Source: a virus. Taken from it: DNA of 52,582 bases. The position numbers were made by a program, and so were the translations under genes. Of the stretch, positions 1 through 52,582 are shown piece after piece. Numbering within the stretch: the first letter of the stretch is position 1; the number at the start of each line of letters is the position of its first letter. The stretch lies in IMG/VR virus record IMGVR_UViG_3300042924_001928, positions 1 through 52,582 of that record. The stretch is one strand, 5' to 3'. The notes below the pieces were generated by a model. It made no database searches and was not told the origin of the DNA. It worked only from the letters and a program-made list of their open reading frames with translations.

Positions 1-856
1 CGCCTCCGGCACGTGTGGATGATTCGCGTCCTGATCCAGTCACGATACTCCTTGGTTTACTTCGAGCAGACGGATATTCGTCTGTATTTCGATTGTATCG
101 GTGGGGGAGATACTGTTGCAAGCGATTATCAAGCTCTTCCCAGTATTCTCTGTTCATAGGGTCCCACCCTTCAGCCGTCAGTGCCTCATCAATCTGTTTG
201 GCAATTCGGCTGTCCATATCCTTGTTGTCAGGCTTGTACCAGCGGTTGCGATCCATCCAGTCAGCCGCAAGCCTTTGCAGGCGAGGGTCCGGGATGTTTT
301 GCTGGCGCTGCGGCTGGACTGCCGTCTTCTTCAGGTTATTGAGGGTGTCGACCTGCTGGCGGGCTTCGTACCAAAGCTCTTGAGCCTTGGCCAGTGCTTC
401 ACCGTCTCCTGCATTGGTTGCCTCGGCGATCTTTGCCTTGGCATATTGCAGGCGCACATTCATGTCCTCAATAGCCTTGTCGATGCGAGCCAGATCCGCC
501 GAGTGAGTCTTGCGCTCAACAGCAGATAGGCGCTCCAAAAGCTCCTGGTTCTGCCGCTCAAGCAGGGCCAGCTTGTGGTCCTTCTCGACATTGGTGCGCT
601 TGACCAGTTCGCGCTTGGCCTTGCGGCGGGCGCGTTTGGCGGCCCTCAGGGCCTCGCTATCGTCCGGGTGGTCCTCGTTGTCCGGGTCATCCCCGGCAGC
701 ACCACCTTCGGCAGCAGCCACTTCTGGCTGGGCCTCTTCCTCTTCGCCTTCATCGGCCTGAGGATTCGGGATGGTGTCAGGAAGGGCCACAACGGCAGAG
801 CCGTCGAGTTCCTCCTTGACTTCAATTCGGTCGTCGTCTTGTTTGTCAGTGCTCAT
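1..856 (-). CDS. Putative head scaffolding protein, C-terminus cut by window edge
   Basis: 285 codons are visible, starting at the ATG at 854-856 with an AAGGAG ribosome site that overlaps the end of the next gene upstream. The N-terminal ~75 residues are very acidic (runs of D and E), followed by a basic, Arg/Lys/Ala-rich helix and long charged, coiled-coil-like helices with few hydrophobic residues. A more compact segment rich in Trp and Tyr follows near residues 195-250. This composition and the place between portal and (across the window edge) the capsid gene fit a scaffolding protein that templates procapsid assembly. A capsid protease or a head protein of unknown role remain possible, as the C-terminus is not seen. 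Confidence 0.6.
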   Translation of the reverse strand, partial: MSTDKQDDDRIEVKEELDGSAVVALPDTIPNPQADEGEEEEAQPEVAAAEGGAAGDDPDNEDHPDDSEALRAAKRARRKAKRELVKRTNVEKDHKLALLERQNQELLERLSAVERKTHSADLARIDKAIEDMNVRLQYAKAKIAEATNAGDGEALAKAQELWYEARQQVDTLNNLKKTAVQPQRQQNIPDPRLQRLAADWMDRNRWYKPDNKDMDSRIAKQIDEALTAEGWDPMNREYWEELDNRLQQYLPHRYNRNTDEYPSARSKPRSIVTGSGRESSTRAGG

Positions 857-865
857 AGTCGCTCC

Positions 866-1306
866 TTAGATAAACGATCGCATCAGCAACGGATTGCAGG
901 TGACTTTGGCAATCACCTCGTGGTCGTTGAGGATCATGAACAGCGCGGGGTCTTCTAGGTCGTTCTCCTCGCCCGGTACGGGTACTTCCCACCGGTCGCC
1001 GCCCCACTTCGGGACGCGGATGTAATCACCTGCCTCGCACCATGAACCCTCAGGCCACGGCTCGTTCGTATCGCGGTTGCGGAAGGCCAGCGGACCAATC
1101 TCAATGACTTTCGCCACCATGTTGTTCCACTTCTCGGTTTCCTTGGTCTCTTCGACCAAGATAATCCCGGCACTGGTCGCCTTCTTTTTGGTCCGACGCA
1201 ATTGCACAAGAATGCGTCCACCAAGAGGTTTCGCACCGGGGTCTACACTCGGGAAAGCCCAAGCAATGTCAGCGTCGCTAAACGCTTCCGGCTCATTCAT
1301 CTTCAT
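866..1306 (-). CDS. GroES/Cpn10-like co-chaperonin
   Basis: 146 residues. Residues from about 29 match the Cpn10 fold: KPLGGRILVQL, then a mobile-loop-like TSAGIILVEE, then a glycine turn and a KVIEIGPLAF strand, GDYIRVPKWGG, and a final strand with ILNDHEVIAKV. Host GroES is ~97 residues; this one has an N-terminal extension of ~28 and a short C-terminal tail. Phage GroES homologues (T4 gp31 type) cap host GroEL so that it can fold the capsid protein, which fits the location in the head operon beside scaffold and capsid. AAAGGAA precedes the ATG. The gene overlaps the next upstream gene by 14 bp. Fold assignment is fairly secure; use with GroEL is inferred. Confidence 0.8.
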   Translation of the reverse strand: MKMNEPEAFSDADIAWAFPSVDPGAKPLGGRILVQLRRTKKKATSAGIILVEETKETEKWNNMVAKVIEIGPLAFRNRDTNEPWPEGSWCEAGDYIRVPKWGGDRWEVPVPGEENDLEDPALFMILNDHEVIAKVTCNPLLMRSFI

Positions 1307-1478
1307 CTGGTTCCTTTAAGAGGTTATTTAAGATTTCAAGGGATTCTTCAAGCCCTTGATAATGACCAACAACGCGCTGGTACGCCTCCCAAGACGCAGT
1401 GTTTCCCACCGCTAGGGACAGCCTTATTTCAGCTTGGCGTGCCTTGATGGCCGCGATGAGGTCAGATACCTGTCTCAT
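1293..1478 (-). CDS. Small helical protein of the head operon, function unknown
   Basis: 61 residues, probably all helix (IAAIKARQAEI, SLEILNNLLKE) with an acidic tail. Its ATG overlaps the stop of the gene before it in an ATGA junction, and its own end overlaps the GroES-like gene by 14 bp, so it is translated as part of the portal-to-scaffold operon. Small proteins of this kind sit between portal and capsid genes in many podovirus-like genomes, but I cannot name its role. Confidence 0.75.
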   Translation of the reverse strand: MRQVSDLIAAIKARQAEIRLSLAVGNTASWEAYQRVVGHYQGLEESLEILNNLLKEPDEDE

Positions 1479-1633
1479 TTTTTCTTGGCCTGGGCGAGTG
1501 CACCTCCTTGGGGTTTGCTGGCCGGTGCCTTGGTGGGCTGGCCTTTGGGTTGCAGGGACGTGCCGTCAAGTTTCTCGCCCATGGCGATACGCTTGTGCAT
1601 CGGGATAAACAGACTGTTGTCTTGCTGTGCCAT
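1475..1633 (-). CDS. 52-residue basic protein after portal, unknown
   Basis: A short reading frame that fills the gap between portal and the 61-residue gene. The ATG overlaps the portal stop codon (TAATG) and the portal's last codons contain GGAGG six to seven bases upstream. Its TGA overlaps the next ATG. The protein starts MAQQDNSLFIP, contains HKRIAMGEKLDG, and has a Pro/Ala/Lys-rich, probably disordered tail ending AKKK. The tight coupling on both sides is the main support. Function unknown. Confidence 0.65.
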   Translation of the reverse strand: MAQQDNSLFIPMHKRIAMGEKLDGTSLQPKGQPTKAPASKPQGGALAQAKKK

Positions 1634-4155
1634 TAGAAACCTCCAAGTAGTCGGCGTTGTGCTTCGTTCTGAAGCGAAATTGCAGTTTCAAACTGCTCTG
1701 ATTGCAGTTCGGCGTCTTTTTGCGTCAAACGTGCAGTCTCAATACGCTCCTTCGTGAGGTTGTCCGCGGCATTCAGCGCCACGTCAATCTGCTCACGGCG
1801 AGCATCTTTCTCGGCATCCAGAGTCATCTTCTGGTTCTGTAGGGCAAGCTCACCCTGATCACGCTGGGCGCGACGGTTGGTCTCGGCCATGCTGGTCTCC
1901 ATGAGAACCTGCGCCTCAGGCGGCAATTGCGGCTTAGGCGTGAGTTGCTGCATAGCCTGGAGCATTTCCTGGACCTTGGGCACCACCTGCTCGAAGACCT
2001 TCTGAGCATCTTCGGCGACGTGTTGAGACGCCAGGGCAAACACCTTGTCGATCTCGGCCGTCAGGCGCACGTCTTCGTACTCCTGCTCGGTGATCGGCCG
2101 GTTGTTGCGGGCCTTGGTCACGTAGCCATTGGTACGGTTGAGGTACCACAGGACCATGTGCTGCTTGATGTGCTCCAGGGCACGCGGCAGGTAGATCGAG
2201 GCCATGATGGGATTACCACCGAAAGCCGGGTTCAGGCCGAAGTCCAGGTGGCTCTGAATGTGAGCCAGATGGTCCTGGTGGATGTAGGCATAGCCGTTCT
2301 GCCCGATAGCCATGGCCACGTTTTCGTCGGCCGGGTTGCGCTCTTCCGGTGCCGGGGTGTTCTTGAGGATCTCGTTGATGCCAGGGATCTTGATCTGCTT
2401 GAGGAATCGCTCCTCCACAGCCCTGCGGTCATACAGATCCGGGTACTTGTCAGCCCGGGCCAGCACGGCCTGAATCTGGGCCATACGCTGGGTCTCGGAA
2501 AAGATGTGCGGATCAGACACCGGCACCACGTCGGTGTTGCGGCGGAAGTCTTCCTTGTCGATCTCCAGGTCGGCGACGATCTCGCCCTTACGCTGGTCTT
2601 CCAGGTACCACCGGTTCAGGCGGCCCAGGATCTTGAGCACCCGAGCCTGGGAGTCATGCAGTCGGGCATGAATCGCAGAGAACACGGCGGCGCCCTGCTC
2701 GATGAGTGCCTGAGTCGTGCCCACCGGCGCGTTGGAGGTCACGTCAGCGATCTTCTCTTCCGCGGTGGTCACCACACCCTTGGCGGCCTTATCCAGCCAG
2801 CCCAGAAGCTCCAGCAGCACCGGAGACGGCGGATTGAACGGCATGGGCATGGCGATCTTGCGGATGTCGTCCACGCCTGGGGCGCCTTCGATCTCGCAGA
2901 CCTGGGTGACGTCCACCTGCTGGCTCTGGCCAGAGATCTTGGCACCCTTGAGCTTGAGCATGGTTGCCGCGTTGTTGATGTGCGCGGAGTCCAGCAAAGC
3001 ACGCAGGGCGCCCGTCAGAGCGGCAGACAGTCCACCGATAAGGTGAGGCATGCCGATGGCGTAAGCACCGCGCCAGGGGATGAATTTGAACTCCACGACC
3101 CAGTCGAGCTTGGTCATGGTCTCGTCGCCTTCTTCCCAGTTGCGGTACAGGCCCACCACCTCGTTCTCAAGCTCATCGATCATGAGCACGTACGGGGCGC
3201 TTTCGCCTTTGGACCGGCCGTCTTCGTCGATCTCCAGCCACGTATAGATGTGATAGACGACGCGCACGCCGTCTTCGTTGTCCTCAAACTTGCGGCCTTC
3301 GATCTTGTCGTTGGCCTTCTGGGCCTTGGACTCTTCCGGCTCCATTGTTGCGCGGATGAGACTAATGTCTCGGTACAAACCCGAACGAATGCGGCGCTTG
3401 AACTCCCACTCGGTGATGTCGTGCACTTCGGTTGCACGCTGTGCCGTGTAGAAGTTTGTCGCGGCAAACGGTACGATCACGCGATCGATGGGCATGAACT
3501 CAGCGCAGGGCCTCTTTTTGTCCTCGTCGTACCAGAGCTTGAGGTACTGAGAGCCGCCCAGGGGTAGCTGGGTCAGAAGCTGCTCCTGCTCATCGCGGAA
3601 CTCTTCAATCTGCTCCGTCAACTGCCAGTTCATGTAGTCGCGCTTGCGCTCGGCGCGTTGAACTTTCTCCTCGTCAGCAACGCCCAGGATCTTGGTCCGC
3701 ACCGGGCCATCCGGCGGGAACAATTCCTTGATGGCGCGGGAGGCAAAGTCCACGCAGGCTTCAGCCATGACAGGGTGCACAACCTTTGAGGCGCCCATGA
3801 AGGTGGCGCCACCAGGAGCATCCTTGCCCATGCCGGTGCGCTTCAGTCCCTCTTCGTATTGCTTGTCTCGCTCTTCGCGGGCCTGCTTGTCTTTCTTAAC
3901 CAGATCGATGAATCGCAGGGCCATCGAGTCCAGCTTCATGGGGTCGACGGTCTCGGCGAGGTTCTGGTAGAAGTCCTCGTCTTCCATCGGCCCTTCGGTC
4001 TCCATCTTGACTACGGCCGACCCATCGGGAAGCTCTTCGATCTCCGCCTCTTCAGGAGGCAGTTCGACCTCGATGTCTTCCTCTTCCATCGCCTCGTCAG
4101 GGATGCCTTCAATGAATCGTCCGTACTCGGGATCAATGGGGAATTCAGTGGCCAT
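1633..4155 (-). CDS. Portal protein (P22/podovirus-like)
   Basis: 840 residues, long for a portal but in the range of P22-like portals. An acidic N-terminal extension (~70 residues) precedes the conserved start of the clip/wing region, with GATFMGASKVVHPVMAEAC and FASRAIKELFPPDGPV near 115-150. A Gly/Pro-containing segment near 365-390 (AIGMPHLIGGLSAALTGALR) is followed by long helices. The C-terminal ~150 residues are Gln/Ala-rich helix, like the barrel of P22 gp1. The dodecamer would form the DNA channel at one capsid vertex, docking terminase and then the gp4-like adaptor. Position downstream of terL and upstream of scaffold and capsid supports the call. Confidence 0.85.
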   Translation of the reverse strand: MATEFPIDPEYGRFIEGIPDEAMEEEDIEVELPPEEAEIEELPDGSAVVKMETEGPMEDEDFYQNLAETVDPMKLDSMALRFIDLVKKDKQAREERDKQYEEGLKRTGMGKDAPGGATFMGASKVVHPVMAEACVDFASRAIKELFPPDGPVRTKILGVADEEKVQRAERKRDYMNWQLTEQIEEFRDEQEQLLTQLPLGGSQYLKLWYDEDKKRPCAEFMPIDRVIVPFAATNFYTAQRATEVHDITEWEFKRRIRSGLYRDISLIRATMEPEESKAQKANDKIEGRKFEDNEDGVRVVYHIYTWLEIDEDGRSKGESAPYVLMIDELENEVVGLYRNWEEGDETMTKLDWVVEFKFIPWRGAYAIGMPHLIGGLSAALTGALRALLDSAHINNAATMLKLKGAKISGQSQQVDVTQVCEIEGAPGVDDIRKIAMPMPFNPPSPVLLELLGWLDKAAKGVVTTAEEKIADVTSNAPVGTTQALIEQGAAVFSAIHARLHDSQARVLKILGRLNRWYLEDQRKGEIVADLEIDKEDFRRNTDVVPVSDPHIFSETQRMAQIQAVLARADKYPDLYDRRAVEERFLKQIKIPGINEILKNTPAPEERNPADENVAMAIGQNGYAYIHQDHLAHIQSHLDFGLNPAFGGNPIMASIYLPRALEHIKQHMVLWYLNRTNGYVTKARNNRPITEQEYEDVRLTAEIDKVFALASQHVAEDAQKVFEQVVPKVQEMLQAMQQLTPKPQLPPEAQVLMETSMAETNRRAQRDQGELALQNQKMTLDAEKDARREQIDVALNAADNLTKERIETARLTQKDAELQSEQFETAISLQNEAQRRLLGGF

Positions 4156-4169
4156 GTTCTAACCTTCTC

Positions 4170-7100
4170 TTATCGGATAAGGGCCGCCAGCATCTGGGCG
4201 TCCTTGTTGTTCGTGATCTTGACCTTGCGCTTCTTCTTGACAGCGCCGCCCTTCTTCTTCTCGGTGCGTAGGTCAGGCATGCCTTCCTTCTTGAACCACG
4301 GCATCAGCACACCCTCTCCGGTATCAATCATGTTGAGGATGTAGTTGCGGATGTTGCGCGGGGTCGGCGTGATGCCAGAGCCCTGCAAGGTGTACGCCGT
4401 TTGGCGCTCCAGCAGGTCCAGCGCATCGCCACGCGGAGACTTCAGGCCCGTTAATTCACCGCCGCCGAACCAGCGACCAGCCTGGGCCATGCCGCCAGGG
4501 ATGCCAAGCTCACCAGCGATGTCCAGCATCTTGCCCTCGGCCGCGCCGTACTCGGTCGGGCCAAAACCACCCTGCTCAGTGAAGTAGGGATGGAAGCGGC
4601 TGCCGCGGGTTTGGCCTGCTGCCTCATGGACGTCCAGCACCACTGACTGACCGAAGTCGCCAGCCTTCTGAGTGCCGTAAGTCGGAATCTTGTAGTTGGT
4701 CGGGATGTCGGCCTTGAGTAGTTCGCGCAGGTCCTGATTTCCCTCCAAGACGTTTTTCACGCCCTCACGGTGCACAGGCATCAGCGGCAGTCCGGTGCCG
4801 TATTGGTCCTTGAACTTGGCCATCTCGCGGGTGACCGTCTCCTCATCGAGGGGCAGGCCACGAGCACGCATGTCGCGCAGGAACTGGCCCACGGCCATCT
4901 CGTTCATGATCGAGTTGCGGGCCGATGCCGGGGCGATGCTGTGCACGAAGAGGTTGAACTTCTCCTCGGGGATGCCGCGCTCTAGGGCTGCGAGCTTCAG
5001 GGGATAGAGAGACGCATAGAACGTCTCGCCACCCAACGGCAGGCCGCGGGTGATCTGGCCCTTGATCAGTTCCCGGTTGACCGGGTCTTCGTAGATCTCT
5101 TCGATGTGGCTCAGGTCAGCACGGGCAGGCTTGTACCGCGGGAAGCGGGTCTGCTCGATGCCGGGAAATCCCTCTAGGGCTTCCTTGATGCGCTCACGGT
5201 CGAAGGCTTGCAGTTCTTTGCGGGGAGGCGTCCAAGGCTCCACCGGCTGGGCCAGGAAGTCGCGGGTCTCTTGAATTCGCTTCTCCACAACCTCAGGCAC
5301 GTTGCGCTGACGCTCCGGCAGGGAGGCGCTGAACTTGGACTTCTCCAGGGCGCCGTAAGTCTTCTCCAGGGCGGGCTTCTCAACCTTCTCCCACTTGAGC
5401 TTCTGCTCGGCCTGACGCAGGCCCTTCTTCATGGCATCAGCGTCAGAGAGCTTGGGGTTGTCGGCTTTGATCTTGTCGGCCATCTTCTCGGCGGTAGACT
5501 CAAGCTGCTTCTGAGTGAAGGCGGGCTTGACGACCTCCTTGATCTTCTCCTTGAGCTTTTCCTTGATGCCGCCACCACCGGCCATGCCCAGCAGACCCTT
5601 TAGCTCATCGCGCATCGGATCAGGGCTGACGTAACCACCGGCGGCCATTGACAGGCGCATGGTGTCGAGGTTGTCAGAGATGTGAACCCGGCCACCCTTC
5701 TTCTTGAGTTGGGTGCGGGCCTTCACGTCCTCAGGCTTGAGTTCCCGGGCTTTGGTGACGGTGACGTCGCGGTTGTACTTGTCGATCGGAATGGCCAGAC
5801 CGTACTGGCGGCCAGCGAACGGGTCGACCATCAGCATCTCAACGTGGGGATCGCCACCACGCTCTGCGGCTCGGCGGTTGGCATAGTACTCGGCCACTTT
5901 GCGCTGCGGGGTAGCAGACAGCGACGGGTCATCGGCCAGTTCACCGGTGTAGCCACGATAGACGCCCATCATCATCTTCTGCTCGGGCACTTCTTTTTTG
6001 GCCACGCCAAGCATGTCCTTGAGCTTGTCCTTGATGGCGTCCTTGACGGCGCCTCCGCCCGCATATGGGCGCACTGGTGTGGGTTTGAACATGATGGCCG
6101 TGGGTTTGGTTAGGTTGGGGTTCAGCACGCCCTCGTAGCCATACTCCTTGGCCAGTCGCTCTACGTCCGTGAATGGGCTGCCCTGCACCAGACCCTTGTT
6201 GGCTGGCGCGGTGTAAGGGATGCGGCTACTTTCGGCGGCCAGGGTCCGCAGCTTCAGCGGGTCGGCTGCCACGTCATACAGGCCCTGAGACTCAGCGCCA
6301 TAGCGGTATGGGCCCAGCCCTGGCTCCGGCGTGATCATGCCGGGTTGGCCAGCGTAGAAGTAGCTGCGCTCCATGACCGCTCCCGGCGTGTCCTTCAAGC
6401 GGGCCATTTCCTCGCCCTTGATGCCGGTGCCGTACATACGGGGGTCGGTCATAGACAGGTCTGGCCGGGTGCTGAAGTGCGTCAATTGGGCCGCGGTGGT
6501 TGTACCGGCCTCTGGCTTGATCAGCGGCTGCACAGAGGAGGGCATGCCACCCTTGTAGTTCAGGTCGAGGAACTCAGGCGGCAGGATCACGCTCTTCTGG
6601 GGCGCGAACTGGAACTGCTGCCATGCCTCGCCCAGATCCTTGTTGATCTCGTCCAGCATGGCCGTCTGGCCACGTCGGCGGGCCTCATAGGCTTGGCCGT
6701 TCAATTCGTTGATGCGGGCCTTCAGTTCGGCGTTCAGCGGGGTGTAGTTCACGAAGCTGTTCTGGCCGCGGGTTTCGCTGGTCATGGCCAAGCGGGCCAG
6801 GGGCGAGAACATCTTGCTGTGGGCGGCCCAGGCAATCTCTTCCCCCTTGGGGCCGAACTGGTTGCCGTGGATGGCGTGGCCAAAGAAGTCGTGCACGGCC
6901 CGGAACATCTCATTGGTGTTCAGGCCGGTATTGGGATCGACGGCGTTCAGGAAGTCGTGGGGGTCACCGCCCTGGTACACGTACATGTGGCGGTTGCCGT
7001 AGATGTCGCGCAGCAGTTCCTTGCTGTTGTCGTAGTTGCCCTCACCAGCGCGGTGATAGGACATATTGATCGGCAGGGCGCGGAACTGTTGCTCAGTCTC

Positions 7101-8114
7101 CTTGGCCAGTTGCCGGTACGACGCCTCCATCAGTTGGTCGTAGTTCTGGGCGCCAGACTTCTCCACCAGGGTGGGGTACTTCTTGGCGTAGGCGTCAAAG
7201 ACCGCGGTTTTGTAAAGCGGGTCATCAGTGGCGGCCAAACCGAAGACGCGGCCGATCGGGGCCTGCTTCAGTAGCGATGACTCGGGGATTTCGGGCAGTT
7301 GGTAGGGGCCACCTGCATTCTTGCGGCTGTACTGGTCAGCCACTTGCCGGACGAAGTTGTCCGGCTGCTTCATCATTTGCTGAATTGCTTCGTCCGTAAC
7401 TGATTGCGAAACATCGCTTCCAGTTGGTCCGAGGATACCTTGGGGGCGCCCAACACCTTCTTTCGTTCCGCGATTCTGTCGCCCAGTTGCTTGAGGTAGG
7501 TTTGGGCGGACTCGATAGAACGGTCCTTCTTGGGTTGTTTCATACGTGACTCCTTGTGGTTTTACAGGCGCCACTGGCGCAGCAGACTCCGGCGTCCTCA
7601 TCGGGACGGGAATCGAACGGTCTTCAATTCTACCTTGAATTGGAGGAGTCCTGGCCTTTTGTGCCAGAGCCTTAGTTGCGGATGCCGTGCCCTTCATGCC
7701 GGGGATCATGCCCACAGCGCCGAAGACGCCCTCCACACCGGCGCCGATGTAGTCACCCTGCTTGGCTGCCTCACCTGCTGCTTCGAGACCGCGGGCAGCC
7801 TCTTGAGTCTGCATGGCCGTACCCAGGAACGGGACGATGTCGGCCAGCCCCATGCCCAGCGGCAAGTTGCTGCTTGTGCCACCCATCAGGGTCTCAGCCC
7901 GCTGGCGTGCTTTGTATCGATCAACCCCAAGGGCTTCCATACCGCGCTGGAGCTTGCTCGCAGCGATCTCCCGGAATGTCGGGTCGTAAGGTTTGATCTC
8001 GCCGGTAATCGGGACGTTTGAAGGCATGGCCGGAAGCGGCGAAGGCGCCGACGGCTTCTCTTCCGGTATTGACCCGAGAACCATGTCGGCAAGCTGCTTT
8101 CCAAAGTCGGCCAT
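4170..8114 (-). CDS. 1,314-residue multidomain 'polyvalent' protein with ADP-ribosyltransferase-like segments; candidate ejected virion protein
   Basis: Located between terL and portal. Regions seen: a hydrophobic Gly/Ala segment near 90-140; a domain at ~350-460 with HDFFGHA (408-414), a GEE pair and SPLARLAMTSETRGQNS, whose His/Asp/Glu set could bind metal; an ADP-ribosyltransferase-like segment at ~553-685 (LTHFSTRP, MYGTGIKG, RSYFY, YGYEGVLNP); a second at ~725-785 (GVYRGYTGE, SATPQRKVAEYYA, LAIPID); Lys/Gly linkers (KKKGGRV, GGGGIKEKLKEKIKE); and a conserved-looking C-terminal domain (~950-1290) with APASARNS and FLRDMRARGLPL. Large proteins of this build in other phages are carried in virions and ejected into the host. 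The enzymatic activity is inferred from motif resemblance only. Confidence 0.6.
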   Translation of the reverse strand: MADFGKQLADMVLGSIPEEKPSAPSPLPAMPSNVPITGEIKPYDPTFREIAASKLQRGMEALGVDRYKARQRAETLMGGTSSNLPLGMGLADIVPFLGTAMQTQEAARGLEAAGEAAKQGDYIGAGVEGVFGAVGMIPGMKGTASATKALAQKARTPPIQGRIEDRSIPVPMRTPESAAPVAPVKPQGVTYETTQEGPFYRVRPNLPQATGRQNRGTKEGVGRPQGILGPTGSDVSQSVTDEAIQQMMKQPDNFVRQVADQYSRKNAGGPYQLPEIPESSLLKQAPIGRVFGLAATDDPLYKTAVFDAYAKKYPTLVEKSGAQNYDQLMEASYRQLAKETEQQFRALPINMSYHRAGEGNYDNSKELLRDIYGNRHMYVYQGGDPHDFLNAVDPNTGLNTNEMFRAVHDFFGHAIHGNQFGPKGEEIAWAAHSKMFSPLARLAMTSETRGQNSFVNYTPLNAELKARINELNGQAYEARRRGQTAMLDEINKDLGEAWQQFQFAPQKSVILPPEFLDLNYKGGMPSSVQPLIKPEAGTTTAAQLTHFSTRPDLSMTDPRMYGTGIKGEEMARLKDTPGAVMERSYFYAGQPGMITPEPGLGPYRYGAESQGLYDVAADPLKLRTLAAESSRIPYTAPANKGLVQGSPFTDVERLAKEYGYEGVLNPNLTKPTAIMFKPTPVRPYAGGGAVKDAIKDKLKDMLGVAKKEVPEQKMMMGVYRGYTGELADDPSLSATPQRKVAEYYANRRAAERGGDPHVEMLMVDPFAGRQYGLAIPIDKYNRDVTVTKARELKPEDVKARTQLKKKGGRVHISDNLDTMRLSMAAGGYVSPDPMRDELKGLLGMAGGGGIKEKLKEKIKEVVKPAFTQKQLESTAEKMADKIKADNPKLSDADAMKKGLRQAEQKLKWEKVEKPALEKTYGALEKSKFSASLPERQRNVPEVVEKRIQETRDFLAQPVEPWTPPRKELQAFDRERIKEALEGFPGIEQTRFPRYKPARADLSHIEEIYEDPVNRELIKGQITRGLPLGGETFYASLYPLKLAALERGIPEEKFNLFVHSIAPASARNSIMNEMAVGQFLRDMRARGLPLDEETVTREMAKFKDQYGTGLPLMPVHREGVKNVLEGNQDLRELLKADIPTNYKIPTYGTQKAGDFGQSVVLDVHEAAGQTRGSRFHPYFTEQGGFGPTEYGAAEGKMLDIAGELGIPGGMAQAGRWFGGGELTGLKSPRGDALDLLERQTAYTLQGSGITPTPRNIRNYILNMIDTGEGVLMPWFKKEGMPDLRTEKKKGGAVKKKRKVKITNNKDAQMLAALIR

Positions 8115-8163
8115 AGCCTAGCCTCTCGAAGACGAAATTAACCGCAATGATACTCTCGTGCGG

Positions 8164-9585
8164 TCAAACTGCATACGGGTTCTCACGTCGGTTTACTCCC
8201 GCATCGATGTAATCCTCGTCGTCCAATTCATCGGGAGGAGCCGGGTCGATATTCAGGAATCCTGCATCCCGTAAATATCTCAGGGCCTGGGATAAGGCAT
8301 CGCAGAAATCATCGTGGTCAGTATTGGGGAATGAGCACACCTGGGAAACCATTCCCTCGGCCCAGTCCCGGACATACCCTTTCTTATTCATCGACTCCGG
8401 CACCCATACCCTTCCGGCCCGGATGATGTTGGCCACGATGGACAGGCGCTGGACCTTATCTGCTCGGCCGGGGTTATATGACCGCACCGGCACGTGGGCC
8501 CGCTGTAAGTCTTGGATCAGGGATATGCCCGCGGCCTTGTCCTCGACCAGGACCAGATCCACTCGCTTGCGGTCCTTGCCCTCCCCGAAGACGGTCTCGT
8601 ACTCCTCGATGACCTTGGGCTTGAGGTCCGGATACTGGAGCCGGTCCTGCCAGCAGTCGATGATGAGCACCGACATCCCGCCATCCTGGGGCTTGAACAC
8701 CCCAAAGGTGATGGCCGCGGTTGGGTCGTTGTTGGCCTTCTCGGTGAAGGCGCAGTCGTAGGATTGCAGGACGAACTCCAGCCGGGGGATGGGCTTGTCT
8801 GCTGGCCACAGGCGGAACCAGTCGCGGGAGACGATGCCACCCTCTTCCGGGTCGATGATCTCGGCGTAGATCTCCTGGCGGCCGAGCTTAGTGCCCTCGT
8901 ACTGGAGGATCTGCTTCTGAAAGCTAGGCGCAAGGTGCTCGATGTTCGAGTAGGTGCTGGCCGTCGTCAGGTGGACGTCGTCGCCCTCCCGGCCGATCAG
9001 GTCCACGATCAGGTCCTTCGGCTTCGGGGTAGTCGTAGCCATGATGCGGGTTTGGGTTCCCAGGCGGACGGAGAACATGATCATGTCCCACGCCTCTTGC
9101 AGGTACTCCCAGGCGGCCAACTCGTCCAGCCATGCCCCGTGATACTGGCCACCGCGGAAACGCTCAGGCTCAGACGCCGGGACGCCCTTGATCAGGCTGC
9201 CGTTGGTGAGCTTGATCTCATGGTACGCCCGGTTGTAGTCGGCGATCAGGACCTCAGGGATCACGGCCAGGAGGCCAGACTCACCCTCAAAGCACGTGGA
9301 CCGGACGTCCATGGATGTCGGGGCGGCCACCAGCCACCGGGTCCCAGGCTGCTCCCAGGCCCACCAGCCGATCTGCTCCGCTGCTGTACGGGTTTTCCCT
9401 GCACCGCGGCCAGCCAGCAGCAGCCAGATGGTCCACCAGTCCCCAGGGGGCAGGATCTGATGGTCGTGGGCGGTGGATAGCCACTTGGTGCGCCACTCGA
9501 AGGCGGCCCTCCGTTCGGGAGGCAGTAGGGCGTATTTCTGCCGAACCTCCTCGTCCTTGAGGGTCTCGATCAGCGGATCAGCCAT
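8164..9585 (-). CDS. terL: Terminase large subunit (packaging ATPase and nuclease)
   Basis: 473 residues, normal length. Walker A is GRGAGKT at ~59-65; Walker B with catalytic Glu is GAWLDELAAW; the coupling motif is MATTTPKP. The C-terminal RNase H-like nuclease has the acidic triad in SYDCAFTEK, LVLVEDKAAG and TDHDDFCDAL. It drives DNA into the prohead through the portal and cuts the concatemer. The start overlaps the end of the small-subunit gene by 8 bp, indicating coupled translation. Confidence 0.95.
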   Translation of the reverse strand: MADPLIETLKDEEVRQKYALLPPERRAAFEWRTKWLSTAHDHQILPPGDWWTIWLLLAGRGAGKTRTAAEQIGWWAWEQPGTRWLVAAPTSMDVRSTCFEGESGLLAVIPEVLIADYNRAYHEIKLTNGSLIKGVPASEPERFRGGQYHGAWLDELAAWEYLQEAWDMIMFSVRLGTQTRIMATTTPKPKDLIVDLIGREGDDVHLTTASTYSNIEHLAPSFQKQILQYEGTKLGRQEIYAEIIDPEEGGIVSRDWFRLWPADKPIPRLEFVLQSYDCAFTEKANNDPTAAITFGVFKPQDGGMSVLIIDCWQDRLQYPDLKPKVIEEYETVFGEGKDRKRVDLVLVEDKAAGISLIQDLQRAHVPVRSYNPGRADKVQRLSIVANIIRAGRVWVPESMNKKGYVRDWAEGMVSQVCSFPNTDHDDFCDALSQALRYLRDAGFLNIDPAPPDELDDEDYIDAGVNRRENPYAV

Positions 9586-10162
9586 GGGCTTTTGTTTGTC
9601 GCTTGGCCTCGATGTTCTTGATCAGGGCGTCGAAGATACTGATGTCTGCTTCGACCTTCAGGGGGTTTTCGGCGTCTCCGCCCAGCGCCAGCTTGTCGCC
9701 GTACTTCTTGGGCTTGAGCTTCATGGCGGTCCACTTACGGGCGTCGATCCGGTTCTTCTGCCACTGGAGGAAGGCGCCGTCCAGCTTGTGCTCGATCAGT
9801 TCGCCTTGCTTGTTCGTCACGGCAATGACTTCGGGCTGCTCATCGGCGATGGCGATGATCTCGTCGGCCAGGGTGTCGGCCTGCTCTTCTCTGGCGCGTG
9901 CGTATTGGTCGGCAAATGAAGAGTGACGCAGCAACCAATCGTAAACCGTGGACCGATCGGGCATCCCTTCGTCCTTTACGATCTCCCTGAGGCTTTCCCC
10001 TTCAGCTATCCGGATACAGATGACGTCAGCAATGTGCTGGGAGAAGGTGGTGGGGCGGCCTACCTTGGCCTTTTGGGCGGGTTTTTGAGGCGCGGGCTGC
10101 TCTACCCCAGCGATAGGGGTTTCTGGCGCTTCTGCGGCCTTCTTGGTTGACTTGCGTGGCAT
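9578..10162 (-). CDS. terS: Terminase small subunit
   Basis: 194 residues. A basic, Pro/Ala-rich N-terminus (~35 residues) is followed by a helix-turn-helix: GRPTTFSQHIADVICIRIAE, then EGESLREIVKDEGMPDRSTVYDWL in which the second helix begins MPDRST. An oligomerisation helix follows (QYARAREEQADTLADEI) and then KLKPKKYGDKL, a hallmark of this small-subunit family. It binds the phage DNA at the packaging site and recruits the large subunit. It directly precedes terL with an 8-bp overlap. Confidence 0.9.
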   Translation of the reverse strand: MPRKSTKKAAEAPETPIAGVEQPAPQKPAQKAKVGRPTTFSQHIADVICIRIAEGESLREIVKDEGMPDRSTVYDWLLRHSSFADQYARAREEQADTLADEIIAIADEQPEVIAVTNKQGELIEHKLDGAFLQWQKNRIDARKWTAMKLKPKKYGDKLALGGDAENPLKVEADISIFDALIKNIEAKRQTKAHG

Positions 10163-10230
10163 CTCATTCTTCCAGAGACATTGACGCCAACGATTTTAAG
10201 CTGAAATTGATGCTGTTGGGTAGTTGCGCC

Positions 10231-10419
10231 CTATAGCTCTTCGGTGATTCGGATTCTCACCTTCACCAGTTTTGAGTCCGGCTGGGGCCAAGTTTCCATC
10301 CATTTCATGGCGTCGGATTTTGTCCGGAAGGATCGGTATGGGAATCCCAGGGTTGGATCGGCCTTCACGTAGGAGCCTGCCCTGGTTCTGATCATCCAGA
10401 TGGCCTTCGGGGTTCTCAC
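10231..10419 (-). CDS. 62-residue unknown protein with GTG start
   Basis: Begins at a GTG that overlaps the upstream stop codon (GTGA), which is why I prefer it to the longer in-frame extension that would run inside the upstream gene. The product is basic with aromatic residues (YRSFRTKSDAMKWMETWP) and alternating hydrophobic ends, consistent with a small alpha/beta fold. Followed by 68 bp without a clear feature before terS. Function unknown. Confidence 0.6.
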   Translation of the reverse strand: MRTPKAIWMIRTRAGSYVKADPTLGFPYRSFRTKSDAMKWMETWPQPDSKLVKVRIRITEEL

Positions 10420-10706
10420 GGGGTTTTCCCCTCCCGGATGGCCTTGGCCACCAGTTTGGCAGCAGCATGGGCGGTGGCTCCCACCTCTACCCGGCTGTCC
10501 TTGGCCATGGCGAACTCGTACCAGTGCTGGGCGGCAGTTTCGGCGATATCGGCGCACCGCTCCCGCGTTCTCTCGGCCACGATGTTCGCAAACTCCTGAA
10601 GCTGCGCCTCGTGTCCAGCACGTTTGGACGCCCACTTTATCGGCATACCCAGAGAGTTGATTATCTCAAAAAGCTCTTGGGGGTGAAAAAATGGTTCGCG
10701 GCTCAT
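10416..10706 (-). CDS. Small helical protein, unknown
   Basis: 96 residues, predicted helical, with an Ala/Glu-rich centre (ERTRERCADIAETAAQHW) and GATAHAAAKLVAKAIREG near the C-terminus. It lies two bases after the next upstream gene and overlaps the GTG-start gene downstream by 4 bp. The arrangement says operon with terS; the sequence gives no function. Confidence 0.65.
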   Translation of the reverse strand: MSREPFFHPQELFEIINSLGMPIKWASKRAGHEAQLQEFANIVAERTRERCADIAETAAQHWYEFAMAKDSRVEVGATAHAAAKLVAKAIREGKTP

Positions 10707-10708
10707 TG

Positions 10709-11029
10709 CTAACCCTCTCTGGCATCAAGCATGGCGTCCGCAATGCGGTACGAAGCCTCCGCAAGGTCGTCCATGGTTGAGTCCCCATATTGGGCATCTC
10801 TCCCCGCGGCAAGCAACCCGTTCATGGCTTTAGCTGCAAAGTGGTCGCGCAGTTCTTTGCGCTCAGACTTGGCAAGAGCTTTGCGGAGGGCGATGATTTC
10901 ATCCCACAGACAGCCCTCATCTTCGATTTGCTTCAAGTTTCTTTGAAATCCTGATTCCAGGTCGACCTGAACAAGCTGTTCTTCTAATTTTTCTAAGGCC
11001 CTCTCCGCGGCTTGTCGTAAGTTGCTCAT
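10709..11029 (-). CDS. Small coiled-coil-like protein, unknown
   Basis: 106 residues beginning MSNLRQAAERALEKLEEQL, a strong amphipathic helix, followed by more charged helices (IIALRKALAKSERKELRDHF). Its start overlaps the upstream gene by 4 bp. Function not recognised. Confidence 0.7.
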   Translation of the reverse strand: MSNLRQAAERALEKLEEQLVQVDLESGFQRNLKQIEDEGCLWDEIIALRKALAKSERKELRDHFAAKAMNGLLAAGRDAQYGDSTMDDLAEASYRIADAMLDAREG

Positions 11030-11844
11030 GCTGATGTCCTTTCTCCGGTCAATTCACGGTCGGGCACATAGTCGTGGACGATGAACCCGTTTTCGATTTT
11101 TCCTACCCACATCTCGGGTATCCACGTGAACCCGCCAGACCGCAGGCGCCTCATGTGTGCCCTGCGCTTATGTCTGGCTGGGCTGGCATGCGTACCGCCC
11201 TTGTGAGGCTGCTTTACCTGCGGCTCAGGCTTCAGTTCGATCGTGTTCCATGAGTACACCAGCGGCTCGCGCTTGGCCCTGCGCTTGCGGTTGATGAACT
11301 CCATGCCCTTAGCCATGTGAGCGGTGACCACCTGCTCGGTGGTGTGCGCTCTCAGGTTGACCAAACAGGCGTAGTTCACGGCGCTGATGCAGGCGTCCTC
11401 GTACAGTTGCAGGGCATCACGCTCGGCCATGCCGCCTTTAACTGCGGCTTGCATGAGCTTCTGGTGCACGACCACATTGGTGCCCTCTGGAGCGTCATCT
11501 TCGCTGCCGACCACCTTCACCCGCTTCTCAGTGACGATCACCATGGGGCTGTTGAACCCATCATTCGTCCACAGCATGGCGGCCGCGCCTTCATACCCGC
11601 CGAACTTGATGTACTTGTCGTAGGTGAAGGCGATTTCCGGCCACGCGGGCTGGATGATGGCCATGTGGTCAGACGGCGTCAGGAACTCGTTGAGGTGGCG
11701 CATCTCCGTGTCCCAGCCATGCTGGCGGCCGATCTTCGTAAGCTCCTCCTCGGCGCCGTCGTCCAATTCAGCGAAGTCGAACCACGTGTAATCGGCGGCG
11801 TCAAAACCCACCTTTGATGCAAGATCTGCTACTCGGGGATTCAT
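11026..11844 (-). CDS. Conserved phage protein with HxSPxxHxRR-type C-terminal module, unknown role
   Basis: 272 residues. The N-terminal ~190 residues form a mixed alpha/beta region with VIVTEKRVKVVG and a central helix. The C-terminus contains GGTHASPARHKRRAHMRRL followed by a strand-rich WIPEMWVGKI. A His/Arg-rich module of this shape recurs at the ends of many unrelated phage proteins, where it looks like a small nucleic-acid-binding or structural tag. I know of no biochemical role. It lies in the small-gene region upstream of terS and overlaps the downstream gene by 4 bp. Confidence 0.7.
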   Translation of the reverse strand: MNPRVADLASKVGFDAADYTWFDFAELDDGAEEELTKIGRQHGWDTEMRHLNEFLTPSDHMAIIQPAWPEIAFTYDKYIKFGGYEGAAAMLWTNDGFNSPMVIVTEKRVKVVGSEDDAPEGTNVVVHQKLMQAAVKGGMAERDALQLYEDACISAVNYACLVNLRAHTTEQVVTAHMAKGMEFINRKRRAKREPLVYSWNTIELKPEPQVKQPHKGGTHASPARHKRRAHMRRLRSGGFTWIPEMWVGKIENGFIVHDYVPDRELTGERTSA

Positions 11845-11853
11845 GTTCTGCTC

Positions 11854-12108
11854 CTAGTCTTCTTCGCTCTCTTTGCTTCTGTCCCTGATGAAGTCAGCGC
11901 AATCCCAACAGCCTTCGTCGTACTGGTCATGGCTGCCGTTGTTGTTTATCAAAAATTCACAGATCTGAGCGCACTGCTCCCGCTCATACTCGGCCGCCTT
12001 CGTGGCCAACATCACGATGAACTCGTCCACGTGTATGCCCCGCGGGATCTGCTCAATCAAGGCCGCCACCTCTTCCCTGGTCATACCTTCCCCGCTTTCG
12101 TTGGCCAT
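11854..12108 (-). CDS. Small acidic unknown protein
   Basis: 84 residues from the ATG at 12106-12108 (MANESGEG). A TTG nine bases upstream and an internal ATG at residue 9 preceded by GGGGAAGG are alternatives, so the start is uncertain. Contains TREEVAALIEQIPRG and a Cys-containing helix (QCAQICEFL, GCWDCADFI) with an acidic tail. Overlaps the upstream gene by 28 bp. The CxxxC and CxxC pairs could bind metal, but this is a guess. Confidence 0.6.
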   Translation of the reverse strand: MANESGEGMTREEVAALIEQIPRGIHVDEFIVMLATKAAEYEREQCAQICEFLINNNGSHDQYDEGCWDCADFIRDRSKESEED

Positions 12109-12341
12109 TCGGCCCAAATGATGGGGTTACCGACCACGTCTTCCCGCTGGCTGACGATGTCCAAAAAGTCGTAGACATCGACCTGCACCGGCGTGATGGC
12201 CTCCTCGTCTTTGCGATCGAGGTAGAAGTGAGCCAGATAGTCGATCACCTGGACGTAGGTCATGCTGATCCCGGTGCCCTGCTTGAGGCGGTTCTGGATC
12301 ATCTCGATCTCCGGGGTGATGGGTAGCGTCACGCGCTTCAT
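12081..12341 (-). CDS. Small unknown protein, possible ribbon-helix-helix-like
   Basis: 86 residues from the ATG that overlaps the upstream stop (ATGA) and is preceded by AAAGGG. A basic N-terminal strand (MKRVTLPI) is followed by two helices (PEIEMIQNRLKQ, TYVQVIDYLAHFYLDR). Strand-helix-helix order is that of ribbon-helix-helix DNA-binding proteins, but the C-terminal 35 residues do not belong to that fold and the match is by shape only. Confidence 0.6.
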   Translation of the reverse strand: MKRVTLPITPEIEMIQNRLKQGTGISMTYVQVIDYLAHFYLDRKDEEAITPVQVDVYDFLDIVSQREDVVGNPIIWAEWPTKAGKV

Positions 12342-12532
12342 TTCTGGGCCCTTTCGTTTGATTTGCGGGCGTGCTTGGCGCACCGGACGAGGTACTTGCC
12401 CCAGAACTCCTGCTCGGAGGCCCTTATTTCGATCGACAAGGCCCTGAACTGGTCGAGGTGGTCCCTCACTACCTCCGCGGGGAATCCAGCCTCGTAAAGG
12501 AGCATTAAAAGGGTTTCGTCGTCGTTGATCAT
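12338..12532 (-). CDS. Small helical unknown protein
   Basis: 64 residues, acidic N-terminus (MINDDETLLMLLYEAG) and basic Lys/Arg-rich C-terminus (RCAKHARKSNERAQK). Overlaps the following gene by 4 bp. Function unknown. Confidence 0.6.
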   Translation of the reverse strand: MINDDETLLMLLYEAGFPAEVVRDHLDQFRALSIEIRASEQEFWGKYLVRCAKHARKSNERAQK

Positions 12533-12568
12533 GCAGCCCCCGTTGAACGTCCGTTGAACAGACGCTGA

Positions 12569-12763
12569 TCAGGCGTTGTGGTCCAGCACGCGCTGGATGG
12601 CTGCGATCATCTCGCGGGCCTGATCTTTGGTCAGTGTGCAGCGGGCGCTGCCACCACGGACTTGCAGGGAGAGCCAGATGTCGTCATCGAACTGGTCGAT
12701 GAACACGCACTCGCCATGCTCGGTGGTTTCGATACGGGTGTTGAGTTCTACGGCTGCGGTCAT
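12569..12763 (-). CDS. Small unknown protein
   Basis: 64 residues: a strand-rich first half (GECVFIDQF, IWLSLQVRGGSARCTLT) and a C-terminal helix (DQAREMIAAIQRVLDHNA). Two bases separate it from the preceding gene, so it is co-transcribed with the 87-residue gene that follows leader element 1. Function unknown. Confidence 0.65.
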   Translation of the reverse strand: MTAAVELNTRIETTEHGECVFIDQFDDDIWLSLQVRGGSARCTLTKDQAREMIAAIQRVLDHNA

Positions 12764-12765
12764 GA

Positions 12766-13029
12766 TTACTTGCCCTCCATGTGATTGAAGATCTCTTCCT
12801 GGATATCGCGCTCGATGCGGTCATTGAGCTTGCGCTCCAGCCACTTGGCACGGTAACCCTTGCGGTCCAGCAGGATGTAGTCGCCATAGCCACCCTCGGA
12901 CGGGTAGCAGTACTCGGGAGGCCCGCTGATGTAGGCGGGCACGTAGGCTTCGTAGTCGGTCACGCCGATGATGCAGGGGATGCCTGCGACGTAGGTCTCG
13001 ATCTCGGCGATGCAGCGGTTGCGGTCCAT
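12766..13029 (-). CDS. Small Tyr-rich unknown protein, first gene after leader element 1
   Basis: 87 residues. A strand-rich N-terminal half with many Tyr and Pro (YEAYVPAYISGPPEYCYP) precedes GDYILLDRKGYRAKWLERKL and a charged C-terminal helix. The ATG lies six bases after the GAAAGG of leader element 1, so this gene is the direct target of that element. Function unknown. Confidence 0.7.
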   Translation of the reverse strand: MDRNRCIAEIETYVAGIPCIIGVTDYEAYVPAYISGPPEYCYPSEGGYGDYILLDRKGYRAKWLERKLNDRIERDIQEEIFNHMEGK

Positions 13030-13033
13030 GATG

Positions 13034-13094
13034 TTCCTTTCGTTAAACCTGCTCTGTTGCAGTGGTTAGAAGTTTAACACGAAATTGAAGTGGG
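13034..13094 (-). promoter_or_regulatory. Gene-start leader element, copy 1
   Basis: A 61-bp segment about 84% identical to copy 2. Read leftward it contains ACTTCAATTT, then GTGTTAAAC, then CACTGCAA, then GAGCAGGTT, and ends in GAAAGGAA, the ribosome site of the gene starting at 13,029. TG-T-TAAACT resembles an extended -10 box. The same order of blocks recurs at 13,602-13,662 and, less closely, at 14,912-14,971. A promoter plus leader is the simplest reading. Confidence 0.65.
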
Positions 13095-13121
13095 CCTGCA
13101 AGTGTTTTTTCTCACAGGCCC
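13092..13121 (-). terminator. Hairpin after the 155-residue gene
   Basis: GGGCCTG at 13,092-13,098 pairs with CAGGCCC at 13,115-13,121, and the stem can extend through wobble pairs around a loop holding six A/T. It sits just past the stop of the gene ending at 13,129 and directly abuts leader element 1. The U-tract is weak, so it may attenuate rather than terminate. Confidence 0.45.
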
Positions 13122-13128
13122 GTCTCGA

Positions 13129-13596
13129 TCAGAACTCGGGGTTCATGCGGCTGATATGGCCAGCCACCAGGGACCACATGCCACCGTTGAGCCACAGACC
13201 CCTGTTGCCCTGGCGGTAGAACTTGCGGCCGGTGTCGGTGGTGATCAGCTTCATGGTCTTGCTGATGCTGGTGATCCTGCCGCAGGGGTAGTAGTCGCCG
13301 TTGAATGCGTAGGACACCTCGTCGCCCACAGCAGGGGCCTCGATCACGTCGAAGCGGGGATAGCAACCCTCACCAGCGTCGGTGGCGATGTAGGTGCGAC
13401 CGGTAAGGCGGGTGGCGCTGTCGGCGATCTGTTGCGCCAGCATCATGCTGTCGAAGTCGTTGCGGTTGGCCCAGCCGGTGCCGTGCGTGCCATCAGTCTT
13501 GGCCCACCATGCGTCGGGATTGCCGACGGCATCCTCAGGGAGCTTGCCGGAGATGGCGGTGACTTCGAGGGCGGCGTTGATGTTGAAGTAGTTCAT
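13129..13596 (-). CDS. Unknown beta-rich protein, first gene after leader element 2
   Basis: 155 residues. Has GWANRNDFDSMMLAQQIAD, an Asp/Glu/Gly-rich middle, and a strand-rich second half (GDEVSYAFNGDYYPCGRI, SISKTMKLITTDTGRKFY) that resembles a small SH3-like or KOW-like barrel by spacing. The last residues place Trp in a GGMWSLVAGHI strand. Its ATG follows the GAAAGG of leader element 2 by seven bases. A stand-alone transcription unit flanked by hairpins. Function not recognised. Confidence 0.7.
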   Translation of the reverse strand: MNYFNINAALEVTAISGKLPEDAVGNPDAWWAKTDGTHGTGWANRNDFDSMMLAQQIADSATRLTGRTYIATDAGEGCYPRFDVIEAPAVGDEVSYAFNGDYYPCGRITSISKTMKLITTDTGRKFYRQGNRGLWLNGGMWSLVAGHISRMNPEF

Positions 13597-13601
13597 GTCA
13601 T

Positions 13602-13662
13602 TTCCTTTCAGTGAACCTGCTCGATTGCAGTGATTGGGAGTTTAACACAAAATTGAAGTGGG
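13602..13662 (-). promoter_or_regulatory. Gene-start leader element, copy 2
   Basis: 61 bp with the same blocks and length as copy 1: ACTTCAATTT, GTGTTAAACT, CACTGCAATCGAGCAGGTT and GAAAGGAA. Differences are scattered single bases, which suggests an old duplication under constraint rather than a recent copy. It lies between the gene ending at 13,670 and the 155-residue gene. A hairpin with CTAGG/CCTAG and GGATCA/TGATCC arms overlaps the end of the upstream gene just before it. Confidence 0.65.
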
Positions 13663-13669
13663 GGATCAA

Positions 13670-13867
13670 CTAGGTGCTTTCCCTAGTGTTCTGATCCACC
13701 ACCTCTTTGAGCGCCTTGATGGCCCGCTCCAGAGCTTCGATGTCTTCGGTCACGCCGTACTTGACGTCGAAGTGGTCATCCACCCAAGAGTTCATCTCCT
13801 CCACACTACGCTTGACCTTACGGGCAGCGAATACGGCCAGCATGATGGCTTGGTTGATGTCAGTCAT
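13670..13867 (-). CDS. Small helical unknown protein
   Basis: 65 residues from the ATG at 13,865-13,867, preceded by GAGGA at a good distance; a longer in-frame extension has no ribosome site and runs through the neighbouring gene. Sequence is helical with a charged C-terminus (DIEALERAIKALKEVVDQN). It overlaps the upstream membrane-protein gene by 8 bp. Function unknown. Confidence 0.6.
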   Translation of the reverse strand: MTDINQAIMLAVFAARKVKRSVEEMNSWVDDHFDVKYGVTEDIEALERAIKALKEVVDQNTREST

Positions 13868-14018
13868 GGCGGCGGTCCTCGTCGAGCAGCAGCCCCGCGG
13901 CAGCGAGCAGGGCGCCAAAGATCAGCATGGGCATCTGGAGGTCCAGGTTGTTCTCCAGCACGGTAAGGGAAATGGCCACCATCACGGTGCCCACGATCAT
14001 CATCACGGCTTCTTTCAT
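13860..14018 (-). CDS. 52-residue membrane protein with two hydrophobic segments
   Basis: Short frame between two genes, with a strong GGAGG six bases before the ATG at 14,016-14,018. The product has one hydrophobic helix at ~5-21 (VMMIVGTVMVAISLTVL), a short acidic/polar turn (ENNLDLQ), a second at ~29-45 (MPMLIFGALLAAAGLLL) and a charged DEDRRHD tail. Its stop overlaps the next gene. It lies far from the lysis genes, so a host-directed membrane role seems as likely as a holin role. Confidence 0.6.
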   Translation of the reverse strand: MKEAVMMIVGTVMVAISLTVLENNLDLQMPMLIFGALLAAAGLLLDEDRRHD

Positions 14019-14019
14019 T

Positions 14020-14322
14020 TCAAGCCTCCGCCATCATGTCGGCCCACTCAGAGCCCATGGCGTCGGCCACATAGTCGTAGCTGCCTTTGGTGCCCTCTTG
14101 CACGTCGTCTCGACCAGGGATGGTGTTGCCGTAGTAGTCGCGTGCGCGGCTCTTGCCCAGCATGCAGCGGCCGCTCTCGATGGCCTCCATCATGGTGCGG
14201 CCGTACGAGCCCTGAAGGCCCCACATGCCGCTGTTGATGGTTCGCTGTATGGCCAGGAAGTACTCCTCCTCAGTGGCCTCCTCGTCGCACTCGATGATAT
14301 TGATGTCGTTCAGTGTCAGCAT
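14020..14322 (-). CDS. Acidic unknown protein
   Basis: 100 residues from the ATG at 14,320-14,322, preceded by GGAGA. A longer in-frame start would cross the hairpin at 14,339-14,354 and is not preferred. Very acidic at the N-terminus (IIECDEEATEEEYF), with SGMWGLQGSYGRTMMEAIE and a C-terminal acidic helix. Function unknown. Confidence 0.65.
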   Translation of the reverse strand: MLTLNDINIIECDEEATEEEYFLAIQRTINSGMWGLQGSYGRTMMEAIESGRCMLGKSRARDYYGNTIPGRDDVQEGTKGSYDYVADAMGSEWADMMAEA

Positions 14323-14338
14323 GATGTTCTCCGATGAT

Positions 14339-14354
14339 GGGGGCCGAAGCCCCC
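14339..14354 (-). terminator. UUCG hairpin between small genes
   Basis: Leftward RNA would form GGGGGC-UUCG-GCCCCC, a very stable tetraloop hairpin, in the 38-bp gap between two genes. No U-run follows, so it may act as an attenuator or RNA-stability element. The same stem-loop recurs at 50,616-50,631. Confidence 0.45.
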
Positions 14355-14360
14355 GGTTGA

Positions 14361-14573
14361 TTACTTGGCAAGCATTCGCTTGCATTCGTCACAGTCGCAT
14401 GGCTCGACTGAGTCCTTGATGTCTGCACGCAACTCTTTCATCGAGTCGTATGCGTAGGTGTGACATAAGGCCATCGGGTCATGGTTGAACTTCCATCCAC
14501 CAGGAAGGTTGAGGATGAAGACGCCGGGTTCATCGGTGTCGACATCTCGGGCCACGTTGAGCTTGTATTTCAT
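14361..14573 (-). CDS. Small Cys-containing unknown protein
   Basis: 70 residues from the ATG at 14,571-14,573 with a strong AGGAGG site five bases upstream. The N-terminal half is strand-like (YKLNVARDVD, GVFILNLPGGWKF); the C-terminus carries CDCDECKRML, a Cys cluster that could bind a metal together with the earlier Cys/His pair (LCHTY). Function unknown. Confidence 0.65.
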   Translation of the reverse strand: MKYKLNVARDVDTDEPGVFILNLPGGWKFNHDPMALCHTYAYDSMKELRADIKDSVEPCDCDECKRMLAK

Positions 14574-14586
14574 CGCGGCCTCCTGA

Positions 14587-14904
14587 TTACTTCTTGGGGC
14601 TGACGCGAACGTCGGCACGGCCTTCCTTGCGGAAGGTGTCGAGTACTTCTTCGGTGATGCCGTAGGCCACGCAGAGCTTGTTGTAGTCCACGGTGCCAGC
14701 AACTGAAACCAGTTGCACAGAGACGCTGTGCAGTTCGCCCTTGTGCTCGCCTTCGCCGTACTTGTTGGCGATATCGGCCTTGAGCTTTTTGATCTGATCG
14801 GCCAGCTTCTTGGCTTGCTGGTCCAGCACGTAGAGTGCGTCGATGTCAGAGGAGAGGCTTGCGACTGCGGAGACTGCGTCGAGAGTTGCGATGTTGTTGT
14901 CCAT
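14587..14904 (-). CDS. Unknown protein with coiled coil and basic C-terminus, after leader element 3
   Basis: 105 residues from the ATG at 14,902-14,904, which sits eight bases after the GAAAGG of leader element 3; a GTG three codons upstream is the alternative. An N-terminal helix leads into a coiled coil (LDQQAKKLADQIKKLKADI), then strands (HSVSVQLVSV, TVDYNKLCVAYGI) and a basic end (RVSPKK). Similar proteins accompany recombination modules in proteobacterial phages, so an accessory role in DNA metabolism is possible, but this is inference. Confidence 0.65.
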   Translation of the reverse strand: MDNNIATLDAVSAVASLSSDIDALYVLDQQAKKLADQIKKLKADIANKYGEGEHKGELHSVSVQLVSVAGTVDYNKLCVAYGITEEVLDTFRKEGRADVRVSPKK

Positions 14905-14911
14905 GTTGATC

Positions 14912-14971
14912 ACCTTTCTGTAAACCGGCTCGATTGCCGTAAGACAGATTTCAACATGAAATTAAAGTCGC
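14912..14971 (-). promoter_or_regulatory. Gene-start leader element, copy 3 (divergent)
   Basis: Shares with copies 1 and 2 the blocks ACTTyAATTTC, TGTT-AAA, GCAATCGAGCmGGTTTAC and GAAAGG in the same order and spacing, but is changed in between. The extended -10-like TG-T-TGAAAT stands where the others have TG-T-TAAACT. Upstream, towards the previous gene, are short hairpins (CCCCT/AGGGG and GCAA/TTGC). It leads into the 105-residue gene. Confidence 0.6.
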
Positions 14972-14996
14972 TGCAATACCCCTTGTTGCAATTCCC

Positions 14997-15275
14997 CTAC
15001 TTTTTTGAGGGGATTAGCAGTTCGAGGGTGTCGGCCAGGATGTCTAGCTCCCCTACGCTGTGACGCTTGAAATCGTCCCGGGTGCCGTGCCATCCTTTAC
15101 TGCCGGTGTGGTGGTGCTCGCACAGAGGGATCACCAGCCAGTCGCTCTGGCGTTGCGCCATTCCAACACCGGCCCTCGGATGATGTAGCTGGGCGGGCGT
15201 CCCGGGATATCCCAGGCGCCTGCACATGCCGCAGCCCAGATCGGCCACGGCGTTCTTCCACTGCTTGATGTTCAC
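14997..15275 (-). CDS. Ref-like HNH-type nuclease (RecA-dependent nuclease family)
   Basis: 92 residues from a GTG that overlaps the upstream stop (GTGA). The order of motifs is that of the C-terminal domain of phage P1 Ref: CGMCRRLGYPGTPAQLHH (Cys15, Cys18, His31, His32), then SDWLVIPLCEHHHTG (Cys52, His54-56), then GWHG. P1 Ref cuts DNA held in a RecA filament and stimulates recombination. Here the protein lacks P1 Ref's long disordered N-terminus, as in many phage homologues. It lies with RusA and the DUF1376 protein in the replication and recombination block. Confidence 0.8.
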   Translation of the reverse strand: MNIKQWKNAVADLGCGMCRRLGYPGTPAQLHHPRAGVGMAQRQSDWLVIPLCEHHHTGSKGWHGTRDDFKRHSVGELDILADTLELLIPSKK

Positions 15276-15616
15276 TGAGCCCCTCGGTCAATCATGCGAT
15301 TGCTGGCCTCCATGGACCGCCAGACGTCGATTCGGGCCTGGGCTGCCACCATGAGCCACCGCAGGCGTTCTTCTTCCTCTACGGCCGATTTGATGGCCAG
15401 CAGGTGTGCTTTGTAGTTGGGGTCCGCATATGCCTCGCGCTCCTGCGCGTTGACGGCTTCAAACCCATGGGCCAGGGCGGTCTTGCATAGCTCGGCCTTC
15501 ATGGTCTTGCGGTACTCCTCCACGTAGATCCGGTTGGCTCTGGCCTGCGCGTACTTCTTGCTGTTGGCGATCATGAAGTCGATCGCTTCGTTGGGGTCAA
15601 TGATTTTCTCGGACAT
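15272..15616 (-). CDS. Helical unknown protein of the recombination block
   Basis: 114 residues, strongly helical and charged. Blocks include PNEAIDFMIANSKKYAQAR, a basic stretch (YRKTMKAELCKTALAHG) and a long acidic-basic helix (AVEEEERLRWLMVAAQARI). Proteins of this form commonly neighbour recombination genes in proteobacterial phages, but no activity can be read from the sequence. Its stop overlaps the GTG of the Ref-like gene. Confidence 0.7.
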   Translation of the reverse strand: MSEKIIDPNEAIDFMIANSKKYAQARANRIYVEEYRKTMKAELCKTALAHGFEAVNAQEREAYADPNYKAHLLAIKSAVEEEERLRWLMVAAQARIDVWRSMEASNRMIDRGAQ

Positions 15617-15619
15617 GTC

Positions 15620-16099
15620 TCAGCTTTCTGAAATGATGTGAACACCCTTCGGGGGCTTTTCTCCCACTACGCGACGTAACCGCCTTTGAACGGCCGCCTC
15701 GGCGTCGTAGTACTGGCTGTGGGTGAGTCCAGCCAAAACGTCTGCATACGCTGCTCGCAGATCCATCAGTACCGTTACCTCATCGGCATACAGCGCCTTG
15801 GTGCCGCGCTGCCTCGTTCGATCGAGGATCGATATCACGGTCTGCTGCAAGTCATCAATCATGTTGTCTTCATCGCTGGCCACACGCATGCGGACCAGTT
15901 CTTCAAGCATGTTGATGGCGTTGAAAATTGCTTGCCATCCTTGCTTGTCGATGTTGCCCTCACGGGCCTTATTCACAGCGATGTCGACAGGAAATACAAA
16001 CCGGAGCACGTCATCGACGGTTAGCTTAGCGGCGCCTTGCATCGCCATCATGTAGGCCATCGGATTGACGGGCCTCGGTTTGTACTTCTTCTTTTTCAC
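15620..16099 (-). CDS. Helical unknown protein
   Basis: 159 residues with a basic start (MKKKKYKPRPVNPMAYMM), then an all-helical body with buried-type hydrophobic spacing (AIFNAINMLEELVRMR, ADEVTVLMDLRAAYADVLAG) and an Arg-rich C-terminal helix (AVQRRLRRVVGE). The shape recalls other betaproteobacterial phage proteins of unknown role. Lies between the signal-peptide gene and the recombination cluster, 3-4 bp from each neighbour. Confidence 0.7.
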   Translation of the reverse strand: MKKKKYKPRPVNPMAYMMAMQGAAKLTVDDVLRFVFPVDIAVNKAREGNIDKQGWQAIFNAINMLEELVRMRVASDEDNMIDDLQQTVISILDRTRQRGTKALYADEVTVLMDLRAAYADVLAGLTHSQYYDAEAAVQRRLRRVVGEKPPKGVHIISES

Positions 16100-16102
16100 G
16101 TC

Positions 16103-16309
16103 TCACCGAATCGAGTACGGGCAGTAGCTGGTGAAGATGCGGGTCGTGGTGTACGAGCACGCATAGTCCACGCAATAGGTGCCGATGTATCGAGCGCCTT
16201 GCTGGGTGCTCACAAAATCACAGGAAACCAACGTACCAGCACGCGCAAACGCCAACGGAGCAGCAAAGACGCTCGTGGCGGCAATCAGTACAGCAATCAA
16301 GGTTTTCAT
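16103..16309 (-). CDS. Small exported protein with four cysteines
   Basis: 68 residues from the ATG that overlaps the RusA stop (TGATG), with GAGGAG upstream. Residues 1-23 are a typical Sec signal peptide (one Lys, hydrophobic core, AFA before the likely cut). The mature ~45 residues contain four Cys (30, 46, 51, 63) and many Thr/Tyr, consistent with two disulfides in the periplasm. Placing an exported peptide inside a DNA-metabolism operon is unusual; a host-envelope or superinfection role is possible but unproven. Confidence 0.65.
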   Translation of the reverse strand: MKTLIAVLIAATSVFAAPLAFARAGTLVSCDFVSTQQGARYIGTYCVDYACSYTTTRIFTSYCPYSIR

Positions 16310-16683
16310 CACTCTTCTCCTCTTTCGATCTCAACGATCATGGCTCCCGGCTTTTTTCCGAACCTTCGGAAGACTTGCACGGGCTGAAACTGAAAGTCAT
16401 CGACCTTCAGGGCTTGCGCGACACCGTCCAGCGCAGACTTCGCTGCGGACAGACAGTTGTCGGCATCTCGCTTACGCTTGTCCGGCATCAAAAAGGTCAC
16501 CGTTACGCGCAGATCTTTGGTGGTCGGCTCCCAGTTCTTTGCCTGGAGCTTGGTCAGCAGAAAGCTCGACGTCACTGCTTCGGTTTTGGCCTTGTACATC
16601 GACCCCCAGTGCTTGCCCTTGGTTCGATTGGGGAACAGTTCTGGGCTGGGGAAGGCCAAGTGGATTGTGAATACGCTCTTCAT
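16309..16683 (-). CDS. rusA: RusA-family Holliday junction resolvase
   Basis: 124 residues, the usual length (~120). Family hallmarks: a strand-rich start with FPSPELFPNRTKGKHW, then VTVTFLMPDKRKRDADN (acidic Asp68, Asp73, Asp75), then KSALDGVAQALKVDD with Asp86 and the Asp95-Asp96 pair, and FGKKPGAMIVEIE as the last strand. RusA dimers cut four-way junctions to resolve recombination and replication branches before packaging. The gene sits between the small zinc/replication genes and the exported peptide. Confidence 0.88.
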   Translation of the reverse strand: MKSVFTIHLAFPSPELFPNRTKGKHWGSMYKAKTEAVTSSFLLTKLQAKNWEPTTKDLRVTVTFLMPDKRKRDADNCLSAAKSALDGVAQALKVDDFQFQPVQVFRRFGKKPGAMIVEIERGEE

Positions 16684-16694
16684 TCATTCGCTTC

Positions 16695-16955
16695 CTAAGA
16701 TCGGCCAAAGCGGCGGAGCCACGAATACGCTCTAAATCCTCGCAAATCTTCGACCACCACTGTCTCGCCCCACTGGCTCCAAGTTGTTTTGTCTTCTCGT
16801 GGTATCGGCGTATCCAGTCCCTCGCCTCGCACTGCCTCTGCCATTCCAAGGTCTCCGGTGAGATGGAGGGCGGCATTGATTTGGGCCAGACTAATGCTGG
16901 ACCCATTCCCTTCCCGGACCTTGTTGAGGATTGCTTGCGCTTCAATCTTCGTCAT
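16695..16955 (-). CDS. Small unknown protein
   Basis: 86 residues. Helical N-terminus (TKIEAQAILNKVREG, SISLAQINAALHLTG) and a strand-rich, Trp-containing end (TTWSQWGETVVVEDLRGF). Similar in layout to small phage proteins placed beside DUF1376 replication genes. It overlaps the zinc-protein gene by 14 bp. Function unknown. Confidence 0.65.
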   Translation of the reverse strand: MTKIEAQAILNKVREGNGSSISLAQINAALHLTGDLGMAEAVRGEGLDTPIPREDKTTWSQWGETVVVEDLRGFRAYSWLRRFGRS

Positions 16956-17352
16956 CCCGATGCCTTAGCGCGTCGCGCCAGAGTTGTTTTTGAACGATGC
17001 TGATCCTTTCACCAGCCTCTTCTTTCGCTTTCAGCTTGTAAGCCCAGCTTCGGTCTAATCCACGATCACCGCGGGCAAAAGACTTGAAGTCTGCAAGGGC
17101 CTTACGTCTCTCCTCTGAGAGCGCACCTCCCTGAGACTTGGCCTCAGGCTTTGACGGCGTCTTACCCATGCGAAGCTCGCTGGTGATCCGCGGCCAATCG
17201 ACGGGCTCAGAGTAGTGATGCCACCGGCACAGCTTGCCCTTGGCGTCATTGATGATCCAGCGGTTTGGACATCCACTGGCTTGGCACATGGTCTGCTGGA
17301 CCTCAGAGTCCTGGGCGTCGACCACTTTGACGTCTGCTTTTACGAAGCTCAT
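16942..17352 (-). CDS. Zinc-finger-like protein next to replication gene
   Basis: 136 residues from the ATG overlapping the DUF1376 stop (ATGA). A Cys/His cluster lies at 23-46: Cys23, Cys28, then Cys42, His45 and His46 (CQASGCPNRW, GKLCRWHH), spaced for one zinc ion. A Lys/Arg-rich helical C-terminus follows (SEERRKALADFKSFARG). Tight coupling to the replication protein suggests a joint role, for example helicase or primase recruitment; this is inferred from context only. Confidence 0.65.
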   Translation of the reverse strand: MSFVKADVKVVDAQDSEVQQTMCQASGCPNRWIINDAKGKLCRWHHYSEPVDWPRITSELRMGKTPSKPEAKSQGGALSEERRKALADFKSFARGDRGLDRSWAYKLKAKEEAGERISIVQKQLWRDALRHRDDED

Positions 17353-18137
17353 TTTTGGTACTTCCCATCGATGATCTTGGCAAAGTTCGCCGGGTTGACG
17401 ATCCATTCGAGGTCAGGACGCCACACACGGCCGTTGGACTCGAACCCCTGCGCCAGCTTAGTCTCGTTGGCCACGTAGGCAAAGAACCCATCCCACCACT
17501 CAAGGCCCGCGGCGCGGGTTTTGTAGCCGTTAGGGCTGTAGCTGGATGGTTTGGCTGCCTGTACCCACCTAGCCCTCAAATGAGCCGCTCTGGTGCCCTC
17601 CCAGACCCTTGGCTGCGGCAGATGCTCCAGGTGTTTCCTGTACAGATTCAAAATCTCCTGCTGCGGGCAGGGCGGGAACGGAGTTCCCGACAAAGAAGCG
17701 TTAGCTTCTTCTATCTGGTTCTTGGTTATTGGTTCTTGGTTCTTGGTTGGTTGAACGTCCGTTGCGATATCCGTTGAACGTCCGTTGGAACGGGCGTTGG
17801 CTCTGCGTTCAGCGGATGCCTTACCGGCCTTGGACGCCTGCTCAACCTTTGATCGATAGTGGCCAATCTCCGCCTCAATGCGCGAGTGCCACCAGCCAGC
17901 GTCGGACTTCTCAAAAAACTCGTTGAGCACGTCTCGGATCGTGGCCAGATGCTCCCGCATGCGAATCAGGCGGCCGATGTCGTTCACGTCCAGCGGCAGG
18001 GGCTTTTCGTGCAGGTAGCACCAGTCGAGCATGCGCCGGTAGGCGATGTCCTCCAGGGGCTCCAAATGCCCAGTGTGGGACTGATAGTCCCCTATGTTGA
18101 ACAGGTAGTAATGCATTCCCTCATCCCAATCTCCCAT
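17349..18137 (-). CDS. DUF1376 (YdaU-like) replication protein
   Basis: 262 residues. Residues 8-100 carry the DUF1376 signature: MHYYLFNIGDYQSHTGHL, LEDIAYRRMLDWCYLHEKPL, and a VLNEFFEK helix. Then comes a basic Ala/Arg/Ser-rich linker with repeated 'KNQ' (~110-145) and a C-terminal domain (~155-262) rich in Trp. Proteins of this family sit where phages keep a replication initiator and are thought to load the host replisome. The start is uncertain: the ATG at residue 8 begins the conserved domain and is equally plausible. Confidence 0.8.
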   Translation of the reverse strand: MGDWDEGMHYYLFNIGDYQSHTGHLEPLEDIAYRRMLDWCYLHEKPLPLDVNDIGRLIRMREHLATIRDVLNEFFEKSDAGWWHSRIEAEIGHYRSKVEQASKAGKASAERRANARSNGRSTDIATDVQPTKNQEPITKNQIEEANASLSGTPFPPCPQQEILNLYRKHLEHLPQPRVWEGTRAAHLRARWVQAAKPSSYSPNGYKTRAAGLEWWDGFFAYVANETKLAQGFESNGRVWRPDLEWIVNPANFAKIIDGKYQK

Positions 18138-18225
18138 CCCAAAAGGAGAACCAACGGCAGGCGGGGATGGGATCGCTTTTCGGCGGGGTAGCTACTCCCC
18201 ACCTAGCCGTGGCTCGAATCAAATC

Positions 18226-18429
18226 TTAGTCTCCAAACAGGTCGGGCCGGATCTCTTTCCTGGTCACCAGACCCTGTGTTGCTTCTTCGATACGTTTGGC
18301 CAAGTAGGCGGAACACTTCGCCTTGCCGCTGATGATCGATGCCATCCACGCCTGCGTGATGCCCAGGTACTCGGCCATCTCTTTCTTGGCGCCAATTGGC
18401 TCGTCTTTGAAGTATTCGGAAAGTGTCAT
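18226..18429 (-). CDS. Cro/YdaS-like helix-turn-helix regulator
   Basis: 67 residues. A helix-turn-helix spans ~13-45: PIGAKKEMAEYLGITQAWMA, with a recognition helix in QAWMASIISGKAKCS, then LAKRIEEATQG. This is the build of YdaS/Cro-type repressors encoded next to divergent early promoters. It is first in the leftward run and transcribed away from the operator region at 18,461-18,516, so it most likely represses that region, including its own promoter. No second, CI-like repressor is present. Confidence 0.8.
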   Translation of the reverse strand: MTLSEYFKDEPIGAKKEMAEYLGITQAWMASIISGKAKCSAYLAKRIEEATQGLVTRKEIRPDLFGD

Positions 18430-18460
18430 AGTGGCATCAAGTTTAAGGCATTGTTGAAGA

Positions 18461-18516
18461 CACTTTCAAGTCTACATGAAAAAAGTGTTTGACATCAACT
18501 TGAAAAGTGAGGTCAA
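18461..18516. promoter_or_regulatory. Divergent operator region with two inverted repeats
   Basis: Two imperfect palindromes lie between the leftward regulator and the rightward early genes. The first has arms CACTTT (18,461-18,466) and AAAGTG (18,482-18,487), with inner TTCA/TGAA. The second has arms TTGACATCA (18,489-18,497) and TGAGGTCAA (18,508-18,516), eight of nine positions complementary. CACTTTCAAGT also recurs inverted as ACTTGAAAAGTG (18,498-18,509). These are likely binding sites of the 67-residue regulator. Confidence 0.6.
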
Positions 18517-18518
18517 AT
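18489..18518 (+). promoter_or_regulatory. Early rightward promoter
   Basis: A perfect -35 TTGACA at 18,489-18,494 is followed after 18 bp by TCAAAT (18,513-18,518), four of six matches to the -10 consensus. The second operator palindrome covers exactly this stretch, so repressor binding would block polymerase. The first gene begins at 18,560 behind an AAAGGA site. Confidence 0.6.
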
Positions 18519-18559
18519 AGCAGTGCGCCAATGAGGCGTTTCATTGAAAGGAATGACTG

Positions 18560-18799
18560 ATGGAAGAGCAAAAACAGGAGCACGACGCTCCTAACCGGCT
18601 GGTCCCTTACAACACCGGCAAGGTCCTAATTGGCTCACGCTATGAGCCACCCCGCAAGTACACGATGTCCAGAGACGCCGAGATCATTCAGGCGGCCTTC
18701 CTGGGGCGTCGCCGCGGAATCATCAACAAACCCAACGTCATGACCGCCGCCATCTGGGCGATCTTTGTGTTGGCCATGGTCTTGTGGGTGACGCGATGA
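18560..18799 (+). CDS. Small single-span membrane protein, first early gene
   Basis: 79 residues: a polar, charged N-terminal ~57 residues (with MSRDAEIIQAAFLGRRRG) and one C-terminal transmembrane helix (TAAIWAIFVLAMVLWVTR). AAAGGA lies seven bases before the ATG. Being the first gene behind the repressed early promoter suggests a function needed at once after entry, such as membrane-associated exclusion; the sequence itself gives no function. Confidence 0.7.
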   Translation: MEEQKQEHDAPNRLVPYNTGKVLIGSRYEPPRKYTMSRDAEIIQAAFLGRRRGIINKPNVMTAAIWAIFVLAMVLWVTR

Positions 18800-18984
18800 A
18801 CGAGCGGCCAGACTTCAACCATACCGAGCAGCAGGAGTACGACGAGTGGATCTCTGATCCTGTCGCTCAGGCGGAGTACCAGAAGTGGAAACTCCGAGAC
18901 GAACTGCGAAGAGCAGGTTTACCAGACCCAATGTCAGCCTCATTCACCGAGGCGTTCACTAACTTTTTTAAGGATTGCAAATGA
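18796..18984 (+). CDS. Small acidic unknown protein
   Basis: 62 residues from the ATG that overlaps the previous stop (ATGA); an upstream in-frame GTG is less likely. Contains TEQQEYDEWISDPVAQAEYQ and a helical KLRDELRRAGL. Ends in an ATGA overlap with the SSB-like gene, so translation is coupled. Function unknown. Confidence 0.65.
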   Translation: MNERPDFNHTEQQEYDEWISDPVAQAEYQKWKLRDELRRAGLPDPMSASFTEAFTNFFKDCK

Positions 18985-19625
18985 GCTTCTTCGTCACTAA
19001 CACCAGCAAAGAATTTGTTTTGGTTCCCCCGGGTTCACACTTGGCACGCTGCTACCGCATCGTTGATCTTGGCTCCCAGAAGTCTGAGTACATGGGCCGC
19101 ATCAAGCAGCTTCGCAAGATCATGATTGGTTGGGAGATCCACGGGGAAGCCGAAGACGGGACGCCGCTGTTGACCGATAAGGGCGAGCCCATGGCAATCT
19201 TCAAGAACTACACCCACTCATGGGGTGAAAACTCAACCCTTCGCAAGGATCTTCAGTCCTGGCGCGGTAAGCCCTGGACGGATCAGGAGGCAGAGAAGTT
19301 CGACATCGAGCGGCTCCTGAATCAGTGGTGCATGCTGAACGTCATCCATCGCCCGGGCCAGAACAACAAGATCTACGCCAACGTGGATTCGGTCACGCCG
19401 GTGCACCCCATCATCAAGCAGCGCGGGTTCCCTGAAGGGTTCAATGACGTTCAGGTTTTCAATCTGGAGACCCCGGACTGGGAACTGTTCGAGACGTTCA
19501 GCCAGGGCTTGAAAACGAAGATCGAGAACTCTCCGGAGTTCAAGGCACTTCGTAACCCCGGTGAGGCATCTGCCCCCAGCAAGGGCAAGAGCCTGCAAGA
19601 TCTTGACGACGATATCCCGTTCTGA
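18981..19625 (+). CDS. NGO0469-like, single-strand-DNA-binding-type protein
   Basis: 214 residues from the ATG overlapping the previous stop. The body matches the NGO0469 family found in betaproteobacterial phages: GSHLARCYRIVDLGSQ, RKIMIGWEIHGE, FKNYTHSW, LRKDLQSWRGKPWT, then CMLNVIHR and NKIYANVDSVTP. The strand pattern suits an OB-like fold. The C-terminus is SSB-like: a disordered Ser/Ala/Lys stretch ending DDDIPF, the acidic, aromatic tip by which bacterial SSB recruits repair partners. It is followed by a PD-(D/E)XK nuclease. ssDNA binding is inferred. Confidence 0.75.
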   Translation: MSFFVTNTSKEFVLVPPGSHLARCYRIVDLGSQKSEYMGRIKQLRKIMIGWEIHGEAEDGTPLLTDKGEPMAIFKNYTHSWGENSTLRKDLQSWRGKPWTDQEAEKFDIERLLNQWCMLNVIHRPGQNNKIYANVDSVTPVHPIIKQRGFPEGFNDVQVFNLETPDWELFETFSQGLKTKIENSPEFKALRNPGEASAPSKGKSLQDLDDDIPF

Positions 19626-19627
19626 TC

Positions 19628-19963
19628 ATGCAGCACGACCTTTTCACACCACCCACGGGGCTTGAGATAGGTCACGCAAAGGCCCATCAAGCAGCCGAGC
19701 ACGCCGGAACTGAGTGGCAGCAGATGGCGTATCGGGCTTTCTTGGCCTATGCGAGGACGCACAAGCACTTCACAACGGAAGAGGTTAGAGAGGCTTACCC
19801 CGACCTTCCTCCTCCGCCCGACAAGCGGGCCTGGGGGCATATTGCTCTACTGGCAAAGAGAAACCAAAAAGTCGTTGGGGCTTCGTTCACCCGAGCGAAG
19901 AGTAAATCCGTTCACGGCATGGTCGTCACGCTGTGGGCATCACAAATTTGCGAGGAAGCATGA
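19628..19963 (+). CDS. Winged-helix-like unknown protein of the early replication block
   Basis: 111 residues. Helices AAEHAGTEWQQMAYRAFLAY and FTTEEVREAYPDL, then RAWGHIALLAKRNQKVVGAS with a strand pair (SVHGMVVTLWA) give a winged-helix-like order. Proteins with this HA...W...FTTE...RAWG pattern recur in phage replication regions, but their activity is not known to me. The stop overlaps the nuclease start. Confidence 0.65.
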   Translation: MQHDLFTPPTGLEIGHAKAHQAAEHAGTEWQQMAYRAFLAYARTHKHFTTEEVREAYPDLPPPPDKRAWGHIALLAKRNQKVVGASFTRAKSKSVHGMVVTLWASQICEEA

Positions 19964-20724
19964 TCGTAGCTAGAGCATCAGAATCCCTTCACTGGTACCG
20001 CCGAGATGGCACCCCGCAGTACACGGTGAAGGCCAAAGACGGTTCCGACCGCCCGACGACCCTTAGGGACGCCAGAAAGATGGATCTGGTCCCTTCGGTC
20101 ACCACCATCATCAAATGCGCCGCCAGCCCCGGTTTAGAGGCTTGGAAGATCCAGCAGATGATGTTGGCTGCCATGACGCTGCCGCGGGCGGCCGATGAGG
20201 CAGAAGATCTGTACATCCAGCGAGTCATTGCTGACTCAAAGGAGCAAGGCAGGAAGGCGGCCGAACGAGGCACTGAGATTCACGCCGCTCTTGAGAGCTA
20301 TTTCGAGACAGGCGTACTGACGGCCTCCCATGGGAATTTTCAGTCTTCAGTTGAAGATGCCGTGATCCGGGTGTTCGGAGACCGGCACTGGAGCACAGAG
20401 AAGGCTTTTGCTCATGAGGCTGGTTTTGGCGGAAAGATTGACCTTCACACTACCGACAACGACGGTGTCGTCATCGACTTCAAGACCAAAGAATTTACCC
20501 AGGACAACATTGAAAAGATCTCTGGGTATGACGAAAACCTGATGCAGCTTGCCGCCTATCGGGTTGGTTTGAATCTTCCCCGCGCACGGTGCGCCAACGT
20601 GTTTGTTTCGGTCACCGAGCCGGGTCTAGTCAAGGTCTATGAATGGGAGCCGGAGGATCTGGACCGTGGCTGGAAGATGTTCGAGGCTCTCATGAAGTAC
20701 TGGTACGCAAAAAGCAATCTATGA
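19960..20724 (+). CDS. PD-(D/E)XK (RecB/Cas4-like) exonuclease
   Basis: 254 residues from the ATG overlapping the upstream stop. Nuclease motifs are in order: GTEIHAALESYF with His108; GGKIDLHTTDNDGVVIDFKTK giving Asp161, Asp173 and Lys175 (the D-xK core); and QLAAY (Gln196-Tyr200), the RecB-family motif IV. Length fits phage exonucleases of this superfamily. Beside the SSB-like protein it could form a recombination pair, though no annealing protein of RecT or Erf type is recognisable nearby. Confidence 0.85.
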   Translation: MIVARASESLHWYRRDGTPQYTVKAKDGSDRPTTLRDARKMDLVPSVTTIIKCAASPGLEAWKIQQMMLAAMTLPRAADEAEDLYIQRVIADSKEQGRKAAERGTEIHAALESYFETGVLTASHGNFQSSVEDAVIRVFGDRHWSTEKAFAHEAGFGGKIDLHTTDNDGVVIDFKTKEFTQDNIEKISGYDENLMQLAAYRVGLNLPRARCANVFVSVTEPGLVKVYEWEPEDLDRGWKMFEALMKYWYAKSNL

Positions 20725-20736
20725 AAGGACTCTCAC

Positions 20737-20955
20737 ATGGCAACTAAACGCATCTATCTCGTAGCAACCCCGGACGGCACGATTCGTCTGGTCAATGCAT
20801 CCCTGCGCCAGCAGGCACTGTCTCACGTGGCCAACAGCATGTTCACCGTGCGGGTGGCATCTCAACGGGATCTGGTCGACTCCCTGCAAAAAGGCGTGCA
20901 GGTCGAAAACTACCGCGACCCTGACCAGGGCGATCTCCTGAAGGAGGGTGCATGA
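20737..20955 (+). CDS. Small conserved-type phage protein, unknown
   Basis: 72 residues: RIYLVATPDGTIRLVNASLRQQALSH, then AVHV-type strand (SMFTVRVAS) and a helix (QRDLVDSLQKGVQVENY). The same short fold is common among mobile elements of Betaproteobacteria. GAAAGGA stands before the ATG. Function unknown. Confidence 0.7.
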   Translation: MATKRIYLVATPDGTIRLVNASLRQQALSHVANSMFTVRVASQRDLVDSLQKGVQVENYRDPDQGDLLKEGA

Positions 20956-21122
20956 AAACCGATACCTGGGGCCTCGTCTGGGTGGCCTGGACAGTGCTGG
21001 CATGGATTACGCACGTCATCGTCTCCATCAGCAGCAGCAAGTGGATTTTGCTTCTGGTCGGAGCCATCTTCTTCCCGGTTGGCTGTGTGCATGGCACCGG
21101 CGTCTGGTTTGGGCTTTTTTAG
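20952..21122 (+). CDS. 56-residue membrane protein with two spans
   Basis: Starts at an ATG overlapping the previous stop (ATGA), with AAGGAGG just upstream. Two hydrophobic spans: Trp-rich WGLVWVAWTVLAWITHVIV, then WILLLVGAIFFPVGCVHG, ending GVWFGLF. N-terminal MKTD suggests both ends on the same side. Its place in the early cluster argues against a lysis role; a host membrane target is possible. Confidence 0.65.
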   Translation: MKTDTWGLVWVAWTVLAWITHVIVSISSSKWILLLVGAIFFPVGCVHGTGVWFGLF

Positions 21123-21131
21123 GAAAAGAAC

Positions 21132-21332
21132 ATGACTCCAACCATGTACCTCCGGTTTGTCGAGCAAGACATTGCCGAACCCCATCCCACCCAGGCTGAT
21201 GTGTCCGTGATCAAGCGGTCGCGGGTGCTCCAGCAGTTCTGGGAAACACCCAAAGGCGCTGAGGTTCTTGAGGATGAATTCGTCAAGATTTACGGCATCT
21301 GGAGAAACATTCCACTCGTGGTGAACAAATGA
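21132..21332 (+). CDS. Small unknown early protein
   Basis: 66 residues with YLRFVEQDIAEPHPTQAD, a helix (VSVIKRSRVLQQFW), and EDEFVKIYGIWRNIPLVV. AGGAAAAG precedes the ATG. The stop overlaps the next gene. Function unknown. Confidence 0.65.
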   Translation: MTPTMYLRFVEQDIAEPHPTQADVSVIKRSRVLQQFWETPKGAEVLEDEFVKIYGIWRNIPLVVNK

Positions 21333-21574
21333 CTGAAAAGAAACAGCCCAAAATTGAACTGACCCCGGAAGAGGTCAAAAATGCCTTCCGCCTTATCTAC
21401 CTGGAGGAGAACTACGCCTTTCTGGAAGATGATTTGATCAAGCTGGCTAATGGATTTATTGCGTCGGCCGAGAATAAAATTCGTAAGGCAGAATTGGCCG
21501 AGTGCGTGGAATTTGTCCGGAGCTTGAACACTCACGTGGCCAAGGCCCTGGACGAGAAGCGCAGGGTTCCATGA
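21329..21574 (+). CDS. Small helical early protein, unknown
   Basis: 81 residues, almost entirely helical and charged (EEVKNAFRLIYLEENYAFLE, DDLIKLANGFIASAENKIRK). Starts by a 4-bp overlap with the upstream gene and ends by a 4-bp overlap with the next. Function unknown. Confidence 0.65.
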   Translation: MTEKKQPKIELTPEEVKNAFRLIYLEENYAFLEDDLIKLANGFIASAENKIRKAELAECVEFVRSLNTHVAKALDEKRRVP

Positions 21575-21795
21575 CGCCCGAGGAGTTCATCACCGCCCTG
21601 GCTGGAGAAGGCTGGACGGCTGATCAACTCCCGGACCTTGTCGTGATCATCGGTCAGGCACAGGAAGACGCCAAGCGGTATCGTGAGATGCGGGCAAGTC
21701 TTGCATCTGGTTCCGAGACGTTCATCGCCAGAAGGAGTGATATCTGTGAAATTGATCGATTGGTTAAAGCGGCAAGAGTCAACGGACTTCTTTGA
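21571..21795 (+). CDS. Small helical early protein, unknown
   Basis: 74 residues from the ATG that overlaps the previous stop. Helical and Ala-rich (PEEFITALAGEGWTADQL, IIGQAQEDAKRYREMR). The last 50 bases overlap the start of the next gene in another frame. Function unknown. Confidence 0.6.
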   Translation: MTPEEFITALAGEGWTADQLPDLVVIIGQAQEDAKRYREMRASLASGSETFIARRSDICEIDRLVKAARVNGLL

Positions 21796-21946
21796 TTACT
21801 CCACCATCCTTTTGCGCGTGGAGGTTTTGGAGCGCGAACTTAGTGACGCCTGTCTTCATCAGGAATTCGACAAGGTTCCGGCCTTGGCCGATGAACTGGT
21901 GGAGCAGGCTTTGCTGCTCAAAAAGTGGGTCAAAACTCAAAAATGA
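21746..21946 (+). CDS. Small helical early protein with GTG start, unknown
   Basis: 66 residues from a GTG with AAGGAG eight bases upstream; longer in-frame starts have no such site. Overlaps the previous gene by 50 bp. Contains DWLKRQESTDFFDYSTILL and an acidic helix (ELVEQALLLKKWVKTQK). Function unknown. Confidence 0.6.
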   Translation: MKLIDWLKRQESTDFFDYSTILLRVEVLERELSDACLHQEFDKVPALADELVEQALLLKKWVKTQK

Positions 21947-22167
21947 TCCTGCTCAAGATCAACAGCAGGGGTTTGCTGGAAGGCAATTGGGACGAAATTG
22001 CTGAACTGGCAGAAGCCTACGATCATGGCTGTAGGTCTGAGGAAGCCTACAAAAGCAAGATCGTCTCGTTGATTTTTGACCGCGGTTATGAGCAGGCCAT
22101 GTCCGAGATCGAAGAGGTCAATAAGCGGACCGTGCTGCTGCTGACCTGCACTGCCGGATCGGCATAA
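21943..22167 (+). CDS. Last early gene, small unknown protein
   Basis: 74 residues from the ATG overlapping the previous stop. A short strand (MILLKINSRG) leads into acidic helices (WDEIAELAEAYDHG, YEQAMSEIEEVNKR) and a C-terminal hydrophobic TVLLLTCTAG. Its stop codon runs into the terminator shared with the converging late operon. Confidence 0.6.
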   Translation: MILLKINSRGLLEGNWDEIAELAEAYDHGCRSEEAYKSKIVSLIFDRGYEQAMSEIEEVNKRTVLLLTCTAGSA

Positions 22168-22189
22168 AAAAGCCCCGGCGAACCGGGGC
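22166..22189 (-). terminator. Strong intrinsic terminator of the leftward structural operon
   Basis: Read leftward: GCCCCGG-TTCG-CCGGGGC followed by TTTTTT. The stem is at 22,172-22,189 and the T-run at 22,166-22,171. It ends the long structural operon after the transglycosylase gene. On the other strand the same hairpin has no U-tract, so it would stop rightward early transcription less well. Confidence 0.85.
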
Positions 22190-22242
22190 AATCCTCTCAC
22201 ATGGCAACTGCTTGAGGCAAAGAAGACGCCTCATGCTATCTC

Positions 22243-23556
22243 TTATTGAGGCTGCATCAAAGCCTCAGGAGGCACTTTGCCGCGCATCTTGTCCAAAAGG
22301 TACAGGGCCAGCGGGGAGACGGCCGAGGCACCCACCCCAATACCCCTGACGATCGGGTGCGGAACCACCGAGGCCAAACCGCCTACGGTACCCAGGCCAG
22401 ACAGCAGCATGCCGGGAATGTCCCCCTGCTTATACCGGCTGTAGAACTCCTGGCCGCTCTCAGCGGCTCCAAGACCTCCCAGGGCACCCATGGTCACCGG
22501 AGACCTTGCGACGGCTCCAGCGCCCGTTTTGGCGGCTTCAGTGACCTTTTGTAGAGCGCCGGGACCTGGAGGTTGGGGCGGAGGCCCAATCGGCACCGTG
22601 CGAGCGCCGCGAGGACCTGATCCGGTTTGCTCTGGCAAGAACAACCCAGCACGCTCGGGCACTTGACGCATTTCAGGGGCAATCTGACGGATCTTGTTTT
22701 CCGCCTGGATGGCCGCCTCTTTCATCTGATGAGCCTCGCCCATGCTGCGGGCTTTCATGCCCACGTCACGATAAGCGCCGGTTGTATCTTGAGCGCCAAT
22801 CCAGTTCTGAGTCATCTTGCCGCCAGCGGGAGGCCCTTGTAGCGGACCTTGAGGGGCAGGCAAGCCACCAGGGCGTGCCCCGGGAGCCCCGGGAGCGCCG
22901 GGAGCCATACCAGCCTGTGCCGCAGCAGCTTGAGCGCGAGCATTGGCGCCGATAGCTTTTGCGGTCTCCATGACGTCGGAACCCACTTGCAGGCCCTTGG
23001 CCGCGACAGCACCAGCCCCAGCACCCAGAACGTCGGTCATGATGCGTGTTTTCTGCTTGGTCAGATCTTCTTCTGAAACCTCAACAGGCCCCGCCTCTGC
23101 TCCAGCGTCTTCTGCCGCATCACCTTCTTCCGACACCAGAGTGAAGCCACCCAAACCCTTGATGGACTTCAGGTAGTTTTTGGTGCTCTCAGGCAAGCCC
23201 TTCTCGGGGTTGGTGAAGTAGGGATGATCATGGCCAGCGTTGTAGCCAGCCACCGCCAAAACAGGGTCGCCAAACTTGTCCAGGCCCATCTTGAGATAGG
23301 TCAGGCCAGCTTTGATGTTCTGATTGGGGTTGTCGATGTCTTCCCGTGAGAAGCCAATCATCTCGGCCGTGGTGGGCTTGATCTGCATGATGCCGATCTC
23401 ACCGGCAGCACCGGGCTTCTCAGGTGTCCGCAGTCCGCTTTCCTGATACGCCAGCGAAACGGCCAAGCGCGGATTGATTCCTAGCTGCTTGGCCTGCTTG
23501 GCGACGATCAGTGCGTTGTCGCGTTGTTCTGGATCTAGTTTGTCTACGAATTCCAT
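22243..23556 (-). CDS. Virion-associated lytic transglycosylase (SLT domain) with disordered and glycine-rich C-terminal region
   Basis: 437 residues from the ATG at 23,554-23,556 (GAGG five bases upstream; a GTG two codons earlier is the alternative). Residues ~10-125 form a Slt-type lysozyme fold: YQESGLRT with catalytic Glu39, GEIGIMQIKPTTA, then GLTYLKMGL and AVAGYNAG. A Pro/Gly/Ala-rich, probably disordered stretch (~215-320) follows, then a Gly-zipper-like hydrophobic end (~345-425). Last gene of the structural operon. It likely opens the peptidoglycan during DNA ejection, like the transglycosylases carried by T7 gp16 and similar virion proteins. Confidence 0.85.
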   Translation of the reverse strand: MEFVDKLDPEQRDNALIVAKQAKQLGINPRLAVSLAYQESGLRTPEKPGAAGEIGIMQIKPTTAEMIGFSREDIDNPNQNIKAGLTYLKMGLDKFGDPVLAVAGYNAGHDHPYFTNPEKGLPESTKNYLKSIKGLGGFTLVSEEGDAAEDAGAEAGPVEVSEEDLTKQKTRIMTDVLGAGAGAVAAKGLQVGSDVMETAKAIGANARAQAAAAQAGMAPGAPGAPGARPGGLPAPQGPLQGPPAGGKMTQNWIGAQDTTGAYRDVGMKARSMGEAHQMKEAAIQAENKIRQIAPEMRQVPERAGLFLPEQTGSGPRGARTVPIGPPPQPPGPGALQKVTEAAKTGAGAVARSPVTMGALGGLGAAESGQEFYSRYKQGDIPGMLLSGLGTVGGLASVVPHPIVRGIGVGASAVSPLALYLLDKMRGKVPPEALMQPQ

Positions 23557-23563
23557 GTGCACC

Positions 23564-25168
23564 TCATAGGCCGAGTTCTTCTCTCAATTTGTCGCGTGAA
23601 GCACCATAGGCTCCAGGCGTGGCAGGCTGTTGTTGGCCAGCCCTGCCCTGAGGCTTAACGCCCGCACTCATAGCAATACTGGTCACACGATCCAGATAGG
23701 TGTCAACCATGCGCTGATACTGAGCCTCGTTCTTATCCTTGAAGTCATCCAAAGACATTTTGCTGCGGCGCAGTTCTTTAGCAATGTCCCGATCAAATTC
23801 GGCGCGGGCCTTGAGCATGGCCACCTTGTTGCGAATAGTCTCAGGGTTGTCTCGCGGAGAGATGCTGGCATCAGCAAACAGTTGACGCTCGAAGTTAGAC
23901 ACCGATCCTTGACCGGCAGCCAGCTTGGCTTGCTGCAACTGAATGGTGGCCATGATCGATAGGGCCGTCTGATACTTGTTGATCGTTTCCTGAGGCAGTC
24001 CAAGATTGCGGAATGCATTCTCAAGAGCGGGCACCGAAATGGTGTTGCCAGCGCCAGGAGTCTTGAGGTTCTCGGAAATCAGGTTTGCAACGAAAGAGCC
24101 GAAGTCCGGACGGTTGAAGATACCGAAGATGTCCTTGGCATCCTTACGCGCAGCAATAGAGTCCAGGGCGCGATATTGGGCCAAACGTCCAGTGACGTCC
24201 TCTGCACGCTCAATCGCAGACTGGGTACGCCCCGTCTCTGCTTCGGCCGTTTTGGTTGCCGCCGTGGTGGCTGCCTGCTGCTCTGCCGCAATCTGCTGGA
24301 CCGTGCGACGACCCGGTGCGCCAGCCTTGCCAGCACGCCAGTTCTTCATCCACTCTTCGCCCTGCCCAGCCTCCGCGGCCTTTACGAACTGCGAATACTC
24401 GTAGGGCAGCATGCGGAAGGTTCCGTATGGCGTCTCAAAGTCTTCCTGCTTCTGGCCGGGAACCGGGATGTCCACATACTGTTTTGTGGCCTTATCGAAC
24501 ACTGTGCCATTCATTGCGATGGCGTATCGATCCTGCTCGGCCCTGAGCATGTCGCTAAGAATCTTGGCCCGACCTTCCATGCCAGGACGAGATGCCAGCA
24601 TGGCAATGTCTCGTGGCGTGATGTTGGTAAACCCAGGTGGGGCGCCTTCTGCTTGCTGTCGGCCGGGAGGCAATTGAGCAGCGCCAGCCGCCGCACCAGG
24701 AGCACCAGGAGCGCCAGCAGGAGCACGCGCAGCGCCTGGAAGCTCTGATTTCAGAACCGAGAAACCGCCGGGAGTCTCGACAAACTCGTCTGCGGCACCA
24801 GGAGCGCCGGGCGGCTGGCCGCCAAGTATGCGGCGAAACTCTTGTTCACCGCGGGCAGCTTGACGCATGCCAAGCTCGCCTTGAGCCAGTTCCAGGCGCA
24901 TCTTGGCCAGTTCTGTTTCTCGCTTAGTCTCGGCCTCTTGAGCGGGGCCTACAAGCGCAGCAACGTTGCCGATCGACTCGCCAAATGATCCGGTCTTGGT
25001 AGGCGCCAGGAAGCCCTGAGCCATGGCCAAAAGCACAGGGTCAAATAGTTGCTTGCGATTGTCTAACGCGCCACGGAGCTTGGAATAGGTATCCTTGATC
25101 TCGCCAACAAGACGCTCTTCTTCGGCGTCTTCGGCGTAGAGGGAAGCCAATGGGGCTTTAGTTGCCAT
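23564..25168 (-). CDS. Internal/ejection-type virion protein, 534 residues
   Basis: Ala/Gln/Arg-rich with long helices and no membrane span. A helical N-terminal part (residues 1-115) is followed by collagen-like Gly-Ala-Pro repeats (~118-175), then a compact middle with ETPYGTFRMLPYEYSQFVK, and a helical C-terminal half (~285-500). Neighbours are the transglycosylase and two more large virion-type genes, the position of P22 gp7/gp20/gp16 or T7 gp14-16. A role in forming or crossing the ejection channel is inferred from context. Confidence 0.55.
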   Translation of the reverse strand: MATKAPLASLYAEDAEEERLVGEIKDTYSKLRGALDNRKQLFDPVLLAMAQGFLAPTKTGSFGESIGNVAALVGPAQEAETKRETELAKMRLELAQGELGMRQAARGEQEFRRILGGQPPGAPGAADEFVETPGGFSVLKSELPGAARAPAGAPGAPGAAAGAAQLPPGRQQAEGAPPGFTNITPRDIAMLASRPGMEGRAKILSDMLRAEQDRYAIAMNGTVFDKATKQYVDIPVPGQKQEDFETPYGTFRMLPYEYSQFVKAAEAGQGEEWMKNWRAGKAGAPGRRTVQQIAAEQQAATTAATKTAEAETGRTQSAIERAEDVTGRLAQYRALDSIAARKDAKDIFGIFNRPDFGSFVANLISENLKTPGAGNTISVPALENAFRNLGLPQETINKYQTALSIMATIQLQQAKLAAGQGSVSNFERQLFADASISPRDNPETIRNKVAMLKARAEFDRDIAKELRRSKMSLDDFKDKNEAQYQRMVDTYLDRVTSIAMSAGVKPQGRAGQQQPATPGAYGASRDKLREELGL

Positions 25169-25170
25169 GA

Positions 25171-26184
25171 TCAGCCGCCTCCTTCACCTTCGTAGTAATC
25201 GTAGCCAAAATCGCCAGAGTCATCGGAGCCGTAACTCCCGCCCGACTCCCAATCACCGCTATCGTTGCCGTAGTCGCCTTGATATTCCGGGAATTGCTCA
25301 GGCAGCTTTTCACCGAACTTGCCAAGCCAGTCAATGAATTTGTTGCCGATTGCGCCTTCCTTACCGAAGGCAGCGCCAACCAAAGATCCCAGGCCAGCGA
25401 TTTGCGACAGGGGAGACGGGCCGTAAGCGGATGCAGGGCCCACATACTTCTCGGTCGTAGACGTCGGGTAGGTGTATCCGCGCAGCAACTGAGCCACATT
25501 CAGTGCACGGGTCAGCGGCGCCTCAATCATTGCTTGGTTGTAGGCTTGCTCTTGCTGGCCAAGCTCGGCCTGAGTCTTTAAACCGGAAGCGGCGGCCTGC
25601 TGCTCGGCAGATCCCAACCCTGCAAGAGCTTGAGACGCTTGAGTCTGGAGACCCCTACTGCGAAGAGCCGCATCGAGGGCAGAAGTAAACCCGGCGGAGC
25701 GGAGCTTTGCCTGCTCGCCCAACAAATTCGATTCAATGTCTGCCAAAGCCTGCCCTGTTGCTCCGGCATATCGACGGCTACCGAATCCGCCGGTACCGGC
25801 AAACGCGCCACGCAGCATAGGCATGACGTTGCGCTGCACATTCAGTGCACTTTGACGAGCCATCTCGTCGACGACGTCCTGCTGATACGGGTTGTAGAAG
25901 GCGGAGATGTCTTGAGCCGTAACACCGGCCGCACCGGCTCGACCGGCTGCCAGTGCTTCATCCATCGGTGTTTGATACCGGGTTAAAGCACCGGGGGCCG
26001 CGGCGTACACGTCCTTGGTCAGTTGACTCTGAGGGGCCACCAACTGCTGGCCGGTCATGCCAAGTTGACCGGTTCCCTCCGAGGCTAGCTTGGTGAGATA
26101 GTCGGTAAGGTATTGAGGCGCCGTCGCGGTTGCGGTTTTGGTCGTCTCGATGTTCGGCGGGGCACTACCCTGAAATAAGCTCAT
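25171..26184 (-). CDS. Internal/ejection-type virion protein, 337 residues
   Basis: Ala/Gln/Gly-rich and helical. Contains SAFYNPYQQDVVDEMARQ, GAFAGTGGFGSRRYAGATGQ, and many QA-rich helices (~170-240), then a Gly/Ala hydrophobic patch (SQIAGLGSLVGAAFGKEG), and a very acidic, Asp/Gly/Tyr-rich tail (~305-337). The NPY...GSRRY arrangement recurs in uncultured podovirus-like virion genes. Function inferred only from composition and operon position between two other candidate ejection proteins. Confidence 0.55.
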   Translation of the reverse strand: MSLFQGSAPPNIETTKTATATAPQYLTDYLTKLASEGTGQLGMTGQQLVAPQSQLTKDVYAAAPGALTRYQTPMDEALAAGRAGAAGVTAQDISAFYNPYQQDVVDEMARQSALNVQRNVMPMLRGAFAGTGGFGSRRYAGATGQALADIESNLLGEQAKLRSAGFTSALDAALRSRGLQTQASQALAGLGSAEQQAAASGLKTQAELGQQEQAYNQAMIEAPLTRALNVAQLLRGYTYPTSTTEKYVGPASAYGPSPLSQIAGLGSLVGAAFGKEGAIGNKFIDWLGKFGEKLPEQFPEYQGDYGNDSGDWESGGSYGSDDSGDFGYDYYEGEGGG

Positions 26185-26194
26185 ATTTAGCTCC

Positions 26195-29100
26195 TTACCG
26201 CTTTGATTTTAAGTAGTCAAGCGGAGATTTCAAAGCGGGAGGTGGAAGATCCTTTTTCCCGGTTGAACGGGCACGGGTTCTAATCTCGTGCATCATCTTG
26301 TACAGCTTGTCGGTTCCGGCCTTAGTAGACCCGTTTCCGAGGGCAGAAACCACATCTGCCGGAAAAACAAATTCCCCGTCTGCCAGCATGGCCGGGATGT
26401 CATCTGACTGGCCATCGCCCTCACCGGCAACGTGCTTGCCATCCCGGAAATCCTCGCGCCCCTTGGCCATTTTGGGCAAACCGCCTTGTTTTGCCATCAG
26501 AGGCAGCGTCATGCCGCCCTGCGCCATCAGCGGTGCAACATACCCACCCTGAGCAAAGCCAACCGGCCCAGATCCGCCCAGGATGTCATCAATCGAGTCT
26601 TCCTTGCCGTAGGAGTAGTACGAGCCCTGCTCAGACTTTGCCGCTTCTTCAGGGTCAAAACCACCACCAGAAAGCACCCTAGCTAGGGTTCCGAGTCCGG
26701 AAAGGTCTTCTTCCTTGGAGCCCATACGCTCTTTAAGGATTGACGCCAGACGCGGGTCAATATTTTCAATCATGGCTTCTCTTTCCATTTCTTCTTGAAT
26801 ATCTTTGACTCGCTCCAGCGGGTCCAGCTTTTTCTCGCCAGTAACGAATGATCTCAACATCTGGGGTTTGATGCCAGTGATATCTCCGGCACCAAATCCG
26901 CCCAACATCAATTGAGATGCGGACATTTTCTGAGGCTTCTTTTTCTTTTCTTTCTCTTTCTCTTTTTTCTTCTTCTTATCTTCGTCGGTCTCGTCTTCCT
27001 CAGTGACTTCCTCCACAGGATCAACGGGTCCTACTGGATCGATCGTCTCAATGTTTGTGACCGGGTTGGTGGTGGTGCTGATAACCGTATTGGTATTCAG
27101 GTCCGTCACCACGGTCGTTTGGGTATTGGTATTTACGTCGGTATTGGTGGTCGTCTGAGTGTTGGTGTTTGTGTCCGTCGTGGTTTGAGTCGTGACCTGA
27201 CCATTTGAGTTCGTCGTGGTCTCTGTCGTAACCCCGGTGTTGTTGTTCACCGTGGTCTGAGTGGTGACGTTGGTATCGGTATTGGTCTGAGTCGTGGTTT
27301 GCGTGTTGGTATTGGTATCAGTCGTCGTCTGAGTGTTCGTGTTGGTGTTCGTGTCAGTCGTCGTCTGGGTCGTGGTGCCAGTGTTGTTGTTGACCGTCGT
27401 TTGGGTCGTCGTGCCCGTGTTGGTGTCGGTCGATGTATTGGTCTGGGTGTTGTTGTTGGTATCCGTGGTCGTGGCCGTATTCACGCCCGTGTTGCTGTTG
27501 GACGTGGTTTCGGTCGTTGTGCCGGTTGTCGGGTTGGTTGACGTCTGAGTCGTTGTGCCAGTTGTGGCGTCCGTGGTCGCCGTCGTTTCCGCGCCGGTGT
27601 TGGCGTTGGTCGATGAGGCCGTTGTTGTCCCCGTCGTGTTATTGGTTGTCGACTCAGTCCTGGTGCCGGTATTGGCGTTCGTGTCGATATTGGTCGTCGT
27701 GTTGGTCGCGTCGTTGTTGATCGTGGTCGTGGTATCACCAGCGCCGCTGACCGTTGTCGACGTAGACCCGGCATCCGATGCGGTGCCAGCCGTCTTCCCA
27801 AGAGACGAAAGATTCGACAAGTCACCCACCGTGATGGGTTTGTTGTCAGCATTGAACCCAATGAAGATGTCCGGAGCTACATAAACCTTTCCGTTCACCC
27901 CGGAACCGGTCACCGACGACCCAATGAAGTCGCCCAACGTCACAGCGTTACCGCTCTGATCCTTGCCAACAGCGATGTTCAGGTCGTTGATCTTTAGGCC
28001 GCCGGTCGTGGCAAGGTTGTTGACAACCTGCTCGGCCACCGCGGTATTGGCCACGTTTTGGGCCTGCTCCGGGCTCATACCTGAGGCGGTCATGGCCGTG
28101 ACAATGTCGGAGCCTGCCGCCTTCAGATCCACGCCTGGGCGCAGCGAAGAGTTGATTGCGCTGGTCAGAGCCGCAGCCTGATTGGGATCTGTGGTCGTGG
28201 AGGTAATGATCTCCGTAGTGGCATCGCCAGCACGAGAAATCTCCGAGACCACCGTGATGGTTCCCACGGCCTTACCCGCCACCACGGAACCTACCGTGCC
28301 TTGAGTCATCGCCTTGTTTAGATCGATCGTGCCGGTCGCAAAGTAATCCGACATGGCCGATGCGGCAAACTCTTCCGGATATTCGGTAACAGCCTCTTTG
28401 GTGGCCGCCTTGCCGGTTTCTTTTGCCACTACCTTAGCGCCTGTATCGGCCGCCCCGGTTGACACGCTTCCTGCTCGCTTGATCCACGGCATGTCAGCCA
28501 CGGGGCCAAGCACAGACGCAACAGCACCAGCACCAGCGGCCGACTTCTGCGCGGCAGTGTGGGCGTCGGCCTCACTCATGCCTGCATCAACGGCTGCCTT
28601 CTTGGTGTCGTTGTAGTTAGCGCCGCCAGCTTCCCAGGCGTTCATAAAGGCGTCAGCACCAAGGGCCAACAGCTTGCCGCCGTACTTCAGAGCGGCCGCA
28701 CCAGTAAGCAAAGGCACGCCCTCTTCAAAGACCTCGTTAGCACCCAGGGTCAAGATGGCCGAGGGGTTGTCCCACAAAGCCCTGCCCAGTTCGATGAACT
28801 TGTTGTCGAAGCCCTCAACCTTGGCCACTCGGTCCATCACGTTCTTTTCAGCGCCGATGAGGTATTCGCCCATGCGATCGCTACCCCAGTTCTTCATGTC
28901 ATTCGCAATCCGAACAATGCCGCTGTTCTTATCGATGACATTGACAGCCTGGAGGCCGCCAGCCATGTTTTCGAGGAAATTACCGCCTGCGCGAGTAACA
29001 GTTCCAATAGTCTTGACGACCGGGTCGATTAGCTGCTTGCTGATGCCGTCTCCGACGACAACATAGTCACCCAGAAGACCTCCGGCCAACAGGAAGTCAT

Positions 29101-31945
29101 CCATCGTGCCAAACGTGGTCGCTGGCGTAGATGTGTCAACCGCAGAGGTATTGAGCTTAGAGAAAGCATCTGCCGCAGCTTTAGAGTCGTATCCCGCGTA
29201 TGAGCCGCGTCCAGCACCAGCGCCAAGTTGGGCGTATCGAGCCTGATCAGATGCGGCGGCCAGAGACGGATTTTCTTCCCGGGTGTCAGTGCTGTACTTC
29301 TTGCCGTTCCACTCAAAGATCTGGCCTGGGCCAAGCTCTTTACGGGCTAGGCTGTAGGCATCTCCGAAGTTCTTCGCCGCAGCAATATTGGCGGCCGTAG
29401 CTTGGGCAGCAACCTCTTGAGCAGTCGCGCTCATGGCGTAGGTCTTGCCGCCGTATGTGAAGTTGGTAAATCCACGAGCGCCAGCCAGGGCGGCAGCCTC
29501 TTCGAGAGAGTCTGCGTCAGCGTTACCAATGTTCAGAGTGTTGCGAGCCGTGGCATCCGAGATCGCCCTGTCCAGATTGCCAAACTCAGTGTCCACCGCC
29601 GTGACGCCGCTCATGATGTCGGCGGCGGTGTTTCCGGTGGTGGCAGTTGTTTTGGTATCTGTTCCGCTAGATGCACTAACGTTGGTCACCGCATTCGCAG
29701 CATTCAGAGCCTCATCTTCAGTGGCTCCAGCATTGATGGCCGCGATGTACGTAGCCTCGCCAAGATCTGTTGCTCCGGAATCCGTGATGCTGCCGTTGGT
29801 CACGTTATTGACAAGCGTAGTGACCGTATCCGTGTTGTTCAGATTGTTTGCGGCATTGATCGTCGAGCCAAGATTCATGATGCCGTTAGTCAAGGCACCA
29901 ATATTCCCGGACTGAGCGGCCTGAACGATTTGAGCAGCCGCACCAGCGGTCTGAAGATCGGCACTATTGGTCAGCTTGCCAGCGCCAGTCAAGACGGCGG
30001 CGAAATCGCCACGGGACGCAGCATCCGCAACATTTAGAGCCGTACCGACGTCAGCCAGCGAGATGGTGTCGGTGAGCATCGTAGAGCCCGCCGCTGCTGC
30101 CACATTGGGGTTGGCCAACAGAGTAGACACCACCGCGGTGACATTGCCTTTATCGATGGCATTGGCCACATTCAAAGCGGTAGCAACGTTGGTATAGCCA
30201 CCGGCGCCAGCCAAAGATGCCAGGGCGCCAATTACGTTGCCCTGCTTGGCAGCCAAGGCGGCGTTTGCAATCATGGCAAACGGCTGCACGCCCGGGATGA
30301 AGGAAGCAACAGTCAGGACGGCCGACAGAGCGCCCATGGCGCCGCTTTCTCTGCCGTAAGTGGTGAACTCAGGCTTGCCGGTCGTTGGGTTGATGATGAT
30401 CTGATACTCGGTCGACCCCTTGCCGGTGGCCGTTCCTCCGATATTGATCATCAACGGGTCAAGACCATTGATCACCTGAGTCAATACATTGTCGCCAGCG
30501 TATAGAGCCTTGCCGGAGAGGATGTCGTTGGCGGTCCTCCGGATCGTGGCGCCACCCTCGGCGTCATACGTAGTTTCCGAGGTGATCCGATCGGCCTCGT
30601 CCTTCGTCAGAATCCTAGTGGTGAACCTATCGGGATTGTTGGGGTCGACGATTGTTGCAACGTACTGGCCAGTTGGCTGACCGTTTTCATCAGTCATCTC
30701 CCTAACATCGATGTCAGAGAAAACGTCCTTGACCTTGAGTTGGCTAAGGTCCGTAATGCCCTGATCCATCAGGTTACGGGCCATGTCCAAGATCACCTGC
30801 TCGGCAGCAGACGGGTCCTTTCCAAGGATGCGCTTGGCCTCGTTGAAGTCAAAACCAATGCTCTCGCCCTTGGTTCCAAAAGCTCCGCCTGACAACGATC
30901 CCAGGTTAGGAATGATCTGAGCCGCAAGGGCCAGCAAAGTATTCTTGTCGTACGCCTGCCCGCGGTAGTCGTAGATCTTGTCGGCAGCATTTGGGGCTTC
31001 ACCGTTGGGACCTGTACGCCCTTCATACCGGCCATGAGCCTGCCAATGCTGCGCGGCAAACTCTTCGGGCGACATGTTGGCGGCAGCACCGCTGGTTTGG
31101 TACTCCTGAGCAACATCCGGGTTCTTGTCGAAATACCCGTTCTTGGCCACCACCGCGTTTGCGGTGTTGTTGTTGGCGGCCGTATTGACGTTGGCGCTCG
31201 CAAGACCGGACACCACGTTATCAGTGGTTTGTCCCGTAGAAGCCGCTAAATTGTTAACGCTGACATCGCCTGCGCGTACAGAGTCAGCAAGATTGCGGAC
31301 GTTTTCATCAACCGTCGTGGTGTTGGAAAGATTCCCTCCGGTCGTCAACTGGGTGGTTGCGTTTGAGAGATTTGACGCTGCACCAGTAGTGACCGCACCG
31401 GTAGCGGCAGTAATCGCCCCGGCGGCGTCTCCGGTAGTTGCTCCGGTAGTTGCCCCGGTTGCACCAGTTTCGGCGCCGGTCGTCAATCCGGTTGTTGCTC
31501 CAGTTGTTGCTCCCGCAAGAGTTCCCGACGTTGAACCCGCCGCAACATTCCCGGTGGCGGCATCCAGTGCCGACGTGGATGATGCCGTTGAGTCTTGTTG
31601 CGTGAATCCCCTGCCCGGATTGAGAAGAGCATCAACAGCGTCCAGGCCCATGCCGGTAGCTCTAGCGATGTCTTGATTGCTTACGCCGTACTGATTGGCT
31701 GCCTGAGTTAGGTTCGCCGCTCTCTGGATGTCCGTCATGTCCTGGTTGGCCAGGACGTTGTTGACGTAGTTATTGATGTTGGTGAAGTACTGATCTTCTC
31801 CAATTCCACCCGCGCTGGTCGCAGTTTGATACCCCGAAGAACCCAACGGGGACGTGTACACAGACCCATCATCGAAGGTCTGACTATCGCTGTAGTCAGT
31901 GTCTTCAAAATCAAGGTAGTAGCGACGCTGCGACGGAAGTGCCAT
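26195..31945 (-). CDS. 1,916-residue repeat-rich virion protein
   Basis: The largest gene. Seen in order: acidic N-terminus; two short helical motifs of one kind (SNQDIARATGMGLDAVDALL and VNNLAASTGQTTDNVVSGL); a Thr/Gly/Ala tract (~130-205); a DVA/EGR module (~270-310: FDKNPDVAQEYQ, HWQAHGRYEGR); hydrophobic Ala-rich helices (~530-700); a long middle with further amphipathic helices (~1000-1250); a Thr/Asn tract (~1400-1630); a Glu/Asp then Lys run (~1635-1670); and a conserved-type C-terminus with AQGG repeats, GEGDGQSDDIPAMLADGEF and SALGNGSTKAG. It sits among ejection-type genes. Tail, tape-measure-like or ejected roles are all possible. Confidence 0.6.
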   Translation of the reverse strand: MALPSQRRYYLDFEDTDYSDSQTFDDGSVYTSPLGSSGYQTATSAGGIGEDQYFTNINNYVNNVLANQDMTDIQRAANLTQAANQYGVSNQDIARATGMGLDAVDALLNPGRGFTQQDSTASSTSALDAATGNVAAGSTSGTLAGATTGATTGLTTGAETGATGATTGATTGDAAGAITAATGAVTTGAASNLSNATTQLTTGGNLSNTTTVDENVRNLADSVRAGDVSVNNLAASTGQTTDNVVSGLASANVNTAANNNTANAVVAKNGYFDKNPDVAQEYQTSGAAANMSPEEFAAQHWQAHGRYEGRTGPNGEAPNAADKIYDYRGQAYDKNTLLALAAQIIPNLGSLSGGAFGTKGESIGFDFNEAKRILGKDPSAAEQVILDMARNLMDQGITDLSQLKVKDVFSDIDVREMTDENGQPTGQYVATIVDPNNPDRFTTRILTKDEADRITSETTYDAEGGATIRRTANDILSGKALYAGDNVLTQVINGLDPLMINIGGTATGKGSTEYQIIINPTTGKPEFTTYGRESGAMGALSAVLTVASFIPGVQPFAMIANAALAAKQGNVIGALASLAGAGGYTNVATALNVANAIDKGNVTAVVSTLLANPNVAAAAGSTMLTDTISLADVGTALNVADAASRGDFAAVLTGAGKLTNSADLQTAGAAAQIVQAAQSGNIGALTNGIMNLGSTINAANNLNNTDTVTTLVNNVTNGSITDSGATDLGEATYIAAINAGATEDEALNAANAVTNVSASSGTDTKTTATTGNTAADIMSGVTAVDTEFGNLDRAISDATARNTLNIGNADADSLEEAAALAGARGFTNFTYGGKTYAMSATAQEVAAQATAANIAAAKNFGDAYSLARKELGPGQIFEWNGKKYSTDTREENPSLAAASDQARYAQLGAGAGRGSYAGYDSKAAADAFSKLNTSAVDTSTPATTFGTMDDFLLAGGLLGDYVVVGDGISKQLIDPVVKTIGTVTRAGGNFLENMAGGLQAVNVIDKNSGIVRIANDMKNWGSDRMGEYLIGAEKNVMDRVAKVEGFDNKFIELGRALWDNPSAILTLGANEVFEEGVPLLTGAAALKYGGKLLALGADAFMNAWEAGGANYNDTKKAAVDAGMSEADAHTAAQKSAAGAGAVASVLGPVADMPWIKRAGSVSTGAADTGAKVVAKETGKAATKEAVTEYPEEFAASAMSDYFATGTIDLNKAMTQGTVGSVVAGKAVGTITVVSEISRAGDATTEIITSTTTDPNQAAALTSAINSSLRPGVDLKAAGSDIVTAMTASGMSPEQAQNVANTAVAEQVVNNLATTGGLKINDLNIAVGKDQSGNAVTLGDFIGSSVTGSGVNGKVYVAPDIFIGFNADNKPITVGDLSNLSSLGKTAGTASDAGSTSTTVSGAGDTTTTINNDATNTTTNIDTNANTGTRTESTTNNTTGTTTASSTNANTGAETTATTDATTGTTTQTSTNPTTGTTTETTSNSNTGVNTATTTDTNNNTQTNTSTDTNTGTTTQTTVNNNTGTTTQTTTDTNTNTNTQTTTDTNTNTQTTTQTNTDTNVTTQTTVNNNTGVTTETTTNSNGQVTTQTTTDTNTNTQTTTNTDVNTNTQTTVVTDLNTNTVISTTTNPVTNIETIDPVGPVDPVEEVTEEDETDEDKKKKKEKEKEKKKKPQKMSASQLMLGGFGAGDITGIKPQMLRSFVTGEKKLDPLERVKDIQEEMEREAMIENIDPRLASILKERMGSKEEDLSGLGTLARVLSGGGFDPEEAAKSEQGSYYSYGKEDSIDDILGGSGPVGFAQGGYVAPLMAQGGMTLPLMAKQGGLPKMAKGREDFRDGKHVAGEGDGQSDDIPAMLADGEFVFPADVVSALGNGSTKAGTDKLYKMMHEIRTRARSTGKKDLPPPALKSPLDYLKSKR
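27060..27730. repeat. Degenerate Thr/Asn-coding tandem tract
   Basis: About 670 bp in which the given strand is made almost only of GT-rich triplets (gtcgtg, gttggt, gtattg). It encodes tandem variants of N-T-G-T-T-T-x-T-T and T-D-T-N-T-N-T-Q-T-T units of about 9-14 residues. Units are similar but not identical at DNA level, so it is a diverged array. It lies inside the 1,916-residue gene. Confidence 0.8.
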
Positions 31946-31946
31946 A

Positions 31947-32195
31947 TCAATTCACTCGCGGGTTGACTGCGTTGACGACGGCCTCTGCCCATTCCTGCCA
32001 GTCATCAAAGTTGTAAGGCTCGGGCACTCCCTCATTGGCGAATGCATCGATAGTTTTTAAGCCTGCCGCCCAAGACTTCCAGTCCACACCGAGGCCAGGA
32101 ATCTGTAGCTGCTGGGCGGAATAGAGTTCGCACATGAGCGATGCCCACGAGTCGAACGTGTGATACCTGGGGTCGTAAATGAGCGCGACCGTCAT
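31947..32195 (-). CDS. Small unknown structural-operon protein
   Basis: 82 residues, Trp- and Tyr-rich (DPRYHTFDSWASLMCELYSA, FDDWQEWAEAVVNAV). It overlaps the stabilisation-protein gene by 4 bp and is one base from the 1,916-residue gene. Small proteins with DWxxWA patterns occur beside tail genes of podovirus-like phages. Function unknown. Confidence 0.65.
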   Translation of the reverse strand: MTVALIYDPRYHTFDSWASLMCELYSAQQLQIPGLGVDWKSWAAGLKTIDAFANEGVPEPYNFDDWQEWAEAVVNAVNPRVN

Positions 32196-34471
32196 GTCGA
32201 GTAGCCTCGTACGTCGCCCAGATCGGCGTTGACGATAACCTTACCAAGCTGATAGTCACCCCCGGAAACGTTGGACACAAACTTCATCCGAAGCTCCCGG
32301 CGCTGCTCACGCATGTCAATTTTCCCGGTAGTAGATGTGAAGGTGTACGGCCCGGTGATTTTGTCCTGCTCCTGAGCGTATGGACGACCCGTCACATAAA
32401 GCTCCATCTCCCCAGACTGAATGAAGTCAGGCTCAACGCGCTCAATGTGTAGCCAGCGGTTTTCGCCGATTGGAGAGGGTTGCGAGGGCCCTCCAGCCAC
32501 CCACCCAAGATCAGACGTCTCAAAGTAGCTCTCGATGGCCAAGACGTTTGTAAATGCCACAGCGTCTTTGCCAACCTCATGCTGCCAGAGGGTCACAAAC
32601 GTCATGGTTGAGTCAATCGTGATGGCAAAGTTTGACCCCGCCGGGATGGCCGCGGTAAGCGTGTCGCCAACGGTGTAGCCGGTACCTCGATCTGTGATGA
32701 CCACAGAAATAGCAACACCGCCAGAAATGATCACGGTTGCCTTTGCCCCGGTTCCGGTTCCGCCGGTCAGGCTAATGTAGGAATACGTACCGTCCGTGTA
32801 TCCAGTTCCCGCGTTGGCGATGCTGACGACGTTGACGCCTCCGGTGTAATTGGGCTCCCAACCGGCATTGATTGGGAACCGGAAAACCTGGGAGAAGTAC
32901 CCAGCGGAGCGGCGGGCTCCCAGGGCCGTTCCTGCGTCGTACCACGTGTTTTCTCGAATGTTGTAAACGATGGCGTCGTTGCACTCTTCCGAGTTGCCCC
33001 GAGGATAGAACCACCAGATCTCCCCGAAACGAGGCACCTTCGTGGCGTAAACCTTCTGGCGCTGCACGTAGTTCAGGTTGTCGAAGAACCAGTTCTGGTT
33101 CATCGGATTGGGGATTTCTTTGACCACGCCGTTGTACAGCAGGAATCGGTCAACGCCGCACCAGTAGTAAATGCCGTCGTATTCGATGATGGACTGAGCC
33201 GACAGGATCGATGACTGACTGCTGATGATGTCGTACCGCCAGAAGGTCGGCGCAGCAAAGTTCGGAGTTCCGGCAACACCCAGCGATTGAGGCGCGTAGG
33301 AGACGCGGATCAAGCTATCAAGGCTCCAGAACAGGCCGGAAGGCGAGTTTGAGCCGCCTCGGACAGGAAACCCTTGCACGATCTTTCCGGTGGCCACGTT
33401 GACTTCGTTTGCGTCCGCAGATACCCAGTCTTCCAGGTTTCCAGCGGCGCAGTTGCGAATCAGCCCGTCATTTCCGTACACAAACACATAAGGATGCAGC
33501 GCCACCACACCACCAGACACGGACACCTCATTGTCGAACGTGAGGGTCACATTGGTGCCGTTGGCCGTGGCGTTCTTGTCCAGGGTAAGCGTAGTTGTCG
33601 TAACCGATAGCACGCGAGTGTCGGCCGGAATACCAGGACCAGTTACCACTTGGCCAGCGCCAATGTTGGTGTTGATTGCTGACAAAGTTACCGTCGGAGA
33701 GCCACTGGTAATGGTTGCTGCCGTTTGAGTAAATACGCCAACAGGGTTCATGGTCGACCCGGAAAGAGGGCCTGCCAGAACGGGCGTGTTGATCTCACTA
33801 TCAATCTGCGACAAGTCCTGAGACGGATGCGCCAGCAGCAGGTTCTGCCCGGTTCCGGACGAATCCGTGAACGTGTCAAACTGCCACAGGTTGTTTTGGC
33901 TTGGCGTAAAACCGGTTGAGGTTGTGGCCACTCGAATTGAGAAGCCAGATCCTGTGCCGCCTATCAAAGAAGCGTCCGCTGTAAGCTGGTCGTAAAGCAG
34001 GTACCCGTAACCGCCGCCGGTGATCGTCACAGACGTCACCACGCCACCTGCGACAACAATAGTCGCAGACGCCCCAGATCCACCGCCAGACGTTACATAG
34101 GAAAGGGGAACGCCGGTGTAGGTTGCGTCTGTGTATGCCGATCCGCCCACTAGGTTGTTCACTGTCAAAACCGAACCACCAAAAGTGATATCGGTAATGC
34201 CCGATCCCGTTCCGTTGTCATCGATGGGGATCAGTTGCAGGCCGTCAGAGTACCCGTTGTAAACGTTGTTGAATGTGTTTCGGGGCACCACGAAGATGCC
34301 CCGAGAAGGTCCTGCCAGTGCGTCAGTGATCTGGCGGTATCCACCCATCTTACGAGGGCGACCGCGTTGAAAACGAACCCACCGACCGTCGACATAGAAC
34401 TCCTTGTCAAACAGAGTTCCATCCCGTTGAATACCGGGCTTAGTGTCGAGGGCAAAGACCTTCTTCGTCAT
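32192..34471 (-). CDS. Tail hub/stabilisation protein (P22 gp10-like) with inserted beta modules
   Basis: 759 residues. The N-terminus (KPGIQRDGTLFDKEFYVDGR, RFQRGRPRKMGGYR) is typical of gp10-like stabilisation proteins of uncultured podoviruses. The body is beta-rich with Trp/Tyr/Gly (IRNCAAGNLEDW, YYWCGVDRFLLYNG), as in a propeller. Three inserts stand out: glycine-rich sheet modules at ~110-182 and ~554-625 (GGGYGYLLYDQL; GTGYTVGDTLT) and an Ig-like one at ~250-312 (TSGSPTVTLS, GPGIPADTRV). The protein likely closes the channel below the gp4-like adaptor. Family call is from motifs and position. Confidence 0.65.
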   Translation of the reverse strand: MTKKVFALDTKPGIQRDGTLFDKEFYVDGRWVRFQRGRPRKMGGYRQITDALAGPSRGIFVVPRNTFNNVYNGYSDGLQLIPIDDNGTGSGITDITFGGSVLTVNNLVGGSAYTDATYTGVPLSYVTSGGGSGASATIVVAGGVVTSVTITGGGYGYLLYDQLTADASLIGGTGSGFSIRVATTSTGFTPSQNNLWQFDTFTDSSGTGQNLLLAHPSQDLSQIDSEINTPVLAGPLSGSTMNPVGVFTQTAATITSGSPTVTLSAINTNIGAGQVVTGPGIPADTRVLSVTTTTLTLDKNATANGTNVTLTFDNEVSVSGGVVALHPYVFVYGNDGLIRNCAAGNLEDWVSADANEVNVATGKIVQGFPVRGGSNSPSGLFWSLDSLIRVSYAPQSLGVAGTPNFAAPTFWRYDIISSQSSILSAQSIIEYDGIYYWCGVDRFLLYNGVVKEIPNPMNQNWFFDNLNYVQRQKVYATKVPRFGEIWWFYPRGNSEECNDAIVYNIRENTWYDAGTALGARRSAGYFSQVFRFPINAGWEPNYTGGVNVVSIANAGTGYTDGTYSYISLTGGTGTGAKATVIISGGVAISVVITDRGTGYTVGDTLTAAIPAGSNFAITIDSTMTFVTLWQHEVGKDAVAFTNVLAIESYFETSDLGWVAGGPSQPSPIGENRWLHIERVEPDFIQSGEMELYVTGRPYAQEQDKITGPYTFTSTTGKIDMREQRRELRMKFVSNVSGGDYQLGKVIVNADLGDVRGYST

Positions 34472-35808
34472 TAGAACGCCCCACCAGAAATTCCGCTAGT
34501 GAATGTGCCAGTGGTGCCGCTTACAGCACCGGTGAATGTTCCTGTCGTGCCGCTGACGGCGCCAGTGAATGTCCCGGTTGTTCCGCTAACAGCGCCGGTG
34601 AATGCCCCAGCGCCTGTCACCTGGATTCCTGTTGTCGTGATATCAGTGATCAAGTTGCCAAGGATCGAGACGCCAAATCGACCGGCGCCAGGACGGTAAA
34701 TACCGGTGTTGGTCTCAGAGGCAAAGCTCAGAGACGGAGATCCGGCGCTGCCGTTGATCAGCGTGAATGATGTGCCGCCAGCCTGGACCGTGTTGGCGTT
34801 GAAAAAGTTGGTGCCATCACAGATCAACGTGGCCTGACCAGAGGCCGGAACCGTAGCAGTAGCAGATCCACCGATACCGGTTGTAACGGTCAGGGTGTAG
34901 CCGCCTGCGCTCGTTTGATTCGAGATGACGTACAGGTTCACCACCGGAGGGAACGTGACCGTCACGTTTCCAGACAGCGTGCCGGTGTAGAACTGAATGG
35001 TGTTGGACGCCTCAGAAGCAGTCAGGGTGTACGCGCCGCTAGTGACGGGCTTGGTCAGTACGCCAAACTCAAACTCAGTGCTGGTGCCGTAGCCAATCGT
35101 CACATAAGACGTGCCCGTAGAGACGATAAAGGCCGACTCTCCCGGGGCAAAAGCCTTAGAGATAGAGCCATCAATCAGTTGGCCGCCGGTGGTCCCAAGC
35201 GTGACCGTTCCAGACCCGTTGTTCTTAAACAGAACGAACCAGTTGTCTCCGGTTGTAACGGCTGATGGGAGCGTTGCCGTCGTGAGGCCGCCAGTCCAGA
35301 TGTACGTCTGGGCACGATCCGCGACCGTAAAGGTATACCCGGCAATCAGCGACTGTGTGGGATGGCTCTGATTGAGAGTTGCACCAGACGCCAAAAGGCC
35401 ATAACCGGCAAGAGTTGCCGCGTCAGCATTTGAAGTTCCAACGCCAAAGGCAATGTTGCTCCAGGTGCCTTGCTCGTTGTTGTTAGAGGTGATGTAGATG
35501 TATTTGGCTTCACCAGCGGCAACCGTGATGATCGTGTTGGTGCCAGCGTAGTCCTTGACCGTAAACGTGTTGGCGCCGACGTTGCGAATCAGCGCGTCGT
35601 TTCCGACGGACGACTGATTGGCGGGGGGCATCCAAAGAGACAAGCCTCCCGCGGAGGCTGTCACGTTCATGATTCGAGCGGCGACGTTATCTGTTGCGTT
35701 ACCGTTAATTGGCCACTCCAACTGAGTGTTGGCCGCTAGGGTGACCGCTCGAAACGATACGTCGGTTGGTTGAACAACGTTTCCGGTAAATGGCGAGTTG
35801 TAGCTCAT
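34471..35808 (-). CDS. Tail fibre/tail-tip protein with tandem FTGAVSGTT repeats
   Basis: 445 residues, beta-rich (Thr, Gly, Ser, Val), with no enzymatic motif. Starts MSYNSPFTGNVVQPTDVSF. Repeated short strands run to ~370, then three tandem 11-residue units (FTGAVSGTTGT) and the end TSGISGGAF. Such collagen-like or beta-helical ends are usual for trimeric fibre shafts. The same C-terminal tag ends the 1,032-residue fibre. Lies between the adaptor and stabilisation genes, so it may attach at the tail hub. Overlaps the gp10-like gene by one base. Confidence 0.6.
   Translation of the reverse strand: MSYNSPFTGNVVQPTDVSFRAVTLAANTQLEWPINGNATDNVAARIMNVTASAGGLSLWMPPANQSSVGNDALIRNVGANTFTVKDYAGTNTIITVAAGEAKYIYITSNNNEQGTWSNIAFGVGTSNADAATLAGYGLLASGATLNQSHPTQSLIAGYTFTVADRAQTYIWTGGLTTATLPSAVTTGDNWFVLFKNNGSGTVTLGTTGGQLIDGSISKAFAPGESAFIVSTGTSYVTIGYGTSTEFEFGVLTKPVTSGAYTLTASEASNTIQFYTGTLSGNVTVTFPPVVNLYVISNQTSAGGYTLTVTTGIGGSATATVPASGQATLICDGTNFFNANTVQAGGTSFTLINGSAGSPSLSFASETNTGIYRPGAGRFGVSILGNLITDITTTGIQVTGAGAFTGAVSGTTGTFTGAVSGTTGTFTGAVSGTTGTFTSGISGGAF
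34500..34611. repeat. 33-bp tandem repeat in fibre gene
   Basis: Three full 33-bp units and a partial fourth, each beginning gtgaatgt on the given strand and encoding GAVSGTTGTFT. Units differ mostly at third codon positions, so protein identity is kept while DNA has drifted. Confidence 0.85.
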
Positions 35809-35817
35809 GTCGTGTCC

Positions 35818-36453
35818 TTAGGAATCCACAGCGATTGCCTGACGGTCAGCCACGCGCAACTTGTCCTCGGCCATCAAGGTTTGCATGATGGCTTCGTACT
35901 GCTGCTGCCACATCGGGATGCGGTCGTCGTTCTTGAGGAACGGCATGGCCTGCAACAGGGTGCCGTATAGCAGCGCCTGAGGGGCGTAAATGGTGAACCA
36001 GTTGGTCTGGTTGGCCGACTCCAGCGGCTGGATGCGCTCGTAGTACAGGACCTCGAAGTTATAGGCGGCGTTCGGAGTAGGTGCCACCATCCAGTGCGTG
36101 TAGTCGTAATCGCAATAAAACTTTGGCACATCCTCAGAGGCGGGATCTGGCCAATACTCACGCAGATACTCGTATTTGCGAAGCAGCACCGGATATCTCT
36201 TACCGGCCACCGTGATATTCATAGACACGGTTTTGTGCCAGCGAGCGGGCTTATCGATGATGTTGGTGCCCTGAACCATGGCGCTGGTCTGCACCGTCAG
36301 GTTACCGAGAAACTTGATCTGGCTGGCAATAACCTGCTCGGCCAGCATGATGAACAGAGGGATCTTTTCGAGGGTGGCTTGGTCCGTGCGCTCCAGGTAG
36401 GTGCGAACGTTCTCTACCAAGCTGTCATAGGTCATTACGGCCGCAGCAGTCAT
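35818..36453 (-). CDS. Head-to-tail adaptor (P22 gp4-like)
   Basis: 211 residues from the ATG that overlaps the upstream stop (TGATG), with AAGG seven bases before it. Typical features: MTYDSLVENVRTYLERTDQ at the start, a helical LPLF-type segment (IPLFIMLAEQVIASQIKFLG), then strands with HKTVSMNITVAGKRYPVLLR, FYCDYDYTHWMVAPTP, FEVLYYERI, and C-terminal helices. P22 gp4 binds below the portal ring. The connector protein at 47,985-49,055 has a related layout, so the two may act as sequential adaptors. Confidence 0.7.
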   Translation of the reverse strand: MTAAAVMTYDSLVENVRTYLERTDQATLEKIPLFIMLAEQVIASQIKFLGNLTVQTSAMVQGTNIIDKPARWHKTVSMNITVAGKRYPVLLRKYEYLREYWPDPASEDVPKFYCDYDYTHWMVAPTPNAAYNFEVLYYERIQPLESANQTNWFTIYAPQALLYGTLLQAMPFLKNDDRIPMWQQQYEAIMQTLMAEDKLRVADRQAIAVDS

Positions 36454-36845
36454 CACCACACCTTCTTCTTGATCGACTCAGGCTGGGGTACGTACTGTTT
36501 CCCTTGCCTCAAACCCTCTCGCTTGGCTCTGGTAGTTGCCGCGTATTCCGAAGGTGTTAGCTTCTCTCTTGCTGCTTTGGGCAAGTACCTTTCGCCAGTA
36601 GCTTTAGGACCCTGAGTGGATGGCTTCCCAGATTTTGTACCCCAATCTTCCTGCGTCCACTTTGAGAGTGAATTATCGGCCTTTTTAGGCCCTTTGTAAC
36701 CTCCCCCAGAAGACTTGTACTTCTGAGTTGCAAGTTGAGCCTTGCGTGCGCTCCACTGCCCTGGTTTTCCACCCTTATCGGAGGCTTTGACCTGAGAAAC
36801 TATTCGCTTCCACTTGGCCGGATCTGACTTGGTCGCTGAACTCAT
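36453..36845 (-). CDS. DUF5872-type basic protein
   Basis: 130 residues, strongly basic. It has KGGKPGQWSARKAQLATQKY, GGGYKGPKKADNSLSKWTQE, then ATGERYLPKAAREKLTPSEY and KREGLRQGKQYVPQP, the order of the DUF5872 family, seen in large-virus and phage proteins. Function unknown; Lys/Arg/Gly content suits DNA or capsid-interior binding. Overlaps the adaptor start. Confidence 0.75.
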   Translation of the reverse strand: MSSATKSDPAKWKRIVSQVKASDKGGKPGQWSARKAQLATQKYKSSGGGYKGPKKADNSLSKWTQEDWGTKSGKPSTQGPKATGERYLPKAAREKLTPSEYAATTRAKREGLRQGKQYVPQPESIKKKVW

Positions 36846-36848
36846 GAT

Positions 36849-37331
36849 TTATCCCATCAGTTGAATTTCGGCCTGTCGGCGTTTGACCAGCCCAGGCAGC
36901 ACCTTGCCACCACCGCGGACCCAGAGCTTTAGCTGCTCTTTGGCGCCATCCCAGTCTTGGGCGTTGATCTTGCGCTTGAGGGTAGAAGTCTGCAACCGGC
37001 CGACTCCCAGGTTGTAGGCAAAGTCCACGATTGCGTTGAACTTGGCCCAATCATTGGTTGTCATGGCCAGGGATAGCAAGATTGGGCATTGACGCACCAC
37101 GCCAGGGGCGTACGTGTGCAGCAGTTCGAGCTTGAGCCACTGCTCGGCCGTCTCTTTGGTGATTGGAGGATCACTCATGGACACCTTCTTGCCGTCAGGA
37201 CGAAAAACGGTGCCATACCCCTGCGTGGGGAACCCAGCCGGACAGATATAAGGGTAAACCAAGCCGTTGGCGTCGAGCCTGCACAAGCCCTCAAACCGAC
37301 GGCAAAGCTCTTCGGCCAGACTTAGGTTCAT
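36849..37331 (-). CDS. Endolysin, GH24 lysozyme-type muramidase
   Basis: 160 residues. FEGLCRLDANGLVYPYICPAG holds the catalytic Glu14 of the RFEG motif; then FPTQGYGTVF matches the T(I/Q)GYG strand with its conserved Thr. ITKETAEQWL and IVDFAYNLGVGRLQTSTLK are the usual C-terminal helices. The length matches T4 lysozyme (164). There is no signal-anchor sequence, so it needs holin, which the next gene supplies. It cuts the peptidoglycan glycan strand at lysis. Confidence 0.88.
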   Translation of the reverse strand: MNLSLAEELCRRFEGLCRLDANGLVYPYICPAGFPTQGYGTVFRPDGKKVSMSDPPITKETAEQWLKLELLHTYAPGVVRQCPILLSLAMTTNDWAKFNAIVDFAYNLGVGRLQTSTLKRKINAQDWDGAKEQLKLWVRGGGKVLPGLVKRRQAEIQLMG

Positions 37332-37822
37332 AGGCCCCGCTGCTTGAGGGTGCGGTCAAGGAACCAGTAGTTGATAGTCCCAGACACCAGCGCCATAAAG
37401 TCAGCCGTCATCATGGTGTTGAAGACTTCACGCGGCTCGGCGCCCGATAGCCATGCATTCCAGGCAAACCACAGGTGCACGAAGGACCACAAAAGGATCA
37501 CCCAGTAGGTCACCACCGGCCGCACAGAGGCAGAAAGTGCCGCAGCCCATCCACCGGCGGCCTTGGCCATCTCCGCCTGCTGGTTGATTGCTGCATTAAA
37601 GGCATCCATGACGCCAACATCGATGGCCGCATCCCTGGCGGCGCCGATTTCAGCCAATTTCTGCTGGCCGCGGATCTGCTCCAGGTCACACTGACGTTGG
37701 AACATCAAAAGTTCGTGCTGGCGCTCGTTTTTCTTGTCAAAAAACTTCAAAACCTCAGGAGCTAAACGAAAAATGCCCCCAAGAAGGGAGCCAAAGATGC
37801 CGCCGCTGAATAGTTCCAACAT
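37328..37822 (-). CDS. Holin, three-span (GTA/3TM type)
   Basis: 164 residues. A hydrophobic N-terminus (GGIFGSLLGGIFRLAPEVL), then a charged coiled coil (~28-80), then two spans in a Trp-rich C-terminal half (VRPVVTYWVILLWSFVHLWFAWNAWL; MALVSGTINYWF). The ASVRPVVTYW and final YWF fit the 3TM holin family. Overlaps the endolysin gene by 4 bp. It would release the lysozyme to the periplasm. Confidence 0.8.
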   Translation of the reverse strand: MLELFSGGIFGSLLGGIFRLAPEVLKFFDKKNERQHELLMFQRQCDLEQIRGQQKLAEIGAARDAAIDVGVMDAFNAAINQQAEMAKAAGGWAAALSASVRPVVTYWVILLWSFVHLWFAWNAWLSGAEPREVFNTMMTADFMALVSGTINYWFLDRTLKQRGL

Positions 37823-37824
37823 GA

Positions 37825-38241
37825 TCAGTCCCTTCTAGCCGTTACCGTATCAGCGCCCTTGGTGACCGTGACCTTATCGCCAACCACGTCCACCCGCATA
37901 GGCAGTTCTTCCTTGTCGAGCTTGTCGAGCTTGTCAATCAAGTGCTTGATCACTTCAAACTCTGGCTTCTCCTGCTTTGGAGATGCTCCAGCGATCCCGT
38001 TGAGCATCGAGATCAGGGCGGTGAGTGCAGCGCCCAGGAGGCCCATTACGGCCGCGATCTTCGACTCTTCAAGGTATAGGCTGGCTATAACACCGATCAC
38101 AACAATCGCTGTGATATAGGCAAGGCCATGCTTGCCAATAGCCTTCCCGGCCACTTCCTTGGCGGTGCTTTCGGCCTCCAGGCGGTTTAGTTCAGCCTTG
38201 GCCTGGGCCCTGAATACGGCAAGCTCGTTACGGTCCATCAT
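37825..38241 (-). CDS. Small membrane protein of lysis cassette (holin/antiholin-like)
   Basis: 138 residues. Charged N-terminal helix, two adjacent hydrophobic segments (GLAYITAIVVIGVIASLYL and IAAVMGLLGAALTALISML) and a basic/acidic C-terminal tail with strand-like DKVTVTKGADTVTA. It sits beside the 3TM holin, with one-residue dual Met start. Could be a second holin or an antiholin; spanins of Rz/Rz1 type are not apparent here. Confidence 0.55.
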   Translation of the reverse strand: MMDRNELAVFRAQAKAELNRLEAESTAKEVAGKAIGKHGLAYITAIVVIGVIASLYLEESKIAAVMGLLGAALTALISMLNGIAGASPKQEKPEFEVIKHLIDKLDKLDKEELPMRVDVVGDKVTVTKGADTVTARRD

Positions 38242-38477
38242 TGCCCCCTATGGAAAAGGTTGGCAAGGTACCCAACGGCAGAGGAGATAGCAGACACCAG
38301 GACCATGCCAGCCCAGAATCCACCCTTGCCCTGATTGGCAAGCCCCACAAGCTGGTCAAGCTGGTGCTCCATCTTGTCCATCTTCTTGCTCATGTCGTCA
38401 AAACGGCGCTCGTAGTCCTGGACCTTCTGCCACAGAACCCCGTAGCGCACGGGATCGATGTCATTGCCCATGATCAA
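38238..38477 (-). CDS. Coiled-coil plus membrane-anchor protein of lysis cassette
   Basis: 79 residues. The TTG at 38,475-38,477 overlaps the previous stop (TTGA) and has GAGGGG six bases upstream; an ATG two codons in has no such spacing, so I favour the TTG. A coiled coil (DDMSKKMDKMEHQLDQLVGL) is followed by one C-terminal span (FWAGMVLVSAISSAVGYLANLF). This resembles XhlA-type lysis accessory proteins. Topology and role are inferred. Confidence 0.6.
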   Translation of the reverse strand: MIMGNDIDPVRYGVLWQKVQDYERRFDDMSKKMDKMEHQLDQLVGLANQGKGGFWAGMVLVSAISSAVGYLANLFHRGQ

Positions 38478-38647
38478 TCGAATCCCCTCAAGGTCTTGGC
38501 CAAGGACTTGCGCTTCTTCATCAAAGGGGAATCCGACTCTTTGATGGCCAGTTTCTTGACCGGAATCTTTTTTCCCTCTTCGACGCCCAGAGCCTTACGA
38601 AGCGACCCCGGCTTCTTGATTGCTTCCTTGATCCACTGCTTGGCCAT
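38474..38647 (-). CDS. 57-residue basic protein with KKPGSLRKALG motif
   Basis: Starts at the ATG at 38,645-38,647 with AGGAG six bases upstream; its stop overlaps the TTG of the next gene. Sequence is very basic: MAKQWIKEAIKKPGSLRKAL, VEEGKKIPVKKLA, MKKRKSLAKTLRGF. KPG-S/A-L-x-x-x-LG-x-x-x-GKKIP is a short motif that recurs in many phage virion proteins. Function unknown. Its first 53 bp lie inside the preceding gene in another frame. Confidence 0.65.
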   Translation of the reverse strand: MAKQWIKEAIKKPGSLRKALGVEEGKKIPVKKLAIKESDSPLMKKRKSLAKTLRGFD

Positions 38648-38795
38648 TCTGCTCTCCTTGTGCTGTCAATTGGGCCTCGGCTTGCGTCTTGACCTTCATA
38701 GCAACAGGGAAGGCTCCTGACTTGGTGGGCAACTCACTCAAGCCTGAGAGTATGAGTTGCACCTCTTCTATTGTTAGGTTTTGAAGTGTGATCAT
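38595..38795 (-). CDS. Small unknown protein overlapping the basic protein gene
   Basis: 66 residues from ATG at 38,793-38,795 (an upstream TTG is possible). TLQNLTIEEVQLILSGLSEL, PTKSGAFPVAMKVKTQAEAQ is a helical pattern common in phage small proteins of unknown function. The C-terminal 17 residues are encoded over the start of the next gene in a different frame and look unstructured. Confidence 0.55.
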   Translation of the reverse strand: MITLQNLTIEEVQLILSGLSELPTKSGAFPVAMKVKTQAEAQLTAQGEQNGQAVDQGSNQEAGVAS

Positions 38796-38815
38796 CCGCG
38801 ACTCACTCAATTCAT

Positions 38816-39112
38816 TTATTCACTTAGAACCAAAATTACTGATGTTGGCGTTTTATTGACAAACGTGTAGTAATTCTGATTGTTTATAGAAATTTTTTCA
38901 TTTTGACTCAAATCTTGAACATAGTTTTCAAGATCTTTGCCTTCCTTTACGGACACAGAGCCCTCAACAATATGAACTGTATTTGTAGAAGTTGGCGTAT
39001 TTGGATCTGAAACTCCGCCGATACCAAAGAATTCCCCAACACCATCCACCTTAACAGCCATGAAAATATTGCTGTGTTCAGGAAAGGCTCGCTTGTCTAA
39101 TAAGTGAATCAT
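38816..39112 (-). CDS. Small AT-rich unknown protein by the fibre block
   Basis: 98 residues, strand-rich: NIFMAVKVDGVGEFFGIGG, TVHIVEGSVSVKEG, and an end with YYTFVNKTPTSVILVLSE. Codon use is visibly more AT-rich than in the lysis genes. It precedes the beta-propeller-like gene by 9 bp. Function unknown; a tail-tip accessory is plausible by location. Confidence 0.6.
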   Translation of the reverse strand: MIHLLDKRAFPEHSNIFMAVKVDGVGEFFGIGGVSDPNTPTSTNTVHIVEGSVSVKEGKDLENYVQDLSQNEKISINNQNYYTFVNKTPTSVILVLSE

Positions 39113-39121
39113 TTTTTTCCC

Positions 39122-40447
39122 TTAAATAGACGTTACTGACAGACCGCTAACATTCGTAACAGTCCAGTTGTTGTAGCTAGTTGGCTGCGACAGCGTTCTT
39201 GCATTGTTTCCGCCCAAGCTGCTGGTTGATTGAGCGCCTATATTTGTGATGTTGTAGCTTGATCCAGGTGCACTGTAGTTAACAGTGAAAGAACCCACTG
39301 AATATGATCCAGTCTTGGTTCCGTCCACGGGAACTTTGTTTGGGCCGCCGCCAATGTTGAGGTAAGAGAGCCCGTAATCTTGGTACTGCGCTGACATTGC
39401 CAGTCCGGTCGGCGTAAGAGCAAGATCTCTTTGATAGAAATACTTTGTTTGACCAAGTCTGGTCAAAGTAAATTCTCTGTTAACCAGAGGAGCGCCAGTG
39501 CTTATGCCTGTATCTGTTTTAATCCATGCGCTTTTAGTGCTTCCATCCCCGCCGACCCAATATACATTTTGGAAGGCAGAATCCACTAAAACATTTTTAA
39601 CATCCACAAATCCAGAAGTAATTTGTCGTCCAATGTTTCCAACAGGATCTGTGGTTCCAACGCCGTACCTTAGCAAATATGCCCAGTTGTTTGACACCAC
39701 TCCAAGGTAAATCACTCCTCCGCCAACCCACATCCCACCGGGAGACCAATTGCTACTTCCAATTACACGGCTATAAATTAGCGTTCCACTAGAGCTAAAC
39801 CTCTGAATAAGAGAATAAACACCAGCTATGCCAAATGTATATATCTCTCCGGCGCTCTCGGACATGTACTGCACTTGACCAAAATTACTGCTGTTTTCCC
39901 ACTGGTTTGCCCAGTCAATTTGGTTTGTTGAGAGGTTGTACTTTAAGACGTAGAAGCCATTAAACCCGCTGCGTCTTGACCCGATGTAAATGGCAGACTC
40001 ATCCGACGCCAACAGCGCGGCTGTTGCGTTCATGTCGGCGGTTCCATTCTGGTACTGAGATATCAAAGCCCCAGAACTGTTTAATTTAAGGACGTAAAAA
40101 TATGTATTTGTTTTGGTGACAACGTACAGGTTTGTTCCTGCGCTATTTATCAAAATATTGACGCTGTCGACAGATCCGCCAGCGGGATCTTCGTATTGTT
40201 TAAAAAACAACGTCTCGCCAGAGGGAGACATTTTGACAATACAAAAACCGCTCGGGCTTGATCGGCGATAGACTTGGTACACGTTTCCAGAAGCATCGGA
40301 AACAATAGATTTGCAGTATGAACCTACGACAACGTCACTGCTCTGAGAGTTTAAGTCGTATAAACCAAGATAAAACTTTTCCGAAACGCCGCCGCCAAAG
40401 CCAAAGCCTCTCGCAGACGCAGCCCCTCGTGTACCAAGCATTGGCAT
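39122..40447 (-). CDS. Beta-propeller-like tail protein, candidate receptor-binding protein
   Basis: 441 residues, AT-rich gene. The N-terminal 20 residues (MLGTRGAASARGFGFGGG) look like a conserved attachment peptide of phage tail-tip proteins. The body contains several ~50-residue blade-like repeats with GNVYQVYRR, GTNLYVVTKT, ESAIYIGSRR, GEIYTFGIAG and VIYLGVVSN, each followed by YVLKLNSSGALI-like strands. The last ~80 residues are Ser/Thr/Gly/Asn-rich. A propeller lectin-type receptor binder fits; no enzymatic motif is seen. Confidence 0.6.
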   Translation of the reverse strand: MPMLGTRGAASARGFGFGGGVSEKFYLGLYDLNSQSSDVVVGSYCKSIVSDASGNVYQVYRRSSPSGFCIVKMSPSGETLFFKQYEDPAGGSVDSVNILINSAGTNLYVVTKTNTYFYVLKLNSSGALISQYQNGTADMNATAALLASDESAIYIGSRRSGFNGFYVLKYNLSTNQIDWANQWENSSNFGQVQYMSESAGEIYTFGIAGVYSLIQRFSSSGTLIYSRVIGSSNWSPGGMWVGGGVIYLGVVSNNWAYLLRYGVGTTDPVGNIGRQITSGFVDVKNVLVDSAFQNVYWVGGDGSTKSAWIKTDTGISTGAPLVNREFTLTRLGQTKYFYQRDLALTPTGLAMSAQYQDYGLSYLNIGGGPNKVPVDGTKTGSYSVGSFTVNYSAPGSSYNITNIGAQSTSSLGGNNARTLSQPTSYNNWTVTNVSGLSVTSI

Positions 40448-40457
40448 CGCTTACTCC

Positions 40458-41114
40458 TTAGGCAAACTTTGTCTGCGAGGCAAGCACGGTAAAAGTGGCG
40501 CTGCCAGTCTTGATGATGGTGTACGAGTACACATCAATACTGCTGGCATTACCTGCCGTTGGCGCCGTGCCGCCCTGCCACTTCGGAGTGACGCTTGATC
40601 CGTCTACCTGAACCGCGTTGTTGTAGTAAGCGGTGCCGCCCTGAGTAACCAAGAAAGCAACCGTCACACTCTGCCCAGTTGACATAGCAGTGTTTAGGCT
40701 TGTGCCGCTTGAGGCGCGGAAGTTCACGGTCCAGTTGGCAGATGCGTTAGAGGTGTAATACAGCACCGACTGAGTGGTCACGTCGTAGTTGATCGTGCCA
40801 GTGGCTGCCGTGGCACTGACGGTGCAAACCTCGGCGGCGTCGTTCAGAACTACGGCCAGAGCACTGGCGGAGCCGCTAAAGGTCTGAGTGGCCGTGAATG
40901 TGTTGGTCGAAGACGTAGATGGGATACCAGCGCCGGACAAGCTCGTTGCCCCCGTTCCGCCAGATCCGACAGGAAGAGGGGCAGCCAGGGTCACGCCGCC
41001 CGCGGCGACTGTTAGCTTGGTAGATCCACCGGCTTGTAGGCCCAACTCACCAGAAGCATCCCCAGTGATGATTGCGCCACCAACAACGGTATCTGCATTG
41101 ATGAGTGTGGTCAT
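40458..41114 (-). CDS. Tail fibre paralogue A (anchor plus head domain, no glycine-rich part)
   Basis: 218 residues. N-terminal ~60: GAIITGDASGELGLQAGGST, KLTVAAGGVTLAAPLPVGSG, GTGATSL. Then a ~150-residue beta domain (LYYTSNASANWTVNFRASSG, VTVAFLVTQGGTAYYNNAVQ, VYSYTIIKTGSATFTVLASQ). Both parts align clearly with residues 1-230 of the protein at 42,728-44,209, but this one stops where that one enters its glycine-rich region. Likely a fibre subunit. Confidence 0.7.
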   Translation of the reverse strand: MTTLINADTVVGGAIITGDASGELGLQAGGSTKLTVAAGGVTLAAPLPVGSGGTGATSLSGAGIPSTSSTNTFTATQTFSGSASALAVVLNDAAEVCTVSATAATGTINYDVTTQSVLYYTSNASANWTVNFRASSGTSLNTAMSTGQSVTVAFLVTQGGTAYYNNAVQVDGSSVTPKWQGGTAPTAGNASSIDVYSYTIIKTGSATFTVLASQTKFA

Positions 41115-41118
41115 GTCT

Positions 41119-41394
41119 TTACTCCGGCTTCACGGGCCACTGAATGTTGTTTGGAAATCCTGCTTGTTGCGGAACATCCCGCAGGGCTTGACGGTACGCG
41201 GCCCATTTGTCTTTCAATGCTTGCGGAACGTCGGCGGCTTGCGTCCAGTCAGTTTCGACAAGCAGACGGTTGCGATCCAATCGAGCGCGGTCGCCTGCAC
41301 CAGCAGCCCACGCCGCCTCTTGCGCGTCCCACTCAGCCTCTTCTTCCGGGGTAAAAGGAACCGGACCTTCCGCCGTCATGTGATGTCTTGCCAT
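41119..41394 (-). CDS. Phage tail assembly chaperone-like protein
   Basis: 91 residues. Acidic first half (FTPEEEAEWDAQEAAW), then RLDRNRLLVETDWTQAADVP, KWAAYRQALRDVPQQAGFPN and WPVKPE. This RN-LL-DWT-YRQALRD-FP-WP series is the hallmark of short tail-fibre assembly chaperones encoded beside fibre genes. It sits between paralogue A and a further fibre gene. It probably helps fold or trimerise one of them. Confidence 0.8.
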   Translation of the reverse strand: MARHHMTAEGPVPFTPEEEAEWDAQEAAWAAGAGDRARLDRNRLLVETDWTQAADVPQALKDKWAAYRQALRDVPQQAGFPNNIQWPVKPE

Positions 41395-41404
41395 GATGTA
41401 TTCC

Positions 41405-42295
41405 TTAACTATTTGAAAGTCCGTAAAGCCGGAAAACGCCGGTGCTTATACTGCCAGAACCAAAAAAGAAACGTATTCCTGTCCATGCGGGCGGCTGATC
41501 GTACGAGTTGTATATTCTCGCCGCTCCTCCTTGAGCCGGAAAAACTTGTGGGCTAAATGAATCAACACCGACGCAAGTAAAATTCAAAAGTTTATTTACA
41601 GTGGTGCTTGTGGGATTTGAAAACCAAACCTCTCCGCTACAAGTAGAGCCATATCCACCCCCAGAACTAAGGGGAGGAATGGAAGAAAGTGTTAGCTGAC
41701 AAGAACTGCCACCGCCGTTGTTGATTGCCAAATTTCCCGAACCAGTAGCGTAACCACCGTTAGCAAACTGATACCATGTGTTGGTGGTATAACTGCCATT
41801 TTCTCTCACTCTAAGATAAAAAATAGAGCTTGAAGTTGATGTAACGTTTGTAAATGTAATTAAATAAAAATCATATGTTGATCCAATCCCTGTTTCTAGA
41901 TCAACTGTAGAACTACTGGAAGCAGTGACCGTTTGAAGCAACGTTAATGCCCCGCTAGAGATGGCGGCGCTCGTCCAAGTGGTTCCATTACTTCTGAGCA
42001 CATTACCGTTGGCTCCCGGAGCCACAACCTGCACAGCAGAAGTGCCGTTACCAAGCAGAACGTTGTTGGCCGTCAGCGATGATGCGCCTGTGCCGCCGTT
42101 ACCAACCGGCAGCGTGCCCGTTACACCAGTGGCAAGGTTGACCGTTGGCACAGCAGCCCAGGTAGGGGCACCTGAACCGTTACTCTGCAACACCTGCCCC
42201 GCAGAGCCTGCGGATGTGAAGGCCAACTCAGTGCCGTCGCCGTAGCCTACGCCACCAGCGGTTGGGGTGTTACTTCCATCAATGATTACTGGCAT
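41405..42295 (-). CDS. Tail fibre/tail-tip protein with C-terminal beta domain
   Basis: 296 residues. The start (MPVIIDGSNTPTAGGVGYGD) is followed by VLQSNGSGAPTWAAVP, then LPVGNGGTGASSLTANNVLL and LRSNGTTWTSAA, a fibre-shaft module shared with the protein at 42,728-44,209. From ~120 onward is a beta-sandwich-like region (YDFYLITFTNV, SIFYLRVRENGSY, IRFFFGSGSISTG), likely the receptor-facing part. The last residues are FRLYGLSNS. Confidence 0.7.
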   Translation of the reverse strand: MPVIIDGSNTPTAGGVGYGDGTELAFTSAGSAGQVLQSNGSGAPTWAAVPTVNLATGVTGTLPVGNGGTGASSLTANNVLLGNGTSAVQVVAPGANGNVLRSNGTTWTSAAISSGALTLLQTVTASSSSTVDLETGIGSTYDFYLITFTNVTSTSSSIFYLRVRENGSYTTNTWYQFANGGYATGSGNLAINNGGGSSCQLTLSSIPPLSSGGGYGSTCSGEVWFSNPTSTTVNKLLNFTCVGVDSFSPQVFPAQGGAARIYNSYDQPPAWTGIRFFFGSGSISTGVFRLYGLSNS

Positions 42296-42298
42296 GAT

Positions 42299-42712
42299 TT
42301 ACTCCACTATTTTTAGCCAAGACGTTGTTGCCTCATCCCATTTGTACAAACCATCCGTTGGCCTTGGAACAGGAGGGTCAAAAGCGCACGTGCTTGGATT
42401 AAATATCCAAGACGAATATCCAACATCCCTTGCAAACAACTCCTTAGCCAAATTTTGTTTTGCGGCAATTTCTTCGGCCGTCATGTTTCTTACACTGTGC
42501 TTGTCTTTTACGACCCCGCCGTCAAAAACATAAGTCGTGCCTTCATGTATTTGATACACCCCAATAATGTGTGGCGGAGGAACGCGCTCGAACTTTACAA
42601 AGTCAAATGGCGGGTTGTTTGGATCAAAATCAGGAATCACCTGACGCAGGTTTTCTTCCAGCATGGGGTGACCTACTGGTTGGCCATCTACAACTTTAAT
42701 AAATAAGCTCAT
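42299..42712 (-). CDS. Fibre-associated protein, candidate fibre chaperone
   Basis: 137 residues from ATG at 42,710-42,712 with AGGGG six bases upstream. Contains FIKVVDGQPVGHPMLEENLR, then FERVPPPHIIGVYQIHEGTT, EEIAAKQNLAKELFARDVG, and a final GLYKWDEATTSWLKIVE. The layout (strands, acidic helix, ...YKWDE...W) matches proteins found immediately after fibre genes in cyanophages and other marine phages, which are thought to aid fibre assembly. AT-rich. Confidence 0.6.
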   Translation of the reverse strand: MSLFIKVVDGQPVGHPMLEENLRQVIPDFDPNNPPFDFVKFERVPPPHIIGVYQIHEGTTYVFDGGVVKDKHSVRNMTAEEIAAKQNLAKELFARDVGYSSWIFNPSTCAFDPPVPRPTDGLYKWDEATTSWLKIVE

Positions 42713-42727
42713 TGTCAACCCCTAAAT

Positions 42728-44209
42728 TTACAAATTACCAGTTCTTGTCGAAGGATAAGCGCGAGTTTGACCCGGCCAAATAATTCGCACAGCACCTTTG
42801 CCACCGGCAGAATTTGCTGCTCCGCCGCCGCCGTAATCGCCGCCCGTACTTTGGCCCGCGCCGGTTCCCCAAGATCCGTTGCCGCCCGCCGCAACACCAG
42901 TTGCAGAAGCTGCGCCGCCCGCGCCGCCTGTGCCGTAGCTTGGAATGCTTCCGCCTGCGCCGCCCGCGCCGCCATACAAACTTGCGCCACCACCGCCAGC
43001 GCCGTACGTATACCCGCCATCTAAATACCCGCCAGCCCCGCCTCCGCCAGCGCCCGTTCCTCCGGCCGTACCGTTGGGTCCTCCCCCATACGCGGCAGCT
43101 GCACGCCCCGCAGATCCGCCGCTGCCACCGTAACCACCAGCGCCGCCTCCAGGGCCGTTGTTATCTCCTGGTTGAGCCCCGCCAGATCCGCCGCCGGTGT
43201 AAGTTCCGCTAGGACTTCCTGGGAGGTAAGTTCCGCCCGCACCTGTTGCCCTGGTTTGCAAACCGCCATCAAGAGTGATGTAAGAATCGCCTCCCGCGTT
43301 TCCAGGGTAAGAGGTAGTAGCGGCTCCGCCACCACCAACAACAACTGTATAGCTGTTTCCTGGAGTAACGGGTGCAAAATTTCTATAAGCTAGGCCACCG
43401 GCAGCGCCACCATAAGCGCCAGAAGATCCGCCGCCAATACAAACCACGGCAACCTGGGTTACACCGGCAGGAGCAACCCATGTGTATGTTCCAGCAGTTG
43501 TGTATTCAACTTGGCCGGGTGCTGGCAAATTGGTGTAATACTTCCAGCTTCCTGTCACATAAAAAGTACCGCTTCCAGTTTTTACAATTTTGTAAGAATA
43601 AATATCGACAACGTTTATGTTTGTATTTGTTGGGATCTGGCTATTTTCCCAATTTACGGTAGTAGAAACTCCATCGATAGTGAACGCGGTTTGATAATAC
43701 GCGGTTGTTCCGTTCGTGTTGTAAAAAGACACTTCAACGGCCTGATTTACAGCCATGAAAGAATTCAAACTTTGCCCGCTAGTACCTCTAATATTTAGGG
43801 TGAAGTTTGAGGATGCGTTCGATGTGTAGTAAAGCGTTGAATAAGTTGCCGCGTCAAAATTGATTGTCCCGCCCGCTGCGGTTGCACTAACAGAGGCGGG
43901 CTGCAAAAGACTTGCAGGAGGAGACGCGCTTGTCCATGTAGTCCCGTTGGAAGTCAGAACGTTTCCACTTGATCCAGGCGCAACTGTTTGAATTGCTGAT
44001 GTTCCATTGCCAAGCAAAACATTATTTGCCGTTAATGACGCGACCCCTGTTCCTCCAGAAGCAACTGGCAAAGCAGAAGCAAGTGTTACCCCCGTGGAGC
44101 TAACCGTCAGCTTGGTAGAGCCCGAAGACTGCAACTCAAGATTGCCAGAGGTGTCTCCAGACGAAACTAGCGCGGTGCCGGATGTGGTGCCTGCGGAAAT
44201 TGAACTCAT
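42728..44209 (-). CDS. Glycine-rich tail fibre adhesin, paralogue B
   Basis: 493 residues. N-terminus 1-75 parallels paralogue A (GNLELQSSGSTKLTVSSTGV, LPVASGGTGVASL). Next is a shaft module shared with the protein at 41,405-42,295 (LTANNVLLGNGTSAIQTVAP), then a domain matching paralogue A. From ~265 to ~470 it is 50% or more Gly with Ala, Ser and Tyr (GGGGAGGYLDGGYTYGAGGG), as in polyglycine-II adhesin tips like T-even gp38. It ends GAVRIIWPGQTRAYPST, a usual end for such phage adhesins. Probably binds the host receptor. Confidence 0.75.
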   Translation of the reverse strand: MSSISAGTTSGTALVSSGDTSGNLELQSSGSTKLTVSSTGVTLASALPVASGGTGVASLTANNVLLGNGTSAIQTVAPGSSGNVLTSNGTTWTSASPPASLLQPASVSATAAGGTINFDAATYSTLYYTSNASSNFTLNIRGTSGQSLNSFMAVNQAVEVSFYNTNGTTAYYQTAFTIDGVSTTVNWENSQIPTNTNINVVDIYSYKIVKTGSGTFYVTGSWKYYTNLPAPGQVEYTTAGTYTWVAPAGVTQVAVVCIGGGSSGAYGGAAGGLAYRNFAPVTPGNSYTVVVGGGGAATTSYPGNAGGDSYITLDGGLQTRATGAGGTYLPGSPSGTYTGGGSGGAQPGDNNGPGGGAGGYGGSGGSAGRAAAAYGGGPNGTAGGTGAGGGGAGGYLDGGYTYGAGGGGASLYGGAGGAGGSIPSYGTGGAGGAASATGVAAGGNGSWGTGAGQSTGGDYGGGGAANSAGGKGAVRIIWPGQTRAYPSTRTGNL

Positions 44210-44219
44210 TTATAGCTCC

Positions 44220-44543
44220 TTAAATCACAACCCAGCGTTGACCGCTCGTGACAGTCACGGTTACGCCGCTGGCCACTGTGACCGGACCAACAGAGAACCC
44301 GTTTGTTCCGCTTGGGAACGAATAGCTTTCTGTCGCCGTCGTGGTATTCGTAATGATGGCACCGCCAGCCTCTCCACCGCCACTGGAAAACTGCTGAACC
44401 GTGCCACCGGAATCCTCATAGTAGAGGATGCCATCGGCGATATTGATCGCAAGCTCACCGGGCAGAAGATTTCCAGCCGTCGGAACTGCTCCAGGGGTGG
44501 TGCTGTGATATAGCTGAAGTGGGGTATAGCCAGCCTGTGCCAT
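44220..44543 (-). CDS. Short tail-fibre-like protein
   Basis: 107 residues. MAQAGYTPLQLYHSTTPGAV, PTAGNLLPGELAINIADGIL, YYEDSGGTVQQFSSGGG and a C-terminal strand set (VTVASGVTVTVTSGQRWVVI) are the pattern of small, trimeric fibre-base proteins that occur in podovirus and myovirus tail clusters. It overlaps the large fibre gene by one base. May act as a connecting or capping subunit. Confidence 0.7.
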   Translation of the reverse strand: MAQAGYTPLQLYHSTTPGAVPTAGNLLPGELAINIADGILYYEDSGGTVQQFSSGGGEAGGAIITNTTTATESYSFPSGTNGFSVGPVTVASGVTVTVTSGQRWVVI

Positions 44544-47500
44544 CAGAATGTTCCTCCAGAAATTCCTGACGTCGCCACGATATATGACGTCGTCAAAGTA
44601 TTAGACGATGGGTTGTAGGTTAGATTCGAGTCGACCTCAATCCCATTGTTTCCAGACGTTGTATCAACGAACGTCGGATAAAATGTAGCATTTACAGATG
44701 TCGCCGTGGTGGCCACATTGGTGGCATTCGTAGCGTTGGAGGCATTGGTCGCAGTGCCAACAGTAATCGACGCCGGATCAGTCCACGCAGGAGCCGTTCC
44801 GCTGGACGTCAGAATCCGATTAGTCCCTCCGATCGTCAGGCGATCTAGCGTGGTCGTGGTATTTGCATAGAGCAGATCACCCGTCGCGTAGCTGCTGATC
44901 CCAGTTCCGCCATTTATCGCTATCAGGGTGCCTGCCAGCGTGATGGTTCCAGAAGACGTTACGGGACCGCCGCTGGTCGTCAGACCAGTAGTGCCGCCCG
45001 ACACGTCCACAGAAGTCACGGTGCCGGTACCAGCCACATCCCAAGAGAATGCCGACCCGGTCCACTTCAAAAAGTGCCCAGCAGTAACCGGCGCAACGAT
45101 GAATGACGTGGTGCTGGCGCCGGTGTTGTAGACGATCTGGTTAGCCGTGCCGCCAGCCACGTTTGTGGCCGTTGTTGCAGTCGCAGCATTACCGCCAATC
45201 GACAGGCCAGCCGCGGTGCCGGTCAGGTTTGTGCCGGGACCAGAGAAGTCCGTGGTGGCCGTGACCGTAGTTCCGCGCACAGAAGCTGCCGTAGTGGCGC
45301 CAACCGTCGTTCCATCAATCGCCCCACCCGTGATAGCCACAGAGGTGGAGTTTTGGGTCGACATGCTGCCCAGGCCGGTGATGTCCGTATTCGGGATCGA
45401 TGACGAGGCGGTAAGGGCGCTGGTACCTGTTCCCTTGACGTAGCCGGTCAGCGTGGTCGCTCCGGTACCGCCGTGGGCCACATTGAGGGTGCCGCCCAGG
45501 GTGATCGTGCCGCTAACGGTAACGGGCCCTCCGCTCGTGCTCAGACCGGTTGTGCCACCAGAGACATCCACCGAGGTCACGGTGCCGCCAAAAGACGGCG
45601 TGGCCGAGATGGTGATGCCGCCCGAGGTATTGGTGATCGAGACGTTGGTTCCGGCCGTCAGATTGGCCAGCGAATAGCCGGTTCCGTTGCCGATTGCCAG
45701 TTGACCGTTTGCCGGTGTTGCCGTCAGTCCAGTGCCGCCGTAAGCAACCCCAATAGCCGTTGCATTCCAAGTGCCGGTGGTCAACGTACCAAGGCCGGTG
45801 ATGCCGGTATAGGAGCCTGTCAGACGTCCAGAATCAAGCGTCCCGGAAGTGATGTTGCTGGCGTTGGTTGTGTCAGTAGTTGCCGACGGCGCAAGCCCAG
45901 AGACCTGCCCAGAAGTGATCGCAATTGGCGCAGATGCTGCGCTGGTGATCTGACCCTGGGCATTGATATTCAAGGTCAAGGCAGACGACGTCGACCCGTA
46001 AGCCCCGGCACTCACTCCTGTGTTGGAGATGTTGAACGTCGTGGATGGGCTGAGATTTAGTCCGGTTCCGGCGCTATACGTTACCGATGAACTGAACTGG
46101 GCAAACGTGATGGCCGTGGTGCCAAACGTGATCGGGCCAGACGTGGTGCAGGTATACGACTCGCCCGCACCGGTGTTGCCGCTAGTGACAAAGAAGTACG
46201 AGCCCTGGCCGAGCTTGGTAGAAGAGTTTGCGCCATAGGTGTCGGTATCTGACGTGCGAGTCAGTACCCAGGCAGTCGAGCCGTTTCCGACTACGCTGAC
46301 CTCATAGACGCCGTTTTCAAATTGATTGGTCTGGTTGTAGACCAGAACGCGGTCGCCAACCATGGCTGTCGGACCATCGGGAGCAAAAGCTGCCAAGGCC
46401 CCGGCATTGGTCAGCGTAGCGCCAACACCAGCCACACCGTTGTTGTACGTCGCGTTCAGGTTGCCGGTTGTGTTCGGCACTTCGTACTTGACGGCAGTGT
46501 GAACATTTAGACCGGCCGCCACCTGCTCATCAACATACTGCTTGTTGACTAGGTCATTCGCATTGGTGGGCAGCGTTGAAATCGTGCCGGTCGTTGTCGC
46601 CACAGACGTGAACGTAGCAGCCGCCGGAGTCGTTCCGCCGATCACCGCGTTGTTAATCGTGGCGCCAGTAATCGCACCGCCGGTGATAGCTACGGAGTTG
46701 GAGTTCTGCGTAGCAATCGTGCCAAGCCCAGAGACATCGGTATGCGGCACCGTTGCCGCGGCCGTCATGGCCGACGTGCCGTTGCCTTTGACGTATCCCG
46801 TCAGAGTAGTGGCGCCCGTGCCTCCATTGGACACGTTGAGCGTGCCGGTCAGTACGATAGAGCCAGTGGTGGGGGACGACGGCGAAAAGCCCGTGGTGCC
46901 CGCGCTAAACGTGTTGACGCCTGTACCAATCGGGAAAGCCTGCCAGGACCCGCCTGCATAGCCCTCAAAAGCCGCCAGATCGCTGTTGTATCGGAATTCA
47001 CCGTTTGACCCAACGGGCTGCTGTGCGGTGGTTCCACCGGGGACCTTAACGGACCCAGTACCAGGAAGCACTGGATTGCTTGCAATACCAATTGTCGGAT
47101 TGCCCGCCTGCCCATCACCATCAGTCACCGCGATCTGGTTGGCCGTACCCGTTACCGTCAAGGCGGCAATCGTGTTGCCCGGACGAAGAGCGAGAACACC
47201 CACGCCGGGGAAGTTGGCCAGAGAGGCTACTGTGCCGGTCAACGAGAAGATGGGATTAGCGCCAGTGCCGTCAGGGTTAGAGATCGACAGGCCGGTGCCG
47301 GACGTAGTCAGGCTGCGCGAGACAACCGTATTGGCCGAGTCCTTGACGATGAAACCGGAAGAGGCTGCGTTCAAGCTGCTGGCCGCGCCGGTCATGCCAA
47401 TACGCAGGAACGACAGCGAGCCGCCATCTGTGAGTTGCAGGCCGGTGTCGACCGACAGATAACGGCTATTTGTTAGGTTGACCTCTTGCGACTGGGTCAC

Positions 47501-47641
47501 AAAGGTCTGATTCAGCGTCGGGCTGTTAGCAATCGCGCCCGTGGTCGTGCGATACGTCCCGCCGTTTTGGACGATGGGTACAAGCTCGGTGCCTGTGATT
47601 GGGCCCGCGGCTGGAAGCTGGGTAATAGTTTGATTGGCCAT
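44543..47641 (-). CDS. Long tail fibre, 1,032 residues, with tandem modules
   Basis: N-terminal anchor MANQTITQLPAAGPITGTEL, VPIVQNGGTYRTTTG also begins the 194-residue protein at 49,470-50,054. The shaft is Thr/Gly/Ser-rich beta with several copies of NGGTGATTLTGYVKGNGTSA and of SVDVSGGTTGLSTSGGPVTV. A distinct module lies at ~370-560 (KQYVDEQVAAGLNVHTAVKY; GDRVLVYNQTNQFENGVYEV), known from many phage fibres. The C-terminus is IVATSGISGGTF. No peptidase or depolymerase motif was recognised. Likely forms the main trimeric host-contact fibre. Confidence 0.75.
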   Translation of the reverse strand: MANQTITQLPAAGPITGTELVPIVQNGGTYRTTTGAIANSPTLNQTFVTQSQEVNLTNSRYLSVDTGLQLTDGGSLSFLRIGMTGAASSLNAASSGFIVKDSANTVVSRSLTTSGTGLSISNPDGTGANPIFSLTGTVASLANFPGVGVLALRPGNTIAALTVTGTANQIAVTDGDGQAGNPTIGIASNPVLPGTGSVKVPGGTTAQQPVGSNGEFRYNSDLAAFEGYAGGSWQAFPIGTGVNTFSAGTTGFSPSSPTTGSIVLTGTLNVSNGGTGATTLTGYVKGNGTSAMTAAATVPHTDVSGLGTIATQNSNSVAITGGAITGATINNAVIGGTTPAAATFTSVATTTGTISTLPTNANDLVNKQYVDEQVAAGLNVHTAVKYEVPNTTGNLNATYNNGVAGVGATLTNAGALAAFAPDGPTAMVGDRVLVYNQTNQFENGVYEVSVVGNGSTAWVLTRTSDTDTYGANSSTKLGQGSYFFVTSGNTGAGESYTCTTSGPITFGTTAITFAQFSSSVTYSAGTGLNLSPSTTFNISNTGVSAGAYGSTSSALTLNINAQGQITSAASAPIAITSGQVSGLAPSATTDTTNASNITSGTLDSGRLTGSYTGITGLGTLTTGTWNATAIGVAYGGTGLTATPANGQLAIGNGTGYSLANLTAGTNVSITNTSGGITISATPSFGGTVTSVDVSGGTTGLSTSGGPVTVSGTITLGGTLNVAHGGTGATTLTGYVKGTGTSALTASSSIPNTDITGLGSMSTQNSTSVAITGGAIDGTTVGATTAASVRGTTVTATTDFSGPGTNLTGTAAGLSIGGNAATATTATNVAGGTANQIVYNTGASTTSFIVAPVTAGHFLKWTGSAFSWDVAGTGTVTSVDVSGGTTGLTTSGGPVTSSGTITLAGTLIAINGGTGISSYATGDLLYANTTTTLDRLTIGGTNRILTSSGTAPAWTDPASITVGTATNASNATNATNVATTATSVNATFYPTFVDTTSGNNGIEVDSNLTYNPSSNTLTTSYIVATSGISGGTF
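45305..45495. repeat. Fibre module repeat, copy 1 (partner at 46,655-46,850)
   Basis: Encodes GGTGATTLTGYVKGTGTSAL through SVAITGGAIDG in the long fibre. It parallels 46,655-46,850 at DNA and protein level over about 190 bp, with scattered changes, mostly at third positions. Confidence 0.7.
46655..46850. repeat. Fibre module repeat, copy 2
   Basis: Encodes GGTGATTLTGYVKGNGTSAM through SVAITGGAITG. Matches the copy at 45,305-45,495. Such direct repeats can recombine to change fibre length or swap modules. Confidence 0.7.
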
Positions 47642-47982
47642 TATGGTGACACCGAAATTCCGTCAAGGTTACCGTTGTTCTCCGGCGTATCGGTGTTGCC
47701 CTCGGTCGAAATTACCCAATCACCTTGGTTATCGGTAACGAGGTTGTTCGGATCGAGTGCCACGCTCACGTCGGGGCGCGGGAAACGGAGGTTGATGCGC
47801 TCTGTCTTACGGGCCGGAAGCCGATAAGGGTCCTTCTGGTCTGCACATCCCTGATCGCACACCTGCAAGCCAGGAAAGTTCGGATCTGGCCTCATCACCG
47901 CATGGGCACGCTTCATCTTGCAGCGATCGCAGATAGCAACCGCTAGCGTGCTCATTCCAAGGGTGTCGAGGAAGATCGGCAT
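47641..47982 (-). CDS. Zinc-ribbon-like structural protein
   Basis: 113 residues. CDRCKMKRAH and LQVCDQGCADQKDPYRLPAR give a CxxC...CxxxC metal-site set, followed by RINLRFPRPDVSVAL. The Cys-Asp-Pro-Tyr-Arg order and RPD end are common in small proteins encoded between connector and fibre genes of podovirus-like genomes. Function unknown; possibly a tail or head-completion part. Lies between the connector gene and the long fibre, overlapping the latter by one base. Confidence 0.65.
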   Translation of the reverse strand: MPIFLDTLGMSTLAVAICDRCKMKRAHAVMRPDPNFPGLQVCDQGCADQKDPYRLPARKTERINLRFPRPDVSVALDPNNLVTDNQGDWVISTEGNTDTPENNGNLDGISVSP

Positions 47983-47984
47983 GG

Positions 47985-49055
47985 TCAGGCGGTATACACA
48001 GAGATGTTAGGAGCAAAGTAGATAGGCGACTTGTCGCGCTCTTCCTGCTCTGCCAGATTCAGATACTTCTCGGCCTGCTGCTCAAGGTACGTAATGCGCT
48101 CAAATGGCACGTTTGGTAGCTCCATGGCCATCTGATGCGCCAGCATGTTCACCACAGCCAGATACCAACGCTGCGGGATCTGCAATTCGTCCGTCAAATC
48201 GCCCACATCCATGACCTGCTTGCTGTACCAGATCGTCATTTGGACGAACGGGTCGCTAGGCACCGGCCAAAGGTAGATTTCCGGCTGCGGAACCGTGCGA
48301 TTGAACCAAAACTGGTACGGCTGGTTGGCCGTGAAGTTCTTATTGGGCAGATTTGTGTAGTCGTCGCGGTTCAGACGGGCCATCGTGATCTCGCGGGAGT
48401 TATTTCCCACGTAAAACTCACGCAAAGCCAGCGTAGTGCCGCCAGAAGCCTGAATTCGGTAGTACTGGACCGTCTGACCAGGGTCGATGTCGTACCAAAG
48501 CCACTGGTTATCGGTCACCACCGTCGTGCCAACGTTCTCTAGGGTGTTCCAGGTGATCCCGTCGGTGGAATATTGGAGGGAAAAGGTCCAAGTAGCACTG
48601 CCACCACCAGCAACGTAAGGCAAAACGCCGATCGAGCCAGCATAAATCGGGTTGTCAGTCCCAAAATCGACCGAAATGTTGCCGTTTGGGCTTGTTTGCT
48701 GGGTGTAGGTGTTGACATCGTTGTCAAATGCGTTGGAAACGACACCACCGGCCGAGGTTGAGTAGTTGCCGGTAGGGCGACTCATGGTCCGATACAGGGC
48801 GTTGAGCACATCGTTGGCCCCAACAGGCAGGGTGTAGATGTATTTGTCGGCAGAGAGGCCAATAACCTCCTTCTTGATCGCCCAATACTGAATGCCGATG
48901 TTGATCAGGTTCGTCAGAACGAAGCCCAACGACTGCCGAGCCGTCAAAAGCTGCTCCGCAGTGAGTTCCTCGGCCAGTTTGCCGCAGCGCCGAGCGCCGT
49001 GGTCAATCAATGTCTGAACATTGAAGACTTGCCCGTATGTGTCTGAGTACGCCAT
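47985..49055 (-). CDS. Head-tail connector/tail tubular-like protein with inserted F5/8C-like (discoidin) domain
   Basis: 356 residues. The outer parts look like a gp4/tail-tubular adaptor: LIDHGARRCGKLAEELTAEQ, SLGFVLTNLINIGIQYWAIK, KYIYTLPVGANDVLNALYRT, then at 220 on REITMARLNRDDYTNLPNK, YQFWFNRTVPQPEIYLWPVP, VVNMLAHQMAMELPNVPF. Residues ~100-218 interrupt it: SNAFDNDVNTYTQQ, ISVDFGTDNPIYAGSIGVLP, WTFSLQYSTDGITWNTLENV, WLWYDIDPGQTVQYYRI, TLALREFYVGN, the order of strands in F5/8C galactose-binding-type modules. The insert may add sugar binding to the tail exterior. Confidence 0.7.
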   Translation of the reverse strand: MAYSDTYGQVFNVQTLIDHGARRCGKLAEELTAEQLLTARQSLGFVLTNLINIGIQYWAIKKEVIGLSADKYIYTLPVGANDVLNALYRTMSRPTGNYSTSAGGVVSNAFDNDVNTYTQQTSPNGNISVDFGTDNPIYAGSIGVLPYVAGGGSATWTFSLQYSTDGITWNTLENVGTTVVTDNQWLWYDIDPGQTVQYYRIQASGGTTLALREFYVGNNSREITMARLNRDDYTNLPNKNFTANQPYQFWFNRTVPQPEIYLWPVPSDPFVQMTIWYSKQVMDVGDLTDELQIPQRWYLAVVNMLAHQMAMELPNVPFERITYLEQQAEKYLNLAEQEERDKSPIYFAPNISVYTA

Positions 49056-49064
49056 GGTGCTCCT

Positions 49065-49469
49065 TTACCATCCGGGGCAGTTCCACCGCTTCATCGAAGC
49101 GCGTGCTCTGCTGCCTTTTTCACTTTTTTCAGCGACAGGACCCATTCTCGCGCAGAAAGAGTCTCTGCGGGGGCCTCCTTGGGGCTGTGGAGCCTTCAGG
49201 TTTGATCCTGTTTCCCGGTTGTATTTCGCTCGGCCTTTCGCCGTAAGACCCGCGCCACGGTCGACCGAAAGTTTTTCACCACGCCCGACAGCCAAAGACG
49301 GGCCTCCTTTAGCTTTTTTTTCAGGTAGCTTTCCATACGCACTCCCTTTCTTGTTTGATTGGGTGTACTCGGCCGCAACATCAGGTCGAATCCCCACTTT
49401 TTTGGCGAATTCTGGGTTGTGTTCGGCGGCCTTCATCAGCCTGAACTGGGACTTGGACTTGGCGGGCAT
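49065..49469 (-). CDS. DUF6321-type basic protein
   Basis: 134 residues, Lys/Arg-rich. Starts SQFRLMKAAEHNPEFAKKVG, then VAAEYTQSNKKGSAYGKLPE. The C-terminal half holds SVDRGAGLTAKGRAKYNRET, GSNLKAPQPQGGPRRDSFCA, RMGPVAEKSEKGSRARASMK, RWNCPGW, the signature of DUF6321, known in cyanophages and other marine phages. Its invariant Cys and Arg suggest a defined activity, but none is known to me. It sits between connector and small fibre genes. Confidence 0.8.
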   Translation of the reverse strand: MPAKSKSQFRLMKAAEHNPEFAKKVGIRPDVAAEYTQSNKKGSAYGKLPEKKAKGGPSLAVGRGEKLSVDRGAGLTAKGRAKYNRETGSNLKAPQPQGGPRRDSFCARMGPVAEKSEKGSRARASMKRWNCPGW

Positions 49470-50054
49470 TTAGGCCACCTGCATCATCGACGCAATGATT
49501 GAGGGGATAGCCGGATAGGCCGGGGACACGCTTGCTGGCAGGTGCTCAAGAGTCACCGTCGCCGAAGTCGGCAGCCAGACGATCTGCACATACTGGCCAG
49601 CGGTCAAATCAAGCATGAACATCAGGCTGGCGACGTTGTAGCCAAAGATGCCTGCGCTTTTGCGAGCAGGAATCGTGTATTGAGTTGCTGAATTGGCAAG
49701 GTCCGATCCGTCAATCCGAAGCCAAACAGTCGCGTCATGCTGCGCGTTGTCCGTATTCTTGAACTGTGCGCTAAATTGAAAGCTGTAGATACCTGCGTTG
49801 ACCACCGTCATCTTGCTGCCGTCCACCAATGTGATGCCGCCAGCTACGTCAATCGTGTTAAAGGTCATCACGGTGCCAGCAGAAATACTGCCGATCTGGT
49901 CAGTGCTATCACTAAACCCGCCATAAGCATTGTCAAAGTTGCGAATTGAATCAAGCGTAGCCTTGACGTTGGCGCCGCTTTGCACCATGGGGATGAGTTC
50001 TGCGCCAGTCAGCGTGAGCGCCGATGGCATTGCGGATATTTTTTGGTCAGCCAT
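49470..50054 (-). CDS. Fibre-anchor protein with C1q/TNF-like jelly-roll domain
   Basis: 194 residues. N-terminal ~40: MADQKISAMPSALTLTGAEL, IPMVQSGANVKATL, matching the anchor of the 1,032-residue fibre. A jelly-roll-type region follows (~65-194): MTVVNAGIYSFQFSAQFKNT, ATVWLRIDGSDLANSATQYT, LTAGQYVQIVWLPTSATVTL, and a final PAIPSIIASMMQVA. This is the arrangement of C1q-like heads of phage fibres. May be a short receptor-contact spike or decoration. Confidence 0.7.
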   Translation of the reverse strand: MADQKISAMPSALTLTGAELIPMVQSGANVKATLDSIRNFDNAYGGFSDSTDQIGSISAGTVMTFNTIDVAGGITLVDGSKMTVVNAGIYSFQFSAQFKNTDNAQHDATVWLRIDGSDLANSATQYTIPARKSAGIFGYNVASLMFMLDLTAGQYVQIVWLPTSATVTLEHLPASVSPAYPAIPSIIASMMQVA

Positions 50055-50287
50055 TACGATGACTCCAGAATGATTTTGCTGTCATCCTCTTGCAGGACAT
50101 AGCCCGGAGAGGTCTCGTCGGCAATGTAGAAGGTGGTCACCGGCGCGGCTCCATACAGGTCCACTACGCCATCATCGCCCACGTCCTCGCCCACGCCACC
50201 ACCCACCGGGTTGATGGCGTTTACGTTCGCACCAAACCCGTCGGTGGTGTTCGCTTGATTGGTGACGCCGCCATACCCTACGGGCAT
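50054..50287 (-). CDS. Small Gly-rich structural protein, unknown
   Basis: 77 residues. The first half is Gly/Asn-rich (MPVGYGGVTNQANTTDGFGA), with Asp-rich VGEDVGDDGVVD; the second is strand-rich (VTTFYIADETSPGYVLQEDD). Begins like the protein at 41,405-42,295 (MPV...GG). Overlaps the next gene by one base. Function unknown. Confidence 0.55.
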   Translation of the reverse strand: MPVGYGGVTNQANTTDGFGANVNAINPVGGGVGEDVGDDGVVDLYGAAPVTTFYIADETSPGYVLQEDDSKIILESS

Positions 50288-50289
50288 GA

Positions 50290-50592
50290 TCAGATTCCTG
50301 CCTGAATCAGTTTCAGGGTGGCAGTGCCATCACCAGAATTCACCAGCACCTTGATGCCGGTCACCGGAAAGGCGTAGTTGCCGTCCTGGTTGGTGGTCTC
50401 GCCCGCAATCGTCGGATGCGAGAACCAAGTCGAGAACCCAACTGCGGGGTCGTCGAAAGTATGCTGCACGGTGTAGTCGACAGTGCCAGTCACGATCACG
50501 CCAAAACCAACGTTAAACGGCGTGACGTTCGTATTCATCACCAGCGCACTGCTGGAACCAACTCCGGTTTTAGAAACGGTCTGTAGTTTCAT
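50290..50592 (-). CDS. Small beta-rich structural protein, unknown
   Basis: 100 residues, beta-sheet-type (VIVTGTVDYTVQHTFDDPAV, GFSTWFSHPTIAGETTNQ, FPVTGIKVLVNSGDGTATLK). Proteins with YTVQHTFDD...TW and a final strand pair occur near capsid genes in many phages and may be head-surface or completion proteins. The first gene after the terminator at 50,616-50,631, thus perhaps its own unit. Confidence 0.6.
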   Translation of the reverse strand: MKLQTVSKTGVGSSSALVMNTNVTPFNVGFGVIVTGTVDYTVQHTFDDPAVGFSTWFSHPTIAGETTNQDGNYAFPVTGIKVLVNSGDGTATLKLIQAGI

Positions 50593-50615
50593 TTGTTCTT
50601 CCCAAACAAGAAAGC

Positions 50616-50631
50616 GGGGGCCGAAGCCCCC
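50616..50631 (-). terminator. UUCG hairpin terminator after the Lys/Gly-rich gene
   Basis: Leftward RNA reads GGGGGC-UUCG-GCCCCC, then GCUUUCUUGUUUG, a U-containing but imperfect tract. It lies between the stop at 50,639 and the start at 50,592. Identical stem and loop to the hairpin at 14,339-14,354. Likely partial terminator that lowers expression past the head genes. Confidence 0.6.
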
Positions 50632-50638
50632 ACTTGGT

Positions 50639-51682
50639 TCAGCACTTCACTGATCCGCCGCGCTTTTTCGCTGGTGTGACTGTTACAGACTTTTCAGTCT
50701 TGGTCACACTGCGAGGAGCACCCTTTTTAAGAAGCTCCCGCTCCTTATCCGTGATTGCTCCCATGCCCTTGAAAGACTTGGCCATAGCGGCCGGGACTTC
50801 CTCAAGCATTTCGCGCTCAAAGTCAGACACTGCGCCAAGGCCGCCCATTTCGGCGCCTTTCCGCATTGCCTCGCTCAATCCACCATCCTTCATCTTCACG
50901 CCGCCACCCTTTTTGAAGGTGCCGGATTGGAGATTGTTCTTGACGGACTGAGAGACAGGCTTCTTCGGATACGCTACGGGACGACCAGAGTCGTTAACAC
51001 TGCCCCCCGTAGCGTAGGCTTTTTTTGGGGCACCGCCTTTCTTGTACCCGCCAGCGTTACCCAGCTTGACCTCACCAGTCTTGGTATTGGTCACACCGGG
51101 CTTAGACGTCGAGACGTTACCCTCAACGCCGCCACCTTTGGCGTACTTCATGGCTTTGCCGCCGTGCTTAAAGCCACCGGGTTTGCCCATGACGACCTCG
51201 CCGGTCTTCTTAGGCGTGTGGTGCTCACCTTCAGCGGTAACCATCTTGGTCTTGGCGTAGGACTTAGCGCCCTTCTCCGAGACCTTCTCAGGGATGATGC
51301 CGTCCTTGTAGATCGCGCCGCCCTTTTTGAAGCCGCCCTGACCCATCGCTACACCACCGGTCTTCAAGCCTTTGTGGGCCTTGGACGCGGGCATAGCGGC
51401 GTGCTTTTCAAGGGCAGCGTCGCCACCCTCTTTCATCATGGGACGGCCCATAGGAGCACCCTTCATAGCTGCACGGCGTGCGGCCATCGTGGGCTTCTTG
51501 GGTCGAGCAACAGGAGCCATGCCGCCACGAGCGCCGATAGCAGAAGGAGCAGCCGCAAGGCCACCCATCACGCCACCGTTCATCATCTTGACAGGCTTCT
51601 TGACGGAACCACCTTTTTTGAGCTTCAGTTCTACCGAAGGCTCAGTGGTCATCATTTTGACCATTGGCTTAAATTGACCCAT
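50639..51682 (-). CDS. Lys/Gly-rich repeat protein of the head operon
   Basis: 347 residues from ATG at 51,680-51,682 with AAGGAG six bases upstream. Extremely basic, rich in Gly, Lys, Met and Ala, with little hydrophobic core. Three copies of one motif: KTGGVAMGQGGFKKGG (~107-122), KTGEVVMGKPGGFKHGG (~159-175) and KTGEVKLGNAGGYKKGG (~201-217), besides scattered KKGGSV, YAKGGGV and YATGGSV. The end has a related pair GAVSDFEREMLEEV and GAITDKERELLKKG. Positioned two genes after capsid. It could bind DNA or line the capsid; no known family was recognised. Confidence 0.7.
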   Translation of the reverse strand: MGQFKPMVKMMTTEPSVELKLKKGGSVKKPVKMMNGGVMGGLAAAPSAIGARGGMAPVARPKKPTMAARRAAMKGAPMGRPMMKEGGDAALEKHAAMPASKAHKGLKTGGVAMGQGGFKKGGAIYKDGIIPEKVSEKGAKSYAKTKMVTAEGEHHTPKKTGEVVMGKPGGFKHGGKAMKYAKGGGVEGNVSTSKPGVTNTKTGEVKLGNAGGYKKGGAPKKAYATGGSVNDSGRPVAYPKKPVSQSVKNNLQSGTFKKGGGVKMKDGGLSEAMRKGAEMGGLGAVSDFEREMLEEVPAAMAKSFKGMGAITDKERELLKKGAPRSVTKTEKSVTVTPAKKRGGSVKC

Positions 51683-51692
51683 GGCTGTCTCC

Positions 51693-52142
51693 TTAAACCT
51701 TCTGAGCGTAGACCACCGTGAGGCGGTACACACCCTGCGTTGTGGAAACAGTGCCGTTGGGGTCAACGGTAAAGGCGATGGTCGTGTTGTTGTTCACGTC
51801 TTCCATGGCGGTCAGTTGAGCCGCCGTGAAAGTGAGAGCCGCACGTCCACCAGCGATCACATCAGTCGCAGACAGGTACTGAGTACCAGCCGCGGCCGTG
51901 CCGATCGTTGCGTTTACAGCCGTAGCCGTGCCACCGCCAACCACCGGAGTCGTAGTGCAATCAACAAAAAAATCGATGATCTGCGAATCCGCGGGAATGG
52001 TGATGGTGCTCGTCACAGCGGTGCCAGCAGAGACCGTCGTGGCCGTGGTGGTCTGCGTCAAAACGACGAAGCCGCCATCGGTCGTGTCGGTCAGCGTGCC
52101 AGAGCCGCTGCGAAGGGTACTTCCAAAGTACGTTTGTGCCAT
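51693..52142 (-). CDS. Head decoration/minor capsid-like protein
   Basis: 149 residues, beta-rich and Thr-rich (TTTATTVSAGTAVTSTITIP, IIDFFVDCTTTP, AAGTQYLSATDVIAGGRAAL, VYRLTVVYAQ). Follows the capsid gene with a hairpin between. Small beta proteins directly after the capsid gene are commonly decoration or cement proteins. No specific family is recognised. Confidence 0.6.
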   Translation of the reverse strand: MAQTYFGSTLRSGSGTLTDTTDGGFVVLTQTTTATTVSAGTAVTSTITIPADSQIIDFFVDCTTTPVVGGGTATAVNATIGTAAAGTQYLSATDVIAGGRAALTFTAAQLTAMEDVNNNTTIAFTVDPNGTVSTTQGVYRLTVVYAQKV

Positions 52143-52161
52143 TGTCTTTCTCCTTGAAGGA

Positions 52162-52181
52162 GAGGGAGCCGAAGCCCCCTC
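52162..52181 (-). terminator. UUCG hairpin after the capsid gene
   Basis: Stem GAGGGGGC with GCUCCCUC (one G-U pair) around UUCG, between the capsid stop and the decoration-like gene. No strong U-run follows, so partial termination or mRNA 3'-end protection is likelier; it would favour high capsid expression. Confidence 0.5.
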
Positions 52182-52187
52182 TTAGGT

Positions 52188-52582
52188 TTAGACGCCGGGG
52201 GTACCGTACATTGCACGGGGGTCAGTAAAGCCCACGTCATAACGCTCAGTGGCCTTGTACCGCATGGTGTCGGTCTCAAAGTCACCTTCCATCGTCTTCT
52301 CCAGACGACGGCGCATCATGAGCTTCATGCCTTCCGGAGCATCGGTCTGTACCCACCATGCCGTCGGCGAGGTCAGACGCGACAGAACAGCGGCACCCTC
52401 GTCCAGCAAGCCGATCGACTTGATGGGGTTGATGTCGTTGTTTGCGTTACCTGCACGCAGCACGGACTTCAGCAGCACTTCGGCCTGGAAGAGGTTGCCA
52501 GGAGCGACCACCAGTTGGCGGGGCACCAGACGAATCTTCTTGCCGTTGTTGTCCACAGCCTGACGGATCTGGATCAGCATCT
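52188..52582 (-). CDS. Major capsid protein, C-terminal part only
   Basis: 131 codons up to the window edge; the reading frame is open there, so the true start lies outside. The sequence has RLVPRQLVVAPGNLFQAEVL, GLLDEGAAVLSRLTSPTAWW, VQTDAPEGMKLMMRRRLEKT, FETDTMRYKATERYDVGFTD, and ends PRAMYGTPGV. The D-A-P-x-G, FETDTMRYKATERY...DPR order is typical of the last ~100 residues of Mu-gpT-like and related HK97-fold major capsid proteins. Only about a third of a normal capsid protein is visible. Confidence 0.85.
   Translation of the reverse strand, partial: MLIQIRQAVDNNGKKIRLVPRQLVVAPGNLFQAEVLLKSVLRAGNANNDINPIKSIGLLDEGAAVLSRLTSPTAWWVQTDAPEGMKLMMRRRLEKTMEGDFETDTMRYKATERYDVGFTDPRAMYGTPGV

Follow-up and report, generated by a model that had tools for sequence, protein, structure and literature searches.

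An F5/8C-type domain in the dock region of one of two candidate neck adaptors of a short-tailed phage

A preliminary description of a viral DNA record (IMG/VR record IMGVR_UViG_3300042924_001928, positions 1–52,582; all 52,582 nucleotides are referred to here as the window) singled out one gene (47985–49055, minus strand) as encoding a connector or tail tubular protein interrupted at residues ~100–218 by a discoidin (F5/8C)-like domain, and proposed that a ring of twelve such domains at the neck could help the particle dock to surface glycans. The locus raises two questions: whether a lectin-type fold has been placed inside a structural ring protein, and what such a domain would do there.

The adaptor protein and its insert

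The open reading frame starts with ATG and encodes 356 amino acids with zero internal stops. Pfam places F5_F8_type_C (PF00754) at residues 100–205 (E = 9.4e-8; 32.7 bits, above the cut-off of 28.2 bits), the sole F5/8C match in the 52.6-kb record (48441–48758, minus strand), and SU10_adaptor (PF24175) at residues 190–340 (E = 7.3e-6; 27.0 bits, exactly at the cut-off of 27); in PHROGs, residues 218–330 match phrog_12985, whose function is unknown. A phmmer comparison of the whole protein with PDB sequences gave CBM32 as the sole sensible match (E = 0.62), weak matches to antibody light chains being dismissed as chance. With a profile of the insert as query, PDB sequences gave no match at E < 0.01, so the link to lectins comes from Pfam and fold comparison.

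An AlphaFold model built with 63 sequences from the window and related loci (mean pLDDT 79.6) depicts the insert as a beta-sandwich (means per 10-residue block of ~75–93), separate from the adaptor core; its own strands span residues 97–218, and long strands (80–92 and 210–224) bridge the domain to the core. The best PDB fold matches of the modelled insert (Foldseek) are CBM32, CBM62, a pectin-binding CBM, lectinolysin, and factor VIII C2, with E about 1e-5 for CBM32 and factor VIII C2. For the 356-residue protein, the best viral-library match by fold comparison is A0A6J5RSL2 (full length, E = 9e-27), and a 231-residue "tail tubular protein A" is also among the matches. The proposed connector identity is borne out by these fold matches to viral adaptors and by the SU10_adaptor match, and the protein is almost certainly an SU10/T7-type podophage adaptor carrying an inserted F5/8C (CBM32-fold) domain.

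The adaptor core is modelled as a helical bundle with an outward beta "dock" domain. Its N-terminal part (residues 1–92; 48780–49055, minus strand), delimited by AlphaFold and alignment with insertless homologues, comprises helices 13–23 and 33–52 and dock strands 58–92. The inserted domain follows (residues 93–218; 48402–48779, minus strand), placed by Pfam, insertless homologues, AlphaFold, and the PDB fold matches, and the C-terminal part (residues 219–356; 47988–48401, minus strand) supplies the remaining dock, helices 295–312 and 318–340, and an arm, as indicated by AlphaFold and the SU10_adaptor match. A TLPVG motif, previously taken to mark the flank of the insert, does lie in the adaptor core, but in the dock region, ~15–20 residues ahead of the insert.

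The insert contains a predicted calcium loop (residues 108–116, NAFDNDVNT; 48708–48734, minus strand); D111 and T116, together with E213 (48417–48419, minus strand), presumably form a calcium site as in F5/8C/CBM32 domains in general. All three residues are nearly invariant among the closest relatives (group A, below), E213 being replaced by Q in one sequence. The predicted fold and the putative calcium residues resemble those of the CBM32/F5/8C domains of glycosidases, the difference being that the window domain sits in a virion ring protein.

In the model, the insert is located at the tip of the dock hairpin, in the outward fibre-dock part of the adaptor. The beta region is equated with the T7/SU10-type dock on the basis of fold comparison. 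The equivalent beta domain of T7 and SU10 serves as an outward fibre dock in contact with fibres and the portal, and in SU10 it also faces the capsid (PMC6702177, PMC9509320). The window adaptor resembles SU10 gp11, T7 gp11, and KP32 tail tubular protein A in having a helical-bundle core with a beta dock between helices; unlike them, it has an extra F5/8C domain in the dock, and its genome encodes a second paralogue. The head-to-tail adaptor gp83 of phage DEV also has an outward domain of 101 amino acids, inserted after its second helix and before its third, which the authors describe as lectin-binding (PMC10925440); gp83 is a fold match to an insertless relative of the window protein. The DEV domain seems to correspond to the dock, whereas the F5/8C domain is an extra insert within the dock.

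Relatives with and without the insert

Relatives gathered from IMG/VR and GenBank were sorted into three groups. Group A (80 IMG/VR loci retained out of at least 599, plus MW202545 at 64% identity) has the full F5/8C domain. Group B, including Caulobacter phages RW, RLK, KcrB, and GB2A, has proteins of ~328 amino acids whose insert is shorter and weakly recognisable as F5/8C-like; the scores of group B members and of MW202545 lie under the PF00754 cut-off. Roseobacter phages CRP-901 and CRP-902 belong to group C, whose proteins of ~226 amino acids lack exactly residues ~93–218 (48402–48779); this alignment sets the boundaries of the insert. The CRP-901 homologue (226 amino acids; SU10_adaptor, 52.4 bits) can be aligned with the window protein from residue 1 through to its C terminus, the insert being all that is missing, in agreement with the earlier statement that the flanks read as one fold across the insert.

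The long strands that continue from the core into the insert could also suggest that the segment belongs to the adaptor core fold rather than being an inserted domain. However, the insert on its own matches F5/8C, and insertless homologues keep the whole core; in a model of the insertless group C protein (pLDDT 72) the hairpin is closed by a short loop with the whole core present. The homologues and the model refute a core-fold origin for the segment, to which we attach practically no probability. Nearly all significant Foldseek matches of the group C model are adaptor or neck ring proteins, including those of cyanophage A4, VP1, GP4, DEV, KHP30, SU10, the crAss001 rings, N4, KP32, and T7, with moderate TM-scores (~0.5 at best).

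Groups A and B form one clade in a core-only tree (support 100/99). A single gain of the domain, in their common ancestor, is therefore probable; either trimming in group B or extension in group A may account for the difference in length. The gp64 adaptor of Pelagibacter phage HTVC027P (L245:6001–6939) carries an unrelated insertion of ~90 amino acids. That it occupies the same loop as the F5/8C insert was ruled out by a fuller alignment, in which it falls in the dock loop next to that one; the dock region has thus taken in insertions more than once. The adaptor of phage 023Pt_psg01 (L249:229–1326) has an N-terminal extension of ~124 amino acids ahead of the homologous part.

Among 58 distinct group A proteins, mean identity is 76% in the insert and 84% in the core, and insert and core distances are correlated (r = 0.71), indicating that the insert has mostly been inherited along with the core; in one locus (L082) the insert is unusually divergent. 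The pooled dN/dS of the insert is 0.16, compared with 0.06–0.12 for parts of the core, and is highest in insert segments 103–122 and 163–182 (0.26–0.29). The insert is under purifying selection with more relaxed loops, and no positive selection on it was seen in the group A dN/dS analysis.

This selection bears on whether the insert is a leftover of domain shuffling, without a specific function and tolerated at a permissive hairpin tip of the dock. The unrelated insertion in HTVC027P and the ability of group C to manage without any insert are compatible with such a leftover. Purifying selection and the presence of an F5/8C-type insert in all sampled loci of groups A and B count against it, and we consider it improbable.

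A second adaptor in the same genome

The window also encodes a compact SU10-type adaptor of 213 amino acids (35818–36459, minus strand; SU10_adaptor, E = 3.1e-27), which matches the SU10 and Pa223 adaptors by sequence and is nearer than the 356-residue protein to these solved, portal-bound adaptors (SU10, 7z47; Pa223, 9nwi). It is a rival candidate for the place on the portal. Equivalents are found in MW202545, RW, CRP-901, and HTVC027P, and an adaptor of this type accompanies a group A, B, or C protein in 21 of 21 long related records (in five group B records among them, the group A/B/C-type protein falls under the family profile and was located by tblastn). A CRP-901 gene annotated as "chitinase" was tested as the second adaptor of that phage and rejected in favour of gp52. 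Profile-to-profile, the two adaptor families align with E = 6.6e-5 in a single comparison and a probability of 64%, which is consistent with the compact and F5/8C adaptors being paralogues.

The earlier picture of a single neck ring is accordingly modified: the gene does encode an adaptor-type ring protein, but the proposed ring of twelve with F5/8C domains is one of two candidate rings. This gene content suggests two adaptor rings in a podophage group outside the crassviruses. Several paralogous rings have been considered a defining feature of crassviruses, other podoviruses having one ring only (PMC10172136). The ring proteins R1–R4 of crAss001 resemble the window case in being several adaptor-fold paralogues of one podovirus, and in their fold matches; they differ in having no described F5/8C domain (PMC10172136), and in number, the window encoding two apparent paralogues. 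In the Foldseek comparison of the insertless model, the adaptor core is also matched by two chains of the GP4 portal-tail complex that are not identical, which is only a hint that GP4 may be an earlier case of a two-adaptor podophage.

Possible roles of the inserted domain

Ancillary glycan binding is the likeliest of the roles considered, although we give it slightly less than an even chance. It is suggested by the PDB fold matches of the insert, which are mostly to glycan-binding modules, by the near invariance of the likely calcium residues in group A, by the faster evolution of loops 103–122 and 163–182, and by the precedent of the 936 lactococcal phages, whose neck carbohydrate-binding modules (CBMs) attached to host cells when fused to GFP (PMC6669499). 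In HFTV1, galactose-binding-like domains occur in other parts of the virion and have been proposed to serve adhesion (PMC12494034). The 936 neck passage structure is similar in placing such modules, one of them shown to bind host cells, at the neck; it differs in belonging to siphophages, and its CBMs, of other folds, lie at the ends of coiled-coil fibres in a separate, dispensable collar protein (PMC6669499).

The F5/8C adaptor would form a dodecameric neck ring (a copy number inferred from the family) from which the domains would stand out radially next to the bases of the fibres. With a tail this short, these outward domains would fall within reach of long surface polysaccharide and could bind a common host-surface glycan multivalently and with low affinity. 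Such weak binding would steady the particle while the fibres select the receptor, and host range would not be set by the domain. The full arrangement, in which a widespread podophage lineage outside the crassviruses would have a neck of two stacked adaptor rings, one of them showing twelve outward lectin domains binding host-surface polysaccharide and so acting as an adhesion organ, is doubtful.

Several observations argue against glycan binding. The adjoining gene encodes a fibre-like protein of 1032 amino acids (44543–47641, minus strand) in which the N-terminal ~260 residues are usually kept (37 of the 47 group A loci with enough DNA) and the distal part turns over (single distal blocks kept in only 5–18 of the same 47). 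The adaptor with its insert is kept in 79/79 group A loci, and its turnover is therefore not coupled to that of the host-range part. The lack of positive selection, the shorter group B version without the calcium loop, the contacts of the SU10/T7 dock (fibres, portal, or capsid, not cells), and the failure of the insert profile to reach PDB sequences point in the same direction. Conservation without turnover and the shorter form in the Caulobacter-type phages weaken the earlier idea of receptor contact through the ring.

The insert may instead be a docking or bracing module within the virion, a lectin fold reused as a protein-protein scaffold; we regard this as nearly as likely as glycan binding. 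It would enlarge the fibre-dock surface and hold a fibre, collar, or accessory protein, or else brace the ring against the capsid. A docking module would fit the position of the insert within a domain which, in SU10 and T7, makes contact with fibres, the portal, and the capsid (PMC9509320, PMC6702177), its conservation without being swapped along with the fibre tip, and the group B version that lacks the calcium loop. A parallel is found in R4C, whose neck adaptor also has an accessory beta domain, in that case an N-terminal Ig fold of a siphophage, which touches the capsid and which its authors took to be structural (PMC10276861).

Docking or bracing is also favoured by a small Cys-motif protein of 113 amino acids (47641–47982, minus strand) encoded directly downstream of the F5/8C adaptor. 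Its motif is CxxC...CxxxC-like, and it has no Pfam or PHROG match. The gene follows the adaptor in 74/74 group A and 74/75 group B loci (148/149 together) and in 0/74 group C loci, and so co-occurs with the insert; since groups A and B form one clade, the association may also reflect co-inheritance. Retention of the predicted calcium loop in group A tells against a docking module. The N-terminus of the adjoining fibre, found in group A, occurs in only 2/75 group B loci and was rejected as the docked partner common to both groups.

Lectin-like adaptor domains (DEV; PMC10925440), neck CBMs, and multiple rings are each already known; the new element is that, of two apparent adaptor paralogues, one has an F5/8C domain nested in its dock. 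If glycan-binding, this domain would mean that short-tailed phages adhere by more than their fibres and spikes, with a conserved ring that could weakly and generically capture hosts with variable receptors; if structural, it would represent a lectin fold recruited as a scaffold. On either reading, the two-adaptor arrangement predicts a two-ring neck in an abundant phage group, which can be tested directly in cultured relatives on Caulobacter, Roseobacter, and Pelagibacter.

Two further features of the window were observed. A protein of 1916 amino acids (26195–31945, minus strand) has no Pfam or PHROG match, and relatives can be recognised only for the ~70 residues at its C terminus. Two different proteins (42728–44209 and 40458–41114, both minus strand) match phrog_5906 in their C-terminal or middle parts; the fibre genes may thus have a tip domain or chaperone-like domain in common.
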